In this document: piece by piece, positions 1 through 64,000 of the stretch
Position numbering within the stretch: position 1 is the first letter of the stretch
Layout of the letters: each line of letters starts with the position of its first letter
NCBI GenBank assembly: GCA_036323355.1
Contig: AP028876.1
Coordinates: forward strand, 2,790,001-2,854,000
Length of the DNA: 64,000 nucleotides
Direction: 5' to 3'
DNA from: Gottschalkiaceae bacterium SANA
GTDB taxonomy: Bacteria > Bacillota > Clostridia > Tissierellales > GPF-1
The notes under the pieces: model-generated
What the model saw: the letters and a program-made list of their open reading frames with translations, nothing else
Databases searched by the model: none
What the model was told of the DNA's origin: nothing
Made by a program: the position numbers and the translations under genes

Positions 1-55
1 GTTCAAATTTACATCTATTGCAATTTTACCCATAATAAAAAGAAAAATTACGCAT

Positions 56-84
56 AAAAAAAAGAAATGCTTACGCATTTCTTC
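56..84 (-). terminator. Intrinsic terminator overlapping the end of the 96-aa membrane gene
   Basis: An 8-bp stem (63-70 with 75-82, loop TTAC) is followed on the minus strand by a run of eight T (63 down to 56). The stop codon of the upstream gene lies in the loop. Confidence 0.75.
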
Positions 85-361
85 TCCGAAATTCCACAAT
101 GCCTATAATCACTGTACAGATGGCAATTCCAATCCCAGTATCTTTGGTATCCCAATTCCTAGAAAACAAATCCAGCCAAGTAAAAAGGATCATGCTTCCG
201 CCAACAATCAAGGCATCCGCGCCCATTCGTTTCGACAAACGAGACTGCTTTTTAACCTCACCTTTATGATTGACTGAATGTACATGAACCAGATTAGATT
301 GTAGTAAAACAAATCCCACCAGTGCCAAAATAATTCCAATCATTAATAACAATTCTTGCAT
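71..361 (-). CDS. Small three-helix membrane protein, function unknown
   Basis: A 96-aa protein that I do not recognise at family level. It has hydrophobic segments at about residues 3-21, 50-66 and 76-90, and a short polar, basic loop between the first two, so it is probably an integral membrane protein with three helices. The start has a GGGAGT-type ribosome site just upstream. The gene is followed by its own terminator and stands apart from the operon to its right, which ends in a separate terminator at 472-504. It could be a DUF3784-like protein, but the similarity is only general. Confidence 0.6.
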   Translation of the reverse strand: MQELLLMIGIILALVGFVLLQSNLVHVHSVNHKGEVKKQSRLSKRMGADALIVGGSMILFTWLDLFSRNWDTKDTGIGIAICTVIIGIVEFRRRNA

Positions 362-471
362 AAAGGACTCCCTTCTTACCGTCTTTGCTTTATTTTATCG
401 GAAATTTATCTCAAAACGATGAAGAGAGTGTTTCAGTTTCTACGAAGTTTTCTTACAGTTTTGACTTTTTT

Positions 472-504
472 CAAAAAAAAGAGAAGGGAGAAATTCTCCC
501 TTCT
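472..504 (-). terminator. Intrinsic terminator of the dga-like operon
   Basis: A near-perfect inverted repeat (AGAAGGGAGAA at 482-492 against 494-504) is followed on the minus strand by a run of eight T. It lies just beyond the dgaF stop and closes the operon. Confidence 0.85.
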
Positions 505-517
505 GCAAGAAAAGGAT

Positions 518-1270
518 CTAGAGGAGTCTTTCCAAAACCTCATAGATCTTGCGGACTTGATCAACCTGAGTCATCCCGGTTTCTTTATTCATCACTGATC
601 CGTAAACATGAGGCATCACATAGGGAACCCCTGCATCTAGACAGACCTGTAAAATTTCTTCAAAGTTCTGAGGGGTGATTCCACCGGTCGGCTCAATTAA
701 TTGAATACCCTGGCGTACACATGCCTCTGCCACTGCCTTTAGCTCTTCAATTGATTTCAGGCCTCCCATAGGAAAGAACTTCACCGAATCGGCTTCCATA
801 TCCTTGATCATGGCCATTGCCGTATCAACATCAACCAAGGCTTCTGATTTTTCCACACTGTTTTTCCCAGTATTGATTTTCACCTTCCCCGGAATGCCAG
901 TTGGGGCCATCATGACATTAATGGCAGTTTCATTGGAACCCTTTGCTCGAAGCGCGCCCGATGCAAAGCCTGCCCCTGTAAAGGGTTGGTTGACGTGACC
1001 CGGATTGGTTTGGCAAGCAATCAAAGCAGCTTTCACCGCTTGAGCTGGATCACCCCCGCCCATACCTACCGATACGGAAGGAAGTTCCTTCAACCATTCA
1101 TTAACGCATTCGACGCCTTCTTCAACTGTATCAAATTGCTTGGACAAAATGCCCACCAAAGCGTGGCCTTCCATGGCTGCTATCACTTCCTTTGCGTTTT
1201 CCAAGTCTCCCGCAAGGTAATTGACCGCAACTCGATCCTTCATAAAATTTATTTTTTGTAAGCGATTCAT
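518..1270 (-). CDS. dgaF: 2-dehydro-3-deoxy-phosphogluconate aldolase, DgaF type
   Basis: 250 aa, a (beta/alpha)8-type protein of the KDGP aldolase family seen in the Enterococcus EF_0839 cluster and in Salmonella dgaF. The expected reaction is cleavage of 2-keto-3-deoxy-6-phosphogluconate to pyruvate and glyceraldehyde 3-phosphate. The motif VKFFPMGG, with Lys164 as likely Schiff-base lysine, and the later IEPTGGITPQN loop fit a class I aldolase. It is the last gene of the operon and starts 3 nt after the ammonia lyase stop, so the two are probably translationally coupled. The pairing gives the order elimination then aldol cleavage. Family assignment is strong; the true substrate of this cluster is inferred. 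Confidence 0.85.
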   Translation of the reverse strand: MNRLQKINFMKDRVAVNYLAGDLENAKEVIAAMEGHALVGILSKQFDTVEEGVECVNEWLKELPSVSVGMGGGDPAQAVKAALIACQTNPGHVNQPFTGAGFASGALRAKGSNETAINVMMAPTGIPGKVKINTGKNSVEKSEALVDVDTAMAMIKDMEADSVKFFPMGGLKSIEELKAVAEACVRQGIQLIEPTGGITPQNFEEILQVCLDAGVPYVMPHVYGSVMNKETGMTQVDQVRKIYEVLERLL

Positions 1271-1273
1271 GTC

Positions 1274-2386
1274 TTACTTCCTTTCTAAACAGCCTGAAAT
1301 CACAGCAGTAATTTTCCGAAGATCCGATTCCTTAACCGATCGCAAATCGAAGGTCAATACACCGGTGTTGACGTAATGCTCTCGAATATAAACCGCCGGG
1401 TCTGCCTCCTTCATGCGAGCAACCAAGTCTGCCGCACTTATGCCAACAACCCGATCATCCACCTTTGCAGTCGTTCTAAAAATTGCACGACCTGCTTCAT
1501 CCTGAACAACGCCGGCTTTAAATCCTGGCAAAGCATTCAATTCAACAGCCAGACTTTCCGCCCATGCCTTCATGGTTTCAATCTCTTGTGTTGTTCGCTC
1601 TTCTTTATAATCCGCCAGAGCCGTAAGAAGCCCCATGATATTTTCTTTTCCAATTTTCATAGCTCGCCCAATTCCTAAATATTGCAAATGACAAGCCTGA
1701 ATCCATTCTCGTTTTCCCGTTATAAATCCAGAAGTTGGTCCTTCAATGGCTTTTGATCCACTATAGATCACCATGTCAGCGCCCGCTTGGCCATACTTGG
1801 ACAAATTTTCTTCTGCCGCCGCGTCCACGATCAACGGTAAATTATGCGCATGGGCAATCTCTGCCATGACTTCCACTGAAAGCATACCCTTTTGCACACA
1901 ATGGTGCGACTTGACATAAAAAAGTGCTGCTGTTCGTTCATTAATTGACGCAACTACATGTTCTGCAGCGACCTTATTTGCTTGCCCTGCTAAAATCGGC
2001 TTTCCTCCGCCTACACGAATCATCGTTTCAATGGGTGCACCAAAGTTAACCGCATGTCCCTTTTGTAAAACAATTTCATTTTTAAATCCATCTAATACCT
2101 GAGGAAGGCTTTCAATCTGTAACAGGTTTTCCTTTGCAATGGTTGCCGCCACCGAGATGGCAATCCCAGCAGATGCGCAGGCTGTTGGACAACTTGCTTC
2201 CGCCCCGGTAAACTTGCTTATTTCTTGATCCGCATACTTCATTAATTCATGCAATACAACAAAATTTTGTCCAGCCGAAGCCATAGCTTCGAGGGTTGCA
2301 GCGCGAGGGGTTGAAACCCCTAGCGCCGTCATTCTGCCACTTGCATTAATAATCTCTTTTAATCCCTTACTCTTATAAAGATTCAC
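1274..2386 (-). CDS. dgaE: DgaE-family PLP-dependent ammonia lyase (SelA-like fold)
   Basis: About 370 aa, related to SelA but belonging to the DgaE/D-glucosaminate-6-phosphate ammonia lyase group. Expected chemistry is PLP-dependent elimination of ammonia from a 2-amino-2-deoxy sugar acid phosphate to the 2-keto-3-deoxy product used by DgaF. The PLP lysine is Lys214 in the SGSKAIEGP motif and the cofactor aspartate is Asp190 in LIVDAAAEEN (numbered from the ATG at 2392). Two starts are possible: ATG at 2392 directly abuts the AGAGGG site, while the in-frame GTG at 2386 lies 6 nt from it and gives the start expected for the family (MNLYK), so I chose the GTG. It is not selenocysteine synthase: no selenocysteine genes are nearby and the neighbours are sugar-acid genes. 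Confidence 0.85.
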   Translation of the reverse strand: MNLYKSKGLKEIINASGRMTALGVSTPRAATLEAMASAGQNFVVLHELMKYADQEISKFTGAEASCPTACASAGIAISVAATIAKENLLQIESLPQVLDGFKNEIVLQKGHAVNFGAPIETMIRVGGGKPILAGQANKVAAEHVVASINERTAALFYVKSHHCVQKGMLSVEVMAEIAHAHNLPLIVDAAAEENLSKYGQAGADMVIYSGSKAIEGPTSGFITGKREWIQACHLQYLGIGRAMKIGKENIMGLLTALADYKEERTTQEIETMKAWAESLAVELNALPGFKAGVVQDEAGRAIFRTTAKVDDRVVGISAADLVARMKEADPAVYIREHYVNTGVLTFDLRSVKESDLRKITAVISGCLERK

Positions 2387-2414
2387 ATGCATCCCTCTTT
2401 CGTTTGATTTACCT

Positions 2415-3062
2415 TTACATAAAAGCGAATACGCCGGCCAACAACATCGCGCCTAAAATTGCACCACCTGCGATTGGACGATCTTTGCTATAAGCAATCG
2501 CAGCTCCAACAAATGCACCAATGCCTGCTGGAATACTGAACTGAATCGCAGAGATAATAATCAATGGCCCCAAGAAACGACCCGTCTTGTTTCCCGCACC
2601 CATCATGACATCGGTACCGCTTGCAGATAAACCTTCAGGCATCGCTTTTCGAACGCCAATGATCAAAAGGCCTAAGGCAATGCCGATTCCAGCGCCTGTA
2701 AGCAAAGACAAGGCAAAGTTATTCAAAGGTGCAGTAATTCCTGCCGCTAATAGCATAGCAGGGATTCCGATCCCAACACCAGTCATCAATGATCCGCCAA
2801 TATCCAAGATCCCAACCAATGGACCTTCTAAAATTCGTGCGAGCAGGAAGCCTGTTGCAAATCCAGCTGCGGCTGCATAATCCCCTGTCGCCAAACCTTC
2901 ATCTAGCATTTGAACAACAAAGATTTCGTTGAATGCGCCTGTTCCATAAACGATATACAAATGTGTTCCCGCAAAGATCGATGCGCAGGCCAAGGCCATC
3001 AAAAGAGGGAAGGTCTTGTTGGCAAGCAATAGTGATTTTAAATTTTTGTTTGTTGTTTCCAT
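2415..3062 (-). CDS. DUF4310 family membrane protein (EF_0832/0833-type)
   Basis: A 215-aa highly hydrophobic protein with about six predicted helices, rich in Gly and Ala (for example residues 60-115 and 160-215). It belongs to the pair of conserved membrane proteins always found together in EF_0829-EF_0839-type clusters (DUF4310 and DUF4311). No transport family motif that I know is visible. It lies between DUF4311 and the ammonia lyase with an 18-nt gap and a good GGAGG site. The likely role, by context only, is the membrane part of the transporter that feeds this pathway. Confidence 0.8.
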   Translation of the reverse strand: METTNKNLKSLLLANKTFPLLMALACASIFAGTHLYIVYGTGAFNEIFVVQMLDEGLATGDYAAAAGFATGFLLARILEGPLVGILDIGGSLMTGVGIGIPAMLLAAGITAPLNNFALSLLTGAGIGIALGLLIIGVRKAMPEGLSASGTDVMMGAGNKTGRFLGPLIIISAIQFSIPAGIGAFVGAAIAYSKDRPIAGGAILGAMLLAGVFAFM

Positions 3063-3080
3063 TTGATTTTCCTCCTTCTT

Positions 3081-3794
3081 CTATAGACCCAGTTTCGCAA
3101 AGAAACCACGGAAGTACGCAATAATGACGAACAATGCAATGATAATGCCCAACATCACTTTCACAGCTTTGTTGAATCCTTTTTCTTCAATCGATTGACC
3201 AATCAAGATGCCTAGAACCAATCCAGGAACCGCGTTGCCCATAATCATTTGACCTGTACCGCCTAGAATGGTCGCCCATACGCCCGTTTTCTTACCTGCA
3301 TCCAAAGCTGCTAACCAAAAGATAATCGGCATTACAGGATTGATCATCAGACTTGCTGCAGGAGACAGAATCTCTTTGGCAATAAGTGACAGCTGTTCAG
3401 GAATTACTGATGCCAAGGTGTTCAAGAAGGTTACTACAACCGCTCCTGCAACCGCTCCAGTCACGATCATCTTCGATGGATCATACAAGGTTTCCTCAAC
3501 CGACTTGTTTTTTAACAAAAGTGCGCCAGCAGCGAAATTTGGTACAATTCGATGGAACACGTCTTGTGTCAAGGCTCCAGTTGCAACGGCTGCTGCTGCT
3601 GCATTGAAGAAAAAGCCCATACCAAATGAAAAATGTGCAATTGGATCGCCCTTGCAGGCATTTAGTTCACCAAGGGTACGAAACGCCCCCATGGCTTGAG
3701 ATTCCGGCGAATGAAACATTCTCGCCGCGCCGGCTGCAATAGCGCCACCGCCAAGCAGACCAATGATGATTGATTTGATAATAAGTCCAGTCAC
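3081..3794 (-). CDS. DUF4311 family membrane protein (partner of DUF4310)
   Basis: A 237-aa membrane protein with about six helices. An N-terminal hydrophobic Gly/Ala segment is followed by a conserved polar stretch (residues about 28-52, FHSPESQAMGAFRTLGELNA) that looks like a cytoplasmic or re-entrant loop. Translation starts at GTG 3794, seven nt after GGAGG. It is the second membrane component of the cluster; pairing with DUF4310 recalls the two membrane subunits (IIC and IID) of mannose-type PTS transporters, but I see no sequence motif that proves such a relation. Function unknown. Confidence 0.8.
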   Translation of the reverse strand: MTGLIIKSIIIGLLGGGAIAAGAARMFHSPESQAMGAFRTLGELNACKGDPIAHFSFGMGFFFNAAAAAVATGALTQDVFHRIVPNFAAGALLLKNKSVEETLYDPSKMIVTGAVAGAVVVTFLNTLASVIPEQLSLIAKEILSPAASLMINPVMPIIFWLAALDAGKKTGVWATILGGTGQMIMGNAVPGLVLGILIGQSIEEKGFNKAVKVMLGIIIALFVIIAYFRGFFAKLGL

Positions 3795-3807
3795 AATACT
3801 TCCTCCT

Positions 3808-4089
3808 CTAAGGATTAATAAATTTCAACCGGGTAAGAATTCTTACCTTCAGTTGGACCTGGGTTTTCACCTTCGGCATAAAAATAAACAGGAATTTTTC
3901 TGTCGTCTCCACGATATTTTCTTCCAGAATTTCCACTTCCATGGGTTCCATTTGAAGGATTAGTGCTTGGTCGAGTTGTTTGTATGCTTCCTTTTTAAAT
4001 TTAGCAAAGGCGTTGCCGAGCGCATCTTTTCTAGATTCGCCACTGGCAGCAAGTAAGATCTCCGCAGTCTTCTCTTGCAAACAATTCAT
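3808..4089 (-). CDS. DUF4312 family small soluble protein
   Basis: A 93-aa acidic, soluble protein of the DUF4312 (EF_0831-type) family. It has an N-terminal helical half with a small Lys/Arg-containing segment, then a beta-rich second half ending in a mixed FIFMPKVKTQVQLKVRIL strand region. No cysteine, histidine or metal motif stands out that would mark an EIIA or EIIB phosphorylation site. It starts 20 nt after the SFCGS gene stop with a GGAGGAG site. By constant association it is expected to be a soluble component of the putative transporter or an accessory subunit; this is inference. Confidence 0.8.
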   Translation of the reverse strand: MNCLQEKTAEILLAASGESRKDALGNAFAKFKKEAYKQLDQALILQMEPMEVEILEENIVETTEKFLFIFMPKVKTQVQLKVRILTRLKFINP

Positions 4090-4109
4090 TCTCTCTCCTC
4101 CTTTTTTGC

Positions 4110-4466
4110 TTATCGAGCCAGGTAGGCTTTCACCAATGCCTCGCCCAATTCCTCTATATCCATAAAGCCAAACCCCACAACTTCATAGCCTTCCTTCACG
4201 GCCGTTACGCCCGCTTCCACACTACGTAGATGGTGCTTCACTTTATATCCATACTTATTGGCAGCCATTAAAGCACCGGCACCGCCAGATCCACAAAACG
4301 AAATTCCTAGATCCGCTTGATGCTCTTGCATGGCATCGCCAAGTTTCATATCTGCTGCCATACCTTTGATAACAATCGCTTTGCCGCCAGCTTTTTCGAT
4401 GCCCAAGGCTACTTTCTGTCCCTTGCCCAATCGATGCCCAATGACAATCGTAATTTGCTTATCCAT
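4110..4466 (-). CDS. SFCGS-family glycine-rich protein, possible RpiB/LacAB-like fold
   Basis: 118 aa. It carries the family signature ISFCGSGGAGALMAANK around residues 55-71, with Cys58 in the motif. I note a parallel with ribose-5-phosphate isomerase B / LacA-LacB proteins, whose active-site loop reads CGTGxGxxxAANK with a catalytic Cys, and whose C-terminus reads VLAFGxRxxG followed by an amphipathic helix; here the matching part is VVGFGFMDIEELGEALVKAY. This suggests a phosphosugar-binding or isomerase-like fold, but it is a visual match only. The gene starts 2 nt after the PRD gene stop, with its AAAGGAG site inside the preceding gene end, so the two are probably coupled. Confidence 0.8.
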   Translation of the reverse strand: MDKQITIVIGHRLGKGQKVALGIEKAGGKAIVIKGMAADMKLGDAMQEHQADLGISFCGSGGAGALMAANKYGYKVKHHLRSVEAGVTAVKEGYEVVGFGFMDIEELGEALVKAYLAR

Positions 4467-4468
4467 GT

Positions 4469-4807
4469 TTACTCCTTTCTCAACGCCATTTCATAATGGG
4501 TTGAAACCAATAAAACTTCCGAGCGATGTTTCGCTCCTTCCTTTGAAAATGCTTCAACAATTTCTTGTGCCAACTGAATCGCGGCGGGCGAAACCTCTTC
4601 AAAGAGGCTTTCATCCATCTCCGCTACCCATTCTTCATCTCGGGCTCGACGGATCAATGAAATCATATGAGACAAAAATCCCAGTCTGAAATGATCCTTC
4701 CATATAATTCCTTGTTTCTCTGTAAAAATCAGCACCTTGCTCGCAATTTCCTTTTCGTCTGGTGTCAGCTCTAGACGCTCTTCTATTTCTCTAATGATTT
4801 CTGGCAC
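4469..4807 (-). CDS. Small PRD domain protein (EF_0829 type)
   Basis: About 112 aa, essentially one PTS regulation domain (PRD), with conserved His residues at HFRLGFLSHM and near the end (THYEMAL). Such domains are phosphorylated by PTS proteins in BglG/LicR-type regulators; here it stands alone without a DNA- or RNA-binding domain. The longest frame begins with GTG 4822, but GTG 4807 lies 6 nt after a strong GGGAGGG site and is chosen. The gene overlaps the end of the amidohydrolase by 25 nt (40 nt from the longer start). Role inferred: a phosphorylation-state sensor or partner for the operon regulator or transporter. Confidence 0.75.
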   Translation of the reverse strand: MPEIIREIEERLELTPDEKEIASKVLIFTEKQGIIWKDHFRLGFLSHMISLIRRARDEEWVAEMDESLFEEVSPAAIQLAQEIVEAFSKEGAKHRSEVLLVSTHYEMALRKE

Positions 4808-5931
4808 CGATATCCCTCCCACTTTGTCACTTCTCCATCTATAATGGACCAGATTTTTGCAAATCTCTCTTTTCCTTCTCGTTGAACGCCAACACTATCC
4901 GTCCAATCGGTCTGACTATATTCTCTAGAATAGGCCGTCATTTTTGCCTTCCCACCAATTTCAAATCGCCCATACCCTTTCAGTTTAAATACTTCTGCAG
5001 GTGCTTCGGTCACTCGATCAATCACATCCTCCACCGACATGCCAATTTGAATCATCTTGTCCATGACGTTAGAAAGAGAAATCACAGGACCGTCCATATT
5101 CTTCTCGTAGAGATCCGTGCTGATAAAATCAGCAATAAATCCCTTTGATTGTGCTCGTTCAGCAATTTCAAAACTAAAACTTGCCGATCCATGCCCAACA
5201 TCGAACATAACACCTCGTTCCTTGGCGGCGAGTGCCGAAGAAATCAGGTTTCCTTCAAAATCAAATAAGCCGTTGGGCTTGTTGTGAAAACAATGGGTAA
5301 TCACATCGCCATCATCCAATAAAGCCAATACCTCTTCTACCTTTGGTGGCTGATTTCCGATATGCACAACCAGGGGCAACTTTAAATCCTTTGCAATGAC
5401 TTTAGCCCGCCTGATTGGTTCAATACCCTGATCACCGACAACACTTCCACTGGCCCTGGCTTTGATTCCAACGATTAAGTCAGGATACTTTGCAACAGCC
5501 TTGCGAATGGCATCTTCATCAATCCACTCTGGGTTTGACCCCTCATCCAATCGCTGAAGTCCAATTCGAGAGATGTTCAATAGAATCTTCACATCCGTAT
5601 TCGACGTCTTTATCATTTTTTCCACATAATCATCCAGTTGATCCGTTCCCACGGTACCCGCATCAAATACGATGGGGCTTCCCCGCAAGATTCCCACCTG
5701 ATCCGGATTCAATCCAATTACCGTTCCCATTGGATTGGCATGGACGTGAATATCAATCCAGCCCGGTGTTAGCGTCATTCCGGGCAAGGCGACCACTTGT
5801 TCGCCTTCAATCGGATTCAAGTGTTTTTCAATCGCTAGAATTCGTCCGTTTGCAACTCGAATTTCCGCATGTTCATATTCTTGTCTGCCCGGATGATAAA
5901 TTCGCTCCGGACACAAACGTATACTTTTCAT
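4783..5931 (-). CDS. Amidohydrolase/deacetylase, EF_0837 type
   Basis: About 382 aa, a metal-dependent amidohydrolase of the dihydroorotase/N-acetylglucosamine-6-phosphate deacetylase superfamily. Visible metal-site residues, numbered from ATG 5931, are His62 and His64 (GWIDIHVHA), the probable carboxylated Lys157 (VGIKARASG), His190 (LVVHIG), His213 (ITHCFH) and Asp273 (STDLY). The expected reaction is hydrolysis of an amide, probably removal of an N-acyl group before the DgaE-like lyase needs a free amine. The longer frame starts at TTG 5949 inside the regulator gene; ATG 5931, seven nt after AGGTG, is preferred and leaves a 10-nt gap to the regulator stop. Confidence 0.8.
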   Translation of the reverse strand: MKSIRLCPERIYHPGRQEYEHAEIRVANGRILAIEKHLNPIEGEQVVALPGMTLTPGWIDIHVHANPMGTVIGLNPDQVGILRGSPIVFDAGTVGTDQLDDYVEKMIKTSNTDVKILLNISRIGLQRLDEGSNPEWIDEDAIRKAVAKYPDLIVGIKARASGSVVGDQGIEPIRRAKVIAKDLKLPLVVHIGNQPPKVEEVLALLDDGDVITHCFHNKPNGLFDFEGNLISSALAAKERGVMFDVGHGSASFSFEIAERAQSKGFIADFISTDLYEKNMDGPVISLSNVMDKMIQIGMSVEDVIDRVTEAPAEVFKLKGYGRFEIGGKAKMTAYSREYSQTDWTDSVGVQREGKERFAKIWSIIDGEVTKWEGYRCQKSLEK

Positions 5932-5941
5932 CTCTTTCACC

Positions 5942-7819
5942 TCACACAATATAACGCATTACCGCCACCACTTCATCGCTAGGAACCACTAAATCATAGG
6001 TTTGACCGATTCGAAACAAGGTGTTTTCAACCTTTTTATACAAGTTAGGGTGTTGGGACTGATAGCGATCCAAATCACCTTCCGACACATAGTCTCCGTA
6101 GATCCATCTTGGAATCGACAAAATGATATGCAAGGTCAGTCCCCATAGATTTTGCCTCTCCAGGGTAATGCCCTCTTCATCAGCAAGCTTCATCATCATT
6201 TCTCCAAATTCAACAACAGCCATACCCGTCAAATGAGCAAAATCTTCCAATCCATCCCGTTGAATACCTGGAATTTCCTTTTGACCCTGCTGACTTGCCA
6301 ATTGCTTACGAACACGATCACCCGCCACACTTCTTTTGGTTTCTTTCAAGGATTGAAAGCCATATAAGTGACTATGGATCATCCCCAATTCCTCATTAGA
6401 AATCACTGGACTGACCAGCAAATAAGGAATTGTAATTTCCAAATGCACCGTCGAAACCACAAAATCCAAAATGCCAAACTGCGAGAGGTTTTCCTCCGCC
6501 TCAAAAGCCGAGGTTGGACCTACAATCTCAATATGAGGCAAATTGTTGCGGATCCGCTTCTCTAATAGCTTGGCTGCACCCTTGCCACTGCTACATACAA
6601 TCAGGATCTTGCGTGACTCACCCTCTTTTCTTTTTTCCGTATTCTCACAAAGATACATGGTGAGAAAGCCAACCTCATCTTCATTAAGCGGAATATGAAA
6701 ATATTCTTCGAATACTTTTGACATCTTTTCAGCAATGGCATAGAGCGAGGCATACTGTTTTCGTATTTCATCCAACAAATAGTTTTTACTCTCAATCTGT
6801 AATTGTGACTTTTCCAACGTTAGCTCCAAATGAAGAAGAAGTTCCTCTTTTAAATGGAGTAAGGCCTCGTCTTCCAATTGTAATTCCAATGAAGCGATTC
6901 GTAACATTTCATATACGGTATCAATCAATTTGGGGTCAAAAACTCGACGTCCTTTAATTTCAAATACGGTACAATTATTCTTTAACAGAACCCGCTCCAA
7001 TCTATGGATTTCTTGAATCGGTACCTCTAAGTCAAGCCATGAAGACAATCCTCTTAAAATACCCTCAGCCATAAGATGCAGCGACTGATTTAGGCTGTTT
7101 TTTTCACTTATCGTTTCACTCACATAATGAGAGCGTTTCATGCTTTGAAGGGATAAAAATATAAAGGATGCAATAAACTGGAATTGCTCTTGCGGAATCC
7201 AAATGGCATATTCCTTCTTGGTCACGGAGATTCGCTTGCGAATTTCTCGAAATAAGGGCTCGACATCGTCAAAGGGCAAAATCTCTCTCACCTCGCCATA
7301 GGTTTGATCTTTCAGGCTCTCAGCTAAGTACAATGCCGCAAAGATTCGTTTATCCGTTTCCTTTCCTTCTAATCGATATCCATATCGCGCCCGACTAATT
7401 AATTCCAATCCTTCAAGTTTTGCTTGGTCTTTCAATTCTTTTAATGTAGAAACAATGGTAGATCGGCTAACGCCCACTTCTTCCGCTAAAAACTCCGTCG
7501 TTATAAATTTCTCTGCGATAAACAATTGAATCACCACAAGCAATCGACGAGCTTTTGAGGAATAATTTCGATAGTCTTGATCCGGACTTTGAGAAATTAG
7601 TCTTTTCGCCGCTTCCTTCTTCTCAATCCAGACCCCAACCCTGGGCTTGGAATGAATTTCCGCTCCAACTTTCCTGAGCCAATAATTCATTTCTTTGATG
7701 TCATATCGAATGGTACGGATTGAAACCTGTAATTGATCCGCTAAATTCTGTACCACCATGGGAGCATCTTCTCTCAATAAGATCTTTAGAATTCCAACTT
7801 GCCTTTCCTTTAATTCCAT
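5942..7819 (-). CDS. PRD-containing transcription activator with EIIB-like domain (LicR/MtlR type)
   Basis: 625 aa. Order: N-terminal winged HTH (about 5-60), second Mga-type HTH (about 95-155), two PRD-like regions (about 200-395), an EIIB-like domain with the phosphorylatable Cys409 (ILIVCSSGKGAAKLLE), and a C-terminal PRD/EIIA-like part (about 490-625). This is the layout of DNA-binding PTS-controlled activators such as MtlR, LicR and ManR, not of the short RNA-binding antiterminators. It is the first gene of the operon, with GGAGGA four nt before ATG, and is likely to control its own operon according to phosphorylation by the transport system. No RNA antiterminator site is visible before it. 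Confidence 0.85.
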   Translation of the reverse strand: MELKERQVGILKILLREDAPMVVQNLADQLQVSIRTIRYDIKEMNYWLRKVGAEIHSKPRVGVWIEKKEAAKRLISQSPDQDYRNYSSKARRLLVVIQLFIAEKFITTEFLAEEVGVSRSTIVSTLKELKDQAKLEGLELISRARYGYRLEGKETDKRIFAALYLAESLKDQTYGEVREILPFDDVEPLFREIRKRISVTKKEYAIWIPQEQFQFIASFIFLSLQSMKRSHYVSETISEKNSLNQSLHLMAEGILRGLSSWLDLEVPIQEIHRLERVLLKNNCTVFEIKGRRVFDPKLIDTVYEMLRIASLELQLEDEALLHLKEELLLHLELTLEKSQLQIESKNYLLDEIRKQYASLYAIAEKMSKVFEEYFHIPLNEDEVGFLTMYLCENTEKRKEGESRKILIVCSSGKGAAKLLEKRIRNNLPHIEIVGPTSAFEAEENLSQFGILDFVVSTVHLEITIPYLLVSPVISNEELGMIHSHLYGFQSLKETKRSVAGDRVRKQLASQQGQKEIPGIQRDGLEDFAHLTGMAVVEFGEMMMKLADEEGITLERQNLWGLTLHIILSIPRWIYGDYVSEGDLDRYQSQHPNLYKKVENTLFRIGQTYDLVVPSDEVVAVMRYIV

Positions 7820-7838
7820 TGTTTCCTCCTACTTGCAT

Positions 7839-7868
7839 TCTATACGCTTTTTTAATCATGCAAAACAA
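7839..7868 (-). promoter_or_regulatory. Probable sigma-A promoter of the dga-like operon
   Basis: Minus-strand -35 TTGTTT (7868-7863), 18-nt spacer and -10 TATAGA (7844-7839), just upstream of the regulator gene. Upstream at 7885-7906 an interrupted TATCGT/ACGATA inverted repeat may be an activator site. Confidence 0.5.
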
Positions 7869-7912
7869 CAAAGTCTTTCCCTTTATATCGTGCAATTTTA
7901 TACGATAAGTCT

Positions 7913-7948
7913 ATCAAAAAAAGAGATCCCTCTCAACAGGACCTCTTT
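7913..7948 (-). terminator. Terminator downstream of the DUF362 gene
   Basis: AAAGAGATCC at 7920-7929 pairs with GGACCTCTTT at 7939-7948 with one mismatch. A T run follows on the minus strand. Confidence 0.7.
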
Positions 7949-8030
7949 CAAATTATCTAACTTGCAGGATTTATCTCTTTCTTGCAGTGCGTATCTGCAT
8001 GATTACCTTTTTACCTTAAACAGAACACTT

Positions 8031-8927
8031 TTATCGAAAGACTTCTTTCGCACATCGAAATTGCTTCATTTCAAAAGGATCTTCTGTAAAATTTGCCATA
8101 CACTGATGCGTCTTCTTCATTTCTAGCAAAACCTCATAGCCCACTAGATCTGTTTTCAACAAATCACTCCCCACGATCACACAATCACCACATTCAACCC
8201 GCCCCTCATTGGGACCACCTTCAATAAAGACCTTCCGCCCATCCAAGAATATCAAATCTGGCTGAACCGCTGCCGCTATCTCAACAATTTTCTCATGTAA
8301 ATTTTCTTGATGCAGTTCAATTCGCTGCAAAGGATGCATAAATCCAACAGCCAAGTTCATGCTTAAAGAAAAATCAGCATGCCGATGAGTTTTCAAATTT
8401 GCCAGATAAATGATTTTATCGACTTGATCGACCAATCTAGGCACCACCAGATCGGATAAAAATGAGAATTTGCCATTAATCCGAACCCATTCCAACTCGT
8501 TAAAACAAGCATACTCCACCTGATCGCCAAAGCGTGAATAGACCCCTGCTTCCTTCATCAGCTTGCGGGTTGGTAATTCCCCATTGGACGTACAATCTCC
8601 AAGGATAATTCGATGGATCCCGCGTTTCTTTAACTGATTAACAAGCCACTCAAGCATGTCAAGATCTGTAGAAGCCGGATACGGATTGGCTGAATGATAA
8701 TTCACTTTAATCAAGACTCGATCATGAACATGAAATCCTCGAAAAATAACCCCTTTAACAGGCTCCATTTTTCGATCAATTTCATCCAAATCAACGCCAT
8801 TAAACCGACGGGTTGATGTTCCCTTCACGCGGCGAATCCGAGGAGTAATCTTTCCAGAGACCTCCAGATCCTTTATGCCTTTAGGACCAAGGACTCGTTT
8901 TATTCTATACATAAAACTATTCATCAT
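8031..8927 (-). CDS. DUF362 domain-containing protein
   Basis: 298 aa, matching the DUF362 family in its central part (DRVLIKVNYH near residue 72, a LGDCTSNGE segment, then KIIYLANLKTHRHADFSLSM with the conserved Lys-Thr-His and Ser-x-Asn pattern, and FLDGRKVFIEGGP near the end). Family members are of unknown biochemical role; some are fused to ferredoxin domains, but no 4Fe-4S Cys motif is present here. ATG 8927 is 6 nt after AAGGAG. It is a single-gene transcription unit with a long leader (8928-9143) and its own terminator. Confidence 0.75.
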   Translation of the reverse strand: MMNSFMYRIKRVLGPKGIKDLEVSGKITPRIRRVKGTSTRRFNGVDLDEIDRKMEPVKGVIFRGFHVHDRVLIKVNYHSANPYPASTDLDMLEWLVNQLKKRGIHRIILGDCTSNGELPTRKLMKEAGVYSRFGDQVEYACFNELEWVRINGKFSFLSDLVVPRLVDQVDKIIYLANLKTHRHADFSLSMNLAVGFMHPLQRIELHQENLHEKIVEIAAAVQPDLIFLDGRKVFIEGGPNEGRVECGDCVIVGSDLLKTDLVGYEVLLEMKKTHQCMANFTEDPFEMKQFRCAKEVFR

Positions 8928-9143
8928 CGAAAACTCCTTATCTAGCTTGTACCTATCGGTCCGTCCCGTTCGAAATACTCTTCCTCACACAGAATTCATT
9001 TGATCTTACCCTGACAAATTAGATTTCAGTTTCCCTCTCTTTTTCACCTACCGTTCTAAAACGAAAAGGGTGAAAACACCACTTTTATACAGTCTAATTA
9101 CCCATTCCGACCATTAGAGTAACGAGTCTCTGCTGCTAAACCA
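8928..9143 (-). other. Long leader/intergenic region upstream of DUF362, content unidentified
   Basis: About 215 bp between the Dabb terminator and DUF362. I see a possible -10 element (TGTATAAAAG on the minus strand near 9085) and a run of short inverted repeats, but no riboswitch class that I recognise and no open frame with a good ribosome site. Confidence 0.3.
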
Positions 9144-9173
9144 CAAAAAAACTCAAAGGATTTCTCCTTTGAG
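9144..9173 (-). terminator. Terminator of the nrdJ-dut-Dabb operon
   Basis: Perfect 9-bp stem CTCAAAGGA (9152-9160) with TCCTTTGAG (9165-9173), loop TTTC. Seven T follow on the minus strand. Confidence 0.9.
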
Positions 9174-9191
9174 CCTTTCCAATCATTTTAT

Positions 9192-9491
9192 TTAAACTTC
9201 GTAGTCAACAACAACACGAGCCATGGCAATTGTCTTAATAAATCCACCTACGGCTTGATGTTTCGGATGAACCTGATATGCGTCCAAGTCTTCTTTTGAG
9301 TCGAAACTTGTTTCTAAAACTATGTCATAAGCCATATCGGAAACATTGTCATTCAGCCCAACTGCAATGACTTTGAGCTCTTCGATCTGGCCCTGAAGTG
9401 CCATCAGTCTTGCCTTCATTTCTTTCATGTTCTCTTCCTTGCTTCTTTCATGACTTGCCTTGATTTTCCACATTACCAAATGACGTACCAT
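9192..9491 (-). CDS. Dabb family stress-responsive alpha/beta-barrel protein
   Basis: 99 aa. It begins MVRHLVMWKIK and shows the Dabb pattern: first strand with HxVxxK-type start, helix, second strand KVIAVGLNDN, then YDIVLETSFDSKEDLDAYQVHPKHQAV, the typical region with aspartate, tyrosine and His-Pro. These small ferredoxin-like dimers are stress-associated or catalytic in a few cases; function here is unknown. The open frame reaches back into dut, but GGAGG at 9497-9501 is 5 nt before ATG 9491 (2 nt before ATG 9494), so the short form is correct. It follows dut after an attenuator-like hairpin. Confidence 0.85.
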   Translation of the reverse strand: MVRHLVMWKIKASHERSKEENMKEMKARLMALQGQIEELKVIAVGLNDNVSDMAYDIVLETSFDSKEDLDAYQVHPKHQAVGGFIKTIAMARVVVDYEV

Positions 9492-9507
9492 CATTTCCTC
9501 CTTATTC

Positions 9508-9531
9508 AAAAGACGGCGCTTCCGCGCCGCC
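9508..9531 (-). terminator. Hairpin with T run between dut and the Dabb gene (attenuator)
   Basis: Minus-strand GGCGGCGC-GGAA-GCGCCGTC, an 8-bp GC-rich stem with one G-T pair and a GNRA loop, followed by TTTT. It probably lowers read-through into the Dabb gene. Confidence 0.7.
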
Positions 9532-9534
9532 ATT

Positions 9535-9996
9535 TTATTTTGTACCTGTCGATCCCATGCCACCTGCGCGTTCAGAATCCGTATTTCCATTGTCAGCAAC
9601 CAGGAAGGATATAAACAGCCCTTGGGCAATTCGTTCTCCCGCTTCAATTATAACCGCTTCCTCGCGGCAATTAAACAAAGCGATTCCAATATTACCATCA
9701 TTGGATGCATTCTCGTAATAATCCGCATCGATGATTCCCGTCCCGTTGGCCAATACCAAGCCACGCTTGATACCGATAGAAGAACGCACATACAATTTCA
9801 GTACTTCTCCCTCTTGCATATAGGACTTCACATCAGTCCAAACCACATAGACTTTCCCAGCGGGAACTGTAAAGGTCTCAGGTGCGTAGAAATCATAACC
9901 GGCGGCGATCTTAGATCCCCGTGTCGGCAATTGAATCTTCAAGTTGCCGAATTTTCTTGCGTCCTCTCGAACAACTTCAAAACCTCGTATCTTCAT
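9535..9996 (-). CDS. dut: dUTP diphosphatase (trimeric dUTPase family)
   Basis: About 153 aa. The five dUTPase motifs are visible in order: AAGYDFYAP (motif 1), RSSIGIKRGL (motif 2), GIIDADYYEN (motif 3), GERIAQGLF (motif 4) and the C-terminal Gly-rich RAGGMGSTG (motif 5). The enzyme hydrolyses dUTP to dUMP and pyrophosphate, keeping uracil out of DNA and feeding dTMP synthesis. ATG 9996 is preferred because GGGGG lies 4 nt before it; an upstream ATG at 10020 would overlap nrdJ. It follows nrdJ directly, which fits a deoxynucleotide supply operon. Motif 3 (IDADYYEN) is a variant of the usual form but keeps the Asp. Confidence 0.9.
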   Translation of the reverse strand: MKIRGFEVVREDARKFGNLKIQLPTRGSKIAAGYDFYAPETFTVPAGKVYVVWTDVKSYMQEGEVLKLYVRSSIGIKRGLVLANGTGIIDADYYENASNDGNIGIALFNCREEAVIIEAGERIAQGLFISFLVADNGNTDSERAGGMGSTGTK

Positions 9997-10004
9997 GGTT
10001 CCCC

Positions 10005-12356
10005 CTATCGAATCGGACATACGCCGGTATCACAGCCATCGCTTCCGATATCCAATTGCTGTTCATGCTTCTCGTATTTGCTGATCAAATTCGGAATAAA
10101 TGGTCGCATCTCTTCCACGCGACGTTGGTACTCATCCTTCTCGATCGACTCATATGGTAAAAGATCGTAAAAATTGTCATCCAATGATAAGAAGGACAAG
10201 GCAACAACCTCTTCCCAATGATCATAGACCCATTCTTCTACAAGATCCCACTCATGCTCTCGAACATGAACTGTAATCGAGCAATTGTGCTCCACGTAAG
10301 CATCCATAAAGAGCTTGTAGTTTTGCAATTGTTCCAAGGCGCTTACATCGTACTTGGTACGGCCTTCTGGTGCTTGAACCGGGAATTCAACCACTTTGGT
10401 TGAACAAGTTTTCCATTCTTGTCCCACTTCTGGGAATACGGGCCAGTCCAATTCTTCCGCAACCTTAGCCAATGGATCTGTCGCATTGATTCGCACACGA
10501 CGAATATAATATGGAGAATGAGAATAATGAACACCGCTAGAAACTGTCGGCAATTGCGAAAGTGTTCCTTCCGGTTTGACTGTTGTCACCAAAATAGGTG
10601 CGTTCTCACCCAATTCCTCAGCATAGTGTTCAGCCGCCTCATTAGCAGCAACTTTCAACTCACCCAACAAGATAGCTTGATCGTCGACCGTCATTCCTAC
10701 CGCATTGACCATATCTTGCCAGCCTGTAAGGGAGCATCCCACCAATTTATCTCTATTTTGAGTGGAGTCCCACATTGGCAATTCCAATTCCACGCATGTC
10801 ATTCGATATCCAGCCTTAGCAGAAAGTCGTTGTGCATCCAACAAACCTTCTCGGTCCAAACTGCCATCTGCCTGTACATATGCGAAGGTATTAATGGTTG
10901 TCAGGTTGCATAATCCACGGGTATCCAAAAGAATCTCGCCGCAAGGATTAACGCCATTGAAATTTGGACGTCGCTTTTCAGCCGCAATAGCGTTGACAAA
11001 TCCTGGTTCTCCGGAATAACGCATCTTTTCAATCTGCCAATGCCATTGCTCGCGGCTTGGCTTCTCACGATAGTAGATGGAGTTGTTGGACATTTGTCGG
11101 TGGATGATATCCTTGTCCACAATCCATTGTCCATCAATCTGCTTGTATAGATTGCTTTTTGCGTCAATGCATTCCGTATCATCAGAATCCACCAAGACGA
11201 TCTCTGCTGTTCGGCGAACACCGCCGACAACAACATTCTCACCAATGATATTGGCAATATCCAAGCAATCTATTGGCTTCAATTTTACACGCTTTGCACT
11301 ATGAATCACGCCGAGTTTCTTCATGACTCGATCGATTTTAAAGAACATATTTTTTAATGATTCATGACCCGATGCGGTTCCACCAAAGGTCTTTAATTTC
11401 TCACCCTTTGGACGAACATGATCGTAATTGATCACAATCGTTGTAATATCACGGTACTCATTGGAATACAAGACCTTGATATAATAATCTAAAGCCTGCG
11501 TCCATCCCTCTTTACTGTCGCCTACGGTAATTTTAACCGATGCATTGCGCGAGAAATGAAGGCTAGTTGAATCTTCTCGATCCGCCTTTGCTACCGGAGA
11601 ATAATCTTGATGAATCAACTCATAATCCGTTCGAACCTTAGGCAATTGCTTGACATCGTCCTTCAAAATTCGAACCCCAACACCAGCACCGACCATTAAT
11701 AGGTAAAACAAATCCTTAAATGCATCAAATCCATCAATGACTTCAAAGGCACAATTGTAATTGGAAATTGGATAATTCTGCGCAACCGGCGTTCCACCAA
11801 CCCAAAAGGTACGACCGGATAAAAATTGTCTCAAATGAAAAATATTATCAAATAGCCGTTCTGCTTCCGCTTTTGTAGTCGGCACAAGACCTGCATTGTA
11901 CTCAACCGCTCTTCGCACGGTTTCCCACCAATATTCCCGGCGGTTTTGATCCTGCAACCAACGAGAATAGGTGCGGTAATAAACAAAATTTCCCAATTGC
12001 TTCATTGGAGCAGGAAGATGCTTGTAACGGCTGACAAATTCATCTGTTAAAATTCGATCATCTGTCCGCTTCCTTGCATCCCTTGTTTTGTCTCGCTCAT
12101 ATCGATATAAAATATAGGCCTTAGCAACATCCTTGCGTGGCGAATCCATCAGATAGTTTTCGACCCAATCTTGAACTTCCTCAACTTGCATGGGAATACG
12201 TGAATCGCTAGCTGCTTGTCCAATCAGCTCTGCAATCTTCTGACTAAGCAGGTGATCTACACCATCCTTGGTCGCTTTCATCGCATTCTCAATGGCGCGA
12301 ACGATCTTTTCGAGATTGAATTCTACCAGTCTCCCGTCGCGTTTTGATACTTTCAT
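10005..12356 (-). CDS. nrdJ: Adenosylcobalamin-dependent ribonucleoside-triphosphate reductase (class II)
   Basis: 783 aa. An N-terminal ATP-cone (about 1-95) precedes a monomeric class II reductase of the Lactobacillus RTPR type. Visible catalytic residues: Cys202 (NYNCAF) and Cys483 (GLCNLTT) as the substrate-reducing pair, the radical Cys472 and Glu474 in NPCGEILL, and the C-terminal redox pair Cys775/Cys780 (CDTGVC). It makes deoxynucleotides from NTPs with coenzyme B12, without oxygen. ATG is 7 nt after GGAGG. It is the first gene of nrdJ-dut-Dabb, and tandem NrdR boxes precede it. The ATP cone implies allosteric shut-off by dATP. Confidence 0.95.
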   Translation of the reverse strand: MKVSKRDGRLVEFNLEKIVRAIENAMKATKDGVDHLLSQKIAELIGQAASDSRIPMQVEEVQDWVENYLMDSPRKDVAKAYILYRYERDKTRDARKRTDDRILTDEFVSRYKHLPAPMKQLGNFVYYRTYSRWLQDQNRREYWWETVRRAVEYNAGLVPTTKAEAERLFDNIFHLRQFLSGRTFWVGGTPVAQNYPISNYNCAFEVIDGFDAFKDLFYLLMVGAGVGVRILKDDVKQLPKVRTDYELIHQDYSPVAKADREDSTSLHFSRNASVKITVGDSKEGWTQALDYYIKVLYSNEYRDITTIVINYDHVRPKGEKLKTFGGTASGHESLKNMFFKIDRVMKKLGVIHSAKRVKLKPIDCLDIANIIGENVVVGGVRRTAEIVLVDSDDTECIDAKSNLYKQIDGQWIVDKDIIHRQMSNNSIYYREKPSREQWHWQIEKMRYSGEPGFVNAIAAEKRRPNFNGVNPCGEILLDTRGLCNLTTINTFAYVQADGSLDREGLLDAQRLSAKAGYRMTCVELELPMWDSTQNRDKLVGCSLTGWQDMVNAVGMTVDDQAILLGELKVAANEAAEHYAEELGENAPILVTTVKPEGTLSQLPTVSSGVHYSHSPYYIRRVRINATDPLAKVAEELDWPVFPEVGQEWKTCSTKVVEFPVQAPEGRTKYDVSALEQLQNYKLFMDAYVEHNCSITVHVREHEWDLVEEWVYDHWEEVVALSFLSLDDNFYDLLPYESIEKDEYQRRVEEMRPFIPNLISKYEKHEQQLDIGSDGCDTGVCPIR

Positions 12357-12378
12357 TCCATCGCCTCCTTATTGATCA

Positions 12379-12426
12379 CCCACTAAATATAGGGGTTTAT
12401 AATCTTATCTACTCTTCATATTGTAC
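12379..12426 (-). promoter_or_regulatory. Tandem NrdR boxes in the nrdJ promoter region
   Basis: Two 16-bp sites resemble the NrdR consensus acaCwAtATaTwGtgt: 12379-12394 (CCACTAAATATAGGGG, about 12 of 16) and 12411-12426 (ACTCTTCATATTGTAC, about 11 of 16). Their start-to-start distance is 32 bp, the three-turn spacing usual for NrdR pairs. They lie 23-70 bp before the nrdJ start. Confidence 0.65.
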
Positions 12427-12462
12427 ACCTAACCGTTTTCCATCACAAGAAATATTTCCCGG

Positions 12463-12520
12463 GAAACGGCAGGAAAAAATAAGCTCTACATGTAAACCCC
12501 ATGGTTATGCCGTTTGCTCT
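12463..12520. other. Unidentified structured element with terminator-like T run on the plus strand
   Basis: GAAACGGCA (about 12464-12472) pairs with TGCCGTTT (about 12508-12515), enclosing a small AACC-ATGG-GGTT hairpin and a TACATGTA palindrome. On the plus strand it is followed by GCTCTTTTTG. It lies upstream of the nrdJ promoter. I do not recognise the class. Confidence 0.35.
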
Positions 12521-12529
12521 TTTTGTCAG

Positions 12530-12566
12530 AAAAATAAGAAATCCGTGAAGAGTTTTCTCCACGGAT
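12530..12566 (-). terminator. Terminator of the glycoside hydrolase gene
   Basis: ATCCGTG (12541-12547) pairs with CACGGAT (12560-12566). The minus strand continues into TTCTTATTTTT. Confidence 0.75.
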
Positions 12567-12597
12567 CGATGAATCAATATTTTCCTACATTCACTTC

Positions 12598-13929
12598 CTA
12601 AGCGGACGGATTTTCCACTATAGGCGCTTCCGGTTCAGTAACAGGTTGAGGATTTATTTCCACTTCTGCTTCCGGTTCAGGTTCTGGTTCTGGTTCCGGC
12701 TGTGGTTTTGGCTTTGGCTGTGTCTTGATGATATATGGCGCTCGAGGATCAAAAGAGAAGTAACCACTTGAATCCGTTACCCCCTCCGGCAATAAAGCTT
12801 CTACCGTATAATTATTCGATGCACTCCATAATATCCATTCCTCATAGCCCGCATCATAGGTTGCCTCAATCTGTGCACGCACCTGTTTCGGACCGTAGGT
12901 TACAAAGTTCACACCATAATCACCTTTAATCCATGGTGCGGAAAAATCCTGCAGCCAAGGACGCATCAAGGCTTTCTTTCGTGTCGTTTCCGCTAGCTCA
13001 ATCCGCTCATTCGCCTTTGACATCGTACCGTAAATAATTGCATATGGATCACTGTCTGGGAATTTAACGCCCAAGGTATTTTGATAGAAATGAGAGGGAT
13101 AAACCATCGGCGACAAAACATCGCAGGCATCCGCCAGGGTTTCCAATTGATGACCAACCCCTTCTCCTGTTCTTGAAATGGTTACTTGGCCGAAGATATC
13201 CGCAGAGATCCTTACCCCGAATGGCGAAAGAACGTCCGTTGCGTGTTGAAGAAAATCAGCGATGGCCTGATTGCGATCAGCACCTTCATATTCCTTATAA
13301 TCGATCAAGCTTAATTTCCCCTTGTCTGGAAAACGTACATAATCGAATTGAATCTCGTCAAAACCCATCTTCACAGCTTCCAAGGCAATCGCCAAAGGAT
13401 ACTCCCAGGCTTCTGGATTATAGGCGTTCAACCAGGCATTGCCATCTTTGTCTTTCCATACGCTGCCGTCGGCATACTGAATAGCCAATTCCGGATAAGC
13501 TTCCGCCACCCGCGAATTCTTAAAGGTCACCACCCGCGCCACCGTATAGATCTGTTCTGCCTTCAAGCGATCCCAATTGACAGAGAACTTAGGCGACAAG
13601 GGTGCATTGTCCAGTCCTTCTGCAACGGCCATGGGTACACGCGTCGGATAGGTAAAGTGTCCGTTGTCATTGTTTACATCAATAATCATGGCATTGACCT
13701 CTGTCGTCACAGCCAAATCTAACAAAACATCAAACTTCGGATTATAACCAATCACGTTACCCGTGACATAAATCCCCTTAACCTTCGTTTGATTCTCGAA
13801 GGCTTTCCAGCTTCGATCAACCGGCATATAATCCGGCTCGCTAAATGGATCTTGGCTTGTTGCAAATCCTGTAGTCATGCTTGCTATAAATAATCCGGCC
13901 ATCAAACCGGCAAGTACTTTTCTTTTCAT
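12598..13929 (-). CDS. Secreted putative glycoside hydrolase (DUF4015 type)
   Basis: 443 aa. The signal peptide is at residues 1 to about 25. A long TIM-barrel-like domain follows: KVKGIYVTGNVIG, a DVNNDNGHFTYPT loop, the GFDEIQFDYVRFPDKG motif with acidic residues and a Trp-rich LMRPWLQDF part. A 35-residue Pro/Glu-rich tail ends the protein, possibly a wall spacer. The family is predicted to hydrolyse glycans, without a proven substrate. ATG 13929 has an AAGGAG site; the longer frame (to 14154) has no ribosome site and would bury the signal peptide. It is monocistronic, with its own promoter and terminator. Confidence 0.85.
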   Translation of the reverse strand: MKRKVLAGLMAGLFIASMTTGFATSQDPFSEPDYMPVDRSWKAFENQTKVKGIYVTGNVIGYNPKFDVLLDLAVTTEVNAMIIDVNNDNGHFTYPTRVPMAVAEGLDNAPLSPKFSVNWDRLKAEQIYTVARVVTFKNSRVAEAYPELAIQYADGSVWKDKDGNAWLNAYNPEAWEYPLAIALEAVKMGFDEIQFDYVRFPDKGKLSLIDYKEYEGADRNQAIADFLQHATDVLSPFGVRISADIFGQVTISRTGEGVGHQLETLADACDVLSPMVYPSHFYQNTLGVKFPDSDPYAIIYGTMSKANERIELAETTRKKALMRPWLQDFSAPWIKGDYGVNFVTYGPKQVRAQIEATYDAGYEEWILWSASNNYTVEALLPEGVTDSSGYFSFDPRAPYIIKTQPKPKPQPEPEPEPEPEAEVEINPQPVTEPEAPIVENPSA

Positions 13930-14204
13930 TATTTTCGCTCCTTTAAATATGCTTTCTTTATTATATCCTAGGAGTGGTGGGCTAGCAATCCAAATCCGCC
14001 ATCTTATTATGAATTGGAGGTGATTGTGACTGAAAAGTAAACGAATACCAATCAAGCACCCTATCATGTAGGACAAATCGTGGTCAACTATTTTTAACTT
14101 TCGAAATGCCCTCTGTTTAAATACACAAATCCACGGGTAAATGGTTAATGGCAAAGTAGATCGCTTTGTACCTTTCCTTTAAGTATACCTGTTCCATACA
14201 AAAG
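13930..14204. other. Gene-free stretch upstream of the glycoside hydrolase
   Basis: About 275 bp. It holds the glycoside hydrolase promoter (13960-13988) and, on the plus strand near 14016-14040, a perfect GGAGGTGATT ribosome site followed by a five-codon frame (GTGACTGAAAAGTAA) that is probably a relic. I see nothing else. Confidence 0.5.
13960..13988 (-). promoter_or_regulatory. Promoter of the glycoside hydrolase gene
   Basis: Minus-strand TTGCTA (13988-13983), 17-nt spacer, TATAAT (13965-13960), 31 nt before the start codon. Confidence 0.65.
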
Positions 14205-14229
14205 GACCCGTCGACGGACGGGTCTTTTT
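14199..14229. terminator. Bidirectional terminator hairpin
   Basis: GACCCGTC (14205-14212) and GACGGGTC (14217-14224) form a perfect 8-bp stem with A run on the left and T run on the right. Confidence 0.8.
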
Positions 14230-14255
14230 GCCTTTCAAATTCTAATTTTTTTTAC

Positions 14256-14300
14256 ACAAAAAAAAAACAAACCACGGATTCTTCATCGTGATCTGTTTTT
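14256..14300 (-). terminator. Terminator downstream of tRNA-Ile
   Basis: CAAACCACG (14268-14276) pairs with CGTGATCTG (14287-14295) through 9 bp with G-T pairs. T runs follow on both strands; on the minus strand it follows the tRNA. Confidence 0.7.
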
Positions 14301-14324
14301 TTAGTTTAGAATAAATTCTAAAAG

Positions 14325-14401
<77 letters not shown>

Positions 14402-14422
14402 CTGTCTTTTTGCGACTTCTAC

Positions 14423-14451
14423 ATGATATCGAATTCATCCATAAAAGTCAA
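14423..14451 (-). promoter_or_regulatory. Promoter of tRNA-Ile
   Basis: Minus-strand TTGACT (14451-14446), 17-nt spacer, TATCAT (14428-14423), about 22 nt before the mature tRNA. Confidence 0.7.
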
Positions 14452-14462
14452 GGTAAAATCAT

Positions 14463-14493
14463 AAAAAAACCTAGGGGTTTTTCCCCCTAGGTT
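14463..14493 (-). terminator. Terminator of hpf
   Basis: AACCTAGGGG (14468-14477) pairs with CCCCTAGGTT (14484-14493). Seven T follow on the minus strand. Confidence 0.9.
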
Positions 14494-14502
14494 TATCGTT
14501 TT

Positions 14503-15039
14503 TTATTGAACGGATGTTGACTCAATAATCCCAAATCCGCCTTTCTTTCTTCGATACACAACAGCCATTTCTTCCGTGTCACTATTAAAAAAAACAAAGA
14601 AATCATGTCCCAATAAATCCATTTGTAAAACTGCTTCTTCAGGATTCATCCATTTCATATCAAACCGCTTGTGCTTAATAATTTGAATCTCTTCTTCTTC
14701 CGATTCTGTGTATTCTGGAATATCTCCGAAACGAATAGATGCACCATGATGCTTTCTCTTCTCTAATTTGGTTTTATGCTTGCGAACTTGCCGTTCAAGC
14801 ATCTCAACAACTTGATCAAGAGAATCATACATATCGAAACTTGATGCTTCAGCTCTCATTAAGGCACCTGCAAAAGGAATCATCACCTCAATAATATGCT
14901 GATCCTTTTCCTTTGTGAAAGTGGCTGTCGCCTCCACTTCCTGATTAAACATGCGATCTAACTTTCCGAGCTTTGATTCGACCCTCCTTTGAAGTGATTC
15001 CCTAACATTCAAGTTTTTGCCTACGATTTTGATTTTCAT
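14503..15039 (-). CDS. hpf: Ribosome hibernation promoting factor, long form
   Basis: About 178 aa. The N-terminal YfiA-like domain (about 1-100; MKIKIVGKNLNV, then DMYDSLDQVVEMLERQVRKHKTK) sits in the 30S subunit, and the C-terminal domain (about 122-178; VVYRRKKGGFGIIE) drives 100S ribosome dimers. The long form is usual in Bacillota. Two starts are possible: GTG 15045, only 2 nt after AAGGAG, and ATG 15039, 8 nt after it, which I prefer. Its upstream neighbour is comF as in many Firmicutes, but secA, the usual downstream neighbour, is absent. A DnaA-box cluster lies directly upstream. Confidence 0.93.
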   Translation of the reverse strand: MKIKIVGKNLNVRESLQRRVESKLGKLDRMFNQEVEATATFTKEKDQHIIEVMIPFAGALMRAEASSFDMYDSLDQVVEMLERQVRKHKTKLEKRKHHGASIRFGDIPEYTESEEEEIQIIKHKRFDMKWMNPEEAVLQMDLLGHDFFVFFNSDTEEMAVVYRRKKGGFGIIESTSVQ

Positions 15040-15154
15040 CTTCACATCTCCTTCCAGGTCGATCCGTTCCCCTCAAGGGGTACTAGGTTATATATATTAT
15101 ACCGTTATTTTTCGAATTCTAACATGTAATCGTCATTGTAATTGCTGTGTATAA

Positions 15155-15436
15155 TGTGGATAAGTTTGTGGATATGTAAAAAGTAGGAAAATCGCAAAAC
15201 CATCAGCCTTCCGACCCTTAGTCACTATTTTCAGATCATTCTAATCATTTGTTATCCACAGGGTCAAAGCCGCGTGGTTGCTAATTTTCAGAATGTTTAT
15301 CCCCACTTATCCCCACAGGCTTCTGGATAAGTATTTCTGCCTTGTGGAAATGCTTGTTTTCCTATTGTGAATCATGTGGATAAGTTTGTGCATAACTGAT
15401 GGTTAGCCACTTTAAGAGATTTCCACTTGTGAATAA
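15155..15436. promoter_or_regulatory. DnaA-box cluster between hpf and comF
   Basis: Three perfect boxes (TTATCCACA or its complement) lie at 15155-15163, 15252-15260 and 15375-15383. Six one-mismatch boxes lie at 15167-15175, 15297-15305, 15307-15315, 15322-15330, 15387-15395 and 15428-15436. Orientation is mixed. Several sit in close pairs (15155/15167, 15297/15307, 15375/15387) 10-12 bp apart. The region 15040-15446 holds no gene. Confidence 0.8.
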
Positions 15437-15446
15437 ATTGTGAATC

Positions 15447-16151
15447 CTATCTACGAGTGGCAAAAGTTAAAACAACAATTTCCTTAGTTTCCCACTTAAG
15501 GAATTCCAAGGAACAGCTTTCCGCAGTCGCTCCCGTGGTCAAAACATCATCAATTAGCAAGATGCAATTGGGCTTTTCAATTGGTTCATATTTTGAGTTC
15601 AATCGAAAGGCATGACGTAAACTGAACTTTCGTTCAGCTGCTGTTAATTCCTTAAGAGCCTTTGTCGCTTCTGTTCGAATTAACCAATCCTCAACCACAG
15701 GAAGTCCCCATCGTTTTCCCAAGGCATGTGCCATTAAACCCGCTTGATTATATCCCCTTTTGCCATATCGCTTGAGATGGATTGGGACAGGAACAATAAC
15801 ATCGACCTTCTTCACATCTTCTCGTTTTTCAAAAAAGAGAGCCATTTCTCCTGCCAATGCTCGTGCCAATTCTGGATGATTCTCGTATTTCATGCGCAAA
15901 ATCAATTCCCTGGCCAATCCTTCATAAAGGTAAGGTGCACAGGCTTGCGAGAATCCGCGCGAATACTTCATACACCACTCACAATACTCGCCATCAGCAA
16001 TGGGTTTTCCACACCGCCTACAATAGGAATTGCCTACTGGGGATAACTTCGAACGACAAGACGCACAAAATTTTGCCCTTCCCAATCCTTCTACATAGTC
16101 GCCGCAAGCAAAACAAATATCCGTCTCTGGATAAATCCAATCTGACCACAT
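15447..16151 (-). CDS. comFC: ComF family phosphoribosyltransferase-like protein
   Basis: 234 aa. The N-terminal zinc-ribbon region has four CxxC pairs (Cys13/16, 29/32, 44/47 and 57/60). A type I phosphoribosyltransferase domain follows, with VIVPVPIHLKRYGKRGYNQA and the PRPP-binding motif ILLIDDVLTTGAT. In Bacillus and Gram-negative bacteria ComF proteins are needed for DNA uptake, probably acting on transforming DNA with ComFA/PriA-like helicases. ComFA is not next to it here. AGGTGATC precedes ATG 16151. It is upstream of hpf on the same strand and divergent from the his operon. Confidence 0.88.
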   Translation of the reverse strand: MWSDWIYPETDICFACGDYVEGLGRAKFCASCRSKLSPVGNSYCRRCGKPIADGEYCEWCMKYSRGFSQACAPYLYEGLARELILRMKYENHPELARALAGEMALFFEKREDVKKVDVIVPVPIHLKRYGKRGYNQAGLMAHALGKRWGLPVVEDWLIRTEATKALKELTAAERKFSLRHAFRLNSKYEPIEKPNCILLIDDVLTTGATAESCSLEFLKWETKEIVVLTFATRR

Positions 16152-16285
16152 ACGATCACCTCTCTTCTATTATAAGGCAATTGAAAACCCCTTCTGTCTT
16201 TCTTCTGAAAAAACAGTGAAATAACGTTCAAAATTTCTAAAGCGACAAGATTACGTCTGGCAATTATATTTCTTTGATTCTTTTC

Positions 16286-16314
16286 TTGACATGATAGAGA
16301 AAGACCCATATACT
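16286..16314 (+). promoter_or_regulatory. Strong sigma-A promoter of the his operon
   Basis: TTGACA (16286-16291), 17-nt spacer, TATACT (16309-16314). A CGCTTTAGCG inverted repeat follows at 16331-16340, in the short leader. No T-box or His-rich leader peptide is visible in the roughly 47-nt leader. Confidence 0.85.
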
Positions 16315-16367
16315 CAGAGTAAATACTTTATCGCTTTAGCGTAATAAAGCAACAGAAGGAGAAACTC

Positions 16368-17513
16368 ATGGTAAAAAACTTTCCAGATGGCGTACGTGAT
16401 TTAACCAGTGAAGATTTGCAACTTGTCGAAGAAACGGCAACCACGATCCGTCGTCTTTTCCAATCCTACGGATACCGATCTGTACAAACCCCAAGCTTTG
16501 AATCCTACGACCTATATCACTTCCCAGGTGCACCGGATCGCAATTCCATGTTGAAATGCATCGATGCTTCGGGTCGTGTTCTCGTATTACGTCCCGATGC
16601 AACAGTTCCCCTAGCAAGAATGGTCGCAATGAATTATCCACAAGAAAATTCTTTGCGCTTTTCCTATCAAACAACAATCTTCCGAAAGGCGGAAGCAGGA
16701 GTCGGCGACCTAAGTGAATGGCATCAAGCAGGAATTGAAACCTTTGGCGATGCGACCCCTGAAGTCGACGCCGAAGTTATATCCATCGGTGTTGAAGCCC
16801 TTCTCGCTCTTCAGTTGAATAATCTGCATTTTGATCTGGGTCATGCCGGATTCCTAGCAGGGCTCTTTGAGTCTCTATCCCTACAAAAGGAACAAGAGAA
16901 AGAATTGATGGGGTACGTAGAAAGCAAAAATCTACCGGAACTTGAACGGGCCATTCGCACTTGGGATCTTTCTCAGGAGGGTGCACGCGCTCTTTTACGT
17001 CTTCCCCAACTATACGGACAGCCTCAAGCCGTATTAAAGGAAGCGCGAAGCCTATGTCTAAACGAGCAAATGGAAAATGCCGTTTCTAATCTTGCGCAGG
17101 TTGTCGAGAATTTGAAAGATCTGATTGATGTGCCACTGCAACTCGATTTTGGTTTTACCAATCGTATGCATTACTATACGGGATTGATCTTCAAGGGATA
17201 TATGCAAAATGCTGGAACCGCTCTTGTATCTGGTGGTCGCTACAATGATTTGAGTACGCAATTTGGTCCCAATCGACCTGCGTGCGGATTTGGCCTCAAC
17301 CTCAGCTATCTCAGCACCCTATTGCCAAAGGCAATTGCACAGATTCCTGAGGTGGTTCGATATTCCAAGGAAACCAGAAAACTGATTCTACAAAAAGCAA
17401 GAGTTAAAAGACAAAGTGGTTCCATCGTTATCACCCTTTCAGAAGGCGCAAATTCACCAGCTGATCAAGAGGTTGTCGACCTACGGAATCTGAAGGAGGC
17501 AATTCAATGGTAA
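16368..17513 (+). CDS. hisZ: ATP phosphoribosyltransferase regulatory subunit
   Basis: 381 aa. A class II histidyl-tRNA-synthetase-like protein without anticodon domain function: the N-terminal PDGVRDLTSED, motif 2 region LRFSYQTTIFRKAE, and VSGGRYNDL near residue 285 are clear. HisZ binds the short HisG to form the active, histidine-regulated enzyme for the first step of histidine synthesis. It is the first gene of the operon, preceded by AGAAGGAG, and overlaps hisG by 7 nt. Presence of HisZ agrees with the 211-aa HisG. Confidence 0.95.
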   Translation: MVKNFPDGVRDLTSEDLQLVEETATTIRRLFQSYGYRSVQTPSFESYDLYHFPGAPDRNSMLKCIDASGRVLVLRPDATVPLARMVAMNYPQENSLRFSYQTTIFRKAEAGVGDLSEWHQAGIETFGDATPEVDAEVISIGVEALLALQLNNLHFDLGHAGFLAGLFESLSLQKEQEKELMGYVESKNLPELERAIRTWDLSQEGARALLRLPQLYGQPQAVLKEARSLCLNEQMENAVSNLAQVVENLKDLIDVPLQLDFGFTNRMHYYTGLIFKGYMQNAGTALVSGGRYNDLSTQFGPNRPACGFGLNLSYLSTLLPKAIAQIPEVVRYSKETRKLILQKARVKRQSGSIVITLSEGANSPADQEVVDLRNLKEAIQW

Positions 17514-18142
17514 AAATCGCATTAGCAAAAGGACGCCTGGCAGAAATCGCTATCGAACTTCTTCAGGCCAGTGGTTATCAGTTCCCAGACTACTCAAAGA
17601 AAAGCCGAAAGCTAGTCTTCGAAGATGAAACGAAAACCATCGGTCTTACCTTTGTCAAATCCATGGACGTTCCCATCTATGTGGAAAAAGGCGCTGCCGA
17701 TATCGGCATTGTCGGAAAAGATATTTTGATGGAAATCGAACCCGATGTCTATGAAATGCTGGATTTGAAAATGGGTGCTTGCAGAATCTGTGTAGCTGGA
17801 TACCCGAATACGAAAATTCGTCGCCAGCAATTGGTAATCGGTTCCAAATATCCCAATGTCGCTAAAAAATATTTTCAAAAGCAGGGAATCAAAACGGAAA
17901 TTGTTCACTTGAATGGTTCCGTCGAGTTGGCGCCCATTATGGGTTTGTCCGACGTGATCGTGGATATTGTGGAAAGTGGTAAAACATTAAAGGAAAACGG
18001 ACTGGTGGTATTGGAAGAGATGCATCCCATCTCCGCCCGCTTAATCGTCAACAAGGTCTCCTTAAAAACAAAAGGAAATATTGTTGAAGCCTTAATCGAA
18101 ACCCTAAGAGAGGAGACGTTGAACCGCTATGAAGATCGTTAA
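17507..18142 (+). CDS. hisG: ATP phosphoribosyltransferase, short form
   Basis: 211 aa, the short form that lacks the C-terminal regulatory domain and depends on HisZ. It joins ATP and PRPP to form N1-(5-phosphoribosyl)-ATP. The start MVKIALAKGRL, ADIGIVGKDIL and the PRPP-binding stretch SDVIVDIVESGKTLKENGL are typical. It overlaps hisD by 14 nt, so coupling is likely. Confidence 0.96.
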   Translation: MVKIALAKGRLAEIAIELLQASGYQFPDYSKKSRKLVFEDETKTIGLTFVKSMDVPIYVEKGAADIGIVGKDILMEIEPDVYEMLDLKMGACRICVAGYPNTKIRRQQLVIGSKYPNVAKKYFQKQGIKTEIVHLNGSVELAPIMGLSDVIVDIVESGKTLKENGLVVLEEMHPISARLIVNKVSLKTKGNIVEALIETLREETLNRYEDR

Positions 18143-19415
18143 GCATACAAGAGACCTAACCAAAAAAGATCTCGACACCCTCTTAAACCGTGCGGACAGC
18201 GATCTGGCTCAAGCAGAATCAATTGTTCGAAACATACTTCAAGACATTCAACAAAACGGCGATTCCGCCCTGATGACTTACACAAAAAAATTCGATTGTT
18301 CCTTTCCCCGCCCCTTGAAGGTAGCGGCGGAAACACTGAAAGAAGCCCTGGAAGCCTGCGATCCTGAATTGATCGCAACCATTACGGAAGCAGCTGACAA
18401 TATTCGATCCTTTCATCAAGAACAAGTCGAAGAAACTTGGTGGACAGAACCCCGGCCCGGCGTAAAGCTTGGACAGAAAATTACCCCCCTTGACCGTGTG
18501 GGTCTTTATATTCCCGGTGGAAAAGCCGCCTATCCTTCAACAGTTCTGATGACAGCCATTCCCGCACAAGTTGCAGGCGTACAAGAAATCGCCCTTGTAT
18601 CTCCACCACAGAATAACGGTGAAATTCATCCCATTATTCTAGCTACAGCGGCTATTTTAGGTATCGATGAAGTCTATCGAGTTGGAGGCGCTCAATCGAT
18701 TGCCGCCTTGGCCTACGGGACGGAAACCATTAAAAACGTTGACAAGATCGTCGGTCCCGGAAACCTATACGTTGCTCTGGCAAAAAAAGAAGTCTTTGGC
18801 CGCGTGGATATTGACATGATCGCAGGTCCCAGCGAGATCGCCATCATCGCCGACGAAACTGCCAATCCAATCTTTGTCGCTGCCGATCTTTTAAGTCAGG
18901 CAGAGCATGACGAAAGAGCCGCTTCTATTTTGATTACCACGAGTCAAGCTTTAGCAAAAAGTGTGCAAGCTGAAATCGAAATTCAATTGAACCAGTTAGA
19001 TCGACAAACCATTATAAAAGCATCTTTAGAAAACTACGGCACTATCTTCCTAACAAGCACGCTGGAAGAAGCCGTTGACATTTCAAACATGCTGGCGCCA
19101 GAGCACCTTGAACTACAGATGAAAGATCCAATGAAATGGGTCCCTAAAATTCGCCATGCCGGCGCAATCTTTATTGGTCCCTATACACCAGAACCCATCG
19201 GGGATTACTTTGCAGGACCCAATCACACCTTGCCAACATCCGGCACGGCTCGATTCGCCTCCCCCCTTGGCACCTATGATTATTGCAAACGAAGCAGTCT
19301 GGTCTTCTATGATCAGACCGCCTTATCGGCTGTAAGCAAACGGGTCGCCGCCTTTGCACGAGAAGAAGGCCTCGACGCCCACGCCTACGCCATAGAAAGG
19401 AGAGTCGAGTCATGA
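18129..19415 (+). CDS. hisD: Histidinol dehydrogenase
   Basis: 428 aa, usual family length. It catalyses the last two oxidations, L-histidinol to L-histidine with two NAD+. Visible motifs are GLYIPGGKAAYPSTVLM, KIVGPGNLYVA, MIAGPSEIAIIADE and the catalytic/zinc region APEHLEL, with the C-terminal HTLPTSGTARF. ATG 18129 is within the hisG 3' end, and its stop overlaps the hisC start in ATGA. Confidence 0.97.
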   Translation: MKIVKHTRDLTKKDLDTLLNRADSDLAQAESIVRNILQDIQQNGDSALMTYTKKFDCSFPRPLKVAAETLKEALEACDPELIATITEAADNIRSFHQEQVEETWWTEPRPGVKLGQKITPLDRVGLYIPGGKAAYPSTVLMTAIPAQVAGVQEIALVSPPQNNGEIHPIILATAAILGIDEVYRVGGAQSIAALAYGTETIKNVDKIVGPGNLYVALAKKEVFGRVDIDMIAGPSEIAIIADETANPIFVAADLLSQAEHDERAASILITTSQALAKSVQAEIEIQLNQLDRQTIIKASLENYGTIFLTSTLEEAVDISNMLAPEHLELQMKDPMKWVPKIRHAGAIFIGPYTPEPIGDYFAGPNHTLPTSGTARFASPLGTYDYCKRSSLVFYDQTALSAVSKRVAAFAREEGLDAHAYAIERRVES

Positions 19416-20470
19416 ATCCATATTTGCGCAAGAACGTGCAGGCGATCATGCCATATAAAACCGATACCAGCGAATACGAGGTCATGCTTCATGCCAATGA
19501 GAATCCATTCAATCCCTTTCGCGATTTAAAACACGAGATTATGAATGCCCTCTTTGAGTGCAATGGGAATCGCTACCCAAGCATCGATGCTGCGCCCCTT
19601 CGGGCCGCTTTAGCAAAGGACATGGGCTTTTCGCAAAATCAGATTCTTTGCGGAAACGGATCTGACGAGATCCTTCAAATGATTGTTCAAGCCTTTATCG
19701 ATCCCGATGACACCATTATCAGCTTGGCCCCCACCTTTTCCATGTATCAATTCTTTGCTGAGGTGCAAGGCGCAAACTTTATCCATGTTTCAGCTGACCC
19801 AATAACCCTGCAGGCTTCCCTAGAAGAATTGGCGAGTCAAGCCAATGCATCAAAGGCAAAATTGATTATCCTTTGCAACCCCAACAATCCGACCGGACAG
19901 GGATTTTCCAAAGAAGAGATCATGACTCTAATTCATTCAACGAAAAGCTTAGTTCTTGTGGATGAAGCCTATATCGAATTCTACGGCGAATCCATGATTC
20001 ATGAGATCAATACTTGTCAGCGACTAATTGTCACCCGCACATTTTCCAAGGCCTATGGCCTAGCGGGGATTCGCGTAGGTTATGCGGTGGCTGACGCATC
20101 TTTGATTGCATCACTGGATCGGGTTCGCGCTCCTTATAATTTAAATGCAGCTAGCCAGGCCATCGCTATGGTTGCCTTGAAGAACAAACAACTCTTTGAA
20201 AAACAAATCTCGCTTTTGTTGCAGGAACGTGATCGAATGGAACGCACCCTAGTAGAATACCCAGGTCTTTCCCTGTTTCCAACCAAGGCGAACTTCATCT
20301 TGATTCGCTCGGAAGAGGCCGAAAATATCGAAAAGGCCTGCCTTAAATCTTCCATCCAAATCCGCGGATATCAATCTTCAGGCTTATTAAAGAATTGTCT
20401 GCGAATCAGCATTGGCAAGCCCGAAGAAAACGATCAGCTACTGACCATCTTTAAGGAGGTGCATGCATGA
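19412..20470 (+). CDS. hisC: Histidinol-phosphate aminotransferase
   Basis: 352 aa, a class I/II PLP aminotransferase converting imidazole-acetol phosphate and glutamate to histidinol phosphate. The motifs CNPNNPTG, LVDEAYIEF and the PLP lysine in TRTFSKAYGLAGIRVGY are present. It starts in a 4-nt overlap with hisD and ends in a 4-nt overlap with hisB. Confidence 0.96.
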   Translation: MNPYLRKNVQAIMPYKTDTSEYEVMLHANENPFNPFRDLKHEIMNALFECNGNRYPSIDAAPLRAALAKDMGFSQNQILCGNGSDEILQMIVQAFIDPDDTIISLAPTFSMYQFFAEVQGANFIHVSADPITLQASLEELASQANASKAKLIILCNPNNPTGQGFSKEEIMTLIHSTKSLVLVDEAYIEFYGESMIHEINTCQRLIVTRTFSKAYGLAGIRVGYAVADASLIASLDRVRAPYNLNAASQAIAMVALKNKQLFEKQISLLLQERDRMERTLVEYPGLSLFPTKANFILIRSEEAENIEKACLKSSIQIRGYQSSGLLKNCLRISIGKPEENDQLLTIFKEVHA

Positions 20471-21051
20471 GAACTGCCAGCATCGTACGTAACACCTTGG
20501 AAACCAAAATCAATTGCACCATAAGTCTTGAAGAAGGAAAATCATCCGTTTCAACAGGAATTGGATTTTTCGACCATATGCTCATATTAATGGCCAAGCA
20601 CGGCCGTTTCACCCTAAAACTACAGACCGACGGAGACTTGGAAGTGGACACCCACCATACTGTCGAAGATATCGGTATTGTCATGGGACAAGCCTTTCGT
20701 CAAGCCTTGGGTGACCGAAAAGGTTTGATTCGATACGGCACGACCTTTACACCCATGGACGAAGCCCTCTCTAGAGTCTGCACCGATATCGGCGGTCGAT
20801 TCTTTCTCGTATACGAGGTCCCAAACCTACGCGAGCATGTCGGCGACTTGGAATGTGAAACCATTGAAGAGTTTTTTATCGCCTTCGCACAAAACGCGAA
20901 GATCAATCTGCATATTTCGACCCTTTCCGGTCGCAATCAGCACCATATTTTTGAATCCGTTTTCAAAGGAGTTGGACGCGCATTAAAAAAAGCGTGCATA
21001 ATAGATCCAACGATCAATGGGTATCTTTCAACGAAAGGGGTGATCGAATGA
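20467..21051 (+). CDS. hisB: Imidazoleglycerol-phosphate dehydratase
   Basis: 194 aa, the monofunctional dehydratase, with metal-binding GFFDHML, DTHHTVEDIGI and GRNQHHIFESVFK. It lacks the N-terminal histidinol-phosphatase domain of the enterobacterial HisB, so another gene must supply the phosphatase. It overlaps hisC and hisH by ATGA junctions. Confidence 0.96.
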   Translation: MRTASIVRNTLETKINCTISLEEGKSSVSTGIGFFDHMLILMAKHGRFTLKLQTDGDLEVDTHHTVEDIGIVMGQAFRQALGDRKGLIRYGTTFTPMDEALSRVCTDIGGRFFLVYEVPNLREHVGDLECETIEEFFIAFAQNAKINLHISTLSGRNQHHIFESVFKGVGRALKKACIIDPTINGYLSTKGVIE

Positions 21052-21653
21052 TCGCGATCATCGATTACGGTGTGGGAAACTTAAAGAATGTCCGCCATGT
21101 ATGTAAACTTCTTGAGATTCCCGCCCAAGTCACCCGAGACCCCGAATTCATTCGGGCAGCAGATGCCATTATCCTCCCGGGAGTTGGCGCCTTTCGAGAC
21201 GCCATCAAAAATCTAAAAAAGTACGATCTAATCGATTTATTAAAGGAAGAAGCCCAAAGTGGAAAGCCCTTCTTGGGCATCTGCCTTGGCATGCAAGTTC
21301 TTTTTGAAAAAAGTTACGAAGACGGCCAATGGGAAGGCTTAGGATTGATCGAAGGCGAAGTCGTTCGCTTTGAAGATGTTCCAAAAGTCCCGCATATGGG
21401 ATGGAATACCCTGACCAAAATGAACGAAAGTCCCATTACCAAGAATATTGAGGACGATTCCTATGTTTATTTTGTTCACTCCTATCACGCCCTTTGCAAG
21501 AATCCTCAAGACGTGATCTTCGCAACGGAATATGGCAAAATGGTTCCAGCCCTTGTTCAAAAAGGTAATGTGCTGGGCATGCAATTCCACCCGGAAAAAA
21601 GCGCCGATGTAGGCCTGCAACTATTAATGAATTTTAAGGAGATGATAGGATGA
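21048..21653 (+). CDS. hisH: Imidazole glycerol phosphate synthase, glutamine amidotransferase subunit
   Basis: 201 aa, class I glutaminase that supplies ammonia to HisF. Catalytic triad visible: nucleophile Cys in GICLGMQVLF and His/Glu in GMQFHPEKS. The start MIAIIDYGVGNLKNV at ATG 21048 overlaps the hisB stop (ATGA); a longer frame from 20994 is only the shadow of hisB. It overlaps hisA by 4 nt. Confidence 0.96.
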   Translation: MIAIIDYGVGNLKNVRHVCKLLEIPAQVTRDPEFIRAADAIILPGVGAFRDAIKNLKKYDLIDLLKEEAQSGKPFLGICLGMQVLFEKSYEDGQWEGLGLIEGEVVRFEDVPKVPHMGWNTLTKMNESPITKNIEDDSYVYFVHSYHALCKNPQDVIFATEYGKMVPALVQKGNVLGMQFHPEKSADVGLQLLMNFKEMIG

Positions 21654-22366
21654 TTGTTTTTCCAGCTATCGATATTAAAGACGGACAATGTGTCCGCCTC
21701 TTTCAAGGCAAAAAAGAAGAAGTAACTGTCTATGGCCAAGATCCGGTTATCATGGCCCAAAAGTGGGAAGCAGAGGGAGCAAAATGGCTCCATGTTGTTG
21801 ATCTTGACGGCGCCTTTACTGGCCAGCCCCAAAACCATGAAGCCATTATGAATATTGCAAAATCCATTGCCATTCCCATTGAGGTCGGCGGCGGCATTCG
21901 AACCGAAGCCCAGGCACGCGCCTACCTTGAAGCCGGCGTGCAGCGAGTAATTTTTGGCACATCAGCCGTCAACAATCCCGGTTTGCTGAAAAAACTCACA
22001 GGAGAATTTCCAGGACAAATTGCTGTATCCATCGATGCCAAGGACGGGCTTGTCCGTGTGGAAGGCTGGGTGAAGGGATCCGCTATTGATGCGGTGCTTT
22101 TTGCCGAGGAACTCTTTGCCATGGGCATTGATACCTTTGTTGTCACCGATATTCGACGTGACGGTGCCATGACAGGACCCAATTTGGAAATTATGACTGA
22201 AATTAAAGAAAAAATTCCCGCACAGCTGATTGTAAGCGGTGGTGTCCGATCCAATGATGATCTTTTTCAAGCGAAAAAGCATGGTTTTTATGGCGCAATT
22301 ACCGGCAAAGCCCTTTACGAAGGTGCCATTCAATTAAGCGAATTTGCGGAGGAAGAATCATGTTAG
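21650..22366 (+). CDS. hisA: ProFAR isomerase
   Basis: 238 aa (beta/alpha)8 barrel. The catalytic Asp residues are in FPAIDIKDG and VTDIRRDGAMTG, with phosphate-binding GGGIRT and SGGVRS loops. It catalyses the Amadori isomerisation of ProFAR to PRFAR. Its end overlaps hisF by 7 nt. Confidence 0.96.
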   Translation: MIVFPAIDIKDGQCVRLFQGKKEEVTVYGQDPVIMAQKWEAEGAKWLHVVDLDGAFTGQPQNHEAIMNIAKSIAIPIEVGGGIRTEAQARAYLEAGVQRVIFGTSAVNNPGLLKKLTGEFPGQIAVSIDAKDGLVRVEGWVKGSAIDAVLFAEELFAMGIDTFVVTDIRRDGAMTGPNLEIMTEIKEKIPAQLIVSGGVRSNDDLFQAKKHGFYGAITGKALYEGAIQLSEFAEEESC

Positions 22367-23109
22367 CCAAGCGCATTATCCCCTGCCTAGACGTTGACCA
22401 CGGCCGGGTGGTAAAAGGAAAGAAATTTAAATCCATTCAAGACGTTGCAGATCCGGTCCAACTGGCTAGGCGTTACTCCCTGGAAGGGGCAGATGAGTTG
22501 GTCTTTTACGATATCACCGCTTCTTCGGAGAATCGCGGAATTTTCCTCGATACCGTAGAACGGGTAGCGGAAGAGGTGCGCATTCCCTTTACCATCGGTG
22601 GTGGCATCCGAACGCCCGATGACTTTCGAAAGGTTTTATTGGCCGGTGCCGACAAGGTCTCCGTCAATACGGCAGCCGTGCTCAACCCAGAATTAATCGC
22701 TCAGGCTGCGGGCATCTATGGCAATCAATGCGTCGTTCTTTCCATCGATGCCAAGAATCAGGGCGATCATTGGGAAGTCTTTATTCACGGTGGAAGAACC
22801 GCCACTGGCATTGATGTGGTTGAATGGGCAAAACAAGGGGAAGCCCTTGGAGCCGGTGAAATCTGTCTAAACGCCATCGATGCTGACGGTGTTAAAACAG
22901 GCTATGCCTTGGAAATTACCAAGGCCGTCAGCCAGGCTGTAGGCATCCCCATTATCGCATCGGGCGGTGCCGGAGAAATGGTTCATTTTGCTCATGTCTT
23001 AGAAGGCGGTGCCGATGCGGCCCTGGCTGCCAGTGTCTTCCACTATGAACAAATTCCCATTCCGACATTAAAAGACTATTTACGCAACCGCGGATTAATT
23101 ATCCGGTAA
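22360..23109 (+). CDS. hisF: Imidazole glycerol phosphate synthase, cyclase subunit
   Basis: 249 aa barrel homologous to HisA. Catalytic Asp in [14 protein letters not shown] and [12 protein letters not shown], with [10 protein letters not shown] and [11 protein letters not shown] phosphate loops. With HisH it forms IGP and AICAR from PRFAR and ammonia. A 12-nt gap containing AAGGAGG separates it from hisIE. Confidence 0.97.
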
Positions 23110-23121
23110 GGAGGACAAAAT

Positions 23122-23742
23122 ATGAAACTTGCAATCGACAAACTACAATTTAACCAAGCTGGTTTAATCCCGGCAATCGTCCAGGACGAAACAAGCGGTG
23201 CCGTCTTAATGCTGGCTTATATGAATGAGGAATCTTTGAAAAAAACGATGGAGACCAAAGAAACCTGGTTTTACTCCAGAAGCCGCCAAGAACTCTGGAA
23301 CAAGGGCAAAACCAGCGGCAATACCCAAGCCGTAAGCTCTCTTCTCTACGATTGCGACGGCGATACCTTACTGGTGCTTGTGAATCCAGCTGGTCCCGCC
23401 TGCCATACCGGCAAGACCTCTTGCTTCTACCGCACCTTGGATGAGTCTCCCCTGCCTAAGGCAACCATGCTCAGCATTTTGGAAAGCTTGGTTCTAGAGC
23501 GAAAAGAAACCCCTGTCGAGGGTTCTTACACCAACTACCTGTTCGACAAGGGCATCGATAAAATTTTAAAGAAGGTTGGCGAGGAAAATGCCGAAGTCAT
23601 CATCGCGGCAAAAAATCCCGACCGGGAAGAAGTGGTCTACGAAACAGCCGACCTGGTCTATCACCTGACCGTGCTTCTTGCGGAAAGAGAAATCTCTTGG
23701 GATGAAATTATGCAAGAATTGAAAAAAAGACACAAAAAATAA
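23122..23742 (+). CDS. hisIE: Bifunctional phosphoribosyl-AMP cyclohydrolase / phosphoribosyl-ATP pyrophosphatase
   Basis: 206 aa, a fusion of HisI (about 1-110; [20 protein letters not shown], the zinc-site CDGDTLLV and [12 protein letters not shown]) and HisE (about 115-206; [20 protein letters not shown] and [11 protein letters not shown]). It carries out steps two and three of the pathway and is the last gene of the operon, directly followed by a strong terminator. Confidence 0.96.
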
Positions 23743-23768
23743 TGCGAGCAAGCTCGCATTATTTTTTT
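23734..23768. terminator. Bidirectional terminator between hisIE and the ADP-ribosylglycohydrolase gene
   Basis: A roughly 15-bp stem (AAAAAATAATGCGAG / CTCGCATTATTTTTT) with loop CAAG. It serves two converging genes. Confidence 0.9.
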
Positions 23769-24654
23769 ATCCACCAATCAATTTTTCAATCGTTTCTTTC
23801 TCTCGCAGGGCATCAATCCAAGCCTTTGGAATTCCCTCGACGCCATGAAAAGCCCCCAAAACCATCCCCACAAACATGCCACGCGCCGCCGAATCTCCGC
23901 CCGCCATGGCATTGGCTTCAAGTGCCAAGGCATAATTTTCCTCAAAACATTTAATCAGATAAATGCTGGATGGAAGCGCATGGGCAATATCACAAGTTTG
24001 ACCAAAATTCTTGATCACATCATTGGCCTGCAAAGAATCTGCTTTCAAGCCCTTTGTGATCAAGGGCCCAATGGTGCTATCGGCCGGAAGATCGCTGACA
24101 GCTTTTTCTATAGCATCCATGGGTTGAACCCCTTCAACGACCAGCTTTACTACACTTGCTAAAAACTGAGCCGCGTCTAAAACTTTTCTGGAACGATGTG
24201 TAATCGCAGTCTCCTCTTGCACATAGTTAAACAGATTTGGGTCATTATAATAGTAATACAATAAAGGCGCTATCCGTACCGCCCCACCAAGCTCCGTACT
24301 CATGGATCCAGCGGGAAATTTTCCAGCCATCATCTGATCATAAGTCTCATGACTTGCGTGATCATGATAACCCTTGTACTTCCCCATCTTCACTTTCCAT
24401 TCCAGATAAAATCGATCCCGATTCCAGCCCTTGTTCTGATCTAAAGAATCTAGCAGCCAAAGGGTTTGATCCCCATAATGGGTGAAATCTCCAGCCACTT
24501 TTCCCGGATGATAATGTGTACTTGGCGGCAGTAACTCTTCAACCAATCCAACTTCCTTACGGATTCGTTCTTGATCATAAATCCAATGAACACCTAATGC
24601 GTGGGAATCCGCAACCAAACTCCCCCATAATAATCCTTGCAGTCTACGATACAT
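23767..24654 (-). CDS. ADP-ribosylglycohydrolase family protein
   Basis: 295 aa. All-alpha fold of the ADP-ribosyl-(dinitrogen reductase) hydrolase family: N-terminal GLLWGSLVADSHALGVHW, then GDFTHYGDQTLWLL and the C-terminal GGDSAARGMFVGMVLGAFHG carrying the acidic metal ligands of this family. The N-terminal Mg site usually contains GDxxG(A) with TD residues; here it reads VADSHALG, so the substrate and even activity should be treated with care. ATG 24654 is 6 nt after GAGGAGG; two in-frame ATGs upstream are worse. It converges with the his operon and has no partner gene (no DraT or macrodomain nearby). Confidence 0.85.
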   Translation of the reverse strand: MYRRLQGLLWGSLVADSHALGVHWIYDQERIRKEVGLVEELLPPSTHYHPGKVAGDFTHYGDQTLWLLDSLDQNKGWNRDRFYLEWKVKMGKYKGYHDHASHETYDQMMAGKFPAGSMSTELGGAVRIAPLLYYYYNDPNLFNYVQEETAITHRSRKVLDAAQFLASVVKLVVEGVQPMDAIEKAVSDLPADSTIGPLITKGLKADSLQANDVIKNFGQTCDIAHALPSSIYLIKCFEENYALALEANAMAGGDSAARGMFVGMVLGAFHGVEGIPKAWIDALREKETIEKLIGG

Positions 24655-24740
24655 AGGCATCCTCCTCTCTATCCTATACATACCCGAAAAAGAAATAAGA
24701 AACGAATGGCCTTGGCCTTTTCTCTTTCTTCTTAAAATTT

Positions 24741-24790
24741 GTTAAAAATAGTTTTAAAAAATTTCCTTCCGCTTGCTTAATCTGTATAAT
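24741..24790 (+). promoter_or_regulatory. Promoter with direct repeats upstream of the response regulator
   Basis: TATAAT at 24785-24790 with a poor -35. Upstream are two 10-bp direct repeats, GTTAAAAATA (24741-24750) and GTTTTAAAAA (24751-24760), the arrangement bound by OmpR/PhoB-type regulators. Autoregulation is inferred. Confidence 0.45.
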
Positions 24791-24813
24791 GATAGTATTG
24801 GGGAGGAATTCAA

Positions 24814-25515
24814 ATGGAAATGAAAATCCTAATCGCGGAAGATGATCGAGAAATTCGAGAGCTCGTCCGCATGCATTTGGAAACCGACGGATATACCGTC
24901 GTAGAAGCGGAAAACGGCCAGGCTGCCATTGATCTTTTTCATCCAAACAGCTTCCATCTAGTCTTGTTAGATCTGATGATGCCAGTCAAAGGTGGACTTG
25001 AAACCCTGCAAGAAATTCGTGAGCAAAGTGAAGTACCCGTTATTCTCTTAACCGCAAAGGGAAAAGACGAGGACAAGGTAGTCGGATTCGGCTTGGGTGC
25101 TGACGATTATTTGGTCAAGCCTTTCAGTATGGTCGAACTGCTCTCACGAGTCAAAGCGCAACTCAGACGCTATACGAAGTATACGGCTTACGCGCCTACA
25201 CAATCATCCATTTTGAATAATGGAAGTCTTCGCTTGGATCAAAAACGATTTGAATGTAAGAAAAATGATGAGGTTATTAAACTCAATCCCATGGAAATGA
25301 AATTGCTGACTTTCTTTATGGAGAATATTGGCACCACTTTCACTAAAAAACAATTATTTGAAAACGTCTGGGGCGAGCCCTTTTTTGGAGATAATAATAC
25401 GGTAATGGTTCATATCAATTTCTTGAGAAATAAGATTGAAGATGATACCAAAAATCCAATGTATATCCGAACCATTCACGGAATCGGATATCGAATGGAA
25501 TCCCATCGTGACTAA
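24814..25515 (+). CDS. Response regulator, OmpR/PhoB family
   Basis: 233 aa. The receiver domain (about 3-118) has acidic residues in AEDDREI, phospho-acceptor Asp53 in LVLLDLMMP and the conserved Thr/Lys (LTAKGK). A winged-helix DNA-binding domain follows (about 130-230; FLRNKIEDD, RTIHGIGYRME). GGGGAGG precedes ATG. The sensor kinase gene overlaps its 3' end by 8 nt, so the two form a cognate pair. Confidence 0.95.
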   Translation: MEMKILIAEDDREIRELVRMHLETDGYTVVEAENGQAAIDLFHPNSFHLVLLDLMMPVKGGLETLQEIREQSEVPVILLTAKGKDEDKVVGFGLGADDYLVKPFSMVELLSRVKAQLRRYTKYTAYAPTQSSILNNGSLRLDQKRFECKKNDEVIKLNPMEMKLLTFFMENIGTTFTKKQLFENVWGEPFFGDNNTVMVHINFLRNKIEDDTKNPMYIRTIHGIGYRMESHRD

Positions 25516-26914
25516 AACTTTACAGCGCCAACTCAAATGGGAATTCAGCATATTTATGATCCTTTTGATGGTAGAAATCTTTCTAGCCATCCTCTTTAGC
25601 CTTTCTTATAACACAATTTTTCACGCAGATACGCTCTTGAACTTTGATGAAATCTATCAAGATGTTGTCGAATTTGGACCCGAAGAGGCTTTTCGGATCA
25701 ACAACTTACCCGAGGGTGTCGAGATCGAAATTATCAATGACAACAATCAAATTGTTGATCAATACAACAGCAAACGGCGGCCCGGATATAAGTACTCTCA
25801 AAAGGAAATCAACATGTTTCTAAATAATCATTATTTAGATATTTATGCCCATTATCCCGAAGATGACAGTCAAGAATTTGTTTTATTCTTTGTGCCGAAT
25901 GCAGATCCTTCCGCTTCCTTCGATGTAATATTTTTTAGCGTCGGATTCTTTTTGTTGCTCGTATTTTTAACCATTCATGTTATCTCGCAGCGTCTGGGCT
26001 ATAAGTTTCTAGCTCCACTCAATGCCTTGATGCATGGGGTTCGAACCATTCAAAGTGGTGATTATGACGCAGAGATTGAATTTATCAGCAACTCTGAATT
26101 CGATCAAGTGCGTGACGCAATCAATGACTTATCGAGTAATCTCTCTAAAGAGATACTCAAGCGAAAAGAAGTAGAAGCCTCTCGTAATCAGTTGATTGTC
26201 GATATTTCCCACGACCTAAAGACACCTTTGACCAATGTTATTGGCTATAGCGAGATACTTTTGAGAAATTTGAACCAAGCACCTCATCATGATCAGCAAC
26301 ACAATGAAATGAAACGATATCTTGAAATTATCTCAAAGAACGGAAAGCAGGCCAACTACCTCTTGCAAGACTTGGCGGAGCTTTCTCAACTACAAGCGCC
26401 TAATCTTAGAATTGCGTGCAAATCTATTGATCTGCCCGAGTTCTTACGAGAATTTGCCATCAGTTGCATCCCAGAACTGGAAGAAGCTGGCTTCCAATAC
26501 GTCTTTGAGATTCCAGAAGAAGAGATTGCTTGTGAAATTGATGAACGAAAACTGCGCAGAGCCTTCCAGAACTTAGTCGACAATGCCATTAAGTATAATA
26601 CGGAAGGAACCGAACTTAAGATCAGACTACTTGAAGATGAAAAAAATGTTCGTCTGGTGTTCCAAGATGACGGAATCGGTATTCCGCATGCCTACCAAGC
26701 CGATATCTTCGAGCCCTTCATCCGTGCCGATCAAGATCGAAATCGGTCAACCGGAGGCAGCGGACTTGGATTAGCTATCACAAAGAAGATCATCGAGAAG
26801 CATGGAGGCAAGATTTCACTCTACTCGGACCCTTCTGGTTCTACCTTTTCCATTCTTCTTTCGAAAAAATGTAATTGTGATTTGGAAATCGATAAAATTG
26901 AAATCGAACGATAA
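25508..26914 (+). CDS. Membrane sensor histidine kinase
   Basis: About 468 aa. TM1 (about 12-35), a small extracellular domain of about 120 residues, TM2 (about 152-175), HAMP, then HisKA with the phospho-His in VDISHDLKTPLTNVIGY and HATPase (FQNLVDNAIKYNTEG, DDGIGIP, GGSGLGLAITKKI). The true start is probably GTG 25508, overlapping the regulator stop; the longer frame to 25436 lies inside the regulator gene. The ligand is unknown; no transporter or resistance gene is adjacent to hint at it. Confidence 0.92.
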   Translation: MTKTLQRQLKWEFSIFMILLMVEIFLAILFSLSYNTIFHADTLLNFDEIYQDVVEFGPEEAFRINNLPEGVEIEIINDNNQIVDQYNSKRRPGYKYSQKEINMFLNNHYLDIYAHYPEDDSQEFVLFFVPNADPSASFDVIFFSVGFFLLLVFLTIHVISQRLGYKFLAPLNALMHGVRTIQSGDYDAEIEFISNSEFDQVRDAINDLSSNLSKEILKRKEVEASRNQLIVDISHDLKTPLTNVIGYSEILLRNLNQAPHHDQQHNEMKRYLEIISKNGKQANYLLQDLAELSQLQAPNLRIACKSIDLPEFLREFAISCIPELEEAGFQYVFEIPEEEIACEIDERKLRRAFQNLVDNAIKYNTEGTELKIRLLEDEKNVRLVFQDDGIGIPHAYQADIFEPFIRADQDRNRSTGGSGLGLAITKKIIEKHGGKISLYSDPSGSTFSILLSKKCNCDLEIDKIEIER

Positions 26915-26957
26915 AAGAAGCACCCACCGCTATGAACCTGCGGTGGGTGCTTCTTTT
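26913..26957. terminator. Bidirectional terminator between the sensor kinase and recD2
   Basis: AAAAGAAGCACCCACCGC (26913-26930) pairs perfectly with 26940-26957, leaving a 9-nt loop. Confidence 0.92.
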
Positions 26958-29178
26958 AATCCATTAAATACTCGGCTGCCTTCTGCAATTTTTGCTTTAA
27001 ACCTGAATATCTTTTTTCCGTTTGATTGTTTTGAATCATACGCTCCAAAACCCGCGTCTGCCCGACCAAAACCACAAGCTGCTTGGCACGCGTAATGGCT
27101 GTATAGATTAGATTCCTAGTCTCTAACATTGGCGGCAAACTCGACAGTGGAATGACCACCACTGGGAATTCACTTCCTTGGCTCTTATGGATGGTGATGG
27201 CATAGGCCAACGTAATTTCCTCTAATTGGTTGTATTCATAGAGGATTTCCTTCTCTTCGTCAAAAAGCACGGTCACTTGCTTGTCTTTCACATTAACCCC
27301 GGTAATTCGACCAAAATCTCCATTAAACACGCCCTCACCTTGACCGGAATACACGCCATCAACCTTCCGCTTCCACTCAACTTGATAATTATTCCTGGTT
27401 TGCATCACCCGATCCCCAAGGCGAAAGGTGATTGTCCCCAACTCAATTTCCGGTTTATTGGCACCCGTTGGATTCATAGCCGCCTGCAGCGCTTCATTAA
27501 GAGGCAATACCCCCACACCGCGTTTTCGAGTTGCCGTCAACACCTGGATCTCTTGATAAGGATCAAACCCCTTCCATTTTGGCAAACGATTGACAACCAG
27601 ATCCACAACAGTATTCAGTACCTGATCATGATTCTCTCGAATAAAGAAGAAATCCTTCTCCTTTTGATTCATCTCTGGTTCCATTCCCTGATTGATTTTA
27701 TGGGCATTGACAACGATCATGCTTTCTTGCGCCTGTCGAAAGACTTCTGTCAATCGAACCACCGGCACAACCCCGCTCTCAATCACATCACGAAGCACAT
27801 TGCCAGCCCCCACAGAAGGCAATTGATCCACATCGCCGACCAAAATCACCTGGGCTTCCGGCGGCACCGCCCGCAAAAGATAATAAAACAACAAAATATC
27901 GATCATGCTAGCCTCATCGATGATAATCAAGTCCCCTTCTAAGGGATTGTCTTCATCTCGACCAAAATTAAGTCCTTCTCCCCCCTCAGATCGGCCATAC
28001 TCCAGCAATCGATGAATCGTTTTGGATTCCCGTCCCGTCGCTTCGGCCATCCGTTTGGCAGCCCGTCCTGTGGGTGCTGCCAATAGAATATCCAAGTCAT
28101 GATCTTCCGCAAGATCCAAAATGGTATTAATTGTTGTCGTCTTTCCCGTACCCGGACCCCCGGTAATCACCGTTACCGCAGATGTTAAGGCCGTATGAAT
28201 CGCTTTCTGCTGGGTCAATGCCAGATCTATTTTTTTCTGATCCTGAACCGACTGAATACGAGCCTTCAGCATCTCCTCATCACGGTCTATGTTTTTTGTC
28301 GCAAGGGTAATCAAGGCCTGAGCACTAAAGGCTTCCGCTGCAAAATAGGCCGGCAGATACACCTGATCCTCTTCACCACCCGCTACCACCTTCAATTCCC
28401 GATTCGCTGCCATTTCAAGAATCGTATTTTCAATAGGCAGAATCTCAGCCCCCAAAAGTCGCTTGGCTTGGCGCACAAGCATATTTTTTGGCGCGTAGGT
28501 ATGCCCCTGATTGGTCAATTGTTCCAGGGAGTAAAGAACCCCTGCATGAATTCGAAAAGATGAATTGGGATCAATGCCCAGGCTTGTTGCAATCCGGTCA
28601 GCCTTAACAAAGCCAATTCCTTTCACATCTTTTGCCAGCATATAAGGATTGTTCTTTACCTTTTTTACAGCGTCATTTCCGTATGCTTTATAGATCTTCA
28701 AGCAATTGGCAACACCTATCCCGTAATTCTGTAAGAACAACATGATTTCACGAATTCCCCGCTGTTCCTGGAAGGCGGTCGCTATGGTTTCCGCTTTCTT
28801 GTGACCAATACCATCGACTGATTTCAATCGCTCTGGATTGTATTGCAAGATATCCAAGGTCTCTTCGCCGAAGGCGTCCACAATCCGCTTTGCTGTCTTT
28901 GTTCCAATTCCCGGAATCAAACCCGATCCCAAATATTTGAGGATCCCATCGACATCCGTAGGCGGAACTTCCTCGTAATGATCAACCCGCAATTGCTCGC
29001 CGAATTTGGGATGCTTGATCATATCGCCTGATACGCGAATTGGCATTTCTTCTTTCAAAAAGGGAAAAGTGCCCACGATGGTGAAGTAGGTATCGTCGGT
29101 CTCTAAAACAGCGACAGTATATCCTGTCTCCTCGTTTCGATAAATGATTTCTATGATTTCTCCTGTACGCTCGATCAT
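26956..29178 (-). CDS. recD2: RecD-like ATP-dependent DNA helicase
   Basis: 740 aa, SF1B 5'-3' helicase of the RecD2 type, which works without RecBC. An N-terminal OB-like region and helix-hairpin-helix motifs (about 90-190; GIGTKTAKRIVDAFG, VDGIGHKKAET) precede the helicase core with Walker A GGPGTGKTTT, DEASM, GDVDQLPSVGAGNVL and the C-terminal AYAITIHKSQGSEFP motif. Acts in DNA repair and fork stability in Bacillus and Deinococcus. It has no gene partner here. Confidence 0.95.
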   Translation of the reverse strand: MIERTGEIIEIIYRNEETGYTVAVLETDDTYFTIVGTFPFLKEEMPIRVSGDMIKHPKFGEQLRVDHYEEVPPTDVDGILKYLGSGLIPGIGTKTAKRIVDAFGEETLDILQYNPERLKSVDGIGHKKAETIATAFQEQRGIREIMLFLQNYGIGVANCLKIYKAYGNDAVKKVKNNPYMLAKDVKGIGFVKADRIATSLGIDPNSSFRIHAGVLYSLEQLTNQGHTYAPKNMLVRQAKRLLGAEILPIENTILEMAANRELKVVAGGEEDQVYLPAYFAAEAFSAQALITLATKNIDRDEEMLKARIQSVQDQKKIDLALTQQKAIHTALTSAVTVITGGPGTGKTTTINTILDLAEDHDLDILLAAPTGRAAKRMAEATGRESKTIHRLLEYGRSEGGEGLNFGRDEDNPLEGDLIIIDEASMIDILLFYYLLRAVPPEAQVILVGDVDQLPSVGAGNVLRDVIESGVVPVVRLTEVFRQAQESMIVVNAHKINQGMEPEMNQKEKDFFFIRENHDQVLNTVVDLVVNRLPKWKGFDPYQEIQVLTATRKRGVGVLPLNEALQAAMNPTGANKPEIELGTITFRLGDRVMQTRNNYQVEWKRKVDGVYSGQGEGVFNGDFGRITGVNVKDKQVTVLFDEEKEILYEYNQLEEITLAYAITIHKSQGSEFPVVVIPLSSLPPMLETRNLIYTAITRAKQLVVLVGQTRVLERMIQNNQTEKRYSGLKQKLQKAAEYLMD

Positions 29179-29223
29179 CTAGTCGTCTCCCTTCATCTTT
29201 CTCTATTATACCAAAGGGACACA

Positions 29224-29252
29224 TAAAAAAAAGAGCGGCTTCCCGCTCTTAT
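29224..29252 (-). terminator. Terminator of the zinc-ribbon protein gene
   Basis: AAGAGCGG-CTTC-CCGCTCTT stem near 29231-29250, with eight T on the minus strand. Confidence 0.85.
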
Positions 29253-29761
29253 TCATCCTTCTGATCTACTTTGCCAAGATTCACATAGGTCGGTCTTTTT
29301 TCTTTGCTTTGTTGATCCTCTTTCGATTTGTCCTCTTGCGTAAAGGTCTGTGAATAAGTTTGCCGAATGATCTCCAGCTTTGCACCACAATTTTGACAAA
29401 ATTTTGCATCCTCAGGATTACGTGCTCCACATGAGAAACAATATCCTTCCCCTTGAACTTCTTCTTGTCCTAGGGAAGCCTTCAAACCTCGAATTTCATC
29501 ATTTATTTTGTCGATTTGTCTAAGTTCAGATTCAAAGGCAGCCAGATCGATATTTTCTTTCTTGGCTTGAAGAACAAACTTTTTCCCAATATCCCGTTCC
29601 ACCCGTTTAATCTCAGCTTCAAGCTGACGAATCTGATACTTAAGACGCGAATCGCTCATCTTTTCTTCCGCAACACGCCCAACATCACCCAATGCATCTC
29701 CTGCAGTATCTACAATTTCTTTAATGTTTTGACCTAAACGATCGAAAAATTGTCTTGCCAT
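29249..29761 (-). CDS. Coiled-coil protein with C-terminal zinc ribbon
   Basis: 170 aa. Residues 1-100 form long charged helices, including about 35-80 with heptad-like pattern. A double-CxxC zinc ribbon (CFSCGARNPEDAKFCQNCG, about 107-125) follows, then a charged tail. Such proteins are common in Firmicutes and have no assigned role; the ribbon resembles the zinc_ribbon_2 type. It has its own promoter region and terminator, between recD2 and an AEC transporter. Confidence 0.8.
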   Translation of the reverse strand: MARQFFDRLGQNIKEIVDTAGDALGDVGRVAEEKMSDSRLKYQIRQLEAEIKRVERDIGKKFVLQAKKENIDLAAFESELRQIDKINDEIRGLKASLGQEEVQGEGYCFSCGARNPEDAKFCQNCGAKLEIIRQTYSQTFTQEDKSKEDQQSKEKRPTYVNLGKVDQKDE

Positions 29762-29823
29762 GATTTTCCCTCCGAATTATCCAACTTCATCATTATTATA
29801 CCACAAAAAATCAAAATCAAATC

Positions 29824-30750
29824 CTAACTCAATAGTAATACCAATAGCGGAATGCTTACCACGGATAACAAGGTTGTTAAAAATACCGTCTGACTCGACA
29901 ACTGATAATCCGCATCATAAAGCTGTGCAAAGATCGCGCCATTTGCAGCAGCTGGCATACCGGCCATCACAACAGGAATTCCCAAGGTCAAGCCACCAAA
30001 TCCAAATTGCTTCAAAACAAAATATGTCAGAAGTGGCATCCACACCATACGCAGAAAACTTGTCAGCCACAGCAACCGATTCTTAGCCATTTCTCGAATC
30101 GAAGAACCATGAAGCATGGCACCTACCGTCAACATGGCAAGGGGCGTTGTCAATCCACCAATCTGCTCAAAAACCATATCTATGGGTTGAGGCTTGTCGA
30201 TGGAAAATAAAAAACAAATCAAACCAATGGCCAAAGCAATGAGATTCGGGTTGGTCAACATTGTTTTTATCTGAAAATGATTGCCCTCCTTTTGATGCTT
30301 GCTTAACATAAAAATCCCGATGGTATACAGAAAAACATTAAACCAGATATTATAAATTGCCGCGTAAAACAATCCTTCCTGTCCGTATACGGCTTGTATA
30401 ACTGGATATCCCATGAATCCAACATTGGCAAAAATCAAAGCAAAACCATGCACCCCTTCCTGACGCGGCTTTACATGAATCATCTTCATATAGGCCCAAG
30501 CCATAAGCGTCGCTAGTAGATAATAACCCAATCCACTCACTAGGATCATTGATGCATTCCTCATCATCACCGGATCATAGGTAAAGTTCAGTGCGCTGAT
30601 GATCAATGCGGGTAAGGTGACATTACCAATAAACCGGGATAGACGTTTCACCATCCCATCATCGAAAATATGAATTCGTACCAGGAAGAACCCCAAAATT
30701 ATTTCCAAAAACAATACAATTACTGCATAAAACACATTCGTTAACTCCAT
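29824..30750 (-). CDS. AEC family transporter (auxin efflux carrier type)
   Basis: 308 aa with about ten membrane helices in two five-helix repeats. The family is recognised by the N-terminal half LSRFIGNVTLPALIISAL (conserved Asn-x-x-x-Pro in the first repeat) and the C-terminal GIPVVMAGMPAAANGAIFA. Bacterial members export or take up carboxylates such as malate or malonate; the substrate cannot be told. It has its own promoter (30778-30806) and lies downstream of the flavoprotein unit. Confidence 0.88.
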   Translation of the reverse strand: MELTNVFYAVIVLFLEIILGFFLVRIHIFDDGMVKRLSRFIGNVTLPALIISALNFTYDPVMMRNASMILVSGLGYYLLATLMAWAYMKMIHVKPRQEGVHGFALIFANVGFMGYPVIQAVYGQEGLFYAAIYNIWFNVFLYTIGIFMLSKHQKEGNHFQIKTMLTNPNLIALAIGLICFLFSIDKPQPIDMVFEQIGGLTTPLAMLTVGAMLHGSSIREMAKNRLLWLTSFLRMVWMPLLTYFVLKQFGFGGLTLGIPVVMAGMPAAANGAIFAQLYDADYQLSSQTVFLTTLLSVVSIPLLVLLLS

Positions 30751-30777
30751 GAATCCTCCCTAAAAATCTGATACCCC

Positions 30778-30806
30778 ACTTTACCAAGGAAAAGTCATGG
30801 TGTCAA
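30778..30806 (-). promoter_or_regulatory. Promoter of the AEC transporter gene
   Basis: Minus-strand TTGACA (30806-30801), 17-nt spacer, TAAAGT (30783-30778). GGGAGG follows before the start codon. Confidence 0.75.
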
Positions 30807-30838
30807 TTAAAAAAAGACCCGATTTCTCGGGTCTTCTT
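30807..30838 (-). terminator. Terminator of the flavoprotein gene
   Basis: AAGACCCGA-TTTC-TCGGGTCTT stem, with seven T on the minus strand. Confidence 0.9.
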
Positions 30839-30839
30839 C

Positions 30840-32477
30840 CTACTTTTGATCGGCTACAATACTTTCGCCTGCAATCTTTCCAAACACAGAGATATCAGTC
30901 AAGGCGTTTCCACCCAGTCTGTTATTTCCATGAATACCACCAACAATCTCTCCAGCCGCATAAAGCCCTGGAATAATTACGTCGTCAGCTGTTTTAACAC
31001 GGGTTTCCGTATCGATCAACAAACCGCCCATGGTATGATGGGCCGCTGGAACCACTTTCTCAATGTAGAAAGGTCCTTTGTCGATTGCTGCCATTTTTGC
31101 ATTTCGATTCCACTCGGTATCCGCTTCTTTTGAATCCATACCACCTTCATAAGCTGCTGCGAAACCATTATAATCCGCAATAGTCTGCAACAATCCCGCT
31201 TCATCAATACCAAAGAATGCAGCCGCTTCTTCCAATGTATCTGCTTTCACCAATACACCATCTGCAAGCAATTGATCATACTCTTTGCCGTAGATCTCAA
31301 GGGTACGTGCTTCTGTCAGAATCTCTTGGTCCCAAACCATGTAACCGTATCGGTCTGATTGAGAAAGGATGGCCGCAGAAACAAAGTCACGACGGTCATT
31401 TTCGTTGATGAAACGTTTACCTTCAATATTAACCATCGGTGCGCCGTACATTCTTGTATCTGCTACAAAAGATATCTTACCTGTTGTTGGGAAGCAGAAT
31501 GGATAGGTTTGAATCCACTCCATATGTGTTGTTCCCGCACCCAAGGCTTCTGCCATTACGATTCCATCACCATTGTGTCCCGGTGCATTGGTCGTATTGA
31601 TGCTTTCATCCAATTCCGGACGATATTTTACGCGAATCTCAGGGTTGCCTGCAAATCCACCAGAAGCCAAAATTACGCCAAATTCACCATTGAATGTCAA
31701 GCTTTGACCCGCTTTATTTTCAGCTACAACGCCTGTAACACGTCCAGTTTCATCCGTTACCAAGTCTGTTGCCTTCGTATTCATCTTGAATACAACGCCC
31801 AGCTCTTGAGCCTTCAAGTACTCTGCCATCACCAACTGACTTCCGATTCCGCCTTCAACAACGATGGCACGAGCAACTGTATGCCCACCAAAGTGCTTTT
31901 GGAAATCATCCATAAATTTAACACCAACATCATCACGCAACCACTCTGCCATCGGCAATGCATTTTCTGCCAATACATGGGTCAATTCCATCAGATTGGT
32001 TCGATCGCCACCGGCTACAGTGTCTTCCGTATACAATTCAATTGAATCTTTGATGCCTTGTTTTGCCTGTACCCAGTTTTCTGGAATATCCATGCCGGCA
32101 CCTGACCAACTAGTATTTCCGCCAACAATATTTTCCTGCTCCAAAACAACAACTTTCGCTCCGTTTTCAGCGGCAGATATTGCTGCTGTTAATCCAGCTC
32201 CACCAGCTCCAACAACCACAACGTCATAGCCTTGCCTTGTTTCTGTTTCTTCAACAACTTCAATTTCCGGAATAACCATTAATCCCGATTCATCTACAAC
32301 AATTGAAGCACTTGAATCTGCATCTGCTTCTGCTTCTTCTGTTACCGCTTCCTCTACTGCCTCGGTGCTATCATTTGCTTGTGCTTCCGCAACTGCCGCT
32401 TCTTCCGTCGAAGAAGAACAAGCTGTGAACGTTACAAGCATCATGCCAATCAAAATTAGTGCCAACAGTTTCTTCAT
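30840..32477 (-). CDS. FAD-dependent fumarate-reductase/urocanate-reductase-like lipoprotein
   Basis: 545 aa. A lipoprotein signal ends in LVTFTAC (Cys20), so the protein is tethered outside the membrane. A low-complexity acidic linker precedes the flavocytochrome-c/FrdA-like domain: FAD motif VVVGAGGAGLTAAISAAENG, ENIVGGNTSWSGAG, substrate-site Arg in NENDRRDF, His in HHTMGG and Arg in GNNRLGGNAL. It should reduce an external enoate (fumarate, urocanate or a similar electron acceptor). There is no FMN-binding or cytochrome domain, so the electron donor must be another protein. It is controlled by the adjacent MarR gene, as judged by a shared operator-like site. Confidence 0.88.
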   Translation of the reverse strand: MKKLLALILIGMMLVTFTACSSSTEEAAVAEAQANDSTEAVEEAVTEEAEADADSSASIVVDESGLMVIPEIEVVEETETRQGYDVVVVGAGGAGLTAAISAAENGAKVVVLEQENIVGGNTSWSGAGMDIPENWVQAKQGIKDSIELYTEDTVAGGDRTNLMELTHVLAENALPMAEWLRDDVGVKFMDDFQKHFGGHTVARAIVVEGGIGSQLVMAEYLKAQELGVVFKMNTKATDLVTDETGRVTGVVAENKAGQSLTFNGEFGVILASGGFAGNPEIRVKYRPELDESINTTNAPGHNGDGIVMAEALGAGTTHMEWIQTYPFCFPTTGKISFVADTRMYGAPMVNIEGKRFINENDRRDFVSAAILSQSDRYGYMVWDQEILTEARTLEIYGKEYDQLLADGVLVKADTLEEAAAFFGIDEAGLLQTIADYNGFAAAYEGGMDSKEADTEWNRNAKMAAIDKGPFYIEKVVPAAHHTMGGLLIDTETRVKTADDVIIPGLYAAGEIVGGIHGNNRLGGNALTDISVFGKIAGESIVADQK

Positions 32478-32504
32478 GACTACTCCCCTATTTGTTCAGT
32501 TTTT

Positions 32505-32518
32505 GTTTGACGTCAAAC
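32505..32518. promoter_or_regulatory. Palindromic operator candidate for the flavoprotein gene
   Basis: A perfect 14-bp palindrome GTTTGACGTCAAAC, about 11 bp downstream of the flavoprotein -10. A related TTGGCGTCAA lies at 33124-33133 in the marR promoter. Confidence 0.65.
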
Positions 32519-32528
32519 TTCAAATCCT

Positions 32529-32557
32529 ATTATAGTTTCTCATCAAACCAATTGCAA
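32529..32557 (-). promoter_or_regulatory. Promoter of the flavoprotein gene
   Basis: Minus-strand TTGCAA (32557-32552), 17-nt spacer, TATAAT (32534-32529), directly followed by the palindromic operator. Confidence 0.75.
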
Positions 32558-32605
32558 GGGTTTTGTTATTTTTTTAGCAATAAAGTTTTGCCACCAACTA
32601 TATCC

Positions 32606-32641
32606 GTAAAAAAAGACTTTATCGGGTTTCCGATAAAGCCT
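32606..32641 (-). terminator. Terminator overlapping the marR 3' end
   Basis: CTTTATCGG (32617-32625) pairs with CCGATAAAG (32630-32638), loop GTTT. T run follows on the minus strand; the stem includes the stop codon region. Confidence 0.85.
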
Positions 32642-33077
32642 TATAAAAACTCTTATTCATTTTCTTGAGCAAGCGCAATAATTCCAAACGCTCTTGAGGC
32701 TCAAATTCCCCATAGGCAATGTCGATCAACCGTGTAGAAATATTGAAAAACGGCTCCTTAAGAGCCAATCCACGTTCTGTTAATTCAATATAGGTAACGC
32801 GTCGATCTTCACTTGATTTAACTTTTTTAACATACCCTTCTTTTTCGATTCGATTAACCAGAGACGTGATTGTTGATTTATCGCGTCGAGTCAATTTCGC
32901 AATCTCTTTCATCTGCATGGGACCTTCCTTCTCCAATAAAACAGAAAGTATCGTTCCATGGGATGGATCAATCCCTTCAACGCCTTCTTCTTCCAAAAGC
33001 TTTTGAATGACTTGTTGACTATTTTTTCTTGTTCGACTGATATATCCAATAATATAATCCGTAACCTCTCTATGCAA
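32619..33077 (-). CDS. MarR family transcriptional regulator
   Basis: About 152 aa, winged-helix MarR fold: helices around GPMQMKEIAKLTRRDKSTITSLVNRIEKEGYV and the wing KSSEDRRVTYIELTERG. The longest frame begins at ATG 33101, but that codon lies at or before the predicted transcription start and has no ribosome site. TTG 33077 is 7 nt after AAAGGAGG and is preferred. It probably represses its own promoter and the adjacent flavoprotein gene, in response to an unknown small molecule. Confidence 0.88.
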   Translation of the reverse strand: MHREVTDYIIGYISRTRKNSQQVIQKLLEEEGVEGIDPSHGTILSVLLEKEGPMQMKEIAKLTRRDKSTITSLVNRIEKEGYVKKVKSSEDRRVTYIELTERGLALKEPFFNISTRLIDIAYGEFEPQERLELLRLLKKMNKSFYKALSETR

Positions 33078-33104
33078 TTCATCGCCTCCTTTCTCTTTCA
33101 TTTA

Positions 33105-33133
33105 AGAATACCACAGGCCGGTATTGGCGTCAA
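33105..33133 (-). promoter_or_regulatory. Promoter of the marR gene with overlapping operator half
   Basis: Minus-strand TTGACG (33133-33128), 17-nt spacer, TATTCT (33110-33105). The -35 lies inside TTGACGCCAA, similar to the flavoprotein operator. Confidence 0.7.
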
Positions 33134-33177
33134 AAAAACAAGCCGGCTGTGCAAGCACATAACCGACTTGTTTCATT
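33134..33177 (-). terminator. Terminator of metK
   Basis: AACAAG-TCGG...GTGC stem with GCACAGCCGGCTTGTT, including G-T pairs and a small bulge. Seven T follow on the minus strand. Confidence 0.8.
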
Positions 33178-33185
33178 TTCAAACG

Positions 33186-34370
33186 CTAGGCCAATCCAGC
33201 TTCTTCTCTTAATGTTTCTGCAAGATCAGTCGCTTCCCAAGGTAGATCCAAATCCGTCCGTCCAAAATGTCCGTAAGCTGCTGTTTGTTTATAAATCGGA
33301 CGTCGAAGTCGAAGGTTTTCAATAATCTTTGCCGGGCGCAGATCAAAATATTTTTGCACAAGCGCTTCAATTTTTTCTTCTTCAATTTTCGCCGTTCCAA
33401 AGGTATCCACAAAGATCGAAACCGGTTGAGCAACACCAATGGCATAAGCCAATTGTACTTCGCATTTATCCGCCAAGCCTGCAGCAACCACGTTTTTTGC
33501 CACATAGCGCGCCGCATATGCTGCCGAACGGTCTACCTTGGTACAATCCTTGCCAGAAAAAGCACCGCCACCATGACGCGCGTATCCACCATAGGTGTCG
33601 ACGATAATTTTTCGACCAGTTAAACCAGCATCCCCTTTGGGTCCGCCAACAACGAATCGACCCGTCGGATTGATCAAAAATCGTGTTTGTTCATCAATCA
33701 ATTCAGCTGGAACAACCGGCAATACAACCTTCTCAATTATATCTTTTTCAATTTGATCATGTTCTACAATCGGTGAATGTTGAGAAGAAATTACAACTGT
33801 ATCCACACGTACCGGCGTATTGTCATGATATTCAATGGTAACCTGCGTTTTCCCATCGGGACGCAAATAGGCCAAGCTGCCATCTTTTCTTACTGCCGCT
33901 AAACGAAGTGCCAGTTTATGTGCCAATGAAATTGGCAATGGCATTAATTCTTCTGTTTCATTACAAGCGTAGCCAAACATTAATCCCTGATCGCCTGCCC
34001 CGAAATCGACTTCCGAAGAACCCGCTTCTTTCTTTTCTAATGAATTATTCACACCCAAAGCAATGTCTGAAGATTGCTCGTCAATAGCAACCAGAACACC
34101 ACAGGTATCACAGTCAAATCCATATTTCGCACGATCATAGCCAATCTCGCGAACCGTTTCACGAACGACTTTTTGAACATCTACATAGTGATTGGTTGTG
34201 ATTTCGCCACTAACCAATACCAAGCCCGTTGTTACCGACGTTTCGCAGGCTACGCGCGCCATAGGATCATGTTTCATAATTTCGTCTAGAATCGCATCAG
34301 AGATTTGATCACAGATCTTATCTGGATGTCCTTCAGTGACAGACTCTGAAGTAAAAAGCCATTTTCTCAT
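33186..34370 (-). CDS. metK: S-adenosylmethionine synthetase
   Basis: 394 aa, usual length. It makes SAM from methionine and ATP. Visible motifs: [20 protein letters not shown] at the N-terminus, [12 protein letters not shown] (ATP site), and [19 protein letters not shown] (P-loop-like). AGGAGG precedes ATG 34370. The mRNA leader carries a SAM-I riboswitch, so the gene is turned off by its own product. Confidence 0.98.
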
Positions 34371-34410
34371 TTTATTTCCTCCTGATTGATCTGAACCTAT
34401 CTACAGACAC

Positions 34411-34560
34411 AAAAAAAACCCCATAGGAAAGAGGTGTATTCCTCCTTCTAAGAGGTTTGCGCCTCCTCATCTTGCAACGTTACCGCTGCGGAATTAGCAC
34501 CTAAATAAATAGGTTGCTGGACTTCATCGGGCCGGTTCCCTCCATCTCTCTTGATAAGGT
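34411..34560 (-). ncRNA. SAM-I (S-box) riboswitch with terminator, upstream of metK
   Basis: On the minus strand, P1 CCTTATC (34559-34553) pairs with GATGAGG (34471-34465). The conserved core is AAGAGAGATGGAGGGA, then GGCCC(G)ATGAAGTCC-GCAACC, then GGTGCTAATTCC and AACGTTGC. The expression platform is a terminator: AAACCTC/GGGGTTT plus GAAGGAGG/CCTCTTTC (34415-34461), followed by T8 (34418-34411). SAM binding should favour the terminator. Confidence 0.95.
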
Positions 34561-34633
34561 TCAGTTTCATTATTTTCACAGTTCACCTTATCACTTTCCA
34601 GGAAAGCTGTCAATCATTCAAGACTTTTATTAA

Positions 34634-34657
34634 AGAAAAGGCGCATTCATGCGCCTA
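34634..34657 (-). terminator. Terminator at the end of the 255-aa lipoprotein gene
   Basis: AGGCGCA-TGAA-TGCGCCT stem (about 34640-34657) followed by TTTTC on the minus strand. It overlaps the stop codon. Confidence 0.8.
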
Positions 34658-35422
34658 AATCGTCCATTGTCCATGAATAATTCCCACTAACTTCCAATCA
34701 GCTCCAAATTTTTGAAAAACCAATCGCAGGGAGCGCCAGTCCATTCCAGAGTAAGACGGATCGAATCCCGTAAAATGAAACTCGACCGTTTTGGAGGATG
34801 GATAAAAACTTTCATGATTAGTAATCATATTCCCAGTCCCCAAGATCCAATTCACACTGATATGGGGTGCCGTCAAAAAATCTTCATCATAGATAAAATT
34901 TAAATAATAATTAGCTTTAGTCAAATCAATGGGATCACCACTCCCATCATAGCTTCCGAAACTGTAAATTACAGGATCGGTAAAGAAATCACTGATTGCA
35001 CTGCCTGTGAAAATCAAATCACTAGCGCTCACATATGGATACGGACTAAAGCGAATTCCCGTACTCGCATCCGTAATCCCTTCCAAAGCAGTAAAATCTT
35101 GATCGGCAATCATCTCCATGGCCTGAAGTGACAAACACATCACTTGTTCATTATCCGTATCCGCCATGGTCATGGTAATACCATCTGCTAATTGATCAAC
35201 CTTTTCTTGCAAGACCTTTCGATCCTTTATTAGTTCTTCCTTTAACCCTTCTGTCAATTGCAACTGTTCTTCCAAAGCAAGTGCTTTTTCTTTAGCAATT
35301 TGCAATTGTGCTTCTGCATCAGACAAAGCATTTTCTACCTCGCTCAAAGGTTGACCTGTGCATCCCGCAGCCATAATCATCAACAATAAAAAAATCCCTA
35401 GTAGGGAAAGTCGTCTTTTCAT
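34655..35422 (-). CDS. Lipoprotein with coiled-coil N-terminal part
   Basis: 255 aa. The lipoprotein signal ends at MAAGC (Cys21). Residues about 28-80 form a heptad-like coiled coil (LSDAEAQLQIAKEKALALEE). A globular domain (about 85-255) follows, with Trp residues near the end and the sequence HISVNWILGTGNMITNHESF. I do not recognise the domain. It is likely anchored outside the cell membrane. It is probably co-transcribed with the small membrane transporter located 29 bp upstream. Confidence 0.75.
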   Translation of the reverse strand: MKRRLSLLGIFLLLMIMAAGCTGQPLSEVENALSDAEAQLQIAKEKALALEEQLQLTEGLKEELIKDRKVLQEKVDQLADGITMTMADTDNEQVMCLSLQAMEMIADQDFTALEGITDASTGIRFSPYPYVSASDLIFTGSAISDFFTDPVIYSFGSYDGSGDPIDLTKANYYLNFIYDEDFLTAPHISVNWILGTGNMITNHESFYPSSKTVEFHFTGFDPSYSGMDWRSLRLVFQKFGADWKLVGIIHGQWTI

Positions 35423-35451
35423 CAGCTCTCTCCTTTCAGGATTTATATACC

Positions 35452-35919
35452 CTAAACCAATAGGCTTGTCATGATAAATATGGCAAATGCTCCCACAAGT
35501 CCACCCGCGATTACGATAGGAAGGGCATGTCTAAATTTAATATTCATTAAAGATGCCGCCAAAGAGCCTGTCCAAACACCGGTTCCAGGCAAGGGCAAGG
35601 CTACCAATAAAAAGAGTCCCATGTAAACACCCGTCTTAATCTTCTGGCTTTTTTTTACAGTACGTTCTTCGAACCCTCGTGTTACTGGGCTTATGACAGG
35701 AATATGATGGGTCCGTAAAAATTGACAAATCGGTTGCAAAAACAGCAATAGAATAGGAATAATCAATAGGTTTCCAATTAAGCTATAGCCCAAGCTCTCC
35801 CATGGAGAAAAACCTAGGGCAACACCGGCTGGGATTGCGCCCTTTACTTCGATGATCGGTACGGCACCCAAGACCATCACATAAATTCGTGCCGGAAGTG
35901 CTTGTAATAGTTCTAGCAT
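35452..35919 (-). CDS. Small multidrug-export-type membrane protein (COG2426)
   Basis: 155 aa with four to five membrane helices. The N-terminal VLGAVPIIEVKGAIPAGVALGF and the central VALPLPGTGVWTGSLAASL motifs are typical of the family annotated as putative small multidrug export proteins. No substrate is proven. GGAG precedes ATG. The lipoprotein gene follows 29 bp downstream on the same strand. Confidence 0.8.
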   Translation of the reverse strand: MLELLQALPARIYVMVLGAVPIIEVKGAIPAGVALGFSPWESLGYSLIGNLLIIPILLLFLQPICQFLRTHHIPVISPVTRGFEERTVKKSQKIKTGVYMGLFLLVALPLPGTGVWTGSLAASLMNIKFRHALPIVIAGGLVGAFAIFIMTSLLV

Positions 35920-35981
35920 TGCGCATTCCTCTCCTTTTTTAAAAACTTGATATTATTATATCGGATATTCTCTTCTTTCGC

Positions 35982-36010
35982 TTGATTTTTTCTTCCATAC
36001 TCGCTATAAT
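35982..36010 (+). promoter_or_regulatory. Promoter of tRNA-Pro
   Basis: TTGATT (35982-35987), 17-nt spacer, TATAAT (36005-36010), 12 bp before the mature tRNA. Confidence 0.8.
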
Positions 36011-36022
36011 AGGAACAGTCAT

Positions 36023-36099
36023 CGGGGTGTAGCGCAGTTTGGTAGCGCATCTGGTTTGGGACCAGAGGGCCGCGGGTTCAAATCCTGCCACCCCGACCA
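36023..36099 (+). tRNA. tRNA-Pro (TGG)
   Basis: 77 nt with encoded CCA: acceptor CGGGGTG/CACCCCG, anticodon loop TTTGGGA with anticodon TGG, T arm CGGGTTCAAATCCTG. Confidence 0.97.
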
Positions 36100-36104
36100 T
36101 ATGT

Positions 36105-36133
36105 GAGATGGACCTTAGGTTCATCTCATTTTT
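36105..36133 (+). terminator. Terminator of tRNA-Pro
   Basis: GAGATGGACC (36105-36114) pairs with GGTTCATCTC (36118-36127), loop TTA, then ATTTTT. Read-through would enter the YgiQ gene 16 bp later. Confidence 0.75.
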
Positions 36134-36148
36134 CGTTAGGAGAAAATA

Positions 36149-38017
36149 ATGAACGGATTTTTACCCACAACAAAAAAGGAAATGAATACCCTCGGCTGGG
36201 ACCAGGCTGACTTTGTTTTAGTTTCTGGTGATGCCTATGTCGATCACGCTAGCTTCGGTGCTGCCGTAATCGGTCGCGTCTTGGAAAAAATGGGCTACCG
36301 TGTTGCCATCCTCGATCAACCGGAGTGGAAACACTGCCAGGATTTTCAACGATTTGGTCAACCGCGCCTTGCTTTTTTAATCACCAGCGGCAATATTGAT
36401 TCCATGATCAATCACTATACAGTTGCCAAAAAGAAACGAAGCCGTGAACTCTACTCTCCAGGAGGAGAAACCGGCAAGCGACCCGACCGTGCTACCATTG
36501 TCTATTCACAACGGGCACGACAAGCCTATCCTGACACCCCCATCATCTTGGGCGGCATGGAAGCCAGTCTCCGTCGCTTCGCTCATTACGACTATTGGTC
36601 TGATCGCGTTCGAAGATCGATTCTCGTCGATGCAAAAGCTGATCTTTTGGTTTTTGGCATGGGCGAAAAAATTATCATGGAAATCGCTGACAACCTCGAC
36701 AATGGGCTGGATATCAACTATATCCACCATATCCCCGGAACCTGTTATCTGGTTCATTCAGAAGACGAAGTCTATGATGCTGTTAAGCTACCGGCTTACG
36801 AAGAAGTCATTACTGATAAAATCGCCTTTAACAAGGCCTTTCAATTATCCTATGAGGAACAAGACCCCATTCGGGGCAAAACCTTGATCCAACAGCACGG
36901 GACTCGATATCTTGTACAAAATCCACCCATGCTGCCCGCAAACGAAAATGAATTAGATTGGGTCTTTTCTCTGCCATTCCAACGAGAGATCCATCCAAAA
37001 TATCAAAAACAAGGCATTCCCGCCTATGAAGAAATTCGTTTTTCCTTGACCAGCAATCGAGGCTGCTATGGCAATTGTTCATTCTGTTCTCTGGCTTTTC
37101 ATCAGGGACGAATCGTTCAGTCAAGAAGCCACGAGTCGATTGTTGAAGAAGCAAAAGAAATGATTGGCGATCCTCAATTTAAGGGGTATATTCATGATGT
37201 AGGTGGACCAACAGCCAATTTCCGGCGTCCGGCTTGCGATCGGCAATTAAAAGTAGGCGCCTGCAAAAAGAAACAATGTCTCTTTCCAAAACCCTGCAAG
37301 GAAATGGTCGTTGATCATACCGATTACCTATCCTTGCTTCGCAAGCTTCGGCATTTGCGCGGCGTGAAAAAGGTCTTTGTCCGTTCCGGCATCCGATATG
37401 ACTATGTCTTAGCAGATCAGAAAACCAATTTTCTCAAGGAATTGTCCGAGCATCATATTAGTGGACAATTACGGATTGCTCCGGAACATATTTCTGAACG
37501 CGTCCTCAAGCAAATGGGCAAGCCCGGCAAAGATGTCTATCTTCAATTTATGAAAGAATTTGAAAAAGTAAACAAGGAACTCGGTATGGATCAGTACATG
37601 GTTCCCTATCTAATGAGTTCTCATCCTGGCAGCACCCTAAAGGATGCCGTTGCTTTGGCCGAATTTCTTAGAGATATTCACCATCAACCAGAGCAGGTGC
37701 AGGACTTTTATCCAACACCCGGCACACGGTCCACGGCAATCTACTATACAGAACTCGATCCGAGTAATGGAAATCCGGTCTATGTACCAAAAACTCCAGA
37801 AGAAAAGGCCATGCAACGCGCATTGATGCAGTACCGCAATCCACGAAATGCGCGGCTTGTTCGCAAAGCTTTGCATCTGGCGCACCGAGAAGATTTAATT
37901 GGAACCGGTCATCATGCCCTAGTCAAGCCTGAACGGGAACATTCAAACACCCATACAAACCAATCCCCACAGCGCTCTGACCAGAAACGAACTTCACGCA
38001 AGCGCAAACGATCATAA
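36149..38017 (+). CDS. YgiQ family radical SAM protein
   Basis: 622 aa, typical length. The N-terminal B12-binding-like region (about 20-200) precedes the radical SAM core with CxxxCxxC in RGCYGNCSFCSL (about 306-317). Further conserved parts are GPTANFRRPAC with a Cys cluster (CKKKQCLFPKPC), IRYDYVL and LRIAPEHIS. The biochemical function of YgiQ proteins is not known. The C-terminal tail (about 590-622) is basic and Ser/Thr-rich. It starts 50 bp after tRNA-Pro. Confidence 0.92.
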   Translation: MNGFLPTTKKEMNTLGWDQADFVLVSGDAYVDHASFGAAVIGRVLEKMGYRVAILDQPEWKHCQDFQRFGQPRLAFLITSGNIDSMINHYTVAKKKRSRELYSPGGETGKRPDRATIVYSQRARQAYPDTPIILGGMEASLRRFAHYDYWSDRVRRSILVDAKADLLVFGMGEKIIMEIADNLDNGLDINYIHHIPGTCYLVHSEDEVYDAVKLPAYEEVITDKIAFNKAFQLSYEEQDPIRGKTLIQQHGTRYLVQNPPMLPANENELDWVFSLPFQREIHPKYQKQGIPAYEEIRFSLTSNRGCYGNCSFCSLAFHQGRIVQSRSHESIVEEAKEMIGDPQFKGYIHDVGGPTANFRRPACDRQLKVGACKKKQCLFPKPCKEMVVDHTDYLSLLRKLRHLRGVKKVFVRSGIRYDYVLADQKTNFLKELSEHHISGQLRIAPEHISERVLKQMGKPGKDVYLQFMKEFEKVNKELGMDQYMVPYLMSSHPGSTLKDAVALAEFLRDIHHQPEQVQDFYPTPGTRSTAIYYTELDPSNGNPVYVPKTPEEKAMQRALMQYRNPRNARLVRKALHLAHREDLIGTGHHALVKPEREHSNTHTNQSPQRSDQKRTSRKRKRS

Positions 38018-38030
38018 GGAGGTTCCTTTT

Positions 38031-38954
38031 ATGCTTAAAAAAAGCATGTTCTTTCTTTTTCTTTTCTTTATAATCACTCAAACCGCTTTCGGACTTGAGG
38101 ACGAAGGTATCACAACAGAAAACATGATATCAAACAATCAAATTCCAGTTTTGATGTATCACCATATTTTACCAGAAAATCAACGAGCGGCCTTGCCCTA
38201 CAATGCGGCAATTATCTCCTTTGAATCCTTTAAAGAACAGATGGGCTGGCTGCACCAACAAGGATGGAAGGCCCTCACCCTAGAGGAGCTTAGCAAATCT
38301 TTGTCCAATGAAGATCCCCTGCCGGAAAAATCCTTTGTGATCACCTTTGACGATGGATATGCCAGCAACCTCTTTTTTGCTTTTCCAACCTTGAATCGCT
38401 ACAATTTCCCAGCAGCGGAGTTTATCATCACTGCTAACCTGGAAGAGGAAATACGAAAATGGGACGGGAAGAAACTGTCTTGGAAGGATGTAAAAGCCAT
38501 CTCAAAATTATTCAGCATTCAATCCCACAGTCACACTTTCCATCAGCAGCAAGATGACAAGCCCATGCTAACCGTAAAAACACAAGAAGAGATCCAAGAA
38601 GATCTCGACTTCGCCTGGGCAGAGATTGACCGACATATTGAACCGGGCTTTCGAGCCTTCGCCTATCCCTATGGCGTTGCAAGTCAAGCGGCCATTGACG
38701 TCTTAAAGAATCAGGATGTTCAACTCGCATTTACAACTAAAACGGGCTATGTCACGAAGGAGTCGGATCCCTTATTGCTCCCCCGGTTTTCGATTACGCC
38801 ATCGGTATCCGTGGAGGACTTTCAATCCATTTTTCAATCAAAACCGATTGAAGATCCGACCCTAGTACCAAGGCCGGATGATCAGAACGACGAAAAACCG
38901 GAGCAAGATTTCGGAATTTCTAGTACTGACAATAAACAACTTGAAGTGGAATAA
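38031..38954 (+). CDS. Secreted polysaccharide deacetylase (NodB homology)
   Basis: 307 aa. Signal peptide 1 to about 21 (hydrophobic LFLFFIITQTAFG). The NodB domain has motif 1 VITFDDGYASN (catalytic base and metal Asp), motif 2 SHSHTFH (metal His pair) and motif 3 RAFAYPYG. Such enzymes deacetylate peptidoglycan or other GlcNAc polymers in the wall. The C-terminal tail after about 270 is polar. AAGGAGG precedes ATG; the gene lies 13 bp after the YgiQ gene and is probably co-transcribed. Confidence 0.9.
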   Translation: MLKKSMFFLFLFFIITQTAFGLEDEGITTENMISNNQIPVLMYHHILPENQRAALPYNAAIISFESFKEQMGWLHQQGWKALTLEELSKSLSNEDPLPEKSFVITFDDGYASNLFFAFPTLNRYNFPAAEFIITANLEEEIRKWDGKKLSWKDVKAISKLFSIQSHSHTFHQQQDDKPMLTVKTQEEIQEDLDFAWAEIDRHIEPGFRAFAYPYGVASQAAIDVLKNQDVQLAFTTKTGYVTKESDPLLLPRFSITPSVSVEDFQSIFQSKPIEDPTLVPRPDDQNDEKPEQDFGISSTDNKQLEVE

Positions 38955-38959
38955 GTTGG

Positions 38960-39019
38960 CAAACAAAACCGCTGAGAATCAAGGAATAATCCTTTGATTC
39001 TCAGCGGTTTTGTTTGTCT
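38960..39019. terminator. Long bidirectional terminator
   Basis: CAAACAAAACCGCTGAGAAT... (38960-38982) pairs with 38994-39016 over 23 bp. It lies between two converging genes. Confidence 0.9.
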
Positions 39020-39038
39020 TCTATACTTTCAACTCATC

Positions 39039-39689
39039 CTATTCAAAGAAATCCATAATCTCACAGGTAAAATCCCCAAAATCTTGAATATCCTTTTTTA
39101 ACGAAATTAAGAGCTTCTTTGCATCCCGCTCTCGAATACAGGCAATGATTTCTTGATGATACCGTGTATCATTATGAACTACGCTCTCCCATCGATTCCA
39201 ATACAATTGTGCATAGGCTCGTTTCAACCGATTCATAACCCGCGACAACTCTGCGTAAGCGCATTCATTTCGTGTGAAAGACATCAATTGAAGATGAAAG
39301 CTTGCATTATTTTCCCAATGGGTCCAAACATCCTGATCAGCAAGTCGATTTTTCTTCTCGTGCTCTTCTAGCTTCGTAATTTGGGCATCATAAAATTTAT
39401 CTATATTCGCTTTAATCAAACCGCCTTCCAATAGATATCGAAACTGTAGCATGTCTTCGATATCCTCCCGGGTCAAGCGGATCACCTCATAGCCATAACG
39501 TGGAATATTCCTTAGGACGCCGTCGTTGCATAAAGACAATAAAGCTTCACGCACTGGTGATTTACTGCACTGGTATTTTTCCATCAATTCTTTTTCATTA
39601 ATAATCTGATTCGGTTTAAATTCATAATTGAGTATATCTTCAAAAACGGACTCATAAACCTTCTCTTTTAAGCTTATTTTCCCAGCCAT
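39039..39689 (-). CDS. GntR family regulator, FadR/FCD subfamily
   Basis: 216 aa. N-terminal winged helix (about 8-72; LMEKYQCSKSPVREALLSL, NIPRYGYEV) and C-terminal FCD helical ligand domain (about 80-210) with the His residues typical of its metal site (HWENNASFHLQLM, RYHQEIIAC). It is divergent from the L-cysteine desulfidase gene, whose promoter carries a candidate operator, so it probably regulates that gene. Confidence 0.9.
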   Translation of the reverse strand: MAGKISLKEKVYESVFEDILNYEFKPNQIINEKELMEKYQCSKSPVREALLSLCNDGVLRNIPRYGYEVIRLTREDIEDMLQFRYLLEGGLIKANIDKFYDAQITKLEEHEKKNRLADQDVWTHWENNASFHLQLMSFTRNECAYAELSRVMNRLKRAYAQLYWNRWESVVHNDTRYHQEIIACIRERDAKKLLISLKKDIQDFGDFTCEIMDFFE

Positions 39690-39836
39690 AATTTAGCCCT
39701 CCAATATTGCTTTTGTCAGCTTTAATTATATCGATTCCTCTTCCCACTGTAAAGCGACCCCAACTCCCTGTCCATCTCTCAGTTTCGTTGAATCATTCAG
39801 ACATTTCTCACCATTGCGCTAATTTTCTGAAAAAGA

Positions 39837-39889
39837 TTGACGAAAGATTTATTATTGTATATACTACTGGTGTGATCAGTAAGCGTACT
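39837..39889 (+). promoter_or_regulatory. Promoter and GntR operator candidate of the L-cysteine desulfidase gene
   Basis: TTGACG (39837-39842), 17-nt spacer, TATACT (39860-39865). The inverted repeat AGTA-AGCG-TACT at 39878-39889 lies at the expected transcription start region. Confidence 0.7.
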
Positions 39890-39923
39890 AATAATATTTT
39901 TTTGATGAGAGAAGGAGATTCTT

Positions 39924-41207
39924 ATGAAAAAGGAAATGAATGATGCCTACATTCAGATACTCAGGCAAGAACTGATTCCTGCTTTAGGCTGTACCGAGCC
40001 CATTGCTATTGCTTTGGCTGCAGCAAAAGCCCGCCAAGTGTTGGGACATTTCCCTGAATCTCTGGAAATTCACTGCAGTGGAAGCATAATCAAGAACGTA
40101 AAAAGCGTGATTATTCCCAATTCAGGGGGACTGAAAGGAATAGAAGCAGCCGCTACCCTTGGCATGATCGGCGGAGACCCCAACGGCGACTTAGAAGTAC
40201 TTTCAAAAGTAACGGATCAAAACCGCCAACAAACCCAGGAACTTCTAGCTGCTAACTTTACAACTTGCAAACTGCAAGAAAATGTTGACAACCTATATGT
40301 GGTTGCCAAGGTAGGCTTCAAAGAGGAATTTGCTGAAGTAACCATTATCAATCGACATACCCTTATTTCAAAAATTGTAAAAAATGGAAAGGTTCTATTC
40401 CAACAGCCTAACCATCTACCCTCAAGTAAAGATGCTGGTGGGGATTCTTCGCTATCGGTAGAAACCATATTAGAATTTGCAAATTCTGTAGCCATCGAAG
40501 ATGTAAAAGAAGTTCTTGATCGACAAATTAAATTAAATTCAGAAATTGCAGCCTGTGGTCTTGAACACGATTACGGCACTCAAGTCGGAAAGACCTTGCT
40601 TCAAAACTACGGAGCCAACACGCCAACGCGAGCAAAGGCGGTAACAGCCGCTGCTTCTGACGCTCGAATGGGGGGATGCCCCAAACCTGTTGTCATCAAC
40701 TCTGGCAGTGGAAACCAAGGACTAACCGTATCATTACCGGTCATCGAATACGCCAGGTCTCTGAAAGTTGGCCAAGATAAGCTATACCGTGCTCTTTGCG
40801 TTAGCAATCTGATTTCCATTCATCTGAAAAGAAATATTGGTAGTTTATCTGCCTTCTGCGGCGCAGTAACAGCCGCAAGTGGGTCAGGTGCGGCAATAAC
40901 TTACTTGCATGGAGGAAGCTACCAACAAATTTCAAACACCATTACCAATACCATTGCTAACATCGGCGGCATAGTCTGCGATGGAGCCAAACCCTCCTGC
41001 GCAGCCAAGGTTGCCTCATCAGTCGACGCTGCAATTCTAGCCCACCATATGAGCATGAAAGGACATACCTTCTTGTATGGGGAAGGTCTTGTGCAAAACG
41101 ATATTGAATCGACCATTAAAAGCATCGGCTATGTGGGCCGAGTCGGCATGAAAAACACAGATCTAGAAATCCTTCACATTATGACAAACCAGATTAGCTT
41201 TTGCTAA
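39924..41207 (+). CDS. cyuA: L-cysteine desulfidase family protein (CyuA/UPF0597 type)
   Basis: 427 aa. The family is an iron-sulfur serine-dehydratase-alpha relative that removes sulfide and ammonia from L-cysteine to give pyruvate. Visible: N-terminal ALGCTEPIAIALA, PNSGGLKGIEAAATLG, Gly-rich NSGSGNQGLTVSLPV, SAFCGAVTAASGSGAAI, and IVCDGAKPSCAAKVASSVDA; the Cys in CTEP, FCGA, VCDG and SCAA are the cluster ligands or near them. Substrate by family only; L-serine deamination is possible. SD AGAAGGAG six nt before ATG 39924. Confidence 0.88.
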   Translation: MKKEMNDAYIQILRQELIPALGCTEPIAIALAAAKARQVLGHFPESLEIHCSGSIIKNVKSVIIPNSGGLKGIEAAATLGMIGGDPNGDLEVLSKVTDQNRQQTQELLAANFTTCKLQENVDNLYVVAKVGFKEEFAEVTIINRHTLISKIVKNGKVLFQQPNHLPSSKDAGGDSSLSVETILEFANSVAIEDVKEVLDRQIKLNSEIAACGLEHDYGTQVGKTLLQNYGANTPTRAKAVTAAASDARMGGCPKPVVINSGSGNQGLTVSLPVIEYARSLKVGQDKLYRALCVSNLISIHLKRNIGSLSAFCGAVTAASGSGAAITYLHGGSYQQISNTITNTIANIGGIVCDGAKPSCAAKVASSVDAAILAHHMSMKGHTFLYGEGLVQNDIESTIKSIGYVGRVGMKNTDLEILHIMTNQISFC

Positions 41208-41229
41208 TCATCCATCTTAAGCACTCACA

Positions 41230-41270
41230 AGTCCCCTCTCTATGATGCAATAGAAAGGGGACTCGTTTTG
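41230..41270 (+). terminator. Terminator of the L-cysteine desulfidase gene
   Basis: AGTCCCCT...CTAT stem with ATAGAAAGGGGACT, then CGTTTTG on the plus strand. Confidence 0.75.
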
Positions 41271-41293
41271 TCTTCTAGCATTTTTTTATGTAC

Positions 41294-41470
41294 TTACACT
41301 TCTGAAATACACTCAACTGGACATTCTCCTGCGCAGGCACCACAAGAGATGCAAGCCTCTTCATCAATGACACGTATACCTCCCTCAACCTCAGAAATAC
41401 AGGCTACCGGACAAACTGTTTCGCATGCCCCGCATCCAATACAAGCATCCGCATGAATTCGATAGGCCAT
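41294..41470 (-). CDS. 2[4Fe-4S] ferredoxin
   Basis: 58 aa, the classic clostridial size. Two Cys motifs are seen: CIGCGACETVCP and CISCGACAGECP, each with CxxCxxCxxxCP. Small electron carrier of anaerobes. ATG 41470 has AAAGGAGG 7-8 nt before it; the longer frame upstream is spurious. Convergent with cyuA and near no obvious redox partner. Confidence 0.95.
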   Translation of the reverse strand: MAYRIHADACIGCGACETVCPVACISEVEGGIRVIDEEACISCGACAGECPVECISEV

Positions 41471-41567
41471 CTCAATCCTCCTTTCATTTATTACTGATAT
41501 GATACCCAATATTTTCCGATTCTTTTTCCTAAAATTTAACCCTTTCATTTCTCTAAGTATTACAAAT

Positions 41568-41597
41568 TTGACAGTAGTGTGTGTCACACAGTATAAT
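41568..41597 (+). promoter_or_regulatory. PadR promoter with operator in the spacer
   Basis: TTGACA (41568-41573), 18-nt spacer, TATAAT (41592-41597). The spacer holds TGTGTG-T-CACACA, a 13-bp palindrome (41578-41590), a good place for autorepression. Confidence 0.8.
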
Positions 41598-41620
41598 AAA
41601 GATGAGAGGAAGGTGATGTA

Positions 41621-41983
41621 ATGGAAAACCTAGAATCCTTAAAACAAAATCTAAGCTCAGAATTACGTAGAGGTACCCTGCTCCTTATGGTTCTCAATTC
41701 ACTAAACGAACCCCAATACGGGTATTCCCTGATCCAGCATCTTGCTGACATCGGAATGAAAGTGGAACAAAACACCCTCTATCCACTATTACGTCGCCTA
41801 GAGAAACAAGGCCTTGTTGACAGTGAATGGATGGTGGGTCAATCCCGTCCAAGACGTTATTACTCAATCAATCAAAATGGAATTACAATTCGTTCTCATC
41901 TTCTGAAGGAATGGGAAAATATGAATCAAATTTTGATCCGTCAGGATCAAGGATTGGAGGAAGATCATGAAAAACTGGATTGA
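41621..41983 (+). CDS. PadR family transcriptional regulator
   Basis: 120 aa, PadR winged helix: GTLLLMVLNSLNEPQYGYSLIQ, VEQNTLYPLLRRLEKQGLV and RPRRYYSINQNG. A short C-terminal helix aids dimerisation. It represses small membrane-protein or efflux operons in many Firmicutes. It overlaps the next gene by 17 nt, and the pair PadR/HAAS protein is a common module. Confidence 0.92.
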   Translation: MENLESLKQNLSSELRRGTLLLMVLNSLNEPQYGYSLIQHLADIGMKVEQNTLYPLLRRLEKQGLVDSEWMVGQSRPRRYYSINQNGITIRSHLLKEWENMNQILIRQDQGLEEDHEKLD

Positions 41984-42923
41984 CCGATATCTCTATCAAA
42001 TTGAAAAAAACCTGCCTCAGAAAAACCGCGCTGATCTAATCGCAGAAATCAAATCGAATCTTTATGATGAGCTTGATGAAAAATACAAAGGTCATCAACC
42101 GACTGAAAAAGAAATTTTGCAAGTTCTTCAAGACAACGGCTCCCCAAGTATTCTTGCATCTGCCTATCGCGGTACACAACAAGCCTTGATCGGTGGCACC
42201 CTCTATCCCATCTATCTCTTGGTTCTTAAAATTGTCTTGCCTGCAAGTATCATTGGAATCTTTGTCGCCACTGGCATTGCCATTGGCTTTGGAAGCCAAA
42301 GCTTCTGGGCTGGTCTTGGCAATCTATTCTCCTCGATGTTCCAAGTCGCCATAACGGCCGTAGGGATGGTAACTGTCATCTTTGTCTTGATCGAACGATT
42401 TGCCGACCCTGATGAATTAAAGCAAGAAATCAAAAATAAACCATGGAATCCCAAGGAACTGCCTGCCGTTCCCACCAAGCAGAATCGATTAAAACGCTCA
42501 GACTCCATTGCAACCATTGTTTTCTTGACCCTATTTATAATCGGATTTAATTATTTCTCCGATTCGATAACCTGGTTGTATTCTGCCAATGAAACGCGGA
42601 TCGTCATGCCCGTCTTTAATCCAGAAATTCTAAAACAATACTTGCCATGGCTAAATGCCTTTTGGCTTGCAAGCATCGTTTTCCATATCGTGCTCTTGAT
42701 CAAAAATCGCTGGAACACGGGCTTTCGATTGATCAAGATCGGATTCGATTGGACAGGGCTCGGTCTCTTCCTTTGGATCGTGTCCAACCCGACCCTCTTC
42801 ACTCTGCAAGACGGTGGCCTATATGACCTGTTTGCTTCCATAGGAAAAATCGGGCTCGCTGCCCTCATCGGCCTTACCCTTTTTGAAACTGGTAGAACGA
42901 TTTATCACATGTTGAAAGCATAA
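41967..42923 (+). CDS. HAAS-domain multi-pass membrane protein
   Basis: 318 aa. The N-terminal 60-70 residues form the HAAS helical domain (IDRYLYQIEKNLPQKNRADLI, GSPSILASAYRG) typical of PadR-coupled membrane proteins. About six helices follow (about 78-100, 115-140, 175-195, 225-245, 262-280, 288-310). Function unknown; perhaps stress or envelope signalling. Ends at a bidirectional terminator. Confidence 0.8.
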   Translation: MKNWIDRYLYQIEKNLPQKNRADLIAEIKSNLYDELDEKYKGHQPTEKEILQVLQDNGSPSILASAYRGTQQALIGGTLYPIYLLVLKIVLPASIIGIFVATGIAIGFGSQSFWAGLGNLFSSMFQVAITAVGMVTVIFVLIERFADPDELKQEIKNKPWNPKELPAVPTKQNRLKRSDSIATIVFLTLFIIGFNYFSDSITWLYSANETRIVMPVFNPEILKQYLPWLNAFWLASIVFHIVLLIKNRWNTGFRLIKIGFDWTGLGLFLWIVSNPTLFTLQDGGLYDLFASIGKIGLAALIGLTLFETGRTIYHMLKA

Positions 42924-42956
42924 AAAAAAAGCGGACGCAAGCGTCCGTTTTTTTTA
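42924..42956. terminator. Bidirectional terminator
   Basis: CGGACG-CAAG-CGTCCG with long A and T runs on either side, between two converging genes. Confidence 0.9.
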
Positions 42957-42964
42957 CTCCCTTA

Positions 42965-43606
42965 TTATACACGTTCAATGGCATCTAGGAACATCTCGAG
43001 GGGTTGATCGCCTACCAACTCTTCTTTCCCATTGATCACAATCTTCGGAACCCCGGATACATTGTATTGATCCGACAATTCCGAGAAAGTTTGCGCTTCG
43101 ATCATCTCGGCGCGCACATTCGGATTTTCCAAGGCCAATTTATGGGCCTTAGAAACAGCACCCGGGCAATGCGGGCAACCCAGGGTAACAAATACTTTTA
43201 TATCAATGGGTTTTTCAATCTTGGCTACCCGATCAGCAAAAACCTTGGGCAGTTGCTCTCCAGAGCCTGATACTTCCAAAAGACCGGAAATAAAGGAATT
43301 GATCTCATGTCCACCAGGCAGTCCGTAAAACTGAATCCCGTAATCCTTGCGATCTTCTCCCAAGAGAACAATTGCTGGTACGCGTTTCACTTGAAGAGTT
43401 TCAGCTAATGCTGCGTCAGCTTCAAGGTCATAAACCTCCAACTTAATTTTTTCATGAATGTCTGTCATCTCAGCCATAAAGGTTTTGGTGTCCTCGCAAC
43501 TTTCACACATTTCCTTGGTTGCAAACAGGGCAATAGTCACTTCTTTTTTCATCGGCTGGAAAATTTCTTCCAATTGTTTCTTAATCTCTTCGTTTAAAAA
43601 TTTCAT
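42965..43606 (-). CDS. Protein disulfide oxidoreductase-like double thioredoxin fold
   Basis: 213 aa with two thioredoxin-fold units. The first carries CESC (about 34-37) and the second CPHC (about 146-149), each followed by a cis-Pro region (KRVPAIV; SGVPKIV). This is the layout of PDO/NrdH-Grx-like proteins of anaerobes. It is coupled by an ATGA overlap to a thioredoxin-reductase-like gene, so the pair is probably an electron relay from NAD(P)H or another donor to protein disulfides. An AhpF N-terminal-like role is another option, but no peroxiredoxin gene is adjacent. Confidence 0.88.
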   Translation of the reverse strand: MKFLNEEIKKQLEEIFQPMKKEVTIALFATKEMCESCEDTKTFMAEMTDIHEKIKLEVYDLEADAALAETLQVKRVPAIVLLGEDRKDYGIQFYGLPGGHEINSFISGLLEVSGSGEQLPKVFADRVAKIEKPIDIKVFVTLGCPHCPGAVSKAHKLALENPNVRAEMIEAQTFSELSDQYNVSGVPKIVINGKEELVGDQPLEMFLDAIERV

Positions 43607-44577
43607 GATACTTCCTCCTTTAAGGTATTGATATATTCATTCGCGGTCAAGGCTGCTTTAGCACCTTCCCCTGCGGATATTATAATTTGCTTGTAGGGCA
43701 TGTCCGTCACATCGCCTGCCGCAAAAATCCCAGCTTGGCTGGTTTGGCACCGCGTGTTCACTTCGATTTCTCCACGTCCATTTCTCTTCACCACATCTGT
43801 AAAGGCATCTGAGTTTGGCAAATAACCGATCTCCACGAAAAGTCCGTTTCCTGAAATCTCAACAACTGCTCCACTCGCCTTATCCAAGGCATTGACATGG
43901 CTCACAAGGCCCTCGCCCTCCACTGATTGAATCTGCGTTTCTAAATGGATGGTAACATTTTCTTTTTTTCTTAATTGATCCACTAGAATCTGATCAGCTC
44001 GAAATTGACTACGATGAACCAGATGAACATGGTTGGCTATTTTCGCCATATCAATGGCAGCCTCAACTGCACTATTTCCACCTCCAGCAACAATGACATC
44101 CATACCGGCAAATAATGGCCCATCACAAATGGCGCAATAAGCAACCCCGCGACCCAAGAATTCCTTCTCACCCGGAACGTTCAACATTCTAGGCTTGCTT
44201 CCCGTTGCTAAAATGACGGCCTTTGCTTGAAATGTTTCTTCTATATTGGTATGGATCTTCTTGATCCTCCCCCCGTCTATTCCCGTAACGAGCACATTTT
44301 CTTTCACAGGAACCTTCAGTTCTTCCACATGGCTTGTAAATTTTTCCATCAGTTTTTGACCCGTTTCAGAAGGAAAGCCCAAATAGTTTTCTACGCTGGA
44401 TGTATCAAGAACCTGACCGCCTATCCGTTCCGCCAAAATGCCGACCAACAATCCCTTCCGCTTTGCGTAGAGTGCAGCATTTAATCCTGCTGGTCCTCCA
44501 CCAACAATCAAGACATCATAAATCGTTTCTGGCGTCACCGCTGGCGCCTTAGCTTTGCTTTGTAAGTTAAACTCCAT
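43603..44577 (-). CDS. Thioredoxin reductase-like FAD/NAD(P) oxidoreductase
   Basis: 324 aa. FAD-binding VGGGPAGLNAALYAKRKG (about 28-45), redox-active CAIC (about 152-155) in the second nucleotide domain, VAGGGNSAVEAAIDMA for NAD(P)H and GIFAAGDVTDMPYKQ for FAD at the end. It should reduce the PDO-like protein encoded downstream. Its cofactor preference cannot be told with certainty; the HRSQFRADQ segment after the second Rossmann motif allows NADPH. Start ATG with GGAGG. Confidence 0.92.
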   Translation of the reverse strand: MEFNLQSKAKAPAVTPETIYDVLIVGGGPAGLNAALYAKRKGLLVGILAERIGGQVLDTSSVENYLGFPSETGQKLMEKFTSHVEELKVPVKENVLVTGIDGGRIKKIHTNIEETFQAKAVILATGSKPRMLNVPGEKEFLGRGVAYCAICDGPLFAGMDVIVAGGGNSAVEAAIDMAKIANHVHLVHRSQFRADQILVDQLRKKENVTIHLETQIQSVEGEGLVSHVNALDKASGAVVEISGNGLFVEIGYLPNSDAFTDVVKRNGRGEIEVNTRCQTSQAGIFAAGDVTDMPYKQIIISAGEGAKAALTANEYINTLKEEVS

Positions 44578-44622
44578 GTCACCCTCCTTAGGGACGTTAC
44601 TTGAATTTTATTTCAAAGGAAT

Positions 44623-45360
44623 CTAGCAGTTGATAATCTTGCATACCGCTGATTCACTTAGTCCAAATATTTGGCCAATGGCACGCAAGGACAAGGTCGA
44701 TTCTTTACGAATCCTCCGGATCATCTCATTGCGTACTTCCTTTTCAGAAATCATAGCTTCTACTGTCGTACCGCGTTCTTTCGCTTGTTGGCCCAGGGCA
44801 GCCTCCACTTCTTTTCGACTGCGATGACAAGTCCCCCCCCGTTCGCAAAGAGGTGTCTTTCGATCACAGACCTGATTGCTTTCATTTGCCTCTATCCAAT
44901 AGGGATGATATGCCTCCTGATTAGGAATCGGATCCAAAAGTTCTGATATTTTTTCACCTTGAAGAAGGGCAGAAAATTGACTCCAAGCACAGTGCTCATC
45001 TTTTCCATATACCGATTGAGCCGTTTCCATTAATTCACGGTAATCTTGAATCAATTGACTCTTATATCGATCCTTATATATTTTTCCTTGGCATTTGGCA
45101 TACATTGCATATCGAATATTCAATGCCTTCATGATCTTAGAGAGATCCGATCCATTGTCATAGATCAACAATCGATATTCGTTGTCAGCGCGCAGGCAAT
45201 ATCCATATAAATGAAAATCAAATTTTTCTTTCACCTTCCTGACGATTGCCAAAAAAGCGGTTCGATCCTCATCATCTCGAAACAAGGACTGATCTGTACC
45301 ACTGGTTTGTGTAATCAAATAGGTTCCATAAAGAATTTTTTCTCTCGCTTTTCTCGGCAT
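44623..45360 (-). CDS. REP-associated (Y1) transposase-like protein, catalytic motifs lost
   Basis: 245 aa. The N-terminal half follows the TnpA/RAYT fold (start PRKAREKILYGTYLITQT, FRDDEDRTAFL, KFDFHLYGYCL, DRYKSQLI, AWSQFSALL). The HUH signature, normally MPNHxHLL, reads ADNEYRLL here, and the Tyr position in the usual RYIHLNP helix is replaced (METAQSVYG). So no strand-nicking activity is expected. A Cys-containing middle (CDRKTPLCERGGTC) and a C-terminal HTH (LSLRAIGQIFGLSESAVCKII) remain, suggesting a domesticated DNA- or RNA-binding protein. The reading frame is intact. Confidence 0.75.
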   Translation of the reverse strand: MPRKAREKILYGTYLITQTSGTDQSLFRDDEDRTAFLAIVRKVKEKFDFHLYGYCLRADNEYRLLIYDNGSDLSKIMKALNIRYAMYAKCQGKIYKDRYKSQLIQDYRELMETAQSVYGKDEHCAWSQFSALLQGEKISELLDPIPNQEAYHPYWIEANESNQVCDRKTPLCERGGTCHRSRKEVEAALGQQAKERGTTVEAMISEKEVRNEMIRRIRKESTLSLRAIGQIFGLSESAVCKIINC

Positions 45361-45379
45361 ATGCGCCTCCTGTGTTTTT

Positions 45380-45409
45380 AGTATAACAGGGACGATACTT
45401 TCCTGTCAA
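45380..45409 (-). promoter_or_regulatory. Promoter of the RAYT-like gene, -35 inside the REP-like hairpin
   Basis: Minus-strand TTGACA (45409-45404) lies in the loop and stem of the hairpin 45390-45420. An 18-nt spacer and TATACT (45385-45380) follow. Confidence 0.65.
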
Positions 45410-45420
45410 GTACCGTCCCA
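45390..45420. repeat. REP-like hairpin
   Basis: GGGACGATACTT (45390-45401) pairs with AAGTACCGTCCC (45409-45420), 12 bp with one A-C mismatch and a 7-nt loop. It precedes a run of A (T on the minus strand). Confidence 0.7.
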
Positions 45421-45452
45421 AAAAAATATTATTCATCCTTAACATTCTTTTC

Positions 45453-45482
45453 TTGCGTTTATTAACAGAAAAAGGGTATGAT
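45453..45482 (+). promoter_or_regulatory. Promoter of the DUF445 gene
   Basis: TTGCGT (45453-45458), 18-nt spacer, TATGAT (45477-45482). Confidence 0.55.
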
Positions 45483-45511
45483 GAACTATTGAATGATTTG
45501 GAGTGAATAGC

Positions 45512-48500
45512 ATGCAAACTGATTTAACAAACCTGCTCATTCAGGGTTTTGCCGGTGGAATCACCGGATATGTCACAAACAACTACGCACTGAATATGTT
45601 GTTCCGTGAATACACCCCCCTGAAGCTTGGCGGTGTCATTAAAAAAACAAAAACAGAATTTATCGCTGCAATCAGCGAACTGGTGGAAAGAGATCTATTA
45701 AGTCCTTCCCATCTCAAATCCGAGATCTTAAAGGATGAAACCTTGGAGGAATGGAATCGCCTCTTTGGTTCTCTTTGGGACGAATTTTTTCAAGCAGAAT
45801 TCCAACAAAAACCGATTCAAGAAATTCCTGGCGTCCAAAAAGCACTACCGACCTGGATTCATTCCCTTGTGGAAGATGGACTTCAACCCCTGCAAGATGG
45901 AAGCCTAGCGGTTCCAGAAATAAAAATCGAATCCCTTTTATCAAAGGGTTCATTTTCATTTCTTTTTAAACGCTTAATCACCCAATCCATCGCGGAAGCG
46001 CAGCAAGGCAAGATGCTTGATTCTTTCTTAATATCCTTGACTGCTACCCTTAATGGAAAGTCCCTATCCGATTTTCTTTCTACGAAAGAAATCGAAAATC
46101 TTGAACATGCCCTACAGGACTTTTTGTTGCAGAGTACAAACGCAATCCAAAAGGATCCAACTCTTCTTTCCGCCGCTCTGAAAAAAATAACAGAGCGTCA
46201 AGAGATTCCAGCCCTACTTTCAAACTGGGAGTCTAAATGGGGCAATCAAGCCCTGTCAGCCCATCTCTCAGAGGAACAAGGCGCTGAATGTGTGAATGGT
46301 CTCCATAATCTGCTTGCGCGCGCTCTAGAACCCGACGCCATCGCCTCTATATCCACGCAAATGAGAGATGCACTTTTTTCTTCTGGCTTACTAGATCAAC
46401 CTCTTATGGACTGGTTTGAACTGGATACACAGGCATCTATGAAAGAATTCTTTCATGAGCCATATAATCGAGCCTTTGACCGTTTCCAAGGATTTCTTGG
46501 GGAACGAGAGGAAGAAATTCGCCAAAGACTGAAGCGTGCGGCGCAAACTGAATTAGATCAGCAATCCGGCATGCTGGCTTCCATGATTAAAGGACCCTTG
46601 TTTTCCTATCTGGATACGATGAAGATTCCGAATTTAATCGAAGGATTTCGAAGTCTTGGACAAGCAAAGATTGCAGACCTTCTGTCCACCCAGCCCGTCT
46701 CGGACTGGATGCCTTTGCCGACCCAAGAGGCGGTTCAATCCATGATTCAATCTAGTCTGATCCAGATTGATGAACAAGTGGAAATCCTACTTGAAAAAGG
46801 ACTTGAAAAAACACCGGTCCAACTTCTAGGTGAAAACTGGGCAACTCGCTATCATGAAAGCGGCAAGTCCAAGCTTCTAGAGATTATCGTCTCTTTTGGA
46901 CTTTCAAAACTGTCAGATCACGGTGCACAAAACACTTTGGTTTCAACAGCCATTCGCAACCTGATTGATCAGCCTTGGAACCAAGAAACCGCCTACACGC
47001 TGTTACATACGGTAAAACAATTGGATCTTCAACCTATGCAGCAGGCGATTATCTCCCTTGACGGCAATCTCTATGATGCCATCAAGAACAAGTCAATTCC
47101 AGATGAAATTTGGCAATCTATCCTAAAAAATCCGAACCTGCAGGCCTCTTTAGAAAGCCAAGGTCTTGATTTGATGGAACGTCAAATTCAGCAGCCCCTT
47201 GATCATTTCCTCGCGCGATTCAATCAAACGGAATCCCGAGATTTATTTGGAGACCGACTAATTGGAATGATCGAAAGCCATGGTGAAAGCTTTTTAGAAG
47301 GAAAGGTTCAAGAGTTAGTTAAAACCAACCTGCAAGCGCGAAATGAAGAAGAAATTGTAGAGCTTGCTCACGACTTTATTGGGCGAGAACTCCAGCCCAT
47401 TACAAAATTTGGTTTCCTTCTTGGCGTGATCGCGGGAATCACAATGGCGCTCTTCCCCTTAGCTAACACCCTGATGATCGGACCCATTGATCTTTTTCCC
47501 ATCGGCATTTTTGCCTTAGTTGGGGTAACCACCAACTGGATTGCCCTTCAGATGATTTTCAAACCCTACAAGGAGATTCGCTGGCTTAAAAAAGTTCCCT
47601 TCTTCAAACATTTTTCCCATGGCTATCTGATGAAAAACCAGCGCGTATTCGCAGAAAATTTAGCGCAGTTCGTGGACGAATCCCTCTTGAATCGAAATAT
47701 GATTCAACAGCTTTTCTCCGATCAGAAGAAGAGTCTCAAACAGCGCTGGATGGATTGGCTTCCAACAAGAATCTCTTCCTGGTTGCAGCCTGAGGTAAAA
47801 AAAGGTCATGGTCAATTGGCTTCGGCCTTTACCAATCAAATTCAAACAAGCCTTTTGACTCACGCAGAAGAATGGAGCAAGAACATTACCAATAACCTGA
47901 GAGAACGTCCAATTCCCTTGGACAACGAAAACCTACAAGGCTGGTTTGAGGAAAACGGCACCCCTTTAATTCAAAAGGGATGGAGCAAATGGCAAGAAAC
48001 CCATCAGAATGAATCCTTGTCCTCATGGATCTCGCCTCAGGTCATTTCAACCGTTTTGCAGCCAATCTTACAAAATCAAGCTGGCGCCTTCCCCGCTCAT
48101 TTATTCTGGGACAATCGTGACCTGGCGGTCGAACCAATCTTAATTTCTTTCTTCCGCTTGAAAAAGAATGAACACTTAGAAGATCTCTTATTTGGACTTC
48201 CAGTCAATTTTCTTCGTGATCATCAAGCTCAACTGATCCCTTCTCTATTTCAAAAGGGCTTAAATAGCATACAGAATCATGAGCAAAACCTTGCAGACCG
48301 CTTGAATCAATCGGTGCAGGGACAATTGAATTTCTTGCAACGTGGTGGCTTCGTTTTAATGGGTGGACCGGCTTTACTGGAAAAAATTCTTCATCGTGCT
48401 TTGTTCGATGAACTACCGGATTTCCTTAATCAAAATTCGGATGCCTTGGCAAAAACCTTCGATCCTGTGATCGAAGAACTTTTAACGAGACAGCCTTCCA

Positions 48501-49309
48501 TCGATTGGAATATAACGGAATCTTCACAAGCTTCGATAGGAAACATAGGGAAAATTGTTTTTAATGAGCTGCCTTCTCTACAAGGCAAGCTTCCGCTCAT
48601 GGAGAAAAGACTAAATAATTCTGTTCACGACTTGATCGAAGCTCAGCAAACCTGGCTCGTACCGACATTGGCAGAGGGCATCAGCATCTTATCACAACCC
48701 GTGCTAGAACCCATCACCATCCAAGATTTGCTTTCCATTCTTCCAAACGAAGGGAAGGCCAATATTTGGAACAGCATCTCTTCAACAGAGGATTATCAAT
48801 CAATTATCAAAAAAGGCTGGCGTGAGATCACCCATACCCTGGGTAGAAATACAGTAATTGGTGATTGGATTCCTGAATCTCTCATGGCGGACCAATTAAA
48901 TTCACTGCTCCACTTAATTGGATCGGATTCAGCCTTCACAGAGATTTTCGAAACGGTCCTTGAATCTGCAATCCCCGGAGTGACTAGCCACCTTGGCGAA
49001 AATACCAATTTACTGGAATGGCTATCCGAGAACAGCTTTGATCCTTTATATCGAGCGACCCACGCACATTTGCCAGCATTGCTTGCAACCCTGTCTTTTC
49101 AGGATCACATCGTGCGCGAAGTGGATGCACTCTCTCCACAGGGAATCCACCAACTATTCCTTTCCTTCGCAGGAAAATACTTCTTGCGCTTGGAAATCTA
49201 TGGACTGTTTGGCGCCGTTTTCGGCTTGCACCCAGTCCTTCCCGCCCTTGCCCTTGTCTCGGAAGGCTGGGAAACCGTCAAACGAAAACAAAAAAAAGGA
49301 GTTTCCTAA
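45512..49309 (+). CDS. Giant tandem DUF445 membrane-associated protein
   Basis: About 1265 aa. Two DUF445 membrane signatures occur: near residue 12 (GFAGGITGYVTNNYALNMLF, then LKLGGVIKKTKTEF) and near residues 632-700 (VGVTTNWIALQMIFKPYKEI, then SHGYLMKNQRVFAENLAQFV). Each is followed by a long helical stretch, and the C-terminus (about 1230-1255) is hydrophobic. Ordinary DUF445 proteins, such as YheB in spore formers, have about 400 residues with one such head, so this appears to be an internal duplication. ATG 45512 is preferred to the GTG at 45503 because TTTGGAG precedes it. Function unknown; 3 nt separate it from the methyltransferase gene. Confidence 0.85.
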   Translation: MQTDLTNLLIQGFAGGITGYVTNNYALNMLFREYTPLKLGGVIKKTKTEFIAAISELVERDLLSPSHLKSEILKDETLEEWNRLFGSLWDEFFQAEFQQKPIQEIPGVQKALPTWIHSLVEDGLQPLQDGSLAVPEIKIESLLSKGSFSFLFKRLITQSIAEAQQGKMLDSFLISLTATLNGKSLSDFLSTKEIENLEHALQDFLLQSTNAIQKDPTLLSAALKKITERQEIPALLSNWESKWGNQALSAHLSEEQGAECVNGLHNLLARALEPDAIASISTQMRDALFSSGLLDQPLMDWFELDTQASMKEFFHEPYNRAFDRFQGFLGEREEEIRQRLKRAAQTELDQQSGMLASMIKGPLFSYLDTMKIPNLIEGFRSLGQAKIADLLSTQPVSDWMPLPTQEAVQSMIQSSLIQIDEQVEILLEKGLEKTPVQLLGENWATRYHESGKSKLLEIIVSFGLSKLSDHGAQNTLVSTAIRNLIDQPWNQETAYTLLHTVKQLDLQPMQQAIISLDGNLYDAIKNKSIPDEIWQSILKNPNLQASLESQGLDLMERQIQQPLDHFLARFNQTESRDLFGDRLIGMIESHGESFLEGKVQELVKTNLQARNEEEIVELAHDFIGRELQPITKFGFLLGVIAGITMALFPLANTLMIGPIDLFPIGIFALVGVTTNWIALQMIFKPYKEIRWLKKVPFFKHFSHGYLMKNQRVFAENLAQFVDESLLNRNMIQQLFSDQKKSLKQRWMDWLPTRISSWLQPEVKKGHGQLASAFTNQIQTSLLTHAEEWSKNITNNLRERPIPLDNENLQGWFEENGTPLIQKGWSKWQETHQNESLSSWISPQVISTVLQPILQNQAGAFPAHLFWDNRDLAVEPILISFFRLKKNEHLEDLLFGLPVNFLRDHQAQLIPSLFQKGLNSIQNHEQNLADRLNQSVQGQLNFLQRGGFVLMGGPALLEKILHRALFDELPDFLNQNSDALAKTFDPVIEELLTRQPSIDWNITESSQASIGNIGKIVFNELPSLQGKLPLMEKRLNNSVHDLIEAQQTWLVPTLAEGISILSQPVLEPITIQDLLSILPNEGKANIWNSISSTEDYQSIIKKGWREITHTLGRNTVIGDWIPESLMADQLNSLLHLIGSDSAFTEIFETVLESAIPGVTSHLGENTNLLEWLSENSFDPLYRATHAHLPALLATLSFQDHIVREVDALSPQGIHQLFLSFAGKYFLRLEIYGLFGAVFGLHPVLPALALVSEGWETVKRKQKKGVS

Positions 49310-49312
49310 ACA

Positions 49313-50500
49313 ATGGAAAAAAACTGCCAAGTAAGAAAAAATCATGAAAGTAAATTTCGTCAGGGATATCCACTTCTATTCCCTGAAGCACTTCAAACCA
49401 CTGCCCCCCTTCAAAAAGAAGGCCAGATCTTTCGTTTAACAACGAAATCCGGCGAGTTTCTTGCACGAGGCTATTATGGCAAGCAAAACAAAGGCCTTGG
49501 ATGGATCCTTACTCAAAAGGAAGAGGAACAAATTGATTTCACTTTCTTCCTTCGCAAACTTTCGGCCGCACTGGCTCGTCGTCAAAAATTCTATTTTTCT
49601 CAAGAAACCACTGCGTTTCGCGTCTTTAACGGCGAAGGGGATGGGATCGGTGGACTCACTATCGATCACTACGATGGCTACTACCTTTTTCAATGGTACA
49701 GCAAAGGCATTTATGCCTTCCACGAAGAGATTTATCGTGCATTCTCACAAATTACTGTTTCCAAAGGGATTTATCAAAAACGACGATATCAAATTGGCGG
49801 CAAGGTGATCGAAGAGGATTCTTTTGTATCCGGCGAGCGTTGTGATCAAACTTTTCCTGTAAAAGAAAGTGGCCTTTCTCTACATGCAAATCTCAATGAT
49901 GGCGCCATGACCGGTTTCTTCTTGGACCAACGCAATGTCCGCAAACAAATCATGGATCTCTACGGCAGAAACAGACGTGTGCTTAATACCTTCTCTTATA
50001 CGGGTGCCTTTTCGGTTTTTGCGGCAAAGGGTGGCTCACTAAGCACAACCAGCATTGATCTAGCTAAGCGCAGCCTTGAAAAAACAAAAGCAAATTTTAT
50101 TCTTAACGATATCAAGCTCGAAGCAAACGAAATTGTTGTTGATGAAATCTCAGCCTATTTTGCAACAGCCAAAGAAGAGGGCAAACGCTACGACTTAATT
50201 ATTCTTGATCCACCAAGCTACTCCAGATCAAAGAACTTCAGCTTTAGCGCCCAAAAAGATTACACGGCTTTGGTCGAACAAGCCCTACCCATCCTTGATA
50301 CCAATGGGATTCTTATGGCTTCCACCAACTGCTCTTTATTTGATATGAAAGAATTCCAGGAAATGGTGAAAAAAGGATTCCGAAAATTTAATCGGAAATA
50401 TCGAGTTTTGGAGAGTTTTCAGCTCCCAGCCGATTTCCCAACTCATCCTCAGTTTCCAGAGGGAAACTACCTGAAGGTGTTCTTTATTCAACATGTATAG
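49313..50500 (+). CDS. Class I SAM-dependent rRNA methyltransferase (RlmI/RlmK type)
   Basis: 395 aa. N-terminal PUA-like domain (about 15-90; FRQGYPLLFPEAL), central linker domain with GEGDGIGGLTIDHYDGYYL, then a Rossmann methyltransferase with motif I NTFSYTGAFSVFAAKGG and catalytic LIILDPPSYSRSK. This layout matches the 23S rRNA m5C methyltransferase RlmI (YccW); the base target cannot be assigned. Start follows the DUF445 stop by 3 nt with AAAGGAG further upstream. Its terminator has been split by an IS element. Confidence 0.9.
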   Translation: MEKNCQVRKNHESKFRQGYPLLFPEALQTTAPLQKEGQIFRLTTKSGEFLARGYYGKQNKGLGWILTQKEEEQIDFTFFLRKLSAALARRQKFYFSQETTAFRVFNGEGDGIGGLTIDHYDGYYLFQWYSKGIYAFHEEIYRAFSQITVSKGIYQKRRYQIGGKVIEEDSFVSGERCDQTFPVKESGLSLHANLNDGAMTGFFLDQRNVRKQIMDLYGRNRRVLNTFSYTGAFSVFAAKGGSLSTTSIDLAKRSLEKTKANFILNDIKLEANEIVVDEISAYFATAKEEGKRYDLIILDPPSYSRSKNFSFSAQKDYTALVEQALPILDTNGILMASTNCSLFDMKEFQEMVKKGFRKFNRKYRVLESFQLPADFPTHPQFPEGNYLKVFFIQHV

Positions 50501-50504
50501 AAAG

Positions 50505-50523
50505 CAAAAAAACGAAGCCCGAG
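50505..50523 (+). terminator. Left half of the split methyltransferase terminator
   Basis: AAAAAAACGAAGCC (about 50506-50519) would pair with GGCTTCGTTTTTTG, now found at 52240-52253 beyond the IS. Joining at the shared GAG restores a CGAG tetraloop hairpin. Confidence 0.8.
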
Positions 50524-50589
50524 TGATATGCTCCCCCTGTAGGAGACAGTAGAAATAATAAAACTGTCTTTTACAAGGGGAGTTTTCGT

Positions 50590-51261
50590 ATGGGAAGAAA
50601 AAGCAAGGTATCTGCTGAGGTAAAGATCAAGGCAGTTGAAGCATATCTCCGTGGAGAAAAAAGTAGATTGCAAATTGTAGACCAGTTGTCGGTGTCACAA
50701 TCAACAGTTCGCGATTGGATATATATTTACAGAGCAACTGGAGTGGCAGGTTTACTTCCATCAAACACGAATCATTCGTATTCAACTGAGACCAAATTAG
50801 CGGCGGTTCAAGATTATTTGTCGGGTGGAAGATCACTACAGACAATAAGTTCTAAGTATGGTTTACGATCAAAGAAACAACTCCTAGACTGGATTTGCAA
50901 GTATAATAGCCATGAGAAGATAAAATCAAGTGGAGGGAATCCAATCATGACTAAGGGAAGAAAAACAACGCTTGCGGAGCGTGTGCAAATCGTGATTCAT
51001 TGCATCGCCAATGATAATAATTACAAGGAAACATCAGAGAAGTTTGAGGTTTCCTATCAGCAGGTTCGAAATTGGGTCTTGAAGTATGAAGAAAAGGGTC
51101 TGGAAGGACTGGAAGACCGCAGGGGCAAGCGAAAACCAGAAAGCGAGCTTACAGAAGCGGAACGAATGAAAGCAGAGATTGAGTTGCTGAAAGCAAAAAA
51201 CAAGCGTCTTGAAATTGAGAACGAACTGCTAAAAAAGTTGGAGGAGATAGAAAGAAGGTGA
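50590..51261 (+). CDS. IS3-family transposase OrfA (double HTH)
   Basis: 223 aa. Two helix-turn-helix units (about 8-55 SRLQIVDQLSVSQSTVRDWI and about 118-165 TLAERVQIVI...VSYQQVRNWVLKYEEKGLEGL) and a C-terminal leucine-zipper helix (about 185-220, AEIELLKAKNKRLEIENELL). It binds the IS ends. A slippery A_AAA_AAG heptamer lies at 51231-51237, before its stop, in the correct phase for -1 frameshifting to make OrfAB. Confidence 0.93.
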   Translation: MGRKSKVSAEVKIKAVEAYLRGEKSRLQIVDQLSVSQSTVRDWIYIYRATGVAGLLPSNTNHSYSTETKLAAVQDYLSGGRSLQTISSKYGLRSKKQLLDWICKYNSHEKIKSSGGNPIMTKGRKTTLAERVQIVIHCIANDNNYKETSEKFEVSYQQVRNWVLKYEEKGLEGLEDRRGKRKPESELTEAERMKAEIELLKAKNKRLEIENELLKKLEEIERR

Positions 51262-52157
51262 CGCTGAGCCTCGTGCGGCAAGAGAGTAAATACCTTGCGA
51301 TCTACGAGCTGAACAAGGAAAGAAATTATCCAATTATGATCATGTGCGAGATTCTTGGCGTATACAGATCTTCGTACTATAAATGGTTAAAACGAGATAA
51401 AAGCGAAAATGAGAAGCAGAATGAAGAAATTCTCGGAAAGATCATCGAGTTTTACGAGGAGAAGAATGGCGCTGCTGGTTATCGGCAAGTTACTATGCAT
51501 TTGCGAAATGACGAAAACCTGCACGTCAACTATAAACGCGTATATCGGCTGATGAAGATTGCTGGCCTGAAGTCGATCTGTCGACGGAAGAAACGGAGAT
51601 ACACGCCATCCACGCCTGAGATTACTGCCGAGAATCTCTTGAATCGCGATTTTAACGCTGAAAACATTCATCAAAAATGGCTGACCGATGTGACTGAATT
51701 CAAGTACGGAAACGGCAAGAAGGCTTATTTGAGCGCGATTTTGGACCTAGGTGATCGGAGTATTGTTTCCTATGTAATTGGAAAATCCAACAACAACCCT
51801 CTCGTATTCGAGACCTTTGATCGCGCAGTTGAGGCATATCCGGATGCTACTCCGCTATTTCATAGCGACAGGGGGTTTCAATACACCAACAAGGTATTTA
51901 AAACTAAGCTGAATGACGCAGACATGACCCAAAGCATGTCGCGTGTTGGACGCTGCATTGACAATGGTCCGATGGAAGGATTTTGGGCTATTCTGAAAAC
52001 GGAAACGTATCATTGGCGTAGATTTCAAAGCTATGAAGAATTGGAGCAGGCGATTGATGAGTACATATCTTACTACAATCACTATCGTTATCAGAAACGG
52101 CTTAATGAGATGACGCCATTTCAATACCGCCATTATCTAAATGAGTTGGCGGCATAA
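51258..52157 (+). CDS. IS3-family transposase OrfB (DDE integrase domain)
   Basis: 299 aa. HTH_21 part (NYPIMIMCEILGVYRSSYYKW), then a retroviral-type integrase core with Asp in WLTDVTEF, Asp in LFHSDRGFQY and Glu in PMEGFWAILKTE, and the typical YYNHYRYQKRLNEMTPFQYR end. All three catalytic residues are present, so the element looks active. The likely main product is the OrfAB fusion; GTG 51258 with GGAGGAG upstream could give OrfB alone. Confidence 0.94.
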   Translation: MTLSLVRQESKYLAIYELNKERNYPIMIMCEILGVYRSSYYKWLKRDKSENEKQNEEILGKIIEFYEEKNGAAGYRQVTMHLRNDENLHVNYKRVYRLMKIAGLKSICRRKKRRYTPSTPEITAENLLNRDFNAENIHQKWLTDVTEFKYGNGKKAYLSAILDLGDRSIVSYVIGKSNNNPLVFETFDRAVEAYPDATPLFHSDRGFQYTNKVFKTKLNDADMTQSMSRVGRCIDNGPMEGFWAILKTETYHWRRFQSYEELEQAIDEYISYYNHYRYQKRLNEMTPFQYRHYLNELAA

Positions 52158-52236
52158 AAATAGTGATGCCAATCTGTTGATCAGCATCACCATAGTTTTT
52201 ATTATTTCCACTGTCCACTTGACAGGGAGCGGTTCA

Positions 52237-52254
52237 GAGGGCTTCGTTTTTTGA
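52237..52254 (+). terminator. Right half of the split methyltransferase terminator
   Basis: GAGGGCTTCGTTTTTTG. See the left half at 50505-50523. It also lies after the radical SAM gene (minus strand), which ends at 52290, so that gene has lost its terminator too. Confidence 0.75.
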
Positions 52255-52289
52255 TAAGTGAAACAACAGCCTTTTGGCCGAATATTCAA

Positions 52290-53267
52290 CTAAATATCCA
52301 TTTTCCAATAATACTTCTCAAAGAGCATCTGCGGTGTCAGCAATTGTTCGGAATATGGTTTCGCAAATTTTTCTGCCAAGGAAGGCAAAGAAACCTGCAT
52401 GGCTCGTCGAAAGGATTCCGGCATGGCTACTTTTCCAAGCAAGCGATCCATCAATAAGAGTCTTCCCTCTTTTATGTTTCCAATCACCGTCTGATCCTCG
52501 ATTTGATTCAATGGATAGACATTGAATTCTCGGTCGACATACAGATGGTCTAGATCTAATCTTCGAATCACAATATTCCGAAGGATTTCAGGATTTTCTG
52601 CGTATTCCCGTTCCGGACGTGCCCCATCAAGCTTGTAGGGAATCCCCTTTGCAAGCAAACCTTCAACAATCTTGCTCGTCGGAATGTTTTCATAGGCATT
52701 TCTCATTCCACCCGCCAAATAATAACGACCCGAAACCTTTAATTCATGAAGGCGCAATTCCTTGCCTTTTTCATAGATTGCGGCCACTTCTTTCTCATTT
52801 CCCTTTGTGGCTAAAATACGCCATTCAACCTGAAAACCTTGACTCATCGCTCGTTTTGTTGCATCTTCAATCTGACCATACGCACCTATTTTTCCCGCCA
52901 AAGAATCATGCATGAGCTCGGTTCCATAAAGTGTAAATCTGATTTTAGGCATAATCGGCAAGAGCTCAGACAAGAGTGTTTCCGACAGGTTTTCCCCATT
53001 GGTATACAGGCTGCGCTCCTTGTATTCACGACCTAGCCAAGATGCTTTCTCCGCTTTTTTCAATAGTGGCAGCAATTCAGGATACAAGGTTGGCTCCCGA
53101 AGAATCCCGATCGTAATTTCTTCCTTCAACATTTCCTGAAAGATTCCGGTCATATCCAGAATCTGATCCGGACTCATCATCATACGACCCCTGCTACCAG
53201 CGGGGCAATAGCAATGAAAACATTGATTGCGACAATTGGTTGCTTCGTAGAATATTTGTTTTGGCAT
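52290..53267 (-). CDS. Radical SAM protein, uncharacterised
   Basis: 325 aa. A radical SAM CxxxCxxC motif is in NCRNQCFHCYC close to the N-terminus, with the barrel strands TIGILREPTLYPELLP and KIRFTLYGTEL. The C-terminal part has no SPASM-type Cys cluster. Family function unknown. ATG 53267 is 8 nt after GAGGAGG; the 8-residue extension from 53291 is unlikely. It has no maturation substrate or peptide gene nearby. Confidence 0.8.
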   Translation of the reverse strand: MPKQIFYEATNCRNQCFHCYCPAGSRGRMMMSPDQILDMTGIFQEMLKEEITIGILREPTLYPELLPLLKKAEKASWLGREYKERSLYTNGENLSETLLSELLPIMPKIRFTLYGTELMHDSLAGKIGAYGQIEDATKRAMSQGFQVEWRILATKGNEKEVAAIYEKGKELRLHELKVSGRYYLAGGMRNAYENIPTSKIVEGLLAKGIPYKLDGARPEREYAENPEILRNIVIRRLDLDHLYVDREFNVYPLNQIEDQTVIGNIKEGRLLLMDRLLGKVAMPESFRRAMQVSLPSLAEKFAKPYSEQLLTPQMLFEKYYWKMDI

Positions 53268-53337
53268 ATTCCTCGCCTCCTCGATTTCCATTATATAACA
53301 ATCCTATTCAAGCAATTCTTAAATAACTTTAAAGATA

Positions 53338-53368
53338 AGAAAATAAGAGGCAAAATCACCTCTTATCA
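53338..53368 (-). terminator. Terminator of the diguanylate cyclase pair
   Basis: AATAAGAGG/CCTCTTAT stem around 53342-53365 with T-rich minus-strand tail. It overlaps the stop codon. Confidence 0.7.
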
Positions 53369-54277
53369 ATCCAACATCACCCGACTCTTTCCCTTTGCTT
53401 TTGCCTGATGCAACAGATCATCAACTCGGCGAATCAAATAGTCTATCGACTCTCCATGGTATTCCACCACCCCCGCACTAAATTGCAAGGTTACCGCAAG
53501 TTCGCCCTGTCGAAATTCATTAACACCAAGCATGGACTGAATCCGATCCAGAATCTCAACGACGTCACCAATCTTTGTCCCTGGGAAAAGTATGAGGAAC
53601 TCCTCCCCCCCATAGCGACCTACATAATCCATGGCGCGTACCTGTTCCATCAATGCATCCGAGAACGCTTTTAACACAAAGTCACCAAATTGATGACCAT
53701 GTTCGTCATTCACCGATTTAAAATAGTCGATATCAAGCAAGGCAATGGTAAGAAATTCAAGACCTCGCTCTGCGCGAGCGGTTTCCTTCTTCAACAACTC
53801 CATAATATGTTTTCGATTAAATAAACCCGTCATCTCATCAGTGATGGACTCATGATATAAACGATCATTCAGGCGTTCTAACTCTTCCAGATTTTCATTC
53901 CTTTCTCTGCGCAGTCGAATTAGCTCGGTAATGTCATGGAGCAATACAATAAACTCGCCTTGATTACCAGCAGTCGCCGAAATCTGAAAATCTCGCCCAT
54001 TGCAATGGACCTCTTGTTCATAGATCCGCGGTGCCCCTTCACCACAAACACGTTGGCAAAATCCTTGCAAGTCGCAATCAGCTTCTAATGAATCGATAAA
54101 AATTTCAGAAAAGGTCTTACCGAGTATCAAGGATCGATCCAACCCCACAATCAACTCGAATAGGGAGTTGACTTTCATAAAACGAAAGTGAAGCTTTTGA
54201 TCTTCCTTGCTTTCCATAAGCAGTTGTGCAAAGCCAATCGGCATTTGCTCAATCCAGTCTTCATTTGTTGTTACCAT
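53366..54277 (-). CDS. PAS-GGDEF diguanylate cyclase
   Basis: 303 aa. N-terminal PAS domain (about 10-125), short coiled coil, then GGDEF domain with active-site RYGGEEF and the RxxD inhibitory site (RAMD) five residues before it. It should make c-di-GMP from two GTP and be inhibited by product. No EAL or TM region. It starts 3 nt after the upstream cyclase stop and forms a two-gene unit. Confidence 0.93.
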   Translation of the reverse strand: MVTTNEDWIEQMPIGFAQLLMESKEDQKLHFRFMKVNSLFELIVGLDRSLILGKTFSEIFIDSLEADCDLQGFCQRVCGEGAPRIYEQEVHCNGRDFQISATAGNQGEFIVLLHDITELIRLRRERNENLEELERLNDRLYHESITDEMTGLFNRKHIMELLKKETARAERGLEFLTIALLDIDYFKSVNDEHGHQFGDFVLKAFSDALMEQVRAMDYVGRYGGEEFLILFPGTKIGDVVEILDRIQSMLGVNEFRQGELAVTLQFSAGVVEYHGESIDYLIRRVDDLLHQAKAKGKSRVMLD

Positions 54278-54280
54278 GAC

Positions 54281-55210
54281 TCACTCCTCCTCTTTCGTGA
54301 TCCACACCACTTGATTGCGCCCCGCTTCCTTGGCGGCATATAACCGCTCGTCAACCTGACTCAAAATTTGATGAATCGTTCCCCCTTGATAAACAGCAAT
54401 TCCAGCGCTAAAGGTGATTTTCAGATTATCGGTTTCCATTTGAAAAGGTATTGATTCCATTTGCCAGCGGATCCGTTCCAAAACCTGAACAGCTGTTTCC
54501 AGTTCTGTCTCTGGGAAAATTAGTAAAAACTCCTCTCCTCCATATCGACCGACATAATCCATGTCTCGCGTCCATTGTTGCAATCGCTTTGAAAACTGCT
54601 CTAAAACAGAATCCCCAGCCTGGTGGCCATAGGTATCATTAACCCGCTTAAAAAAATCAATGTCCAATAAGGCAATACTAAAGGACTTTTTATTCCGATC
54701 TGCCCGTGAAACTTCCTTGCTCAGCAGATCCATAATATATCTACGATTGAACAGCTTGGTACCAGGATCGGTGATGCTCTCCTTATAGAGCGTCACATTT
54801 AATTCTTCCAATTCCCGCTGCTTCTCGTTCATTTGCTCCCGTAGATCAGACATCTCTGTCATATCAATAAAAATCGTAGCAAATTCATCTTGAAAAACCG
54901 GAAAAGCAGTCACATGAAAGGTCCGCTTCAAAACGCGAGAATATTGTTCGAAGGTACGTGTTTGCTGAAATTCCACCACCTCAGTATAGATCTCCAGCCA
55001 AGGAATGGAGTCCGAAAGAATATTTGGGATTGCATCATCTGAATGTTTTCCAATTAAATCGTCTCGATTCAATCCTGTAATCTCTTCGTATGCTTGATTA
55101 ACCATTAAAAAGACATAGTCCACCACTTGTCCATTCAAATCTCGAACTGCGCGCCGATACGCAAAACCAACTGGCATATTTTCAATCATGACTTCCCAAA
55201 GCAGACCCAT
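54281..55210 (-). CDS. PAS-GGDEF diguanylate cyclase
   Basis: About 309 aa, paralogous to the downstream cyclase: PAS (about 8-125; VMIENMPVGFAYRR, HSDDAIPNIL), coiled coil and GGDEF with RYGGEEF preceded by RDMD (I-site RxxD). Start at ATG 55210 with AAAGGGG eight nt upstream is preferred over ATG 55237. The likely origin is tandem duplication. Both lack membrane segments, so the signal is probably cytoplasmic (redox, flavin or similar ligand on the PAS). Confidence 0.92.
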   Translation of the reverse strand: MGLLWEVMIENMPVGFAYRRAVRDLNGQVVDYVFLMVNQAYEEITGLNRDDLIGKHSDDAIPNILSDSIPWLEIYTEVVEFQQTRTFEQYSRVLKRTFHVTAFPVFQDEFATIFIDMTEMSDLREQMNEKQRELEELNVTLYKESITDPGTKLFNRRYIMDLLSKEVSRADRNKKSFSIALLDIDFFKRVNDTYGHQAGDSVLEQFSKRLQQWTRDMDYVGRYGGEEFLLIFPETELETAVQVLERIRWQMESIPFQMETDNLKITFSAGIAVYQGGTIHQILSQVDERLYAAKEAGRNQVVWITKEEE

Positions 55211-55365
55211 CTTTTCAACCCCTTTCGGCTTATCCATTTAATACCCGAATCTGGAAGGAATCCAAAAAAAGAAAACCCACAAAGTCCTTTTCTTTTTATT
55301 TTCTGCATTCTCTGTACTTTTGCTCGAGCTTTCGGTATAATAGTTTCATTGTCAACGGTGTCATT

Positions 55366-55485
55366 TGTTTCATCACCGAAGGCAGCGACGGTAACCATAC
55401 TCTCGCCAAGTTGTATGGTATCGCCAACTTCAACCTCGTGCTCCATTTCTTGTGTGAAATGGGGCACTTTTATTTCTGCAAACAC
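55366..55485 (-). pseudogene. Truncated srlB-like fragment
   Basis: About 40 codons closely match the srlB-like gene 55598-55957: AEIKVPHFTQEMEHEVEVGD against AEISVLHSIEEMEREVEVGD, with nearly the same DNA in this part. Both the 5' and the 3' halves of the gene are missing and the frame runs on into unrelated sequence. It lies beyond the operon terminator, so it is a relic of a partial duplication. Confidence 0.75.
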
Positions 55486-55538
55486 GCCTATATAAAATCA
55501 TTCTTTATAAAATGAATACTCTCTTCAAAAAAACTATC

Positions 55539-55567
55539 AAAAAAAGAAGACCACTAAGTGATCTTCT
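55539..55567 (-). terminator. Terminator of the srl-like PTS operon
   Basis: AGAAGACCAC (55545-55554) pairs with GTGATCTTCT (55558-55567), loop TAA. T run follows on the minus strand. Confidence 0.85.
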
Positions 55568-55597
55568 CTCATTTCAATTCTTAATCTTTACTTCTAC

Positions 55598-55957
55598 TCA
55601 GGCTTTCGAAATACAAATCTCGTCACCTATCTTTATCACGGGAAGAGCACTACCTTTCAGTTCAATCTGTCCTGGAAGATCAGCTTGTGGTTTCCCCGAA
55701 AACTTAAAGGAGCAATGGCCCAATAATTTAAGGGTATGATTTGCTTCGCCACCAACAGCAGTTACAGTATACGTGCTCTCGCCAAATCGCACAATATCCC
55801 CAACTTCAACCTCGCGCTCCATTTCTTCTATGGAATGGAGTACACTTATTTCTGCCAATTCTTGTGGCGCATTATTATTAAAAATAATCAGCATATCCAT
55901 CTCTAAAAATTCTAATGCCATTTCACCGATTTCCGTTACTTGTGCCTGATACTTCAT
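55598..55957 (-). CDS. srlB: PTS glucitol/sorbitol-type IIA component
   Basis: About 119 aa, the size and pattern of EIIA-Gut (E. coli SrlB, 123 aa): N-terminal MKYQAQVTEIG, central EISVLHSIEEMEREVEVGD with the conserved His (His in VLHS) as likely phosphorylation site, and FSGKPQADLPGQIELKG. ATG 55957 has GGAGGGG six nt before it; the ORF start at 55972 is not used. It is the last gene of the PTS operon. Confidence 0.9.
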   Translation of the reverse strand: MKYQAQVTEIGEMALEFLEMDMLIIFNNNAPQELAEISVLHSIEEMEREVEVGDIVRFGESTYTVTAVGGEANHTLKLLGHCSFKFSGKPQADLPGQIELKGSALPVIKIGDEICISKA

Positions 55958-55980
55958 GCTATTCCCCTCCAACTCTTTTC

Positions 55981-56964
55981 TTAGTACATTCCGATACTAA
56001 ATACGTATGCAATGATAACGGATAATGGTCCGGTAATCATGCGTGAGAACAATACCGCTGGAACGCCAACGTTTACTGTTTCCGGCTCTGCTTCTCCTAA
56101 AGACAAACCAACTGGAATAAAGTCACAACCTACTTGTGGATCAATCGCAAACAATGCAGGCAATGCCAATTGAACAGGGATGTTTCCCTTGCCAATTTCC
56201 ACACCAACCAATACACCGACGACCTGTGCAATAACCGCGCCTGGTCCTAAAACTGGTGATAGGAATGGAATGGAACATACAACTGAAATCAAGAATAATC
56301 CTGGCAGCGTTCCAGCAAATGGAGTAATCGTATTCGCGATCACATCGCCAATTCCCGATGCCGAAATAATGCCCATCATCATTGAAATAAACGCCATAAA
56401 TGGTAGCACATTTCGAATCACTGAATCAATTGTATCACGGCCTGCTTGGTAGAACTTGCCGACGATGCCACCGATCCCTTTACCCAATCGAACTAGGAAT
56501 GCTTCCTTTTTAACATTTTCCGCTGCTGCCACTTTTGGCTTCACCTCTTCCTTCGTTGTTTCTGCTGTTATTGGAGCTGCTTCTGGAGCTGCTGCTTCAT
56601 CTGTCGAAGAGATTTGATCCAATCCAACATCTGAAACATATAGCGCTTCTGTCATAAATTGTGCCAATGGGCCCGCTTTTCCCACTGGATTTAAGTTTAT
56701 TGTCAACACTTTTTTCTTGGGATAAACTCCACATCGTGCCGTGCCACCGCAGTCAACAATTGCAACTGCAATCTTTGTATCGGATACGCCTGTTGAAAAT
56801 CCGTCAATCGCTTCTCCACCTGTCAGTTCTGCAATTTTTTGAGCAACAGGATGAATGCCACCACCGGTTACAGACAAGATTACATTTCTTTCTTCTGTTG
56901 GCGCAATGACCAAGGGTCCGCCCCAACCGCTACTACCTTTTATAACTTTAACTGAACGATACAT
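55981..56964 (-). CDS. srlE: PTS glucitol/sorbitol-type IIB(C) component
   Basis: 327 aa. N-terminal EIIB domain with the phospho-Cys in ARCGVYPKKK (about 78), a Pro/Ala/Glu-rich linker (about 118-150), and a membrane part with four helices (about 175-327). Same architecture as E. coli SrlE (319 aa). Receives phosphate from EIIA and passes it to the polyol in transit. Confidence 0.92.
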   Translation of the reverse strand: MYRSVKVIKGSSGWGGPLVIAPTEERNVILSVTGGGIHPVAQKIAELTGGEAIDGFSTGVSDTKIAVAIVDCGGTARCGVYPKKKVLTINLNPVGKAGPLAQFMTEALYVSDVGLDQISSTDEAAAPEAAPITAETTKEEVKPKVAAAENVKKEAFLVRLGKGIGGIVGKFYQAGRDTIDSVIRNVLPFMAFISMMMGIISASGIGDVIANTITPFAGTLPGLFLISVVCSIPFLSPVLGPGAVIAQVVGVLVGVEIGKGNIPVQLALPALFAIDPQVGCDFIPVGLSLGEAEPETVNVGVPAVLFSRMITGPLSVIIAYVFSIGMY

Positions 56965-56976
56965 CGCTTCCCCTCC

Positions 56977-57495
56977 TTACGCTTCTCTTTTCATCAAGAT
57001 TGCAGTAATTCGCTCTGTCACGATTCCACGAATAAGTATAACCACGAGACCTGCTAGGAAATATCGAATGGCTAAGCTACCCAAGGAATACCCCAAAGCT
57101 TGAACGCCAGTTGCAATGCCCATGTATACAAAAAGCTCACCGGGGTTGGCATGTGGGAACAATCCTAAAATTGGATGTACAAAAGAAACGGCTGCATCGT
57201 AGTAAGCTGGCTTATACTTTTCAGGTAAAAATTTACCGAAGGTATAGCACATTGGATTTGTCAAAAAGAATACCGATAGCAATGGTAAAATCGTATAGCG
57301 AGTGATAATGTTTTTACCCATGAGTTTCGCAAAACCCTCTACACGTTCTTCACCGATAATCATAATCAATGCGTTTACTGCTGTGATTAATACGACCAGC
57401 ATAGGGATAATGCCAGTAACCAAGGCCATAAAAGTGTTTCCACCAGCTCTAAATAAGTTAATAAATCCATCCGCAAAACTTGCTGCTGCTTGCAT
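56977..57495 (-). CDS. srlA: PTS glucitol/sorbitol-type IIC component
   Basis: 172 aa with four membrane helices. Conserved stretches GGNTFMALVTGIIPMLVVLI, PMCYTFGKFLPEKYKPAYYD and ANPGELFVYMGIATG match EIIC-Gut (E. coli SrlA, 187 aa). The PEK-KPAYYD loop is the usual substrate region. GGAGG lies before ATG. Substrate is a hexitol or related polyol and need not be glucitol. Confidence 0.93.
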   Translation of the reverse strand: MQAAASFADGFINLFRAGGNTFMALVTGIIPMLVVLITAVNALIMIIGEERVEGFAKLMGKNIITRYTILPLLSVFFLTNPMCYTFGKFLPEKYKPAYYDAAVSFVHPILGLFPHANPGELFVYMGIATGVQALGYSLGSLAIRYFLAGLVVILIRGIVTERITAILMKREA

Positions 57496-57521
57496 CTATT
57501 TTCCTCCTTGTTCTTTTATTA

Positions 57522-57926
57522 TTAATCTGTTAAAGACTCTAACTCTTTTTCACCCCTCTTTCTTCGCTGAGCTGCGACTTGATGAAGTGCCATATCAACA
57601 GATTTTTGGACATCACCGTTAATTTTATTGTTTTTCAATGTCTCCTCGATTTCGCCAATCGTTTTCCCCAAAAGCAAAGGATATGGTTTGAATTTTGCAA
57701 AGAAAGTCATACCTCGCATCAATTGAATATCCACAATCCGATCATTTGGACCCACTGCCATAACCAAAATATTACCCGGTCTAATTCTTCCTCTCGTTTG
57801 CCCGATTCCGAAATCACCGTTTCTTCGAACTTCTACCATCTTATTTTGAATTCTCTTTGTTTGGAAATAGGTTAATATGGTTTGTATAATCATAAAGAAA
57901 AATGCGACTATAAATATTTTAAGCAT
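57522..57926 (-). CDS. srlM: GutM/SrlM family protein
   Basis: 134 aa. N-terminal membrane helix (about 3-20, IFIVAFFFMIIQTILTYFQ) and a soluble part with VRRNGDFGIGQTRGRIRPGN and LLGKTIGEIEE, matching the GutM family annotated as glucitol operon activator. The membrane helix makes a DNA-binding role doubtful; the exact role is unsettled. It overlaps the SorC gene end by 8 nt. Confidence 0.88.
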   Translation of the reverse strand: MLKIFIVAFFFMIIQTILTYFQTKRIQNKMVEVRRNGDFGIGQTRGRIRPGNILVMAVGPNDRIVDIQLMRGMTFFAKFKPYPLLLGKTIGEIEETLKNNKINGDVQKSVDMALHQVAAQRRKRGEKELESLTD

Positions 57927-58887
57927 TTAACTCCTCCGTTTCTTTCAAAATTCGTAAGGCACATGATGTATTCATGACCACCACATTAATAAAACCGCCT
58001 CTAATGGCACCAAGTATAGCTTCCCATTTCGACTCATTAGCTACCGCAGCGATTACAATGGGAATTCGCTTTAATCGAGCAATGGCGATACCGAATACAT
58101 TCTGGTTGCAGATAAAGGGTTCTGTGTTTCCGTAATCATCATAAAACTGCAGGCAGATGTCACCAACCGCATTAAATTTTCCAAGGCTCTTCAGCTTTTC
58201 TTCGTTGAAATATCCCGATGCCATCACAGATGACTTGGGATCCATCGGGCTGCCGACACCAACTAGAGCAATATTCAAGTGATCCATTTCTTCTAAAACT
58301 TCATGCAATCCCTCGTCTTCTTTCAATTGTTCAATCAAAGCCGGATTGGTGATCATGGCTGGAGCGTGCAAGAGTTTCACACTACCAGAAAAAGAATTTG
58401 CCAAGTCCATGGCAATTTGATTGGGATGAATATCTGAAGCGACTTGACCGACTCCGCCAATTAAGGGTACAAATACCGCTTTAACAGGTCGGGTTACATC
58501 CACATACCGTGCTGCTTGCTTAATGGTGGTTCCCATGGATACACCAACACGATCTCCTTTTTTTACAATCCGCATCAAGTAATTGGCGACTGCATATCCA
58601 ATTTCATTTTTTTGATTAAACTCTTCCGCCTTATCCTGGACCACAATGGCTTCTCGAAGATCAAATCGTTGTTCCAGGGCTTTTTCTAAATCTCGAAACT
58701 CCTTATCCGAATAATTATGTATCTTGACTTCTACAATTCCACTCACACGACCAGCTTTTAACAAACGCGATACCGTTGGCCTTGAAATTTTCAAAATATC
58801 AGCAATTTCCTTTTGACCAAGGTTTTCATCGTAATATAGTGAACAACATTTTACGATCAAACGTTCATCATCAACTATCTTTTTCAT
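57919..58887 (-). CDS. SorC family sugar-binding transcriptional regulator
   Basis: About 322 aa. N-terminal HTH (about 18-50; QKEIADILKISRPTVSRLLKAG) and a sugar-phosphate-binding domain of the SorC/DeoR-like type (GVSMGTTIKQAARYV, FVPLIGGVGQV, GVGSPMDPKSSVMASG). ATG 58887 is 6 nt after AAAAGGGGG; the longer frame is spurious. It probably senses a phosphorylated polyol and controls this operon; a palindrome covers its own promoter. Confidence 0.92.
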   Translation of the reverse strand: MKKIVDDERLIVKCCSLYYDENLGQKEIADILKISRPTVSRLLKAGRVSGIVEVKIHNYSDKEFRDLEKALEQRFDLREAIVVQDKAEEFNQKNEIGYAVANYLMRIVKKGDRVGVSMGTTIKQAARYVDVTRPVKAVFVPLIGGVGQVASDIHPNQIAMDLANSFSGSVKLLHAPAMITNPALIEQLKEDEGLHEVLEEMDHLNIALVGVGSPMDPKSSVMASGYFNEEKLKSLGKFNAVGDICLQFYDDYGNTEPFICNQNVFGIAIARLKRIPIVIAAVANESKWEAILGAIRGGFINVVVMNTSCALRILKETEELNA

Positions 58888-58929
58888 GGCCATCCCCCTT
58901 TTACTTTTACATACGTTCCAAGTCAATAC

Positions 58930-58945
58930 CTAATTTCATAATTAG
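58930..58945. promoter_or_regulatory. SorC operator candidate at its own promoter
   Basis: 16-bp inverted repeat CTAATT-TCAT-AATTAG, overlapping the end of the -10 and the start point. Confidence 0.65.
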
Positions 58946-58972
58946 TATATGGGGGTAGGAAAACCTTGTCAA
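58944..58972 (-). promoter_or_regulatory. Promoter of the SorC-srl operon
   Basis: Minus-strand TTGACA (58972-58967), 17-nt spacer, TATACT (58949-58944): near-consensus. Confidence 0.85.
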
Positions 58973-59007
58973 TGATTGATATTTTTATATCAAAATCCTG
59001 AGTTCAC

Positions 59008-59033
59008 AAAAGTCCGAATTTTCATTCGGACTT
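59008..59033 (-). terminator. Terminator of the SAF dehydrogenase gene
   Basis: AAGTCCGAA (59010-59018) pairs with TTCGGACTT (59025-59033), then TTTTG on the minus strand. Confidence 0.85.
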
Positions 59034-59069
59034 CTGCAAACACATCAAGATGATAAAAACGTAAACGTC

Positions 59070-60359
59070 TTAAAACATTTGATCCTGAAGCTGACGCAAT
59101 TGAACGATGAATGAAGAAGTATCAATCTTCACATCATCATAAGTGATCAGCTCACCTTTTTTCACATCACGAACAACCTTTGTTTTCTTATTGACCAAGC
59201 CCATTGGAACTGCATTATTTTCTTTCACAATAGCTGCAGATTCAATGGTTCCGTATACTGTATATCCACCAATACCATCAAGTGTTTCGCCTGCCTTCAA
59301 ATCTCTTTTGGCAACAGCAACACACTCAGAAACAGGTGCACCCAAAGGAACGATTGTTGGTTCATGGTCCAATACGGCACGCGCTACTGTTAAAGGTGTC
59401 TCTAGGCTGCAAAGGTGGTATGGTCGATATAGTACATAGTTAGGTCCGTCACCCATGCTCAAGTAATGCATTTCACGATGCACTTCTTTAAGCGGGCTGG
59501 AGACAATCACGAATACCCCTGGTGCTACACCGTTTACGTAATCAATCACACCATAATTGTTCAGAATGCCGCCTTCTTCCTTCAATTGGAAAAGTCCAGG
59601 CAATTCTTCAACCGTTCCAATAGGACCATGCGCACCACGAACATCAGCCAGGAAGCCGGTTGCATTGGACATTGCAGTCATTTCTACCGCTGTTTTTGTA
59701 CCATCTTTAAAACAAGCCAGCATCTTTGGATTTACGCCTCTTCGCGTCGCTTCTTCCATTACAGAATCTGGATTTGCATTTAAATCGATCGCATTGTTTT
59801 TGCCTTTTCCAACGACACGAACATCGTAGCCCAATGCTGTCGCAAAATCATAAAGTTCCATAACCGCACCCGGCTCATCGCCGTGAGAACCTGTATAAAC
59901 AATTCCTGCGTTATCCGCGAGTTTCTTCAACAGTGGTCCAATGGTAACATCAGCTTCAACGTTCATCATAATAATATTCTTTTTCTCAAAGATACAATCC
60001 ATCGCCACGTGAGCGCCAACATCCGGCACGCCAGTTGCTTCAACTACCGCATCAACTTGATCCATCTTCGCAGCCAGCATTGCATTGCTTGTAATCACAA
60101 ATTTTCCATCTTCAATTGCTTGCATACCCTCTTCAGCCGTTTCAACAATTGCAATTTGATCTTCGGAAACATTCGCATTTAAGTAAGCTTTCTTTGCAGA
60201 TTCAATATTAATGTCAGCTACTACTGCAGGACGCATGCCCTTCATCGCCAGCATTTGACTAACCATTCCAGTTCCCATCTGTCCCGCACCAATAATTGCC
60301 GCTTGGATCGGTGTACCATTTTCTTCTAGTTCTGCCAGTCTTTTATTCATTCCTAACAT
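59070..60359 (-). CDS. NAD(P)-dependent dehydrogenase-like protein with C-terminal SAF domain (COG4091)
   Basis: 429 aa. Rossmann domain with AAIIGAGQMGTGMVSQML (about 19-36), homoserine-dehydrogenase-like core (AVVEATGVPDVGAHVAM, IMMNVEADVTIGP, GSHGDEPGAVMELYDF), and a SAF domain at the C-terminus (about 345-425; RDLKAGETLDGIGGYTVYG). COG4091 members were named predicted homoserine dehydrogenases, but they occur with polyol PTS genes; I infer a dehydrogenase or epimerase acting on a polyol- or ketose-phosphate. Not linked to threonine or methionine genes here. Own promoter with a palindrome like that at sorC. Confidence 0.85.
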   Translation of the reverse strand: MLGMNKRLAELEENGTPIQAAIIGAGQMGTGMVSQMLAMKGMRPAVVADINIESAKKAYLNANVSEDQIAIVETAEEGMQAIEDGKFVITSNAMLAAKMDQVDAVVEATGVPDVGAHVAMDCIFEKKNIIMMNVEADVTIGPLLKKLADNAGIVYTGSHGDEPGAVMELYDFATALGYDVRVVGKGKNNAIDLNANPDSVMEEATRRGVNPKMLACFKDGTKTAVEMTAMSNATGFLADVRGAHGPIGTVEELPGLFQLKEEGGILNNYGVIDYVNGVAPGVFVIVSSPLKEVHREMHYLSMGDGPNYVLYRPYHLCSLETPLTVARAVLDHEPTIVPLGAPVSECVAVAKRDLKAGETLDGIGGYTVYGTIESAAIVKENNAVPMGLVNKKTKVVRDVKKGELITYDDVKIDTSSFIVQLRQLQDQMF

Positions 60360-60398
60360 GTTATTTCCTCCTTTATTTTTACATTTGTTCTGTTTCAG

Positions 60399-60444
60399 AA
60401 CCTAAATTCAGGTTATTATAATCAGGAAGTAAAGCCGGTGTCAA
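60399..60444 (-). promoter_or_regulatory. Promoter and SorC operator candidate of the SAF dehydrogenase gene
   Basis: Minus-strand TTGACA (60444-60439), 18-nt spacer, TATAAT (60420-60415). The 16-bp palindrome AACCTAAATTCAGGTT (60399-60414) directly follows the -10. Confidence 0.75.
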
Positions 60445-60570
60445 TGGAATTGTCTCACTTTTACGAAATTTCTAAATTGTTAAATTGATCACAGTTTTTA
60501 TCAAGATTAGTCGTACTTTTATCATAAAAACACTTTCCTTCGTGAATTCTTAGGGATTCAAGGAAAAAGC

Positions 60571-60599
60571 TTGTCACTGTCGCTTCTTCGTCATATAAT
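60571..60599 (+). promoter_or_regulatory. Promoter of the ABC-F gene
   Basis: TTGTCA (60571-60576), 17-nt spacer, TATAAT (60594-60599), giving a leader of about 66 nt. Confidence 0.8.
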
Positions 60600-60636
60600 A
60601 AAAGTCACTGTCAATAGGAAATAAAACTGAACCTTT

Positions 60637-60674
60637 AAAGGAGGAATAGGGGGACATCCCCCGCATCCAATATG
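60637..60674 (+). promoter_or_regulatory. Unusual translation start region of the ABC-F gene: hairpin between SD and ATG
   Basis: AAAGGAGG (60637-60644) is separated from ATG 60672 by 27 nt, including a GGGGG-ACAT-CCCCC hairpin (60649-60662). No in-frame start lies at a normal distance. With the hairpin folded, the effective spacing is about 13 nt. Confidence 0.6.
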
Positions 60675-62291
60675 ATAACTGTATCGAATCTTAGTCTGAA
60701 CTTCTCAGACAAAAAATTATTTGAAGATGTGAATATGAAATTCACACCCGGCAATTGCTATGGCGTCATCGGCGCTAATGGAGCTGGAAAATCAACGTTT
60801 CTGCGCATTCTTTCAGGAGAATTAGATCCTAGTTCAGGAGATATTTTTATCTCAAAGGGCCAGCGCATGGCCGTTCTGAAGCAAGATCATTTCGAATTTG
60901 ACACCCAAACCGTTTTAAACACGGTGATTATGGGACATAAGCGGCTTTTCGATATTATGGTAGAAAAAGACGCCTTATATCTGAAAGAAGACTTCAGTAC
61001 GGAAGACGGAATGAAGGCTTCTGAACTAGAGGGCGAATTCGCTGAACTTGATGGTTGGGAAGCCGAAACCAATGCCGAGAAGCTATTGATGGGACTAAAT
61101 ATTAAAAAGCCTCTCCATCAAAAACTCATGAGCGAACTTTCTGGTGATGAAAAGGTCAAAGTCCTTTTGGCACAAGCCCTTTTCGGGAATCCACAAATCT
61201 TGATCCTGGATGAGCCAACCAATCACTTGGACATCCGTGCCATTGCTTGGTTGGAAAACTTCATCATCAACTACGATAACATGGTCATCGTTGTATCCCA
61301 TGACCGCCATTTTTTGAATAAGGTTTCCACACATATGGTAGACATTGATTTTGGAAAAGCCAAGATGTTCCCCGGCAACTATGATTTCTGGTACGAGTCA
61401 AGTCAACTTGCCCTTCAATTGATGAAGGATCAAAATAAAAAACAAGAAGATAAAATCAAGCGACTGCAAACATTTATCGCTCGATTTAGTGCCAATGCCT
61501 CCAAGTCGAAGCAAGCAACCGCACGTAAGAAGATGCTCGACTCTTTGGATGTCAATGATATTCAACCTTCCTCCCGTCGTTATCCTTTTGTGGGATTTGT
61601 TCCAGAACGGGAAGCCGGTAAAGACATTCTCTTTGTTGAAGGAATCAGCAAGACTGTAGGCGGTGTTAAGCTCTTGAACAATGTATCCTTTACTGTTAAC
61701 AAGGGCGACAAGATCTGCTTTACTTCGCGTAACCCTGTGGCGAAAACCCTACTCTTTCAAATCCTAACGGGTGAAGTTGAACCGGATGAGGGCTCTTACC
61801 GCTGGGGTGTAACAACCTCAAGAGGATACTTGCCTAGCGACAACGCTTCCTTCTTTGACACCTCTCACCGCACCCTGGTGGATTGGTTGCGCCAATACTC
61901 AAAAGAGCAAGATGAAACCTTTATTCGAGGCTTCCTGGGAAAAATGCTCTTTGCTGGAGAGGAAACGCAAAAGAATCCTGCGGTTTTATCCGGAGGCGAA
62001 AAAGTACGTTGTATGCTTTCTAAATTAATGCTGTCAGGGTCCAACGTGCTGGTTCTAGACGAACCAACCAACCATTTAGACTTGGAGTCGATTCAAGCCT
62101 TAAATAATGGTCTGGTGGCCTTCAAGGGCACCATGCTCTTCACCTCTCATGACCATAAGTTCAATCAGACAATTGCTAGCCGTGTAATCGCCTTAACGCC
62201 TAATGGAATTGTGGATCAGGTCAGCACATTCGATGATTTCTTTGAAAATGAAACGATTCAAGCAAGAATCACTGAATTGAATCAAGCATAA
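60672..62291 (+). CDS. ABC-F family ATPase (YkpA/YbiT type)
   Basis: 539 aa, soluble double ABC protein acting on ribosomes. ABC1: Walker A GANGAGKST, signature LSGDEKVKVLL and Walker B ILDEPTNHLD. A charged linker (about 250-300, ASKSKQATARKKML) follows. ABC2: degenerate Walker A (TSRNPVAKTLLF), signature LSGGEKVRCML and VLDEPTNHLD. The altered second Walker A is a feature of the YkpA/YbiT branch (B. subtilis YkpA is 540 aa) and not a defect of this copy. Such factors act in translation elongation; no antibiotic-resistance subfamily signature is seen. Confidence 0.93.
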   Translation: MITVSNLSLNFSDKKLFEDVNMKFTPGNCYGVIGANGAGKSTFLRILSGELDPSSGDIFISKGQRMAVLKQDHFEFDTQTVLNTVIMGHKRLFDIMVEKDALYLKEDFSTEDGMKASELEGEFAELDGWEAETNAEKLLMGLNIKKPLHQKLMSELSGDEKVKVLLAQALFGNPQILILDEPTNHLDIRAIAWLENFIINYDNMVIVVSHDRHFLNKVSTHMVDIDFGKAKMFPGNYDFWYESSQLALQLMKDQNKKQEDKIKRLQTFIARFSANASKSKQATARKKMLDSLDVNDIQPSSRRYPFVGFVPEREAGKDILFVEGISKTVGGVKLLNNVSFTVNKGDKICFTSRNPVAKTLLFQILTGEVEPDEGSYRWGVTTSRGYLPSDNASFFDTSHRTLVDWLRQYSKEQDETFIRGFLGKMLFAGEETQKNPAVLSGGEKVRCMLSKLMLSGSNVLVLDEPTNHLDLESIQALNNGLVAFKGTMLFTSHDHKFNQTIASRVIALTPNGIVDQVSTFDDFFENETIQARITELNQA

Positions 62292-62333
62292 AAAAAGTCC
62301 TGAGAAAGTTTATTCTTTCTCAGGACTTTTTTG
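62289..62333. terminator. Bidirectional terminator
   Basis: AAAAAAGTCCTGAGAAAG (ending 62308) pairs with CTTTCTCAGGACTTTTTT (62315-62332), loop TTTATT, between two converging genes. Confidence 0.92.
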
Positions 62334-62334
62334 C

Positions 62335-62964
62335 TTATCCCATAGGGAGAATTTTTACAACACGAACATAGATCGATCCAGGATATCCCTCATAGGTCTC
62401 TTGAAGACGTTCAATTTCCGCAAGGTCGGAAATTCGCTCAACCACAAGGCGCGCCCCACGGTACTTCGTTGCTTCATACGGCGACTCGATTGTAGGATCG
62501 TGAACCAAAACGGTAATAACAGCCCAATCCCTTTCCATTAAATTATCTGCAGTTTGATTGTCTGCCAAACCAAAGGATAAAATCCCTTCTTCCACAAATC
62601 CAGGAATCACAAAGGACGAATTTGGCGAATGATCACGATTGATTGTGGATACCACTGTCGCTGCTTCAAAGTTTCCAATCGCAGACCACAGTTCCTCACC
62701 AGTCAAGGACTGATGCTCATAATAATAAGCACCCGATGCATGAGAGATTGTATCGATTTCTGGTGGTCCAGGCTCTTTCGCACCTTGTGCTGCACGTCCG
62801 TCAGCCTTTTGCTCAGTTTCTGGCGTTGAAAGCTCAGCCGGGGTTTTCCCGTAGCCAGCACCTGCACCGCCCTTATTGCTCTGAGCAAAGCCAACAACAC
62901 CCACAAGGGTTACGATCATCACAATAAGTAAACACCATGTGAAAATTTGTTTCCTTTTTTCCAT
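62335..62964 (-). CDS. Secreted or membrane-anchored pyridoxamine-oxidase-like split-barrel protein
   Basis: 209 aa. N-terminal membrane segment or signal (about 8-28; TWCLLIVMIVTLVGVVGFA), a Gly/Pro-rich linker, then a domain with the pattern of FMN-binding split barrels (ELWSAIGNFEAATVVSTINRDHSPNSSFVIPGFVEEGILSFGLADNQTADNLMER, AVITVLV, YRGARLVVERI). It has no lipobox Cys. The likely role is a flavin- or heme-binding redox or scavenging protein outside the cell; the ligand cannot be told. ATG 62964 follows GTGAGG; the longer frame (TTG 63012) would spoil the signal sequence. A c-di-GMP-I riboswitch lies upstream. Confidence 0.75.
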   Translation of the reverse strand: MEKRKQIFTWCLLIVMIVTLVGVVGFAQSNKGGAGAGYGKTPAELSTPETEQKADGRAAQGAKEPGPPEIDTISHASGAYYYEHQSLTGEELWSAIGNFEAATVVSTINRDHSPNSSFVIPGFVEEGILSFGLADNQTADNLMERDWAVITVLVHDPTIESPYEATKYRGARLVVERISDLAEIERLQETYEGYPGSIYVRVVKILPMG

Positions 62965-63023
62965 TTGTACCTCACTTTCTATTCTTGACCCCGATACGCT
63001 GCTTTGATCCAATCACCTCCAAT

Positions 63024-63130
63024 AAAAAAGACCGCACAAGTTCCCTGTGCAGCCAGCCCTTCTTTCCATAAAGATGCCTTGCTTTGCGTCCTATCCTCAC
63101 AAATAGTTTGCCAATTCCATTTGTTAGTAA
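63024..63130 (-). ncRNA. c-di-GMP-I (GEMM) riboswitch with terminator
   Basis: On the minus strand: GGCAAAC (63112-63106), P2 CTATTT-GTGA-GGATAG with a GNRA tetraloop, then the core GGACGCAAAGC (about 63092-63082). An ATCTTT-ATGG-AAAGA hairpin follows, then GGCTGGCTGC. The expression platform is CTGCACA (63052-63046) / TGTGCGG (63038-63032), then TCTTTTTT. The regulated gene starts at 62964. The P1 5' strand was not fixed. Confidence 0.8.
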
Positions 63131-63276
63131 CTTACCCAATCTTTTCACTATTCATGCAAAAAAAAGTAACAATTTCATAAAATATAACTTATATTTTCTA
63201 ATTATTCCTATATTTTACAACTCTTGATTAGCTTATTTTTTTGGAATGTATTTCTCATCCTTGGTATTCAAGATAT
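63131..63276. other. AT-rich gap upstream of the riboswitch
   Basis: About 146 bp, very AT-rich. It should hold the promoter for the riboswitch transcript on the minus strand (candidate TTGTTA near 63167), but I see no strong -10. Nothing else found. Confidence 0.4.
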
Positions 63277-63312
63277 AAAAATACCAGGGATTCAACTCGC
63301 TGAATCCCTGGT
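63277..63312 (-). terminator. Terminator of the microcompartment operon
   Basis: CCAGGGATTCA (63284-63294) pairs perfectly with TGAATCCCTGG (63301-63311), then TATTTTTA on the minus strand. Confidence 0.88.
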
Positions 63313-63315
63313 TGT

Positions 63316-63858
63316 CTACATTTGCTCAAGAAGCGCCTTGCTCGGTTTAGCGATCACATAGGCTGATACCCCAAAGTCTTGATACATCTCATGCTGCCGA
63401 ATCGAGTCAACCGCTTGATTTACCGATGCTGTTTCTCCCGTAAAAGTTAGAAGTACTTTCCCGGCATTACCAACACTTCTTCTTATATTCATCAGCTCTA
63501 CGCGGCCTCCCTTGGCAGCTAAATCTGCCAGTCGAATGCCCGCGACCAAGTTTTTGGTTTCAATGATCCCCAAACTTTTCACTTCGCCTTGATAAGGAGT
63601 AAGGGTCATCGACTCAATTACACAATCAGATAGCTTGTAAACTTCATCCTTTGCAATCATGCGTTCTCTCGCAATCTGTGCGCCCGTTTTCGCTGCGGCT
63701 GAAACCGCAGCGGATTCGCCAGTAAAGAGGATGAAAAACCATCCCGGACAAATCGGCTTTGCTTCTAACAAATCAACGGGTGCCGCCTTTGCAATGGCAT
63801 CTGCTACCACAAGACCCAGTCCCATATCCTTTAATTCCATAAATCCGATTGCCTTCAT
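63316..63858 (-). CDS. pduT: PduT-like tandem BMC microcompartment shell protein
   Basis: 180 aa, two BMC domains (about 3-85 and 93-175), so a trimer-forming BMC-T. It matches PduT in its KPICPGWF motif: Cys37 corresponds to the PduT pore Cys that holds a [4Fe-4S] cluster, probably passing electrons across the shell. VKSLGIIETKNLVAGIRLAD begins the second domain. It is the last gene of a minus-strand operon that continues to the right; 18 bp separate it from the next shell protein gene. Confidence 0.92.
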   Translation of the reverse strand: MKAIGFMELKDMGLGLVVADAIAKAAPVDLLEAKPICPGWFFILFTGESAAVSAAAKTGAQIARERMIAKDEVYKLSDCVIESMTLTPYQGEVKSLGIIETKNLVAGIRLADLAAKGGRVELMNIRRSVGNAGKVLLTFTGETASVNQAVDSIRQHEMYQDFGVSAYVIAKPSKALLEQM

Positions 63859-63876
63859 CAGCTCTCCCTTCCGCTC

Positions 63877-64000
63877 CTATAACAAGGAGTCGATCAACGC
63901 CTTATTTGGTGAGGAGATTGTTGTCGCATAAAGAATCTCACCCGTCATTTTATACTCGTTCAAGCAGGCTTGCACCGCCGCCTTGACCGCAGAAATTTCG
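63877..64000 (-). CDS. Microcompartment shell protein, C-terminal part (runs off the window edge)
   Basis: The minus-strand frame ending at TAG 63877-63879 reads ...EISAVKAAVQACLNEYK and then MTGEILYATTISSPNKALID, ending in Leu-Leu. The Ala-rich helix followed by the ILYATTISSPNKALID strand-helix is the C-terminus of a BMC domain. The start lies beyond base 64000. It confirms that a microcompartment locus extends right of the window; its substrate cannot be told from this edge. Confidence 0.75.
   Translation of the reverse strand, partial: EISAVKAAVQACLNEYKMTGEILYATTISSPNKALIDSLL

Follow-up and report, generated by a model that had tools for sequence, protein, structure and literature searches.

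D-Glucosaminate-6-phosphate is supplied by DgaABCD to DgaE and DgaF in Salmonella, the substrate of these enzymes being an aldonate; R301, R332 and R346 of DgaE were placed near the phosphate by manual docking (PMC9529869). The EF_0829-EF_0839 cassette is represented by the hypothetical equivalogs TIGR03577-TIGR03583; the four uncharacterised protein families in it are carried by many Enterobacterales, Aeromonas, Enterococcus and various Clostridia. The window, i.e., the whole stretch of DNA analysed (64,000 nucleotides of Gottschalkiaceae bacterium SANA, contig AP028876.1, positions 2,790,001 to 2,854,000), carries the following features:

482..504, minus strand: terminator-like hairpin closing the operon (10-pair stem and T-run)
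518..1270, minus strand: DgaF-type KDGP aldolase, EF_0839 family (PF07071, E 2.7e-81)
1274..2392, minus strand: DgaE-family PLP ammonia-lyase (TIGR01437, 467 bits, over cut-off)
2415..3062, minus strand: DUF4310 membrane protein, EF_0833 family, candidate permease subunit (PF14187, E 1.7e-94)
3081..3794, minus strand: DUF4311 membrane protein, EF_0832 family, candidate permease subunit (PF14188, E 5e-111)
3808..4089, minus strand: DUF4312 small soluble protein, EF_0831 family (PF14189, E 2.9e-16)
4110..4466, minus strand: SFCGS protein, EF_0830 family, RpiB-like (PF14272, E 1.8e-56)
4469..4822, minus strand: lone PRD protein, EF_0829 family (TIGR03582, 47.6 bits, under cut-off 69.35)
4783..5934, minus strand: EF_0837-type amidohydrolase, candidate N-deacylase (NF006689, 378 bits, over cut-off 371)
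5942..7819, minus strand: PTS-responsive regulator, HTH-Mga-PRD-EIIB-like-PRD-like (profile scans and hhalign)
7908..7936, minus strand: promoter-like site, weak (9/12 match, TG extension)

Layout of the operon and distribution of the cassette

The nine minus-strand genes at 518-7819 were tightly packed, with intergenic gaps of 2-22 bases, or overlaps. All were found at the position and on the strand given in an earlier note, which had read one tight operon from the letters, and its family calls held for all nine in Pfam and NCBIfam profile scans. Pfam DUF4310, DUF4311, DUF4312 and SFCGS were all over cut-off; NCBIfam cut-offs were exceeded by the EF_0830, EF_0832, EF_0833 and EF_0839 models and missed by the EF_0829, EF_0831 and EF_0837 models (DUF4312, TIGR03578, 43.4 bits, cut-off 89.65; amidohydrolase, TIGR03583, the EF_0837 model, 377 bits, cut-off 432). 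By these profile matches the operon is a member of the EF_0829-EF_0839 cassette. For the amidohydrolase the ATG at 5934 was used; the listed ORF begins at TTG 5949. The PRD/EIIB activator was confirmed as an HTH-Mga-PRD regulator with an EIIB-like domain (hhalign to UlaB, probability 92%), followed by a further PRD-like C-terminus. The strong terminator-like hairpin (504-482) lies directly past dgaF; terminator-like sites in 1-8300 numbered 11 (shuffles, mean 7.3). Promoter-like sites in the region numbered 12 (shuffles, mean 15.0), so the site at 7936-7908 carries no weight.

Gene neighbourhoods were surveyed around DUF4310 relatives (80 loci kept; wider set, 96 loci). In the 80 loci the cassette was nearly always intact, a linkage far beyond chance: DUF4311 80, SFCGS 79, DUF4312 79, DgaE 79, lone PRD 78, amidohydrolase 78, DgaF 75, regulator 75. 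Among 398 genomes, an identical set of 7 gave above-cut-off matches to SFCGS and to DUF4311. The 96 loci are not all independent: L104 and L012 are a single contig, judged from length and gene order, the pairs L111/L112 and L102/L103 each come from one genome, and L106/L113 belong to one genus. Two apparent absences were wrong: in L015 the lone PRD and the amidohydrolase form one ORF, and in L024 the amidohydrolase and DgaE do so, in a draft assembly where a frameshift or lost stop could mimic fusion. A nearby contig end may account for the absences in L012, L013, L018, L053 and L077 and for that of the regulator in L088; L041, L088 and L090, which form a single clade of the DgaE tree, lack DgaF at sites not close to a contig end. 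Three sub-cut-off DUF4311 matches outside the cassette were taken as chance: L099, on an ORF resembling an MFS transporter; L098, within a sigma54-type regulator gene but in another frame that has four stops; and L100, judged by its profile coordinates, which are those of L099.

Separation of the membrane pair from the enzymes, which would have told against the earlier note, was seen in one case among the loci read (L107, genome G301), with the enzymes on another contig of that genome; away from the DUF4310 module, they adjoin EIIC, a MupG-type protein and a PfkB kinase. The earlier statement that no EII gene is present stood for the window operon, where the Pfam scan gave no EII family, and for the flanking sequence covered in the 80 loci, where no EIIC or EIID was found with the queries used; it failed for E. 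faecalis strain IDRL-9065, whose corresponding operon holds PTS EIIC, a MupG-type protein and a PfkB sugar kinase.

Enzymes and predicted cargo

The preferred reading, to which a probability of about one half (0.52) is given, is that the operon serves the uptake and breakdown of an N-acylated 2-amino-2-deoxy aldonic acid, with N-acetyl-D-glucosaminate as the most likely cargo. The membrane channel, formed by DUF4311 and DUF4310, would be that of an uncharacterised permease in place of the EIIC/EIID pair of the PTS, and the lone PRD (His), SFCGS (Cys) and DUF4312 would be cytoplasmic partners coupling it to EI/HPr. The cargo would reach the enzymes as the 6-phosphate; the amidohydrolase would take off the acyl group, DgaE would eliminate ammonia to give 2-keto-3-deoxygluconate-6-phosphate, DgaF would split this into pyruvate and glyceraldehyde-3-phosphate, and the PRD-EIIB regulator would sense the PTS state. 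We infer the order of deacylation and phosphorylation, the acyl group and the substrate.

DgaF reached 333.6 bits with NF047796 (equivalog cut-off 300), and its catalytic Lys, K164, was kept in 86/86 survey homologues. DgaE missed the NF047797 equivalog cut-off of 600 (423 bits), as did the DgaE copy beside EIIBCD in the same genome (396 bits); it aligned to the Salmonella enzyme 7lc0 with E 9.7e-98, and the PLP Lys, K214, was kept in 91/91. Salmonella R301/R332/R346 and H162/H163 align with R306/R337/R351 and H163/H164 of the window DgaE; R306, R337, R351 and H164 were kept in 91/91 and H163 in 90/91 homologues. In the alignment a more distant family member, 8t7j, shares the three arginines, so they may mark the whole family. 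The position aligned to Salmonella R226 (carboxylate) was Lys in 63, Arg in 27 and Asn in 1 of 91.

The full metal site claimed for the amidohydrolase was kept in 92/92 (H63, H65, K158, H191, H214, D274), a ligand set of the binuclear type (HxH, Lys, His, His, Asp). Its PDB relatives were 8wzy, 2ics, 2ogj and 8je0; the OngB entries 9KB1/9KB3 (PMC12017989) were not among the 6 PDB sequences that it matched. A second dga locus in the same genome (sigma54-PRD regulator, EIIB, EIIC, EIID, DgaE, DgaF) is of the Salmonella type; because no amidohydrolase ORF was seen in the 19-kb stretch that holds it, the amidohydrolase is taken as an added step, probably deacylation. In 20/96 loci there was a lactonase cluster whose N-termini look, by eye, like signal peptides (member in L037 tested as PF10282), which fits an aldonic acid made outside. 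Of the earlier proposal, cleavage of an amino-sugar acid to pyruvate and triose phosphate gained support; the identity of the acyl sugar acid did not.

Candidate permease, its partners and the PTS

In the second dga locus dgaE-dgaF follow ordinary mannose-family EIIB-EIIC-EIID genes; DUF4310, DUF4311, DUF4312 and SFCGS thus sit in the slot of the PTS permease. Same-strand HPr and/or EI genes adjoin the cassette in 6/96 loci (L015, L017, L052, L109, L111, L139), and none was found adjoining the other 90; the adjacency could reflect needs of the PRD regulator alone. A Bartonella plasmid with an HPr-EI fusion had no EII among its listed genes (whole record covered). Opposite-strand HPr-like genes, mostly with an EIIA-like gene, lay near the cassette in 12 loci (L029, L037, L038, L040, L043, L049, L059, L061, L069, L072, L082, L089) and were not counted; these neighbourhoods resemble the rpoN-ptsN-npr region. 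Possession of a PTS was dropped as a distinguishing mark of carriers: EI and HPr were present in 12/12 carrier genomes tested but also in 7/14 control genomes. Of the PTS-coupled transporter proposed earlier, the permease slot and the PTS link gained support; transport itself and phosphorylation of the sugar by the module did not. The best evidence for the supported points, the cleavage route included, is the second dga locus, the HPr/EI genes beside 6/96 cassettes and the conserved phosphate-site arginines of DgaE.

The strongest competitor, judged rather unlikely, makes DUF4310/4311 an ordinary non-phosphorylating (e.g., ion-driven) sugar-acid importer, with the PRD, SFCGS and DUF4312 only sensing or regulating and a cellular KDG kinase phosphorylating later. 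The marine Ong pathway works in that order, deacetylating and deaminating before KDG is phosphorylated (PMC9537276); the PfkB-type gene after dgaF in G301 resembles KDG kinases (below NCBIfam cut-offs), a PfkB gene stands in the E. faecalis locus, and 90/96 loci have no adjoining HPr/EI. Against it, no kinase was recognised in the window operon by the Pfam and NCBIfam scans, the phosphate-site arginines of DgaE are in 91/91, HPr/EI genes do adjoin 6/96 cassettes, and the module takes the position of EIIBCD in the same genome.

DUF4310 and DUF4311 are membrane proteins of several helices and carry numerous polar residues that are invariant; their AlphaFold models were of moderate confidence (pLDDT 76.8, pTM 0.61 and pLDDT 74.2, pTM 0.64, respectively). 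A Foldseek search of the PDB found nothing at E <= 0.001 for either model. In structural comparison with 207 (DUF4310) and 61 (DUF4311) chains none reached Z >= 5 on the whole model; the top rows listed had Z 5.0 (rmsd 7.4 over 91) and Z 4.1 (rmsd 6.2 over 63), a range that the tool calls common. When searched against PDB sequences, the DUF4311 profile had 0 matches and the DUF4310 profile 29, all with E 0.3 or worse. Relationship to EIIC/EIID gave no sequence signal (hhalign <= 4.1% against single E. coli and E. faecalis EIIs, a set without galactitol EIIC); YhfT as a DUF4310-DUF4311 fusion and kinship of DUF4310 to DUF4311 gave no profile signal. The comparison proposed earlier gave no match to an EII or another transporter, by sequence or with these moderate-confidence models; we infer transport from gene context. 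A role of the module as PTS-dependent kinase or sensor, for which DhaKLM is the comparison case, with uptake through another permease, would agree with a membrane pair matching no transporter fold or EII family and with an RpiB-like SFCGS; it is improbable in view of two multi-helix proteins so rich in invariant polar residues, the only membrane-protein genes of the window operon by ORF list and Pfam scan.

In the lone PRD, H52 was kept in 75/75 and H109 in 73/75 homologues; the lone PRD and SFCGS form one ORF in the one-contig genome G331. DUF4312 showed no hydrophobic segment on a simple scale. C58 of SFCGS was invariant (72/72); this protein is a candidate phosphoryl carrier or phosphosugar-binding subunit. 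Among survey-locus ORFs SFCGS matched YhfU (DUF2620) by phmmer with E 5.1e-6; hhalign with separate family sets gave 79.6% (pairwise E 1.5e-5 over 106 columns), the Cys of the shared motif being kept in 72/72 and 14/14. These sets replaced the first SFCGS-YhfU and PRD profile comparisons, dropped because the sets could include members of the other family. Profile comparison makes E. coli YhfY a distant relative of the lone PRD, and YhfU one of SFCGS. In E. coli these two accompany another membrane protein of unassigned function, YhfT.

SFCGS resembles the sugar-phosphate isomerase RpiB, not EIIB: PF02502 (RpiB/LacAB) gave 21.5 bits (Pfam cut-off 24.7). RpiB catalysis employs a His, and the SFCGS alignment has no conserved His. 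A working RpiB/LacAB-type isomerase in an operon whose cargo is an aldose or ketose phosphate and not an aldonic acid, as the RpiB-family matches (E 2.5e-4 and 2.7e-4, both below cut-offs), the match of the SFCGS model to an RpiB ORF identified by eye (E 4.8e-4, below cut-off) and hhalign to that ORF (75% over 32 columns) might suggest, is very improbable given that lack of His and the aldonate substrate of Salmonella DgaE/DgaF (PMC9529869).

Within the preferred reading of a PTS-coupled permease, a bolder version is offered tentatively and is more doubtful than the reading itself: a second kind of PTS permease, in which phosphate would pass from HPr to His52 of the lone PRD, on to the RpiB-like Cys protein SFCGS and finally to the substrate, at a membrane pair that has no kinship with known EIIC/EIID, YhfY-YhfU-YhfT being a second branch with another membrane protein. 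The PRD, known so far as a regulatory target of the PTS, would here be a working phosphocarrier.

Significance and comparison with known systems

The usual sugar importer appears to be replaced by a widespread, unstudied protein set apparently tied to the PTS. If true, four uncharacterised protein families would gain a function and YhfY-YhfU-YhfT of E. coli K-12 a handle; the steps are accessible in laboratory E. coli. Were the cargo N-acetyl-glucosaminate, the operon would be a counterpart, with phosphorylation first, of the oxidative chitin pathway described recently. New with respect to the earlier reading are the EIIC, MupG-type and PfkB content in E. faecalis and the relation of SFCGS and PRD to YhfU and YhfY.

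Salmonella dgaABCDEF shares with the window operon DgaE and DgaF homologues, PTS-linked regulation and predicted products; unlike it, the window operon has no EII genes, DUF4310/4311/4312, SFCGS and the lone PRD standing in that slot, has an added amidohydrolase, and has a PRD-EIIB regulator versus the sigma54-type beside EIIBCD. The EF_0829-EF_0839 / AHA_3910-3917 cassette has the same proteins; the E. faecalis locus differs in EIIC, MupG-type protein and sugar kinase, which the window operon is without. E. coli yhfSTUVWXYZ offers distant homologues of the PRD and SFCGS (lone PRD YhfY; small Cys protein YhfU, DUF2620) and weaker likenesses of the PLP enzyme YhfS to DgaE (profile 84.5%) and of the phosphotriesterase-type Php to the amidohydrolase (69.7%); its YhfT has no sequence relation to DUF4310/4311, it has extra racemase-like and mutase-like genes, and no DgaF is annotated. 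The Ong pathway of marine Gammaproteobacteria (GlcNAc1A) resembles the operon in predicted chemistry (deacetylation, deamination, KDG-6-phosphate) and differs, according to PMC9537276 and PMC12017989, in its D-aminoacylase-type OngB, fold-type III OngC, sodium symporter OngIT and late phosphorylation.

Operon in the window and its conservation

The nine-gene minus-strand operon (regulator to dgaF, EF_0829-EF_0839 type) proposed in the earlier note was confirmed in position, gene order and all family assignments; its intergenic gaps are 2–22 bases, the other neighbouring genes overlapping. The host genome is one contig of 3.49 Mb, in which DUF4310 is single-copy; the window covers its positions 2,790,001-2,854,000. 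Features of the window:
518-7819, minus strand: nine-gene operon
504-482: strong hairpin with T-run, closing the operon
9192-12356, upstream of the operon: overlapping Dabb-domain ORF, dUTPase-like ORF, B12-dependent-type ribonucleotide reductase
34464-34560, minus strand: SAM riboswitch
63045-63122, minus strand: c-di-GMP-I riboswitch

Conserved residues were counted over non-identical homologues of suitable length from the surveyed loci (YhfT-type loci excluded from the cassette sets; DgaF set taken without filtering by locus): DgaE (PLP ammonia-lyase) – K214, R306, R337, R351 and H164, 91/91, H163, 90/91; DgaF (aldolase) – K164, 86/86; amidohydrolase – H63/H65/K158/H191/H214/D274, 92/92; lone PRD protein – H52, 75/75, H109, 73/75; SFCGS protein – C58, 72/72. 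DgaE scores under its equivalog cut-off.

A search of genome contigs gave 485 confirmed DUF4310 relatives; the best 80 of 485 were retained, and the sample is therefore the most similar sixth, to judge from record titles mostly Gammaproteobacteria. Presence among these best 80 of 485 loci: DUF4311, 80; SFCGS, DUF4312 and DgaE, 79 each; PRD and amidohydrolase, 78 each; DgaF and regulator, 75 each. Two seeming absences (L024, L015) are fused ORFs, that of L024 joining amidohydrolase and DgaE; DgaF is missing away from contig ends in three loci that group as a single clade in the DgaE tree (L041, L088, L090), and the remaining absences may be a contig-end effect. DUF4311 and SFCGS score above cut-off in exactly the same 7 of 398 genomes of the phylum. 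The total of 96 loci comprises the window, these 80, 12 genome stretches and 3 plasmid-collection records, with some overlap among them. A gene for a HAD-type phosphatase stands directly 3' of dgaF in 8/96 loci (e.g. L109, 6049-6840); the one member of this cluster tested (L106) is Hydrolase_3, and the role of these genes is possibly relief from sugar-phosphate stress.

Candidate permease slot and proposed PTS coupling

A second dgaE-dgaF pair was found in the window's genome (identity to the window copies: DgaE 45.8%, DgaF 50.4%):
L215 (G000:C1:3298000-3317000), 3427-10735: second dga locus, mannose-family PTS

Its order is sigma54-PRD regulator, sorbose/mannose-family EIIB, EIIC and EIID, then dgaE-dgaF; no amidohydrolase ORF was found in the 19-kb stretch, and no EIIA gene was recognised among adjoining ORFs of at least 90 residues. 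The arrangement resembles that of Salmonella, where DgaABCD imports D-glucosaminate as the 6-phosphate for DgaE and DgaF (PMC9529869, in excerpt). In the window, by contrast, SFCGS-DUF4312-DUF4311-DUF4310 take the slot ahead of dgaE, and the operon has an amidohydrolase besides. The simplest reading is that the window module is a different importer, for an N-acylated form of the compound imported by DgaABCD. For DUF4310 and DUF4311, the candidate permease pair, no EII or solved-structure relatives were found by sequence, and two predicted models of moderate quality gave no structural match; 20 PTS query proteins of E. coli and E. faecalis gave no EIIC or EIID match in the flanks covered for the best 80 of 485 loci.

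In 6/96 loci the cassette has, directly beside it and on its own strand, a gene for the PTS phosphate donors HPr and/or Enzyme I (EI): EI – L015; HPr – L017, L052, L111; HPr and EI – L109; HPr-EI fusion – L139, a Bartonella plasmid, whose whole record has no EII among its annotated genes. No such adjoining gene was found in the other 90 loci. The role of these donors might be confined to the PRD regulator, but an additional Enzyme I hints at phosphoryl flux. In the one-contig genome G331, a single ORF of 249 residues carries both the lone PRD and SFCGS.

The earlier note had tied the membrane pair to the enzymes. This association holds at the level of the genome and fails at that of the locus in G301, one of the 7 genomes: its unit L107 (regulator-PRD-SFCGS-DUF4312-DUF4311-DUF4310) has no adjoining enzyme gene, dgaE and dgaF lying on a different contig with genes for a GntR regulator, a PTS EIIC, a MupG-type protein, an amidohydrolase and a PfkB-type protein (likeness to KDG kinases, below NCBIfam cut-offs). 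The unit can therefore stand apart from the enzymes, although G301 has retained both. An E. faecalis record has a PTS EIIC within the cassette. Enterococcus-type enzyme units:
L138, 8734-15446
L214, 3444-10875

They contain PTS EIIC, a protein of ~90–100 aa (without a Pfam family in the one member tested), MupG-type protein, amidohydrolase, DgaE, DgaF and PfkB-type kinase; their substrate may be a phosphorylated disaccharide with a terminal amino-sugar acid.

Candidate substrate

An N-acylated substrate would explain why an amidohydrolase is present here and none beside EIIBCD; as the amidohydrolase family is named deacetylase, N-acetyl-D-glucosaminate is the best guess. Salmonella DgaE R301, R332 and R346 were put near the phosphate by manual docking (PMC9529869, in excerpt); these and H162/H163 align with window R306, R337, R351 and H163/H164. 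The arginines may mark the whole family, since they are also aligned in the more distant 8t7j. A lactonase cluster lies 3' of dgaF in 20/96 loci (one member tested, L037: PF10282), with N-termini that look signal-peptide-like by eye; such a lactonase would be expected if the aldonic acid arises outside the cytoplasm.

GlcNAc1A is a product of chitin LPMOs and the substrate of the marine Ong pathway (PMC9537276; PMC12017989, both in excerpt); the window host need not encounter LPMO products. According to the accessible text of a chitin-use study, the GlcNAc1A route could not be confirmed in two Aeromonas strains (PMC11653859); the cassette is present in other Aeromonas species than that study's (L069, L072, L077).

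Literature and known systems

No paper searched names DUF4310, DUF4311 or DUF4312 or any of six further accession terms, and none combines at least two of six E. faecalis locus tags from the cassette, or at least two of five related terms, subscription literature being mostly outside the search; the novelty of the cassette function is only as wide as the literature searched. DUF2620 does occur in one paper of the search listing; among titles and abstract beginnings of the 20 matches listed out of 42, none dealt with a function for E. coli yhfT, yhfU or yhfY. The duplication of dgaEF in E. faecalis is already published (PMC7396535, in excerpt). In the accessible text, D-glucosaminate appears in a reference only (PMC8262876) and as the dga PTS of C. 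difficile (PMC11633334).

The Ong pathway differs from the window operon in having other kinds of protein and phosphorylation as its last step (PMC9537276; PMC12017989, accessible parts). A further system for comparison is the E. coli yhf operon:
L101, 9936-17345: yhfS-Z

SFCGS and YhfU (DUF2620) are, as judged from their sequences, distant homologues with a Cys motif in common (window SFCGS to a YhfU, E 5.1e-6, among ORFs of the surveyed loci; hhalign, 79.6%), as are lone PRD and YhfY (hhalign, 97.3%); SFCGS shows a weak relationship to RpiB as well (one RpiB ORF, recognised by eye). DUF2620 and YhfT score above cut-off in exactly the same 11/398 genomes. In 10 of 13 YhfT loci, PRD, DUF2620 and YhfT follow one another with no other recognised gene between them. 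No sequence relation was found between YhfT and DUF4310/4311. In architecture the yhf operon parallels the window cassette: its PRD and Cys proteins are homologous to those of the cassette, whereas its membrane protein and enzymes are different ones.
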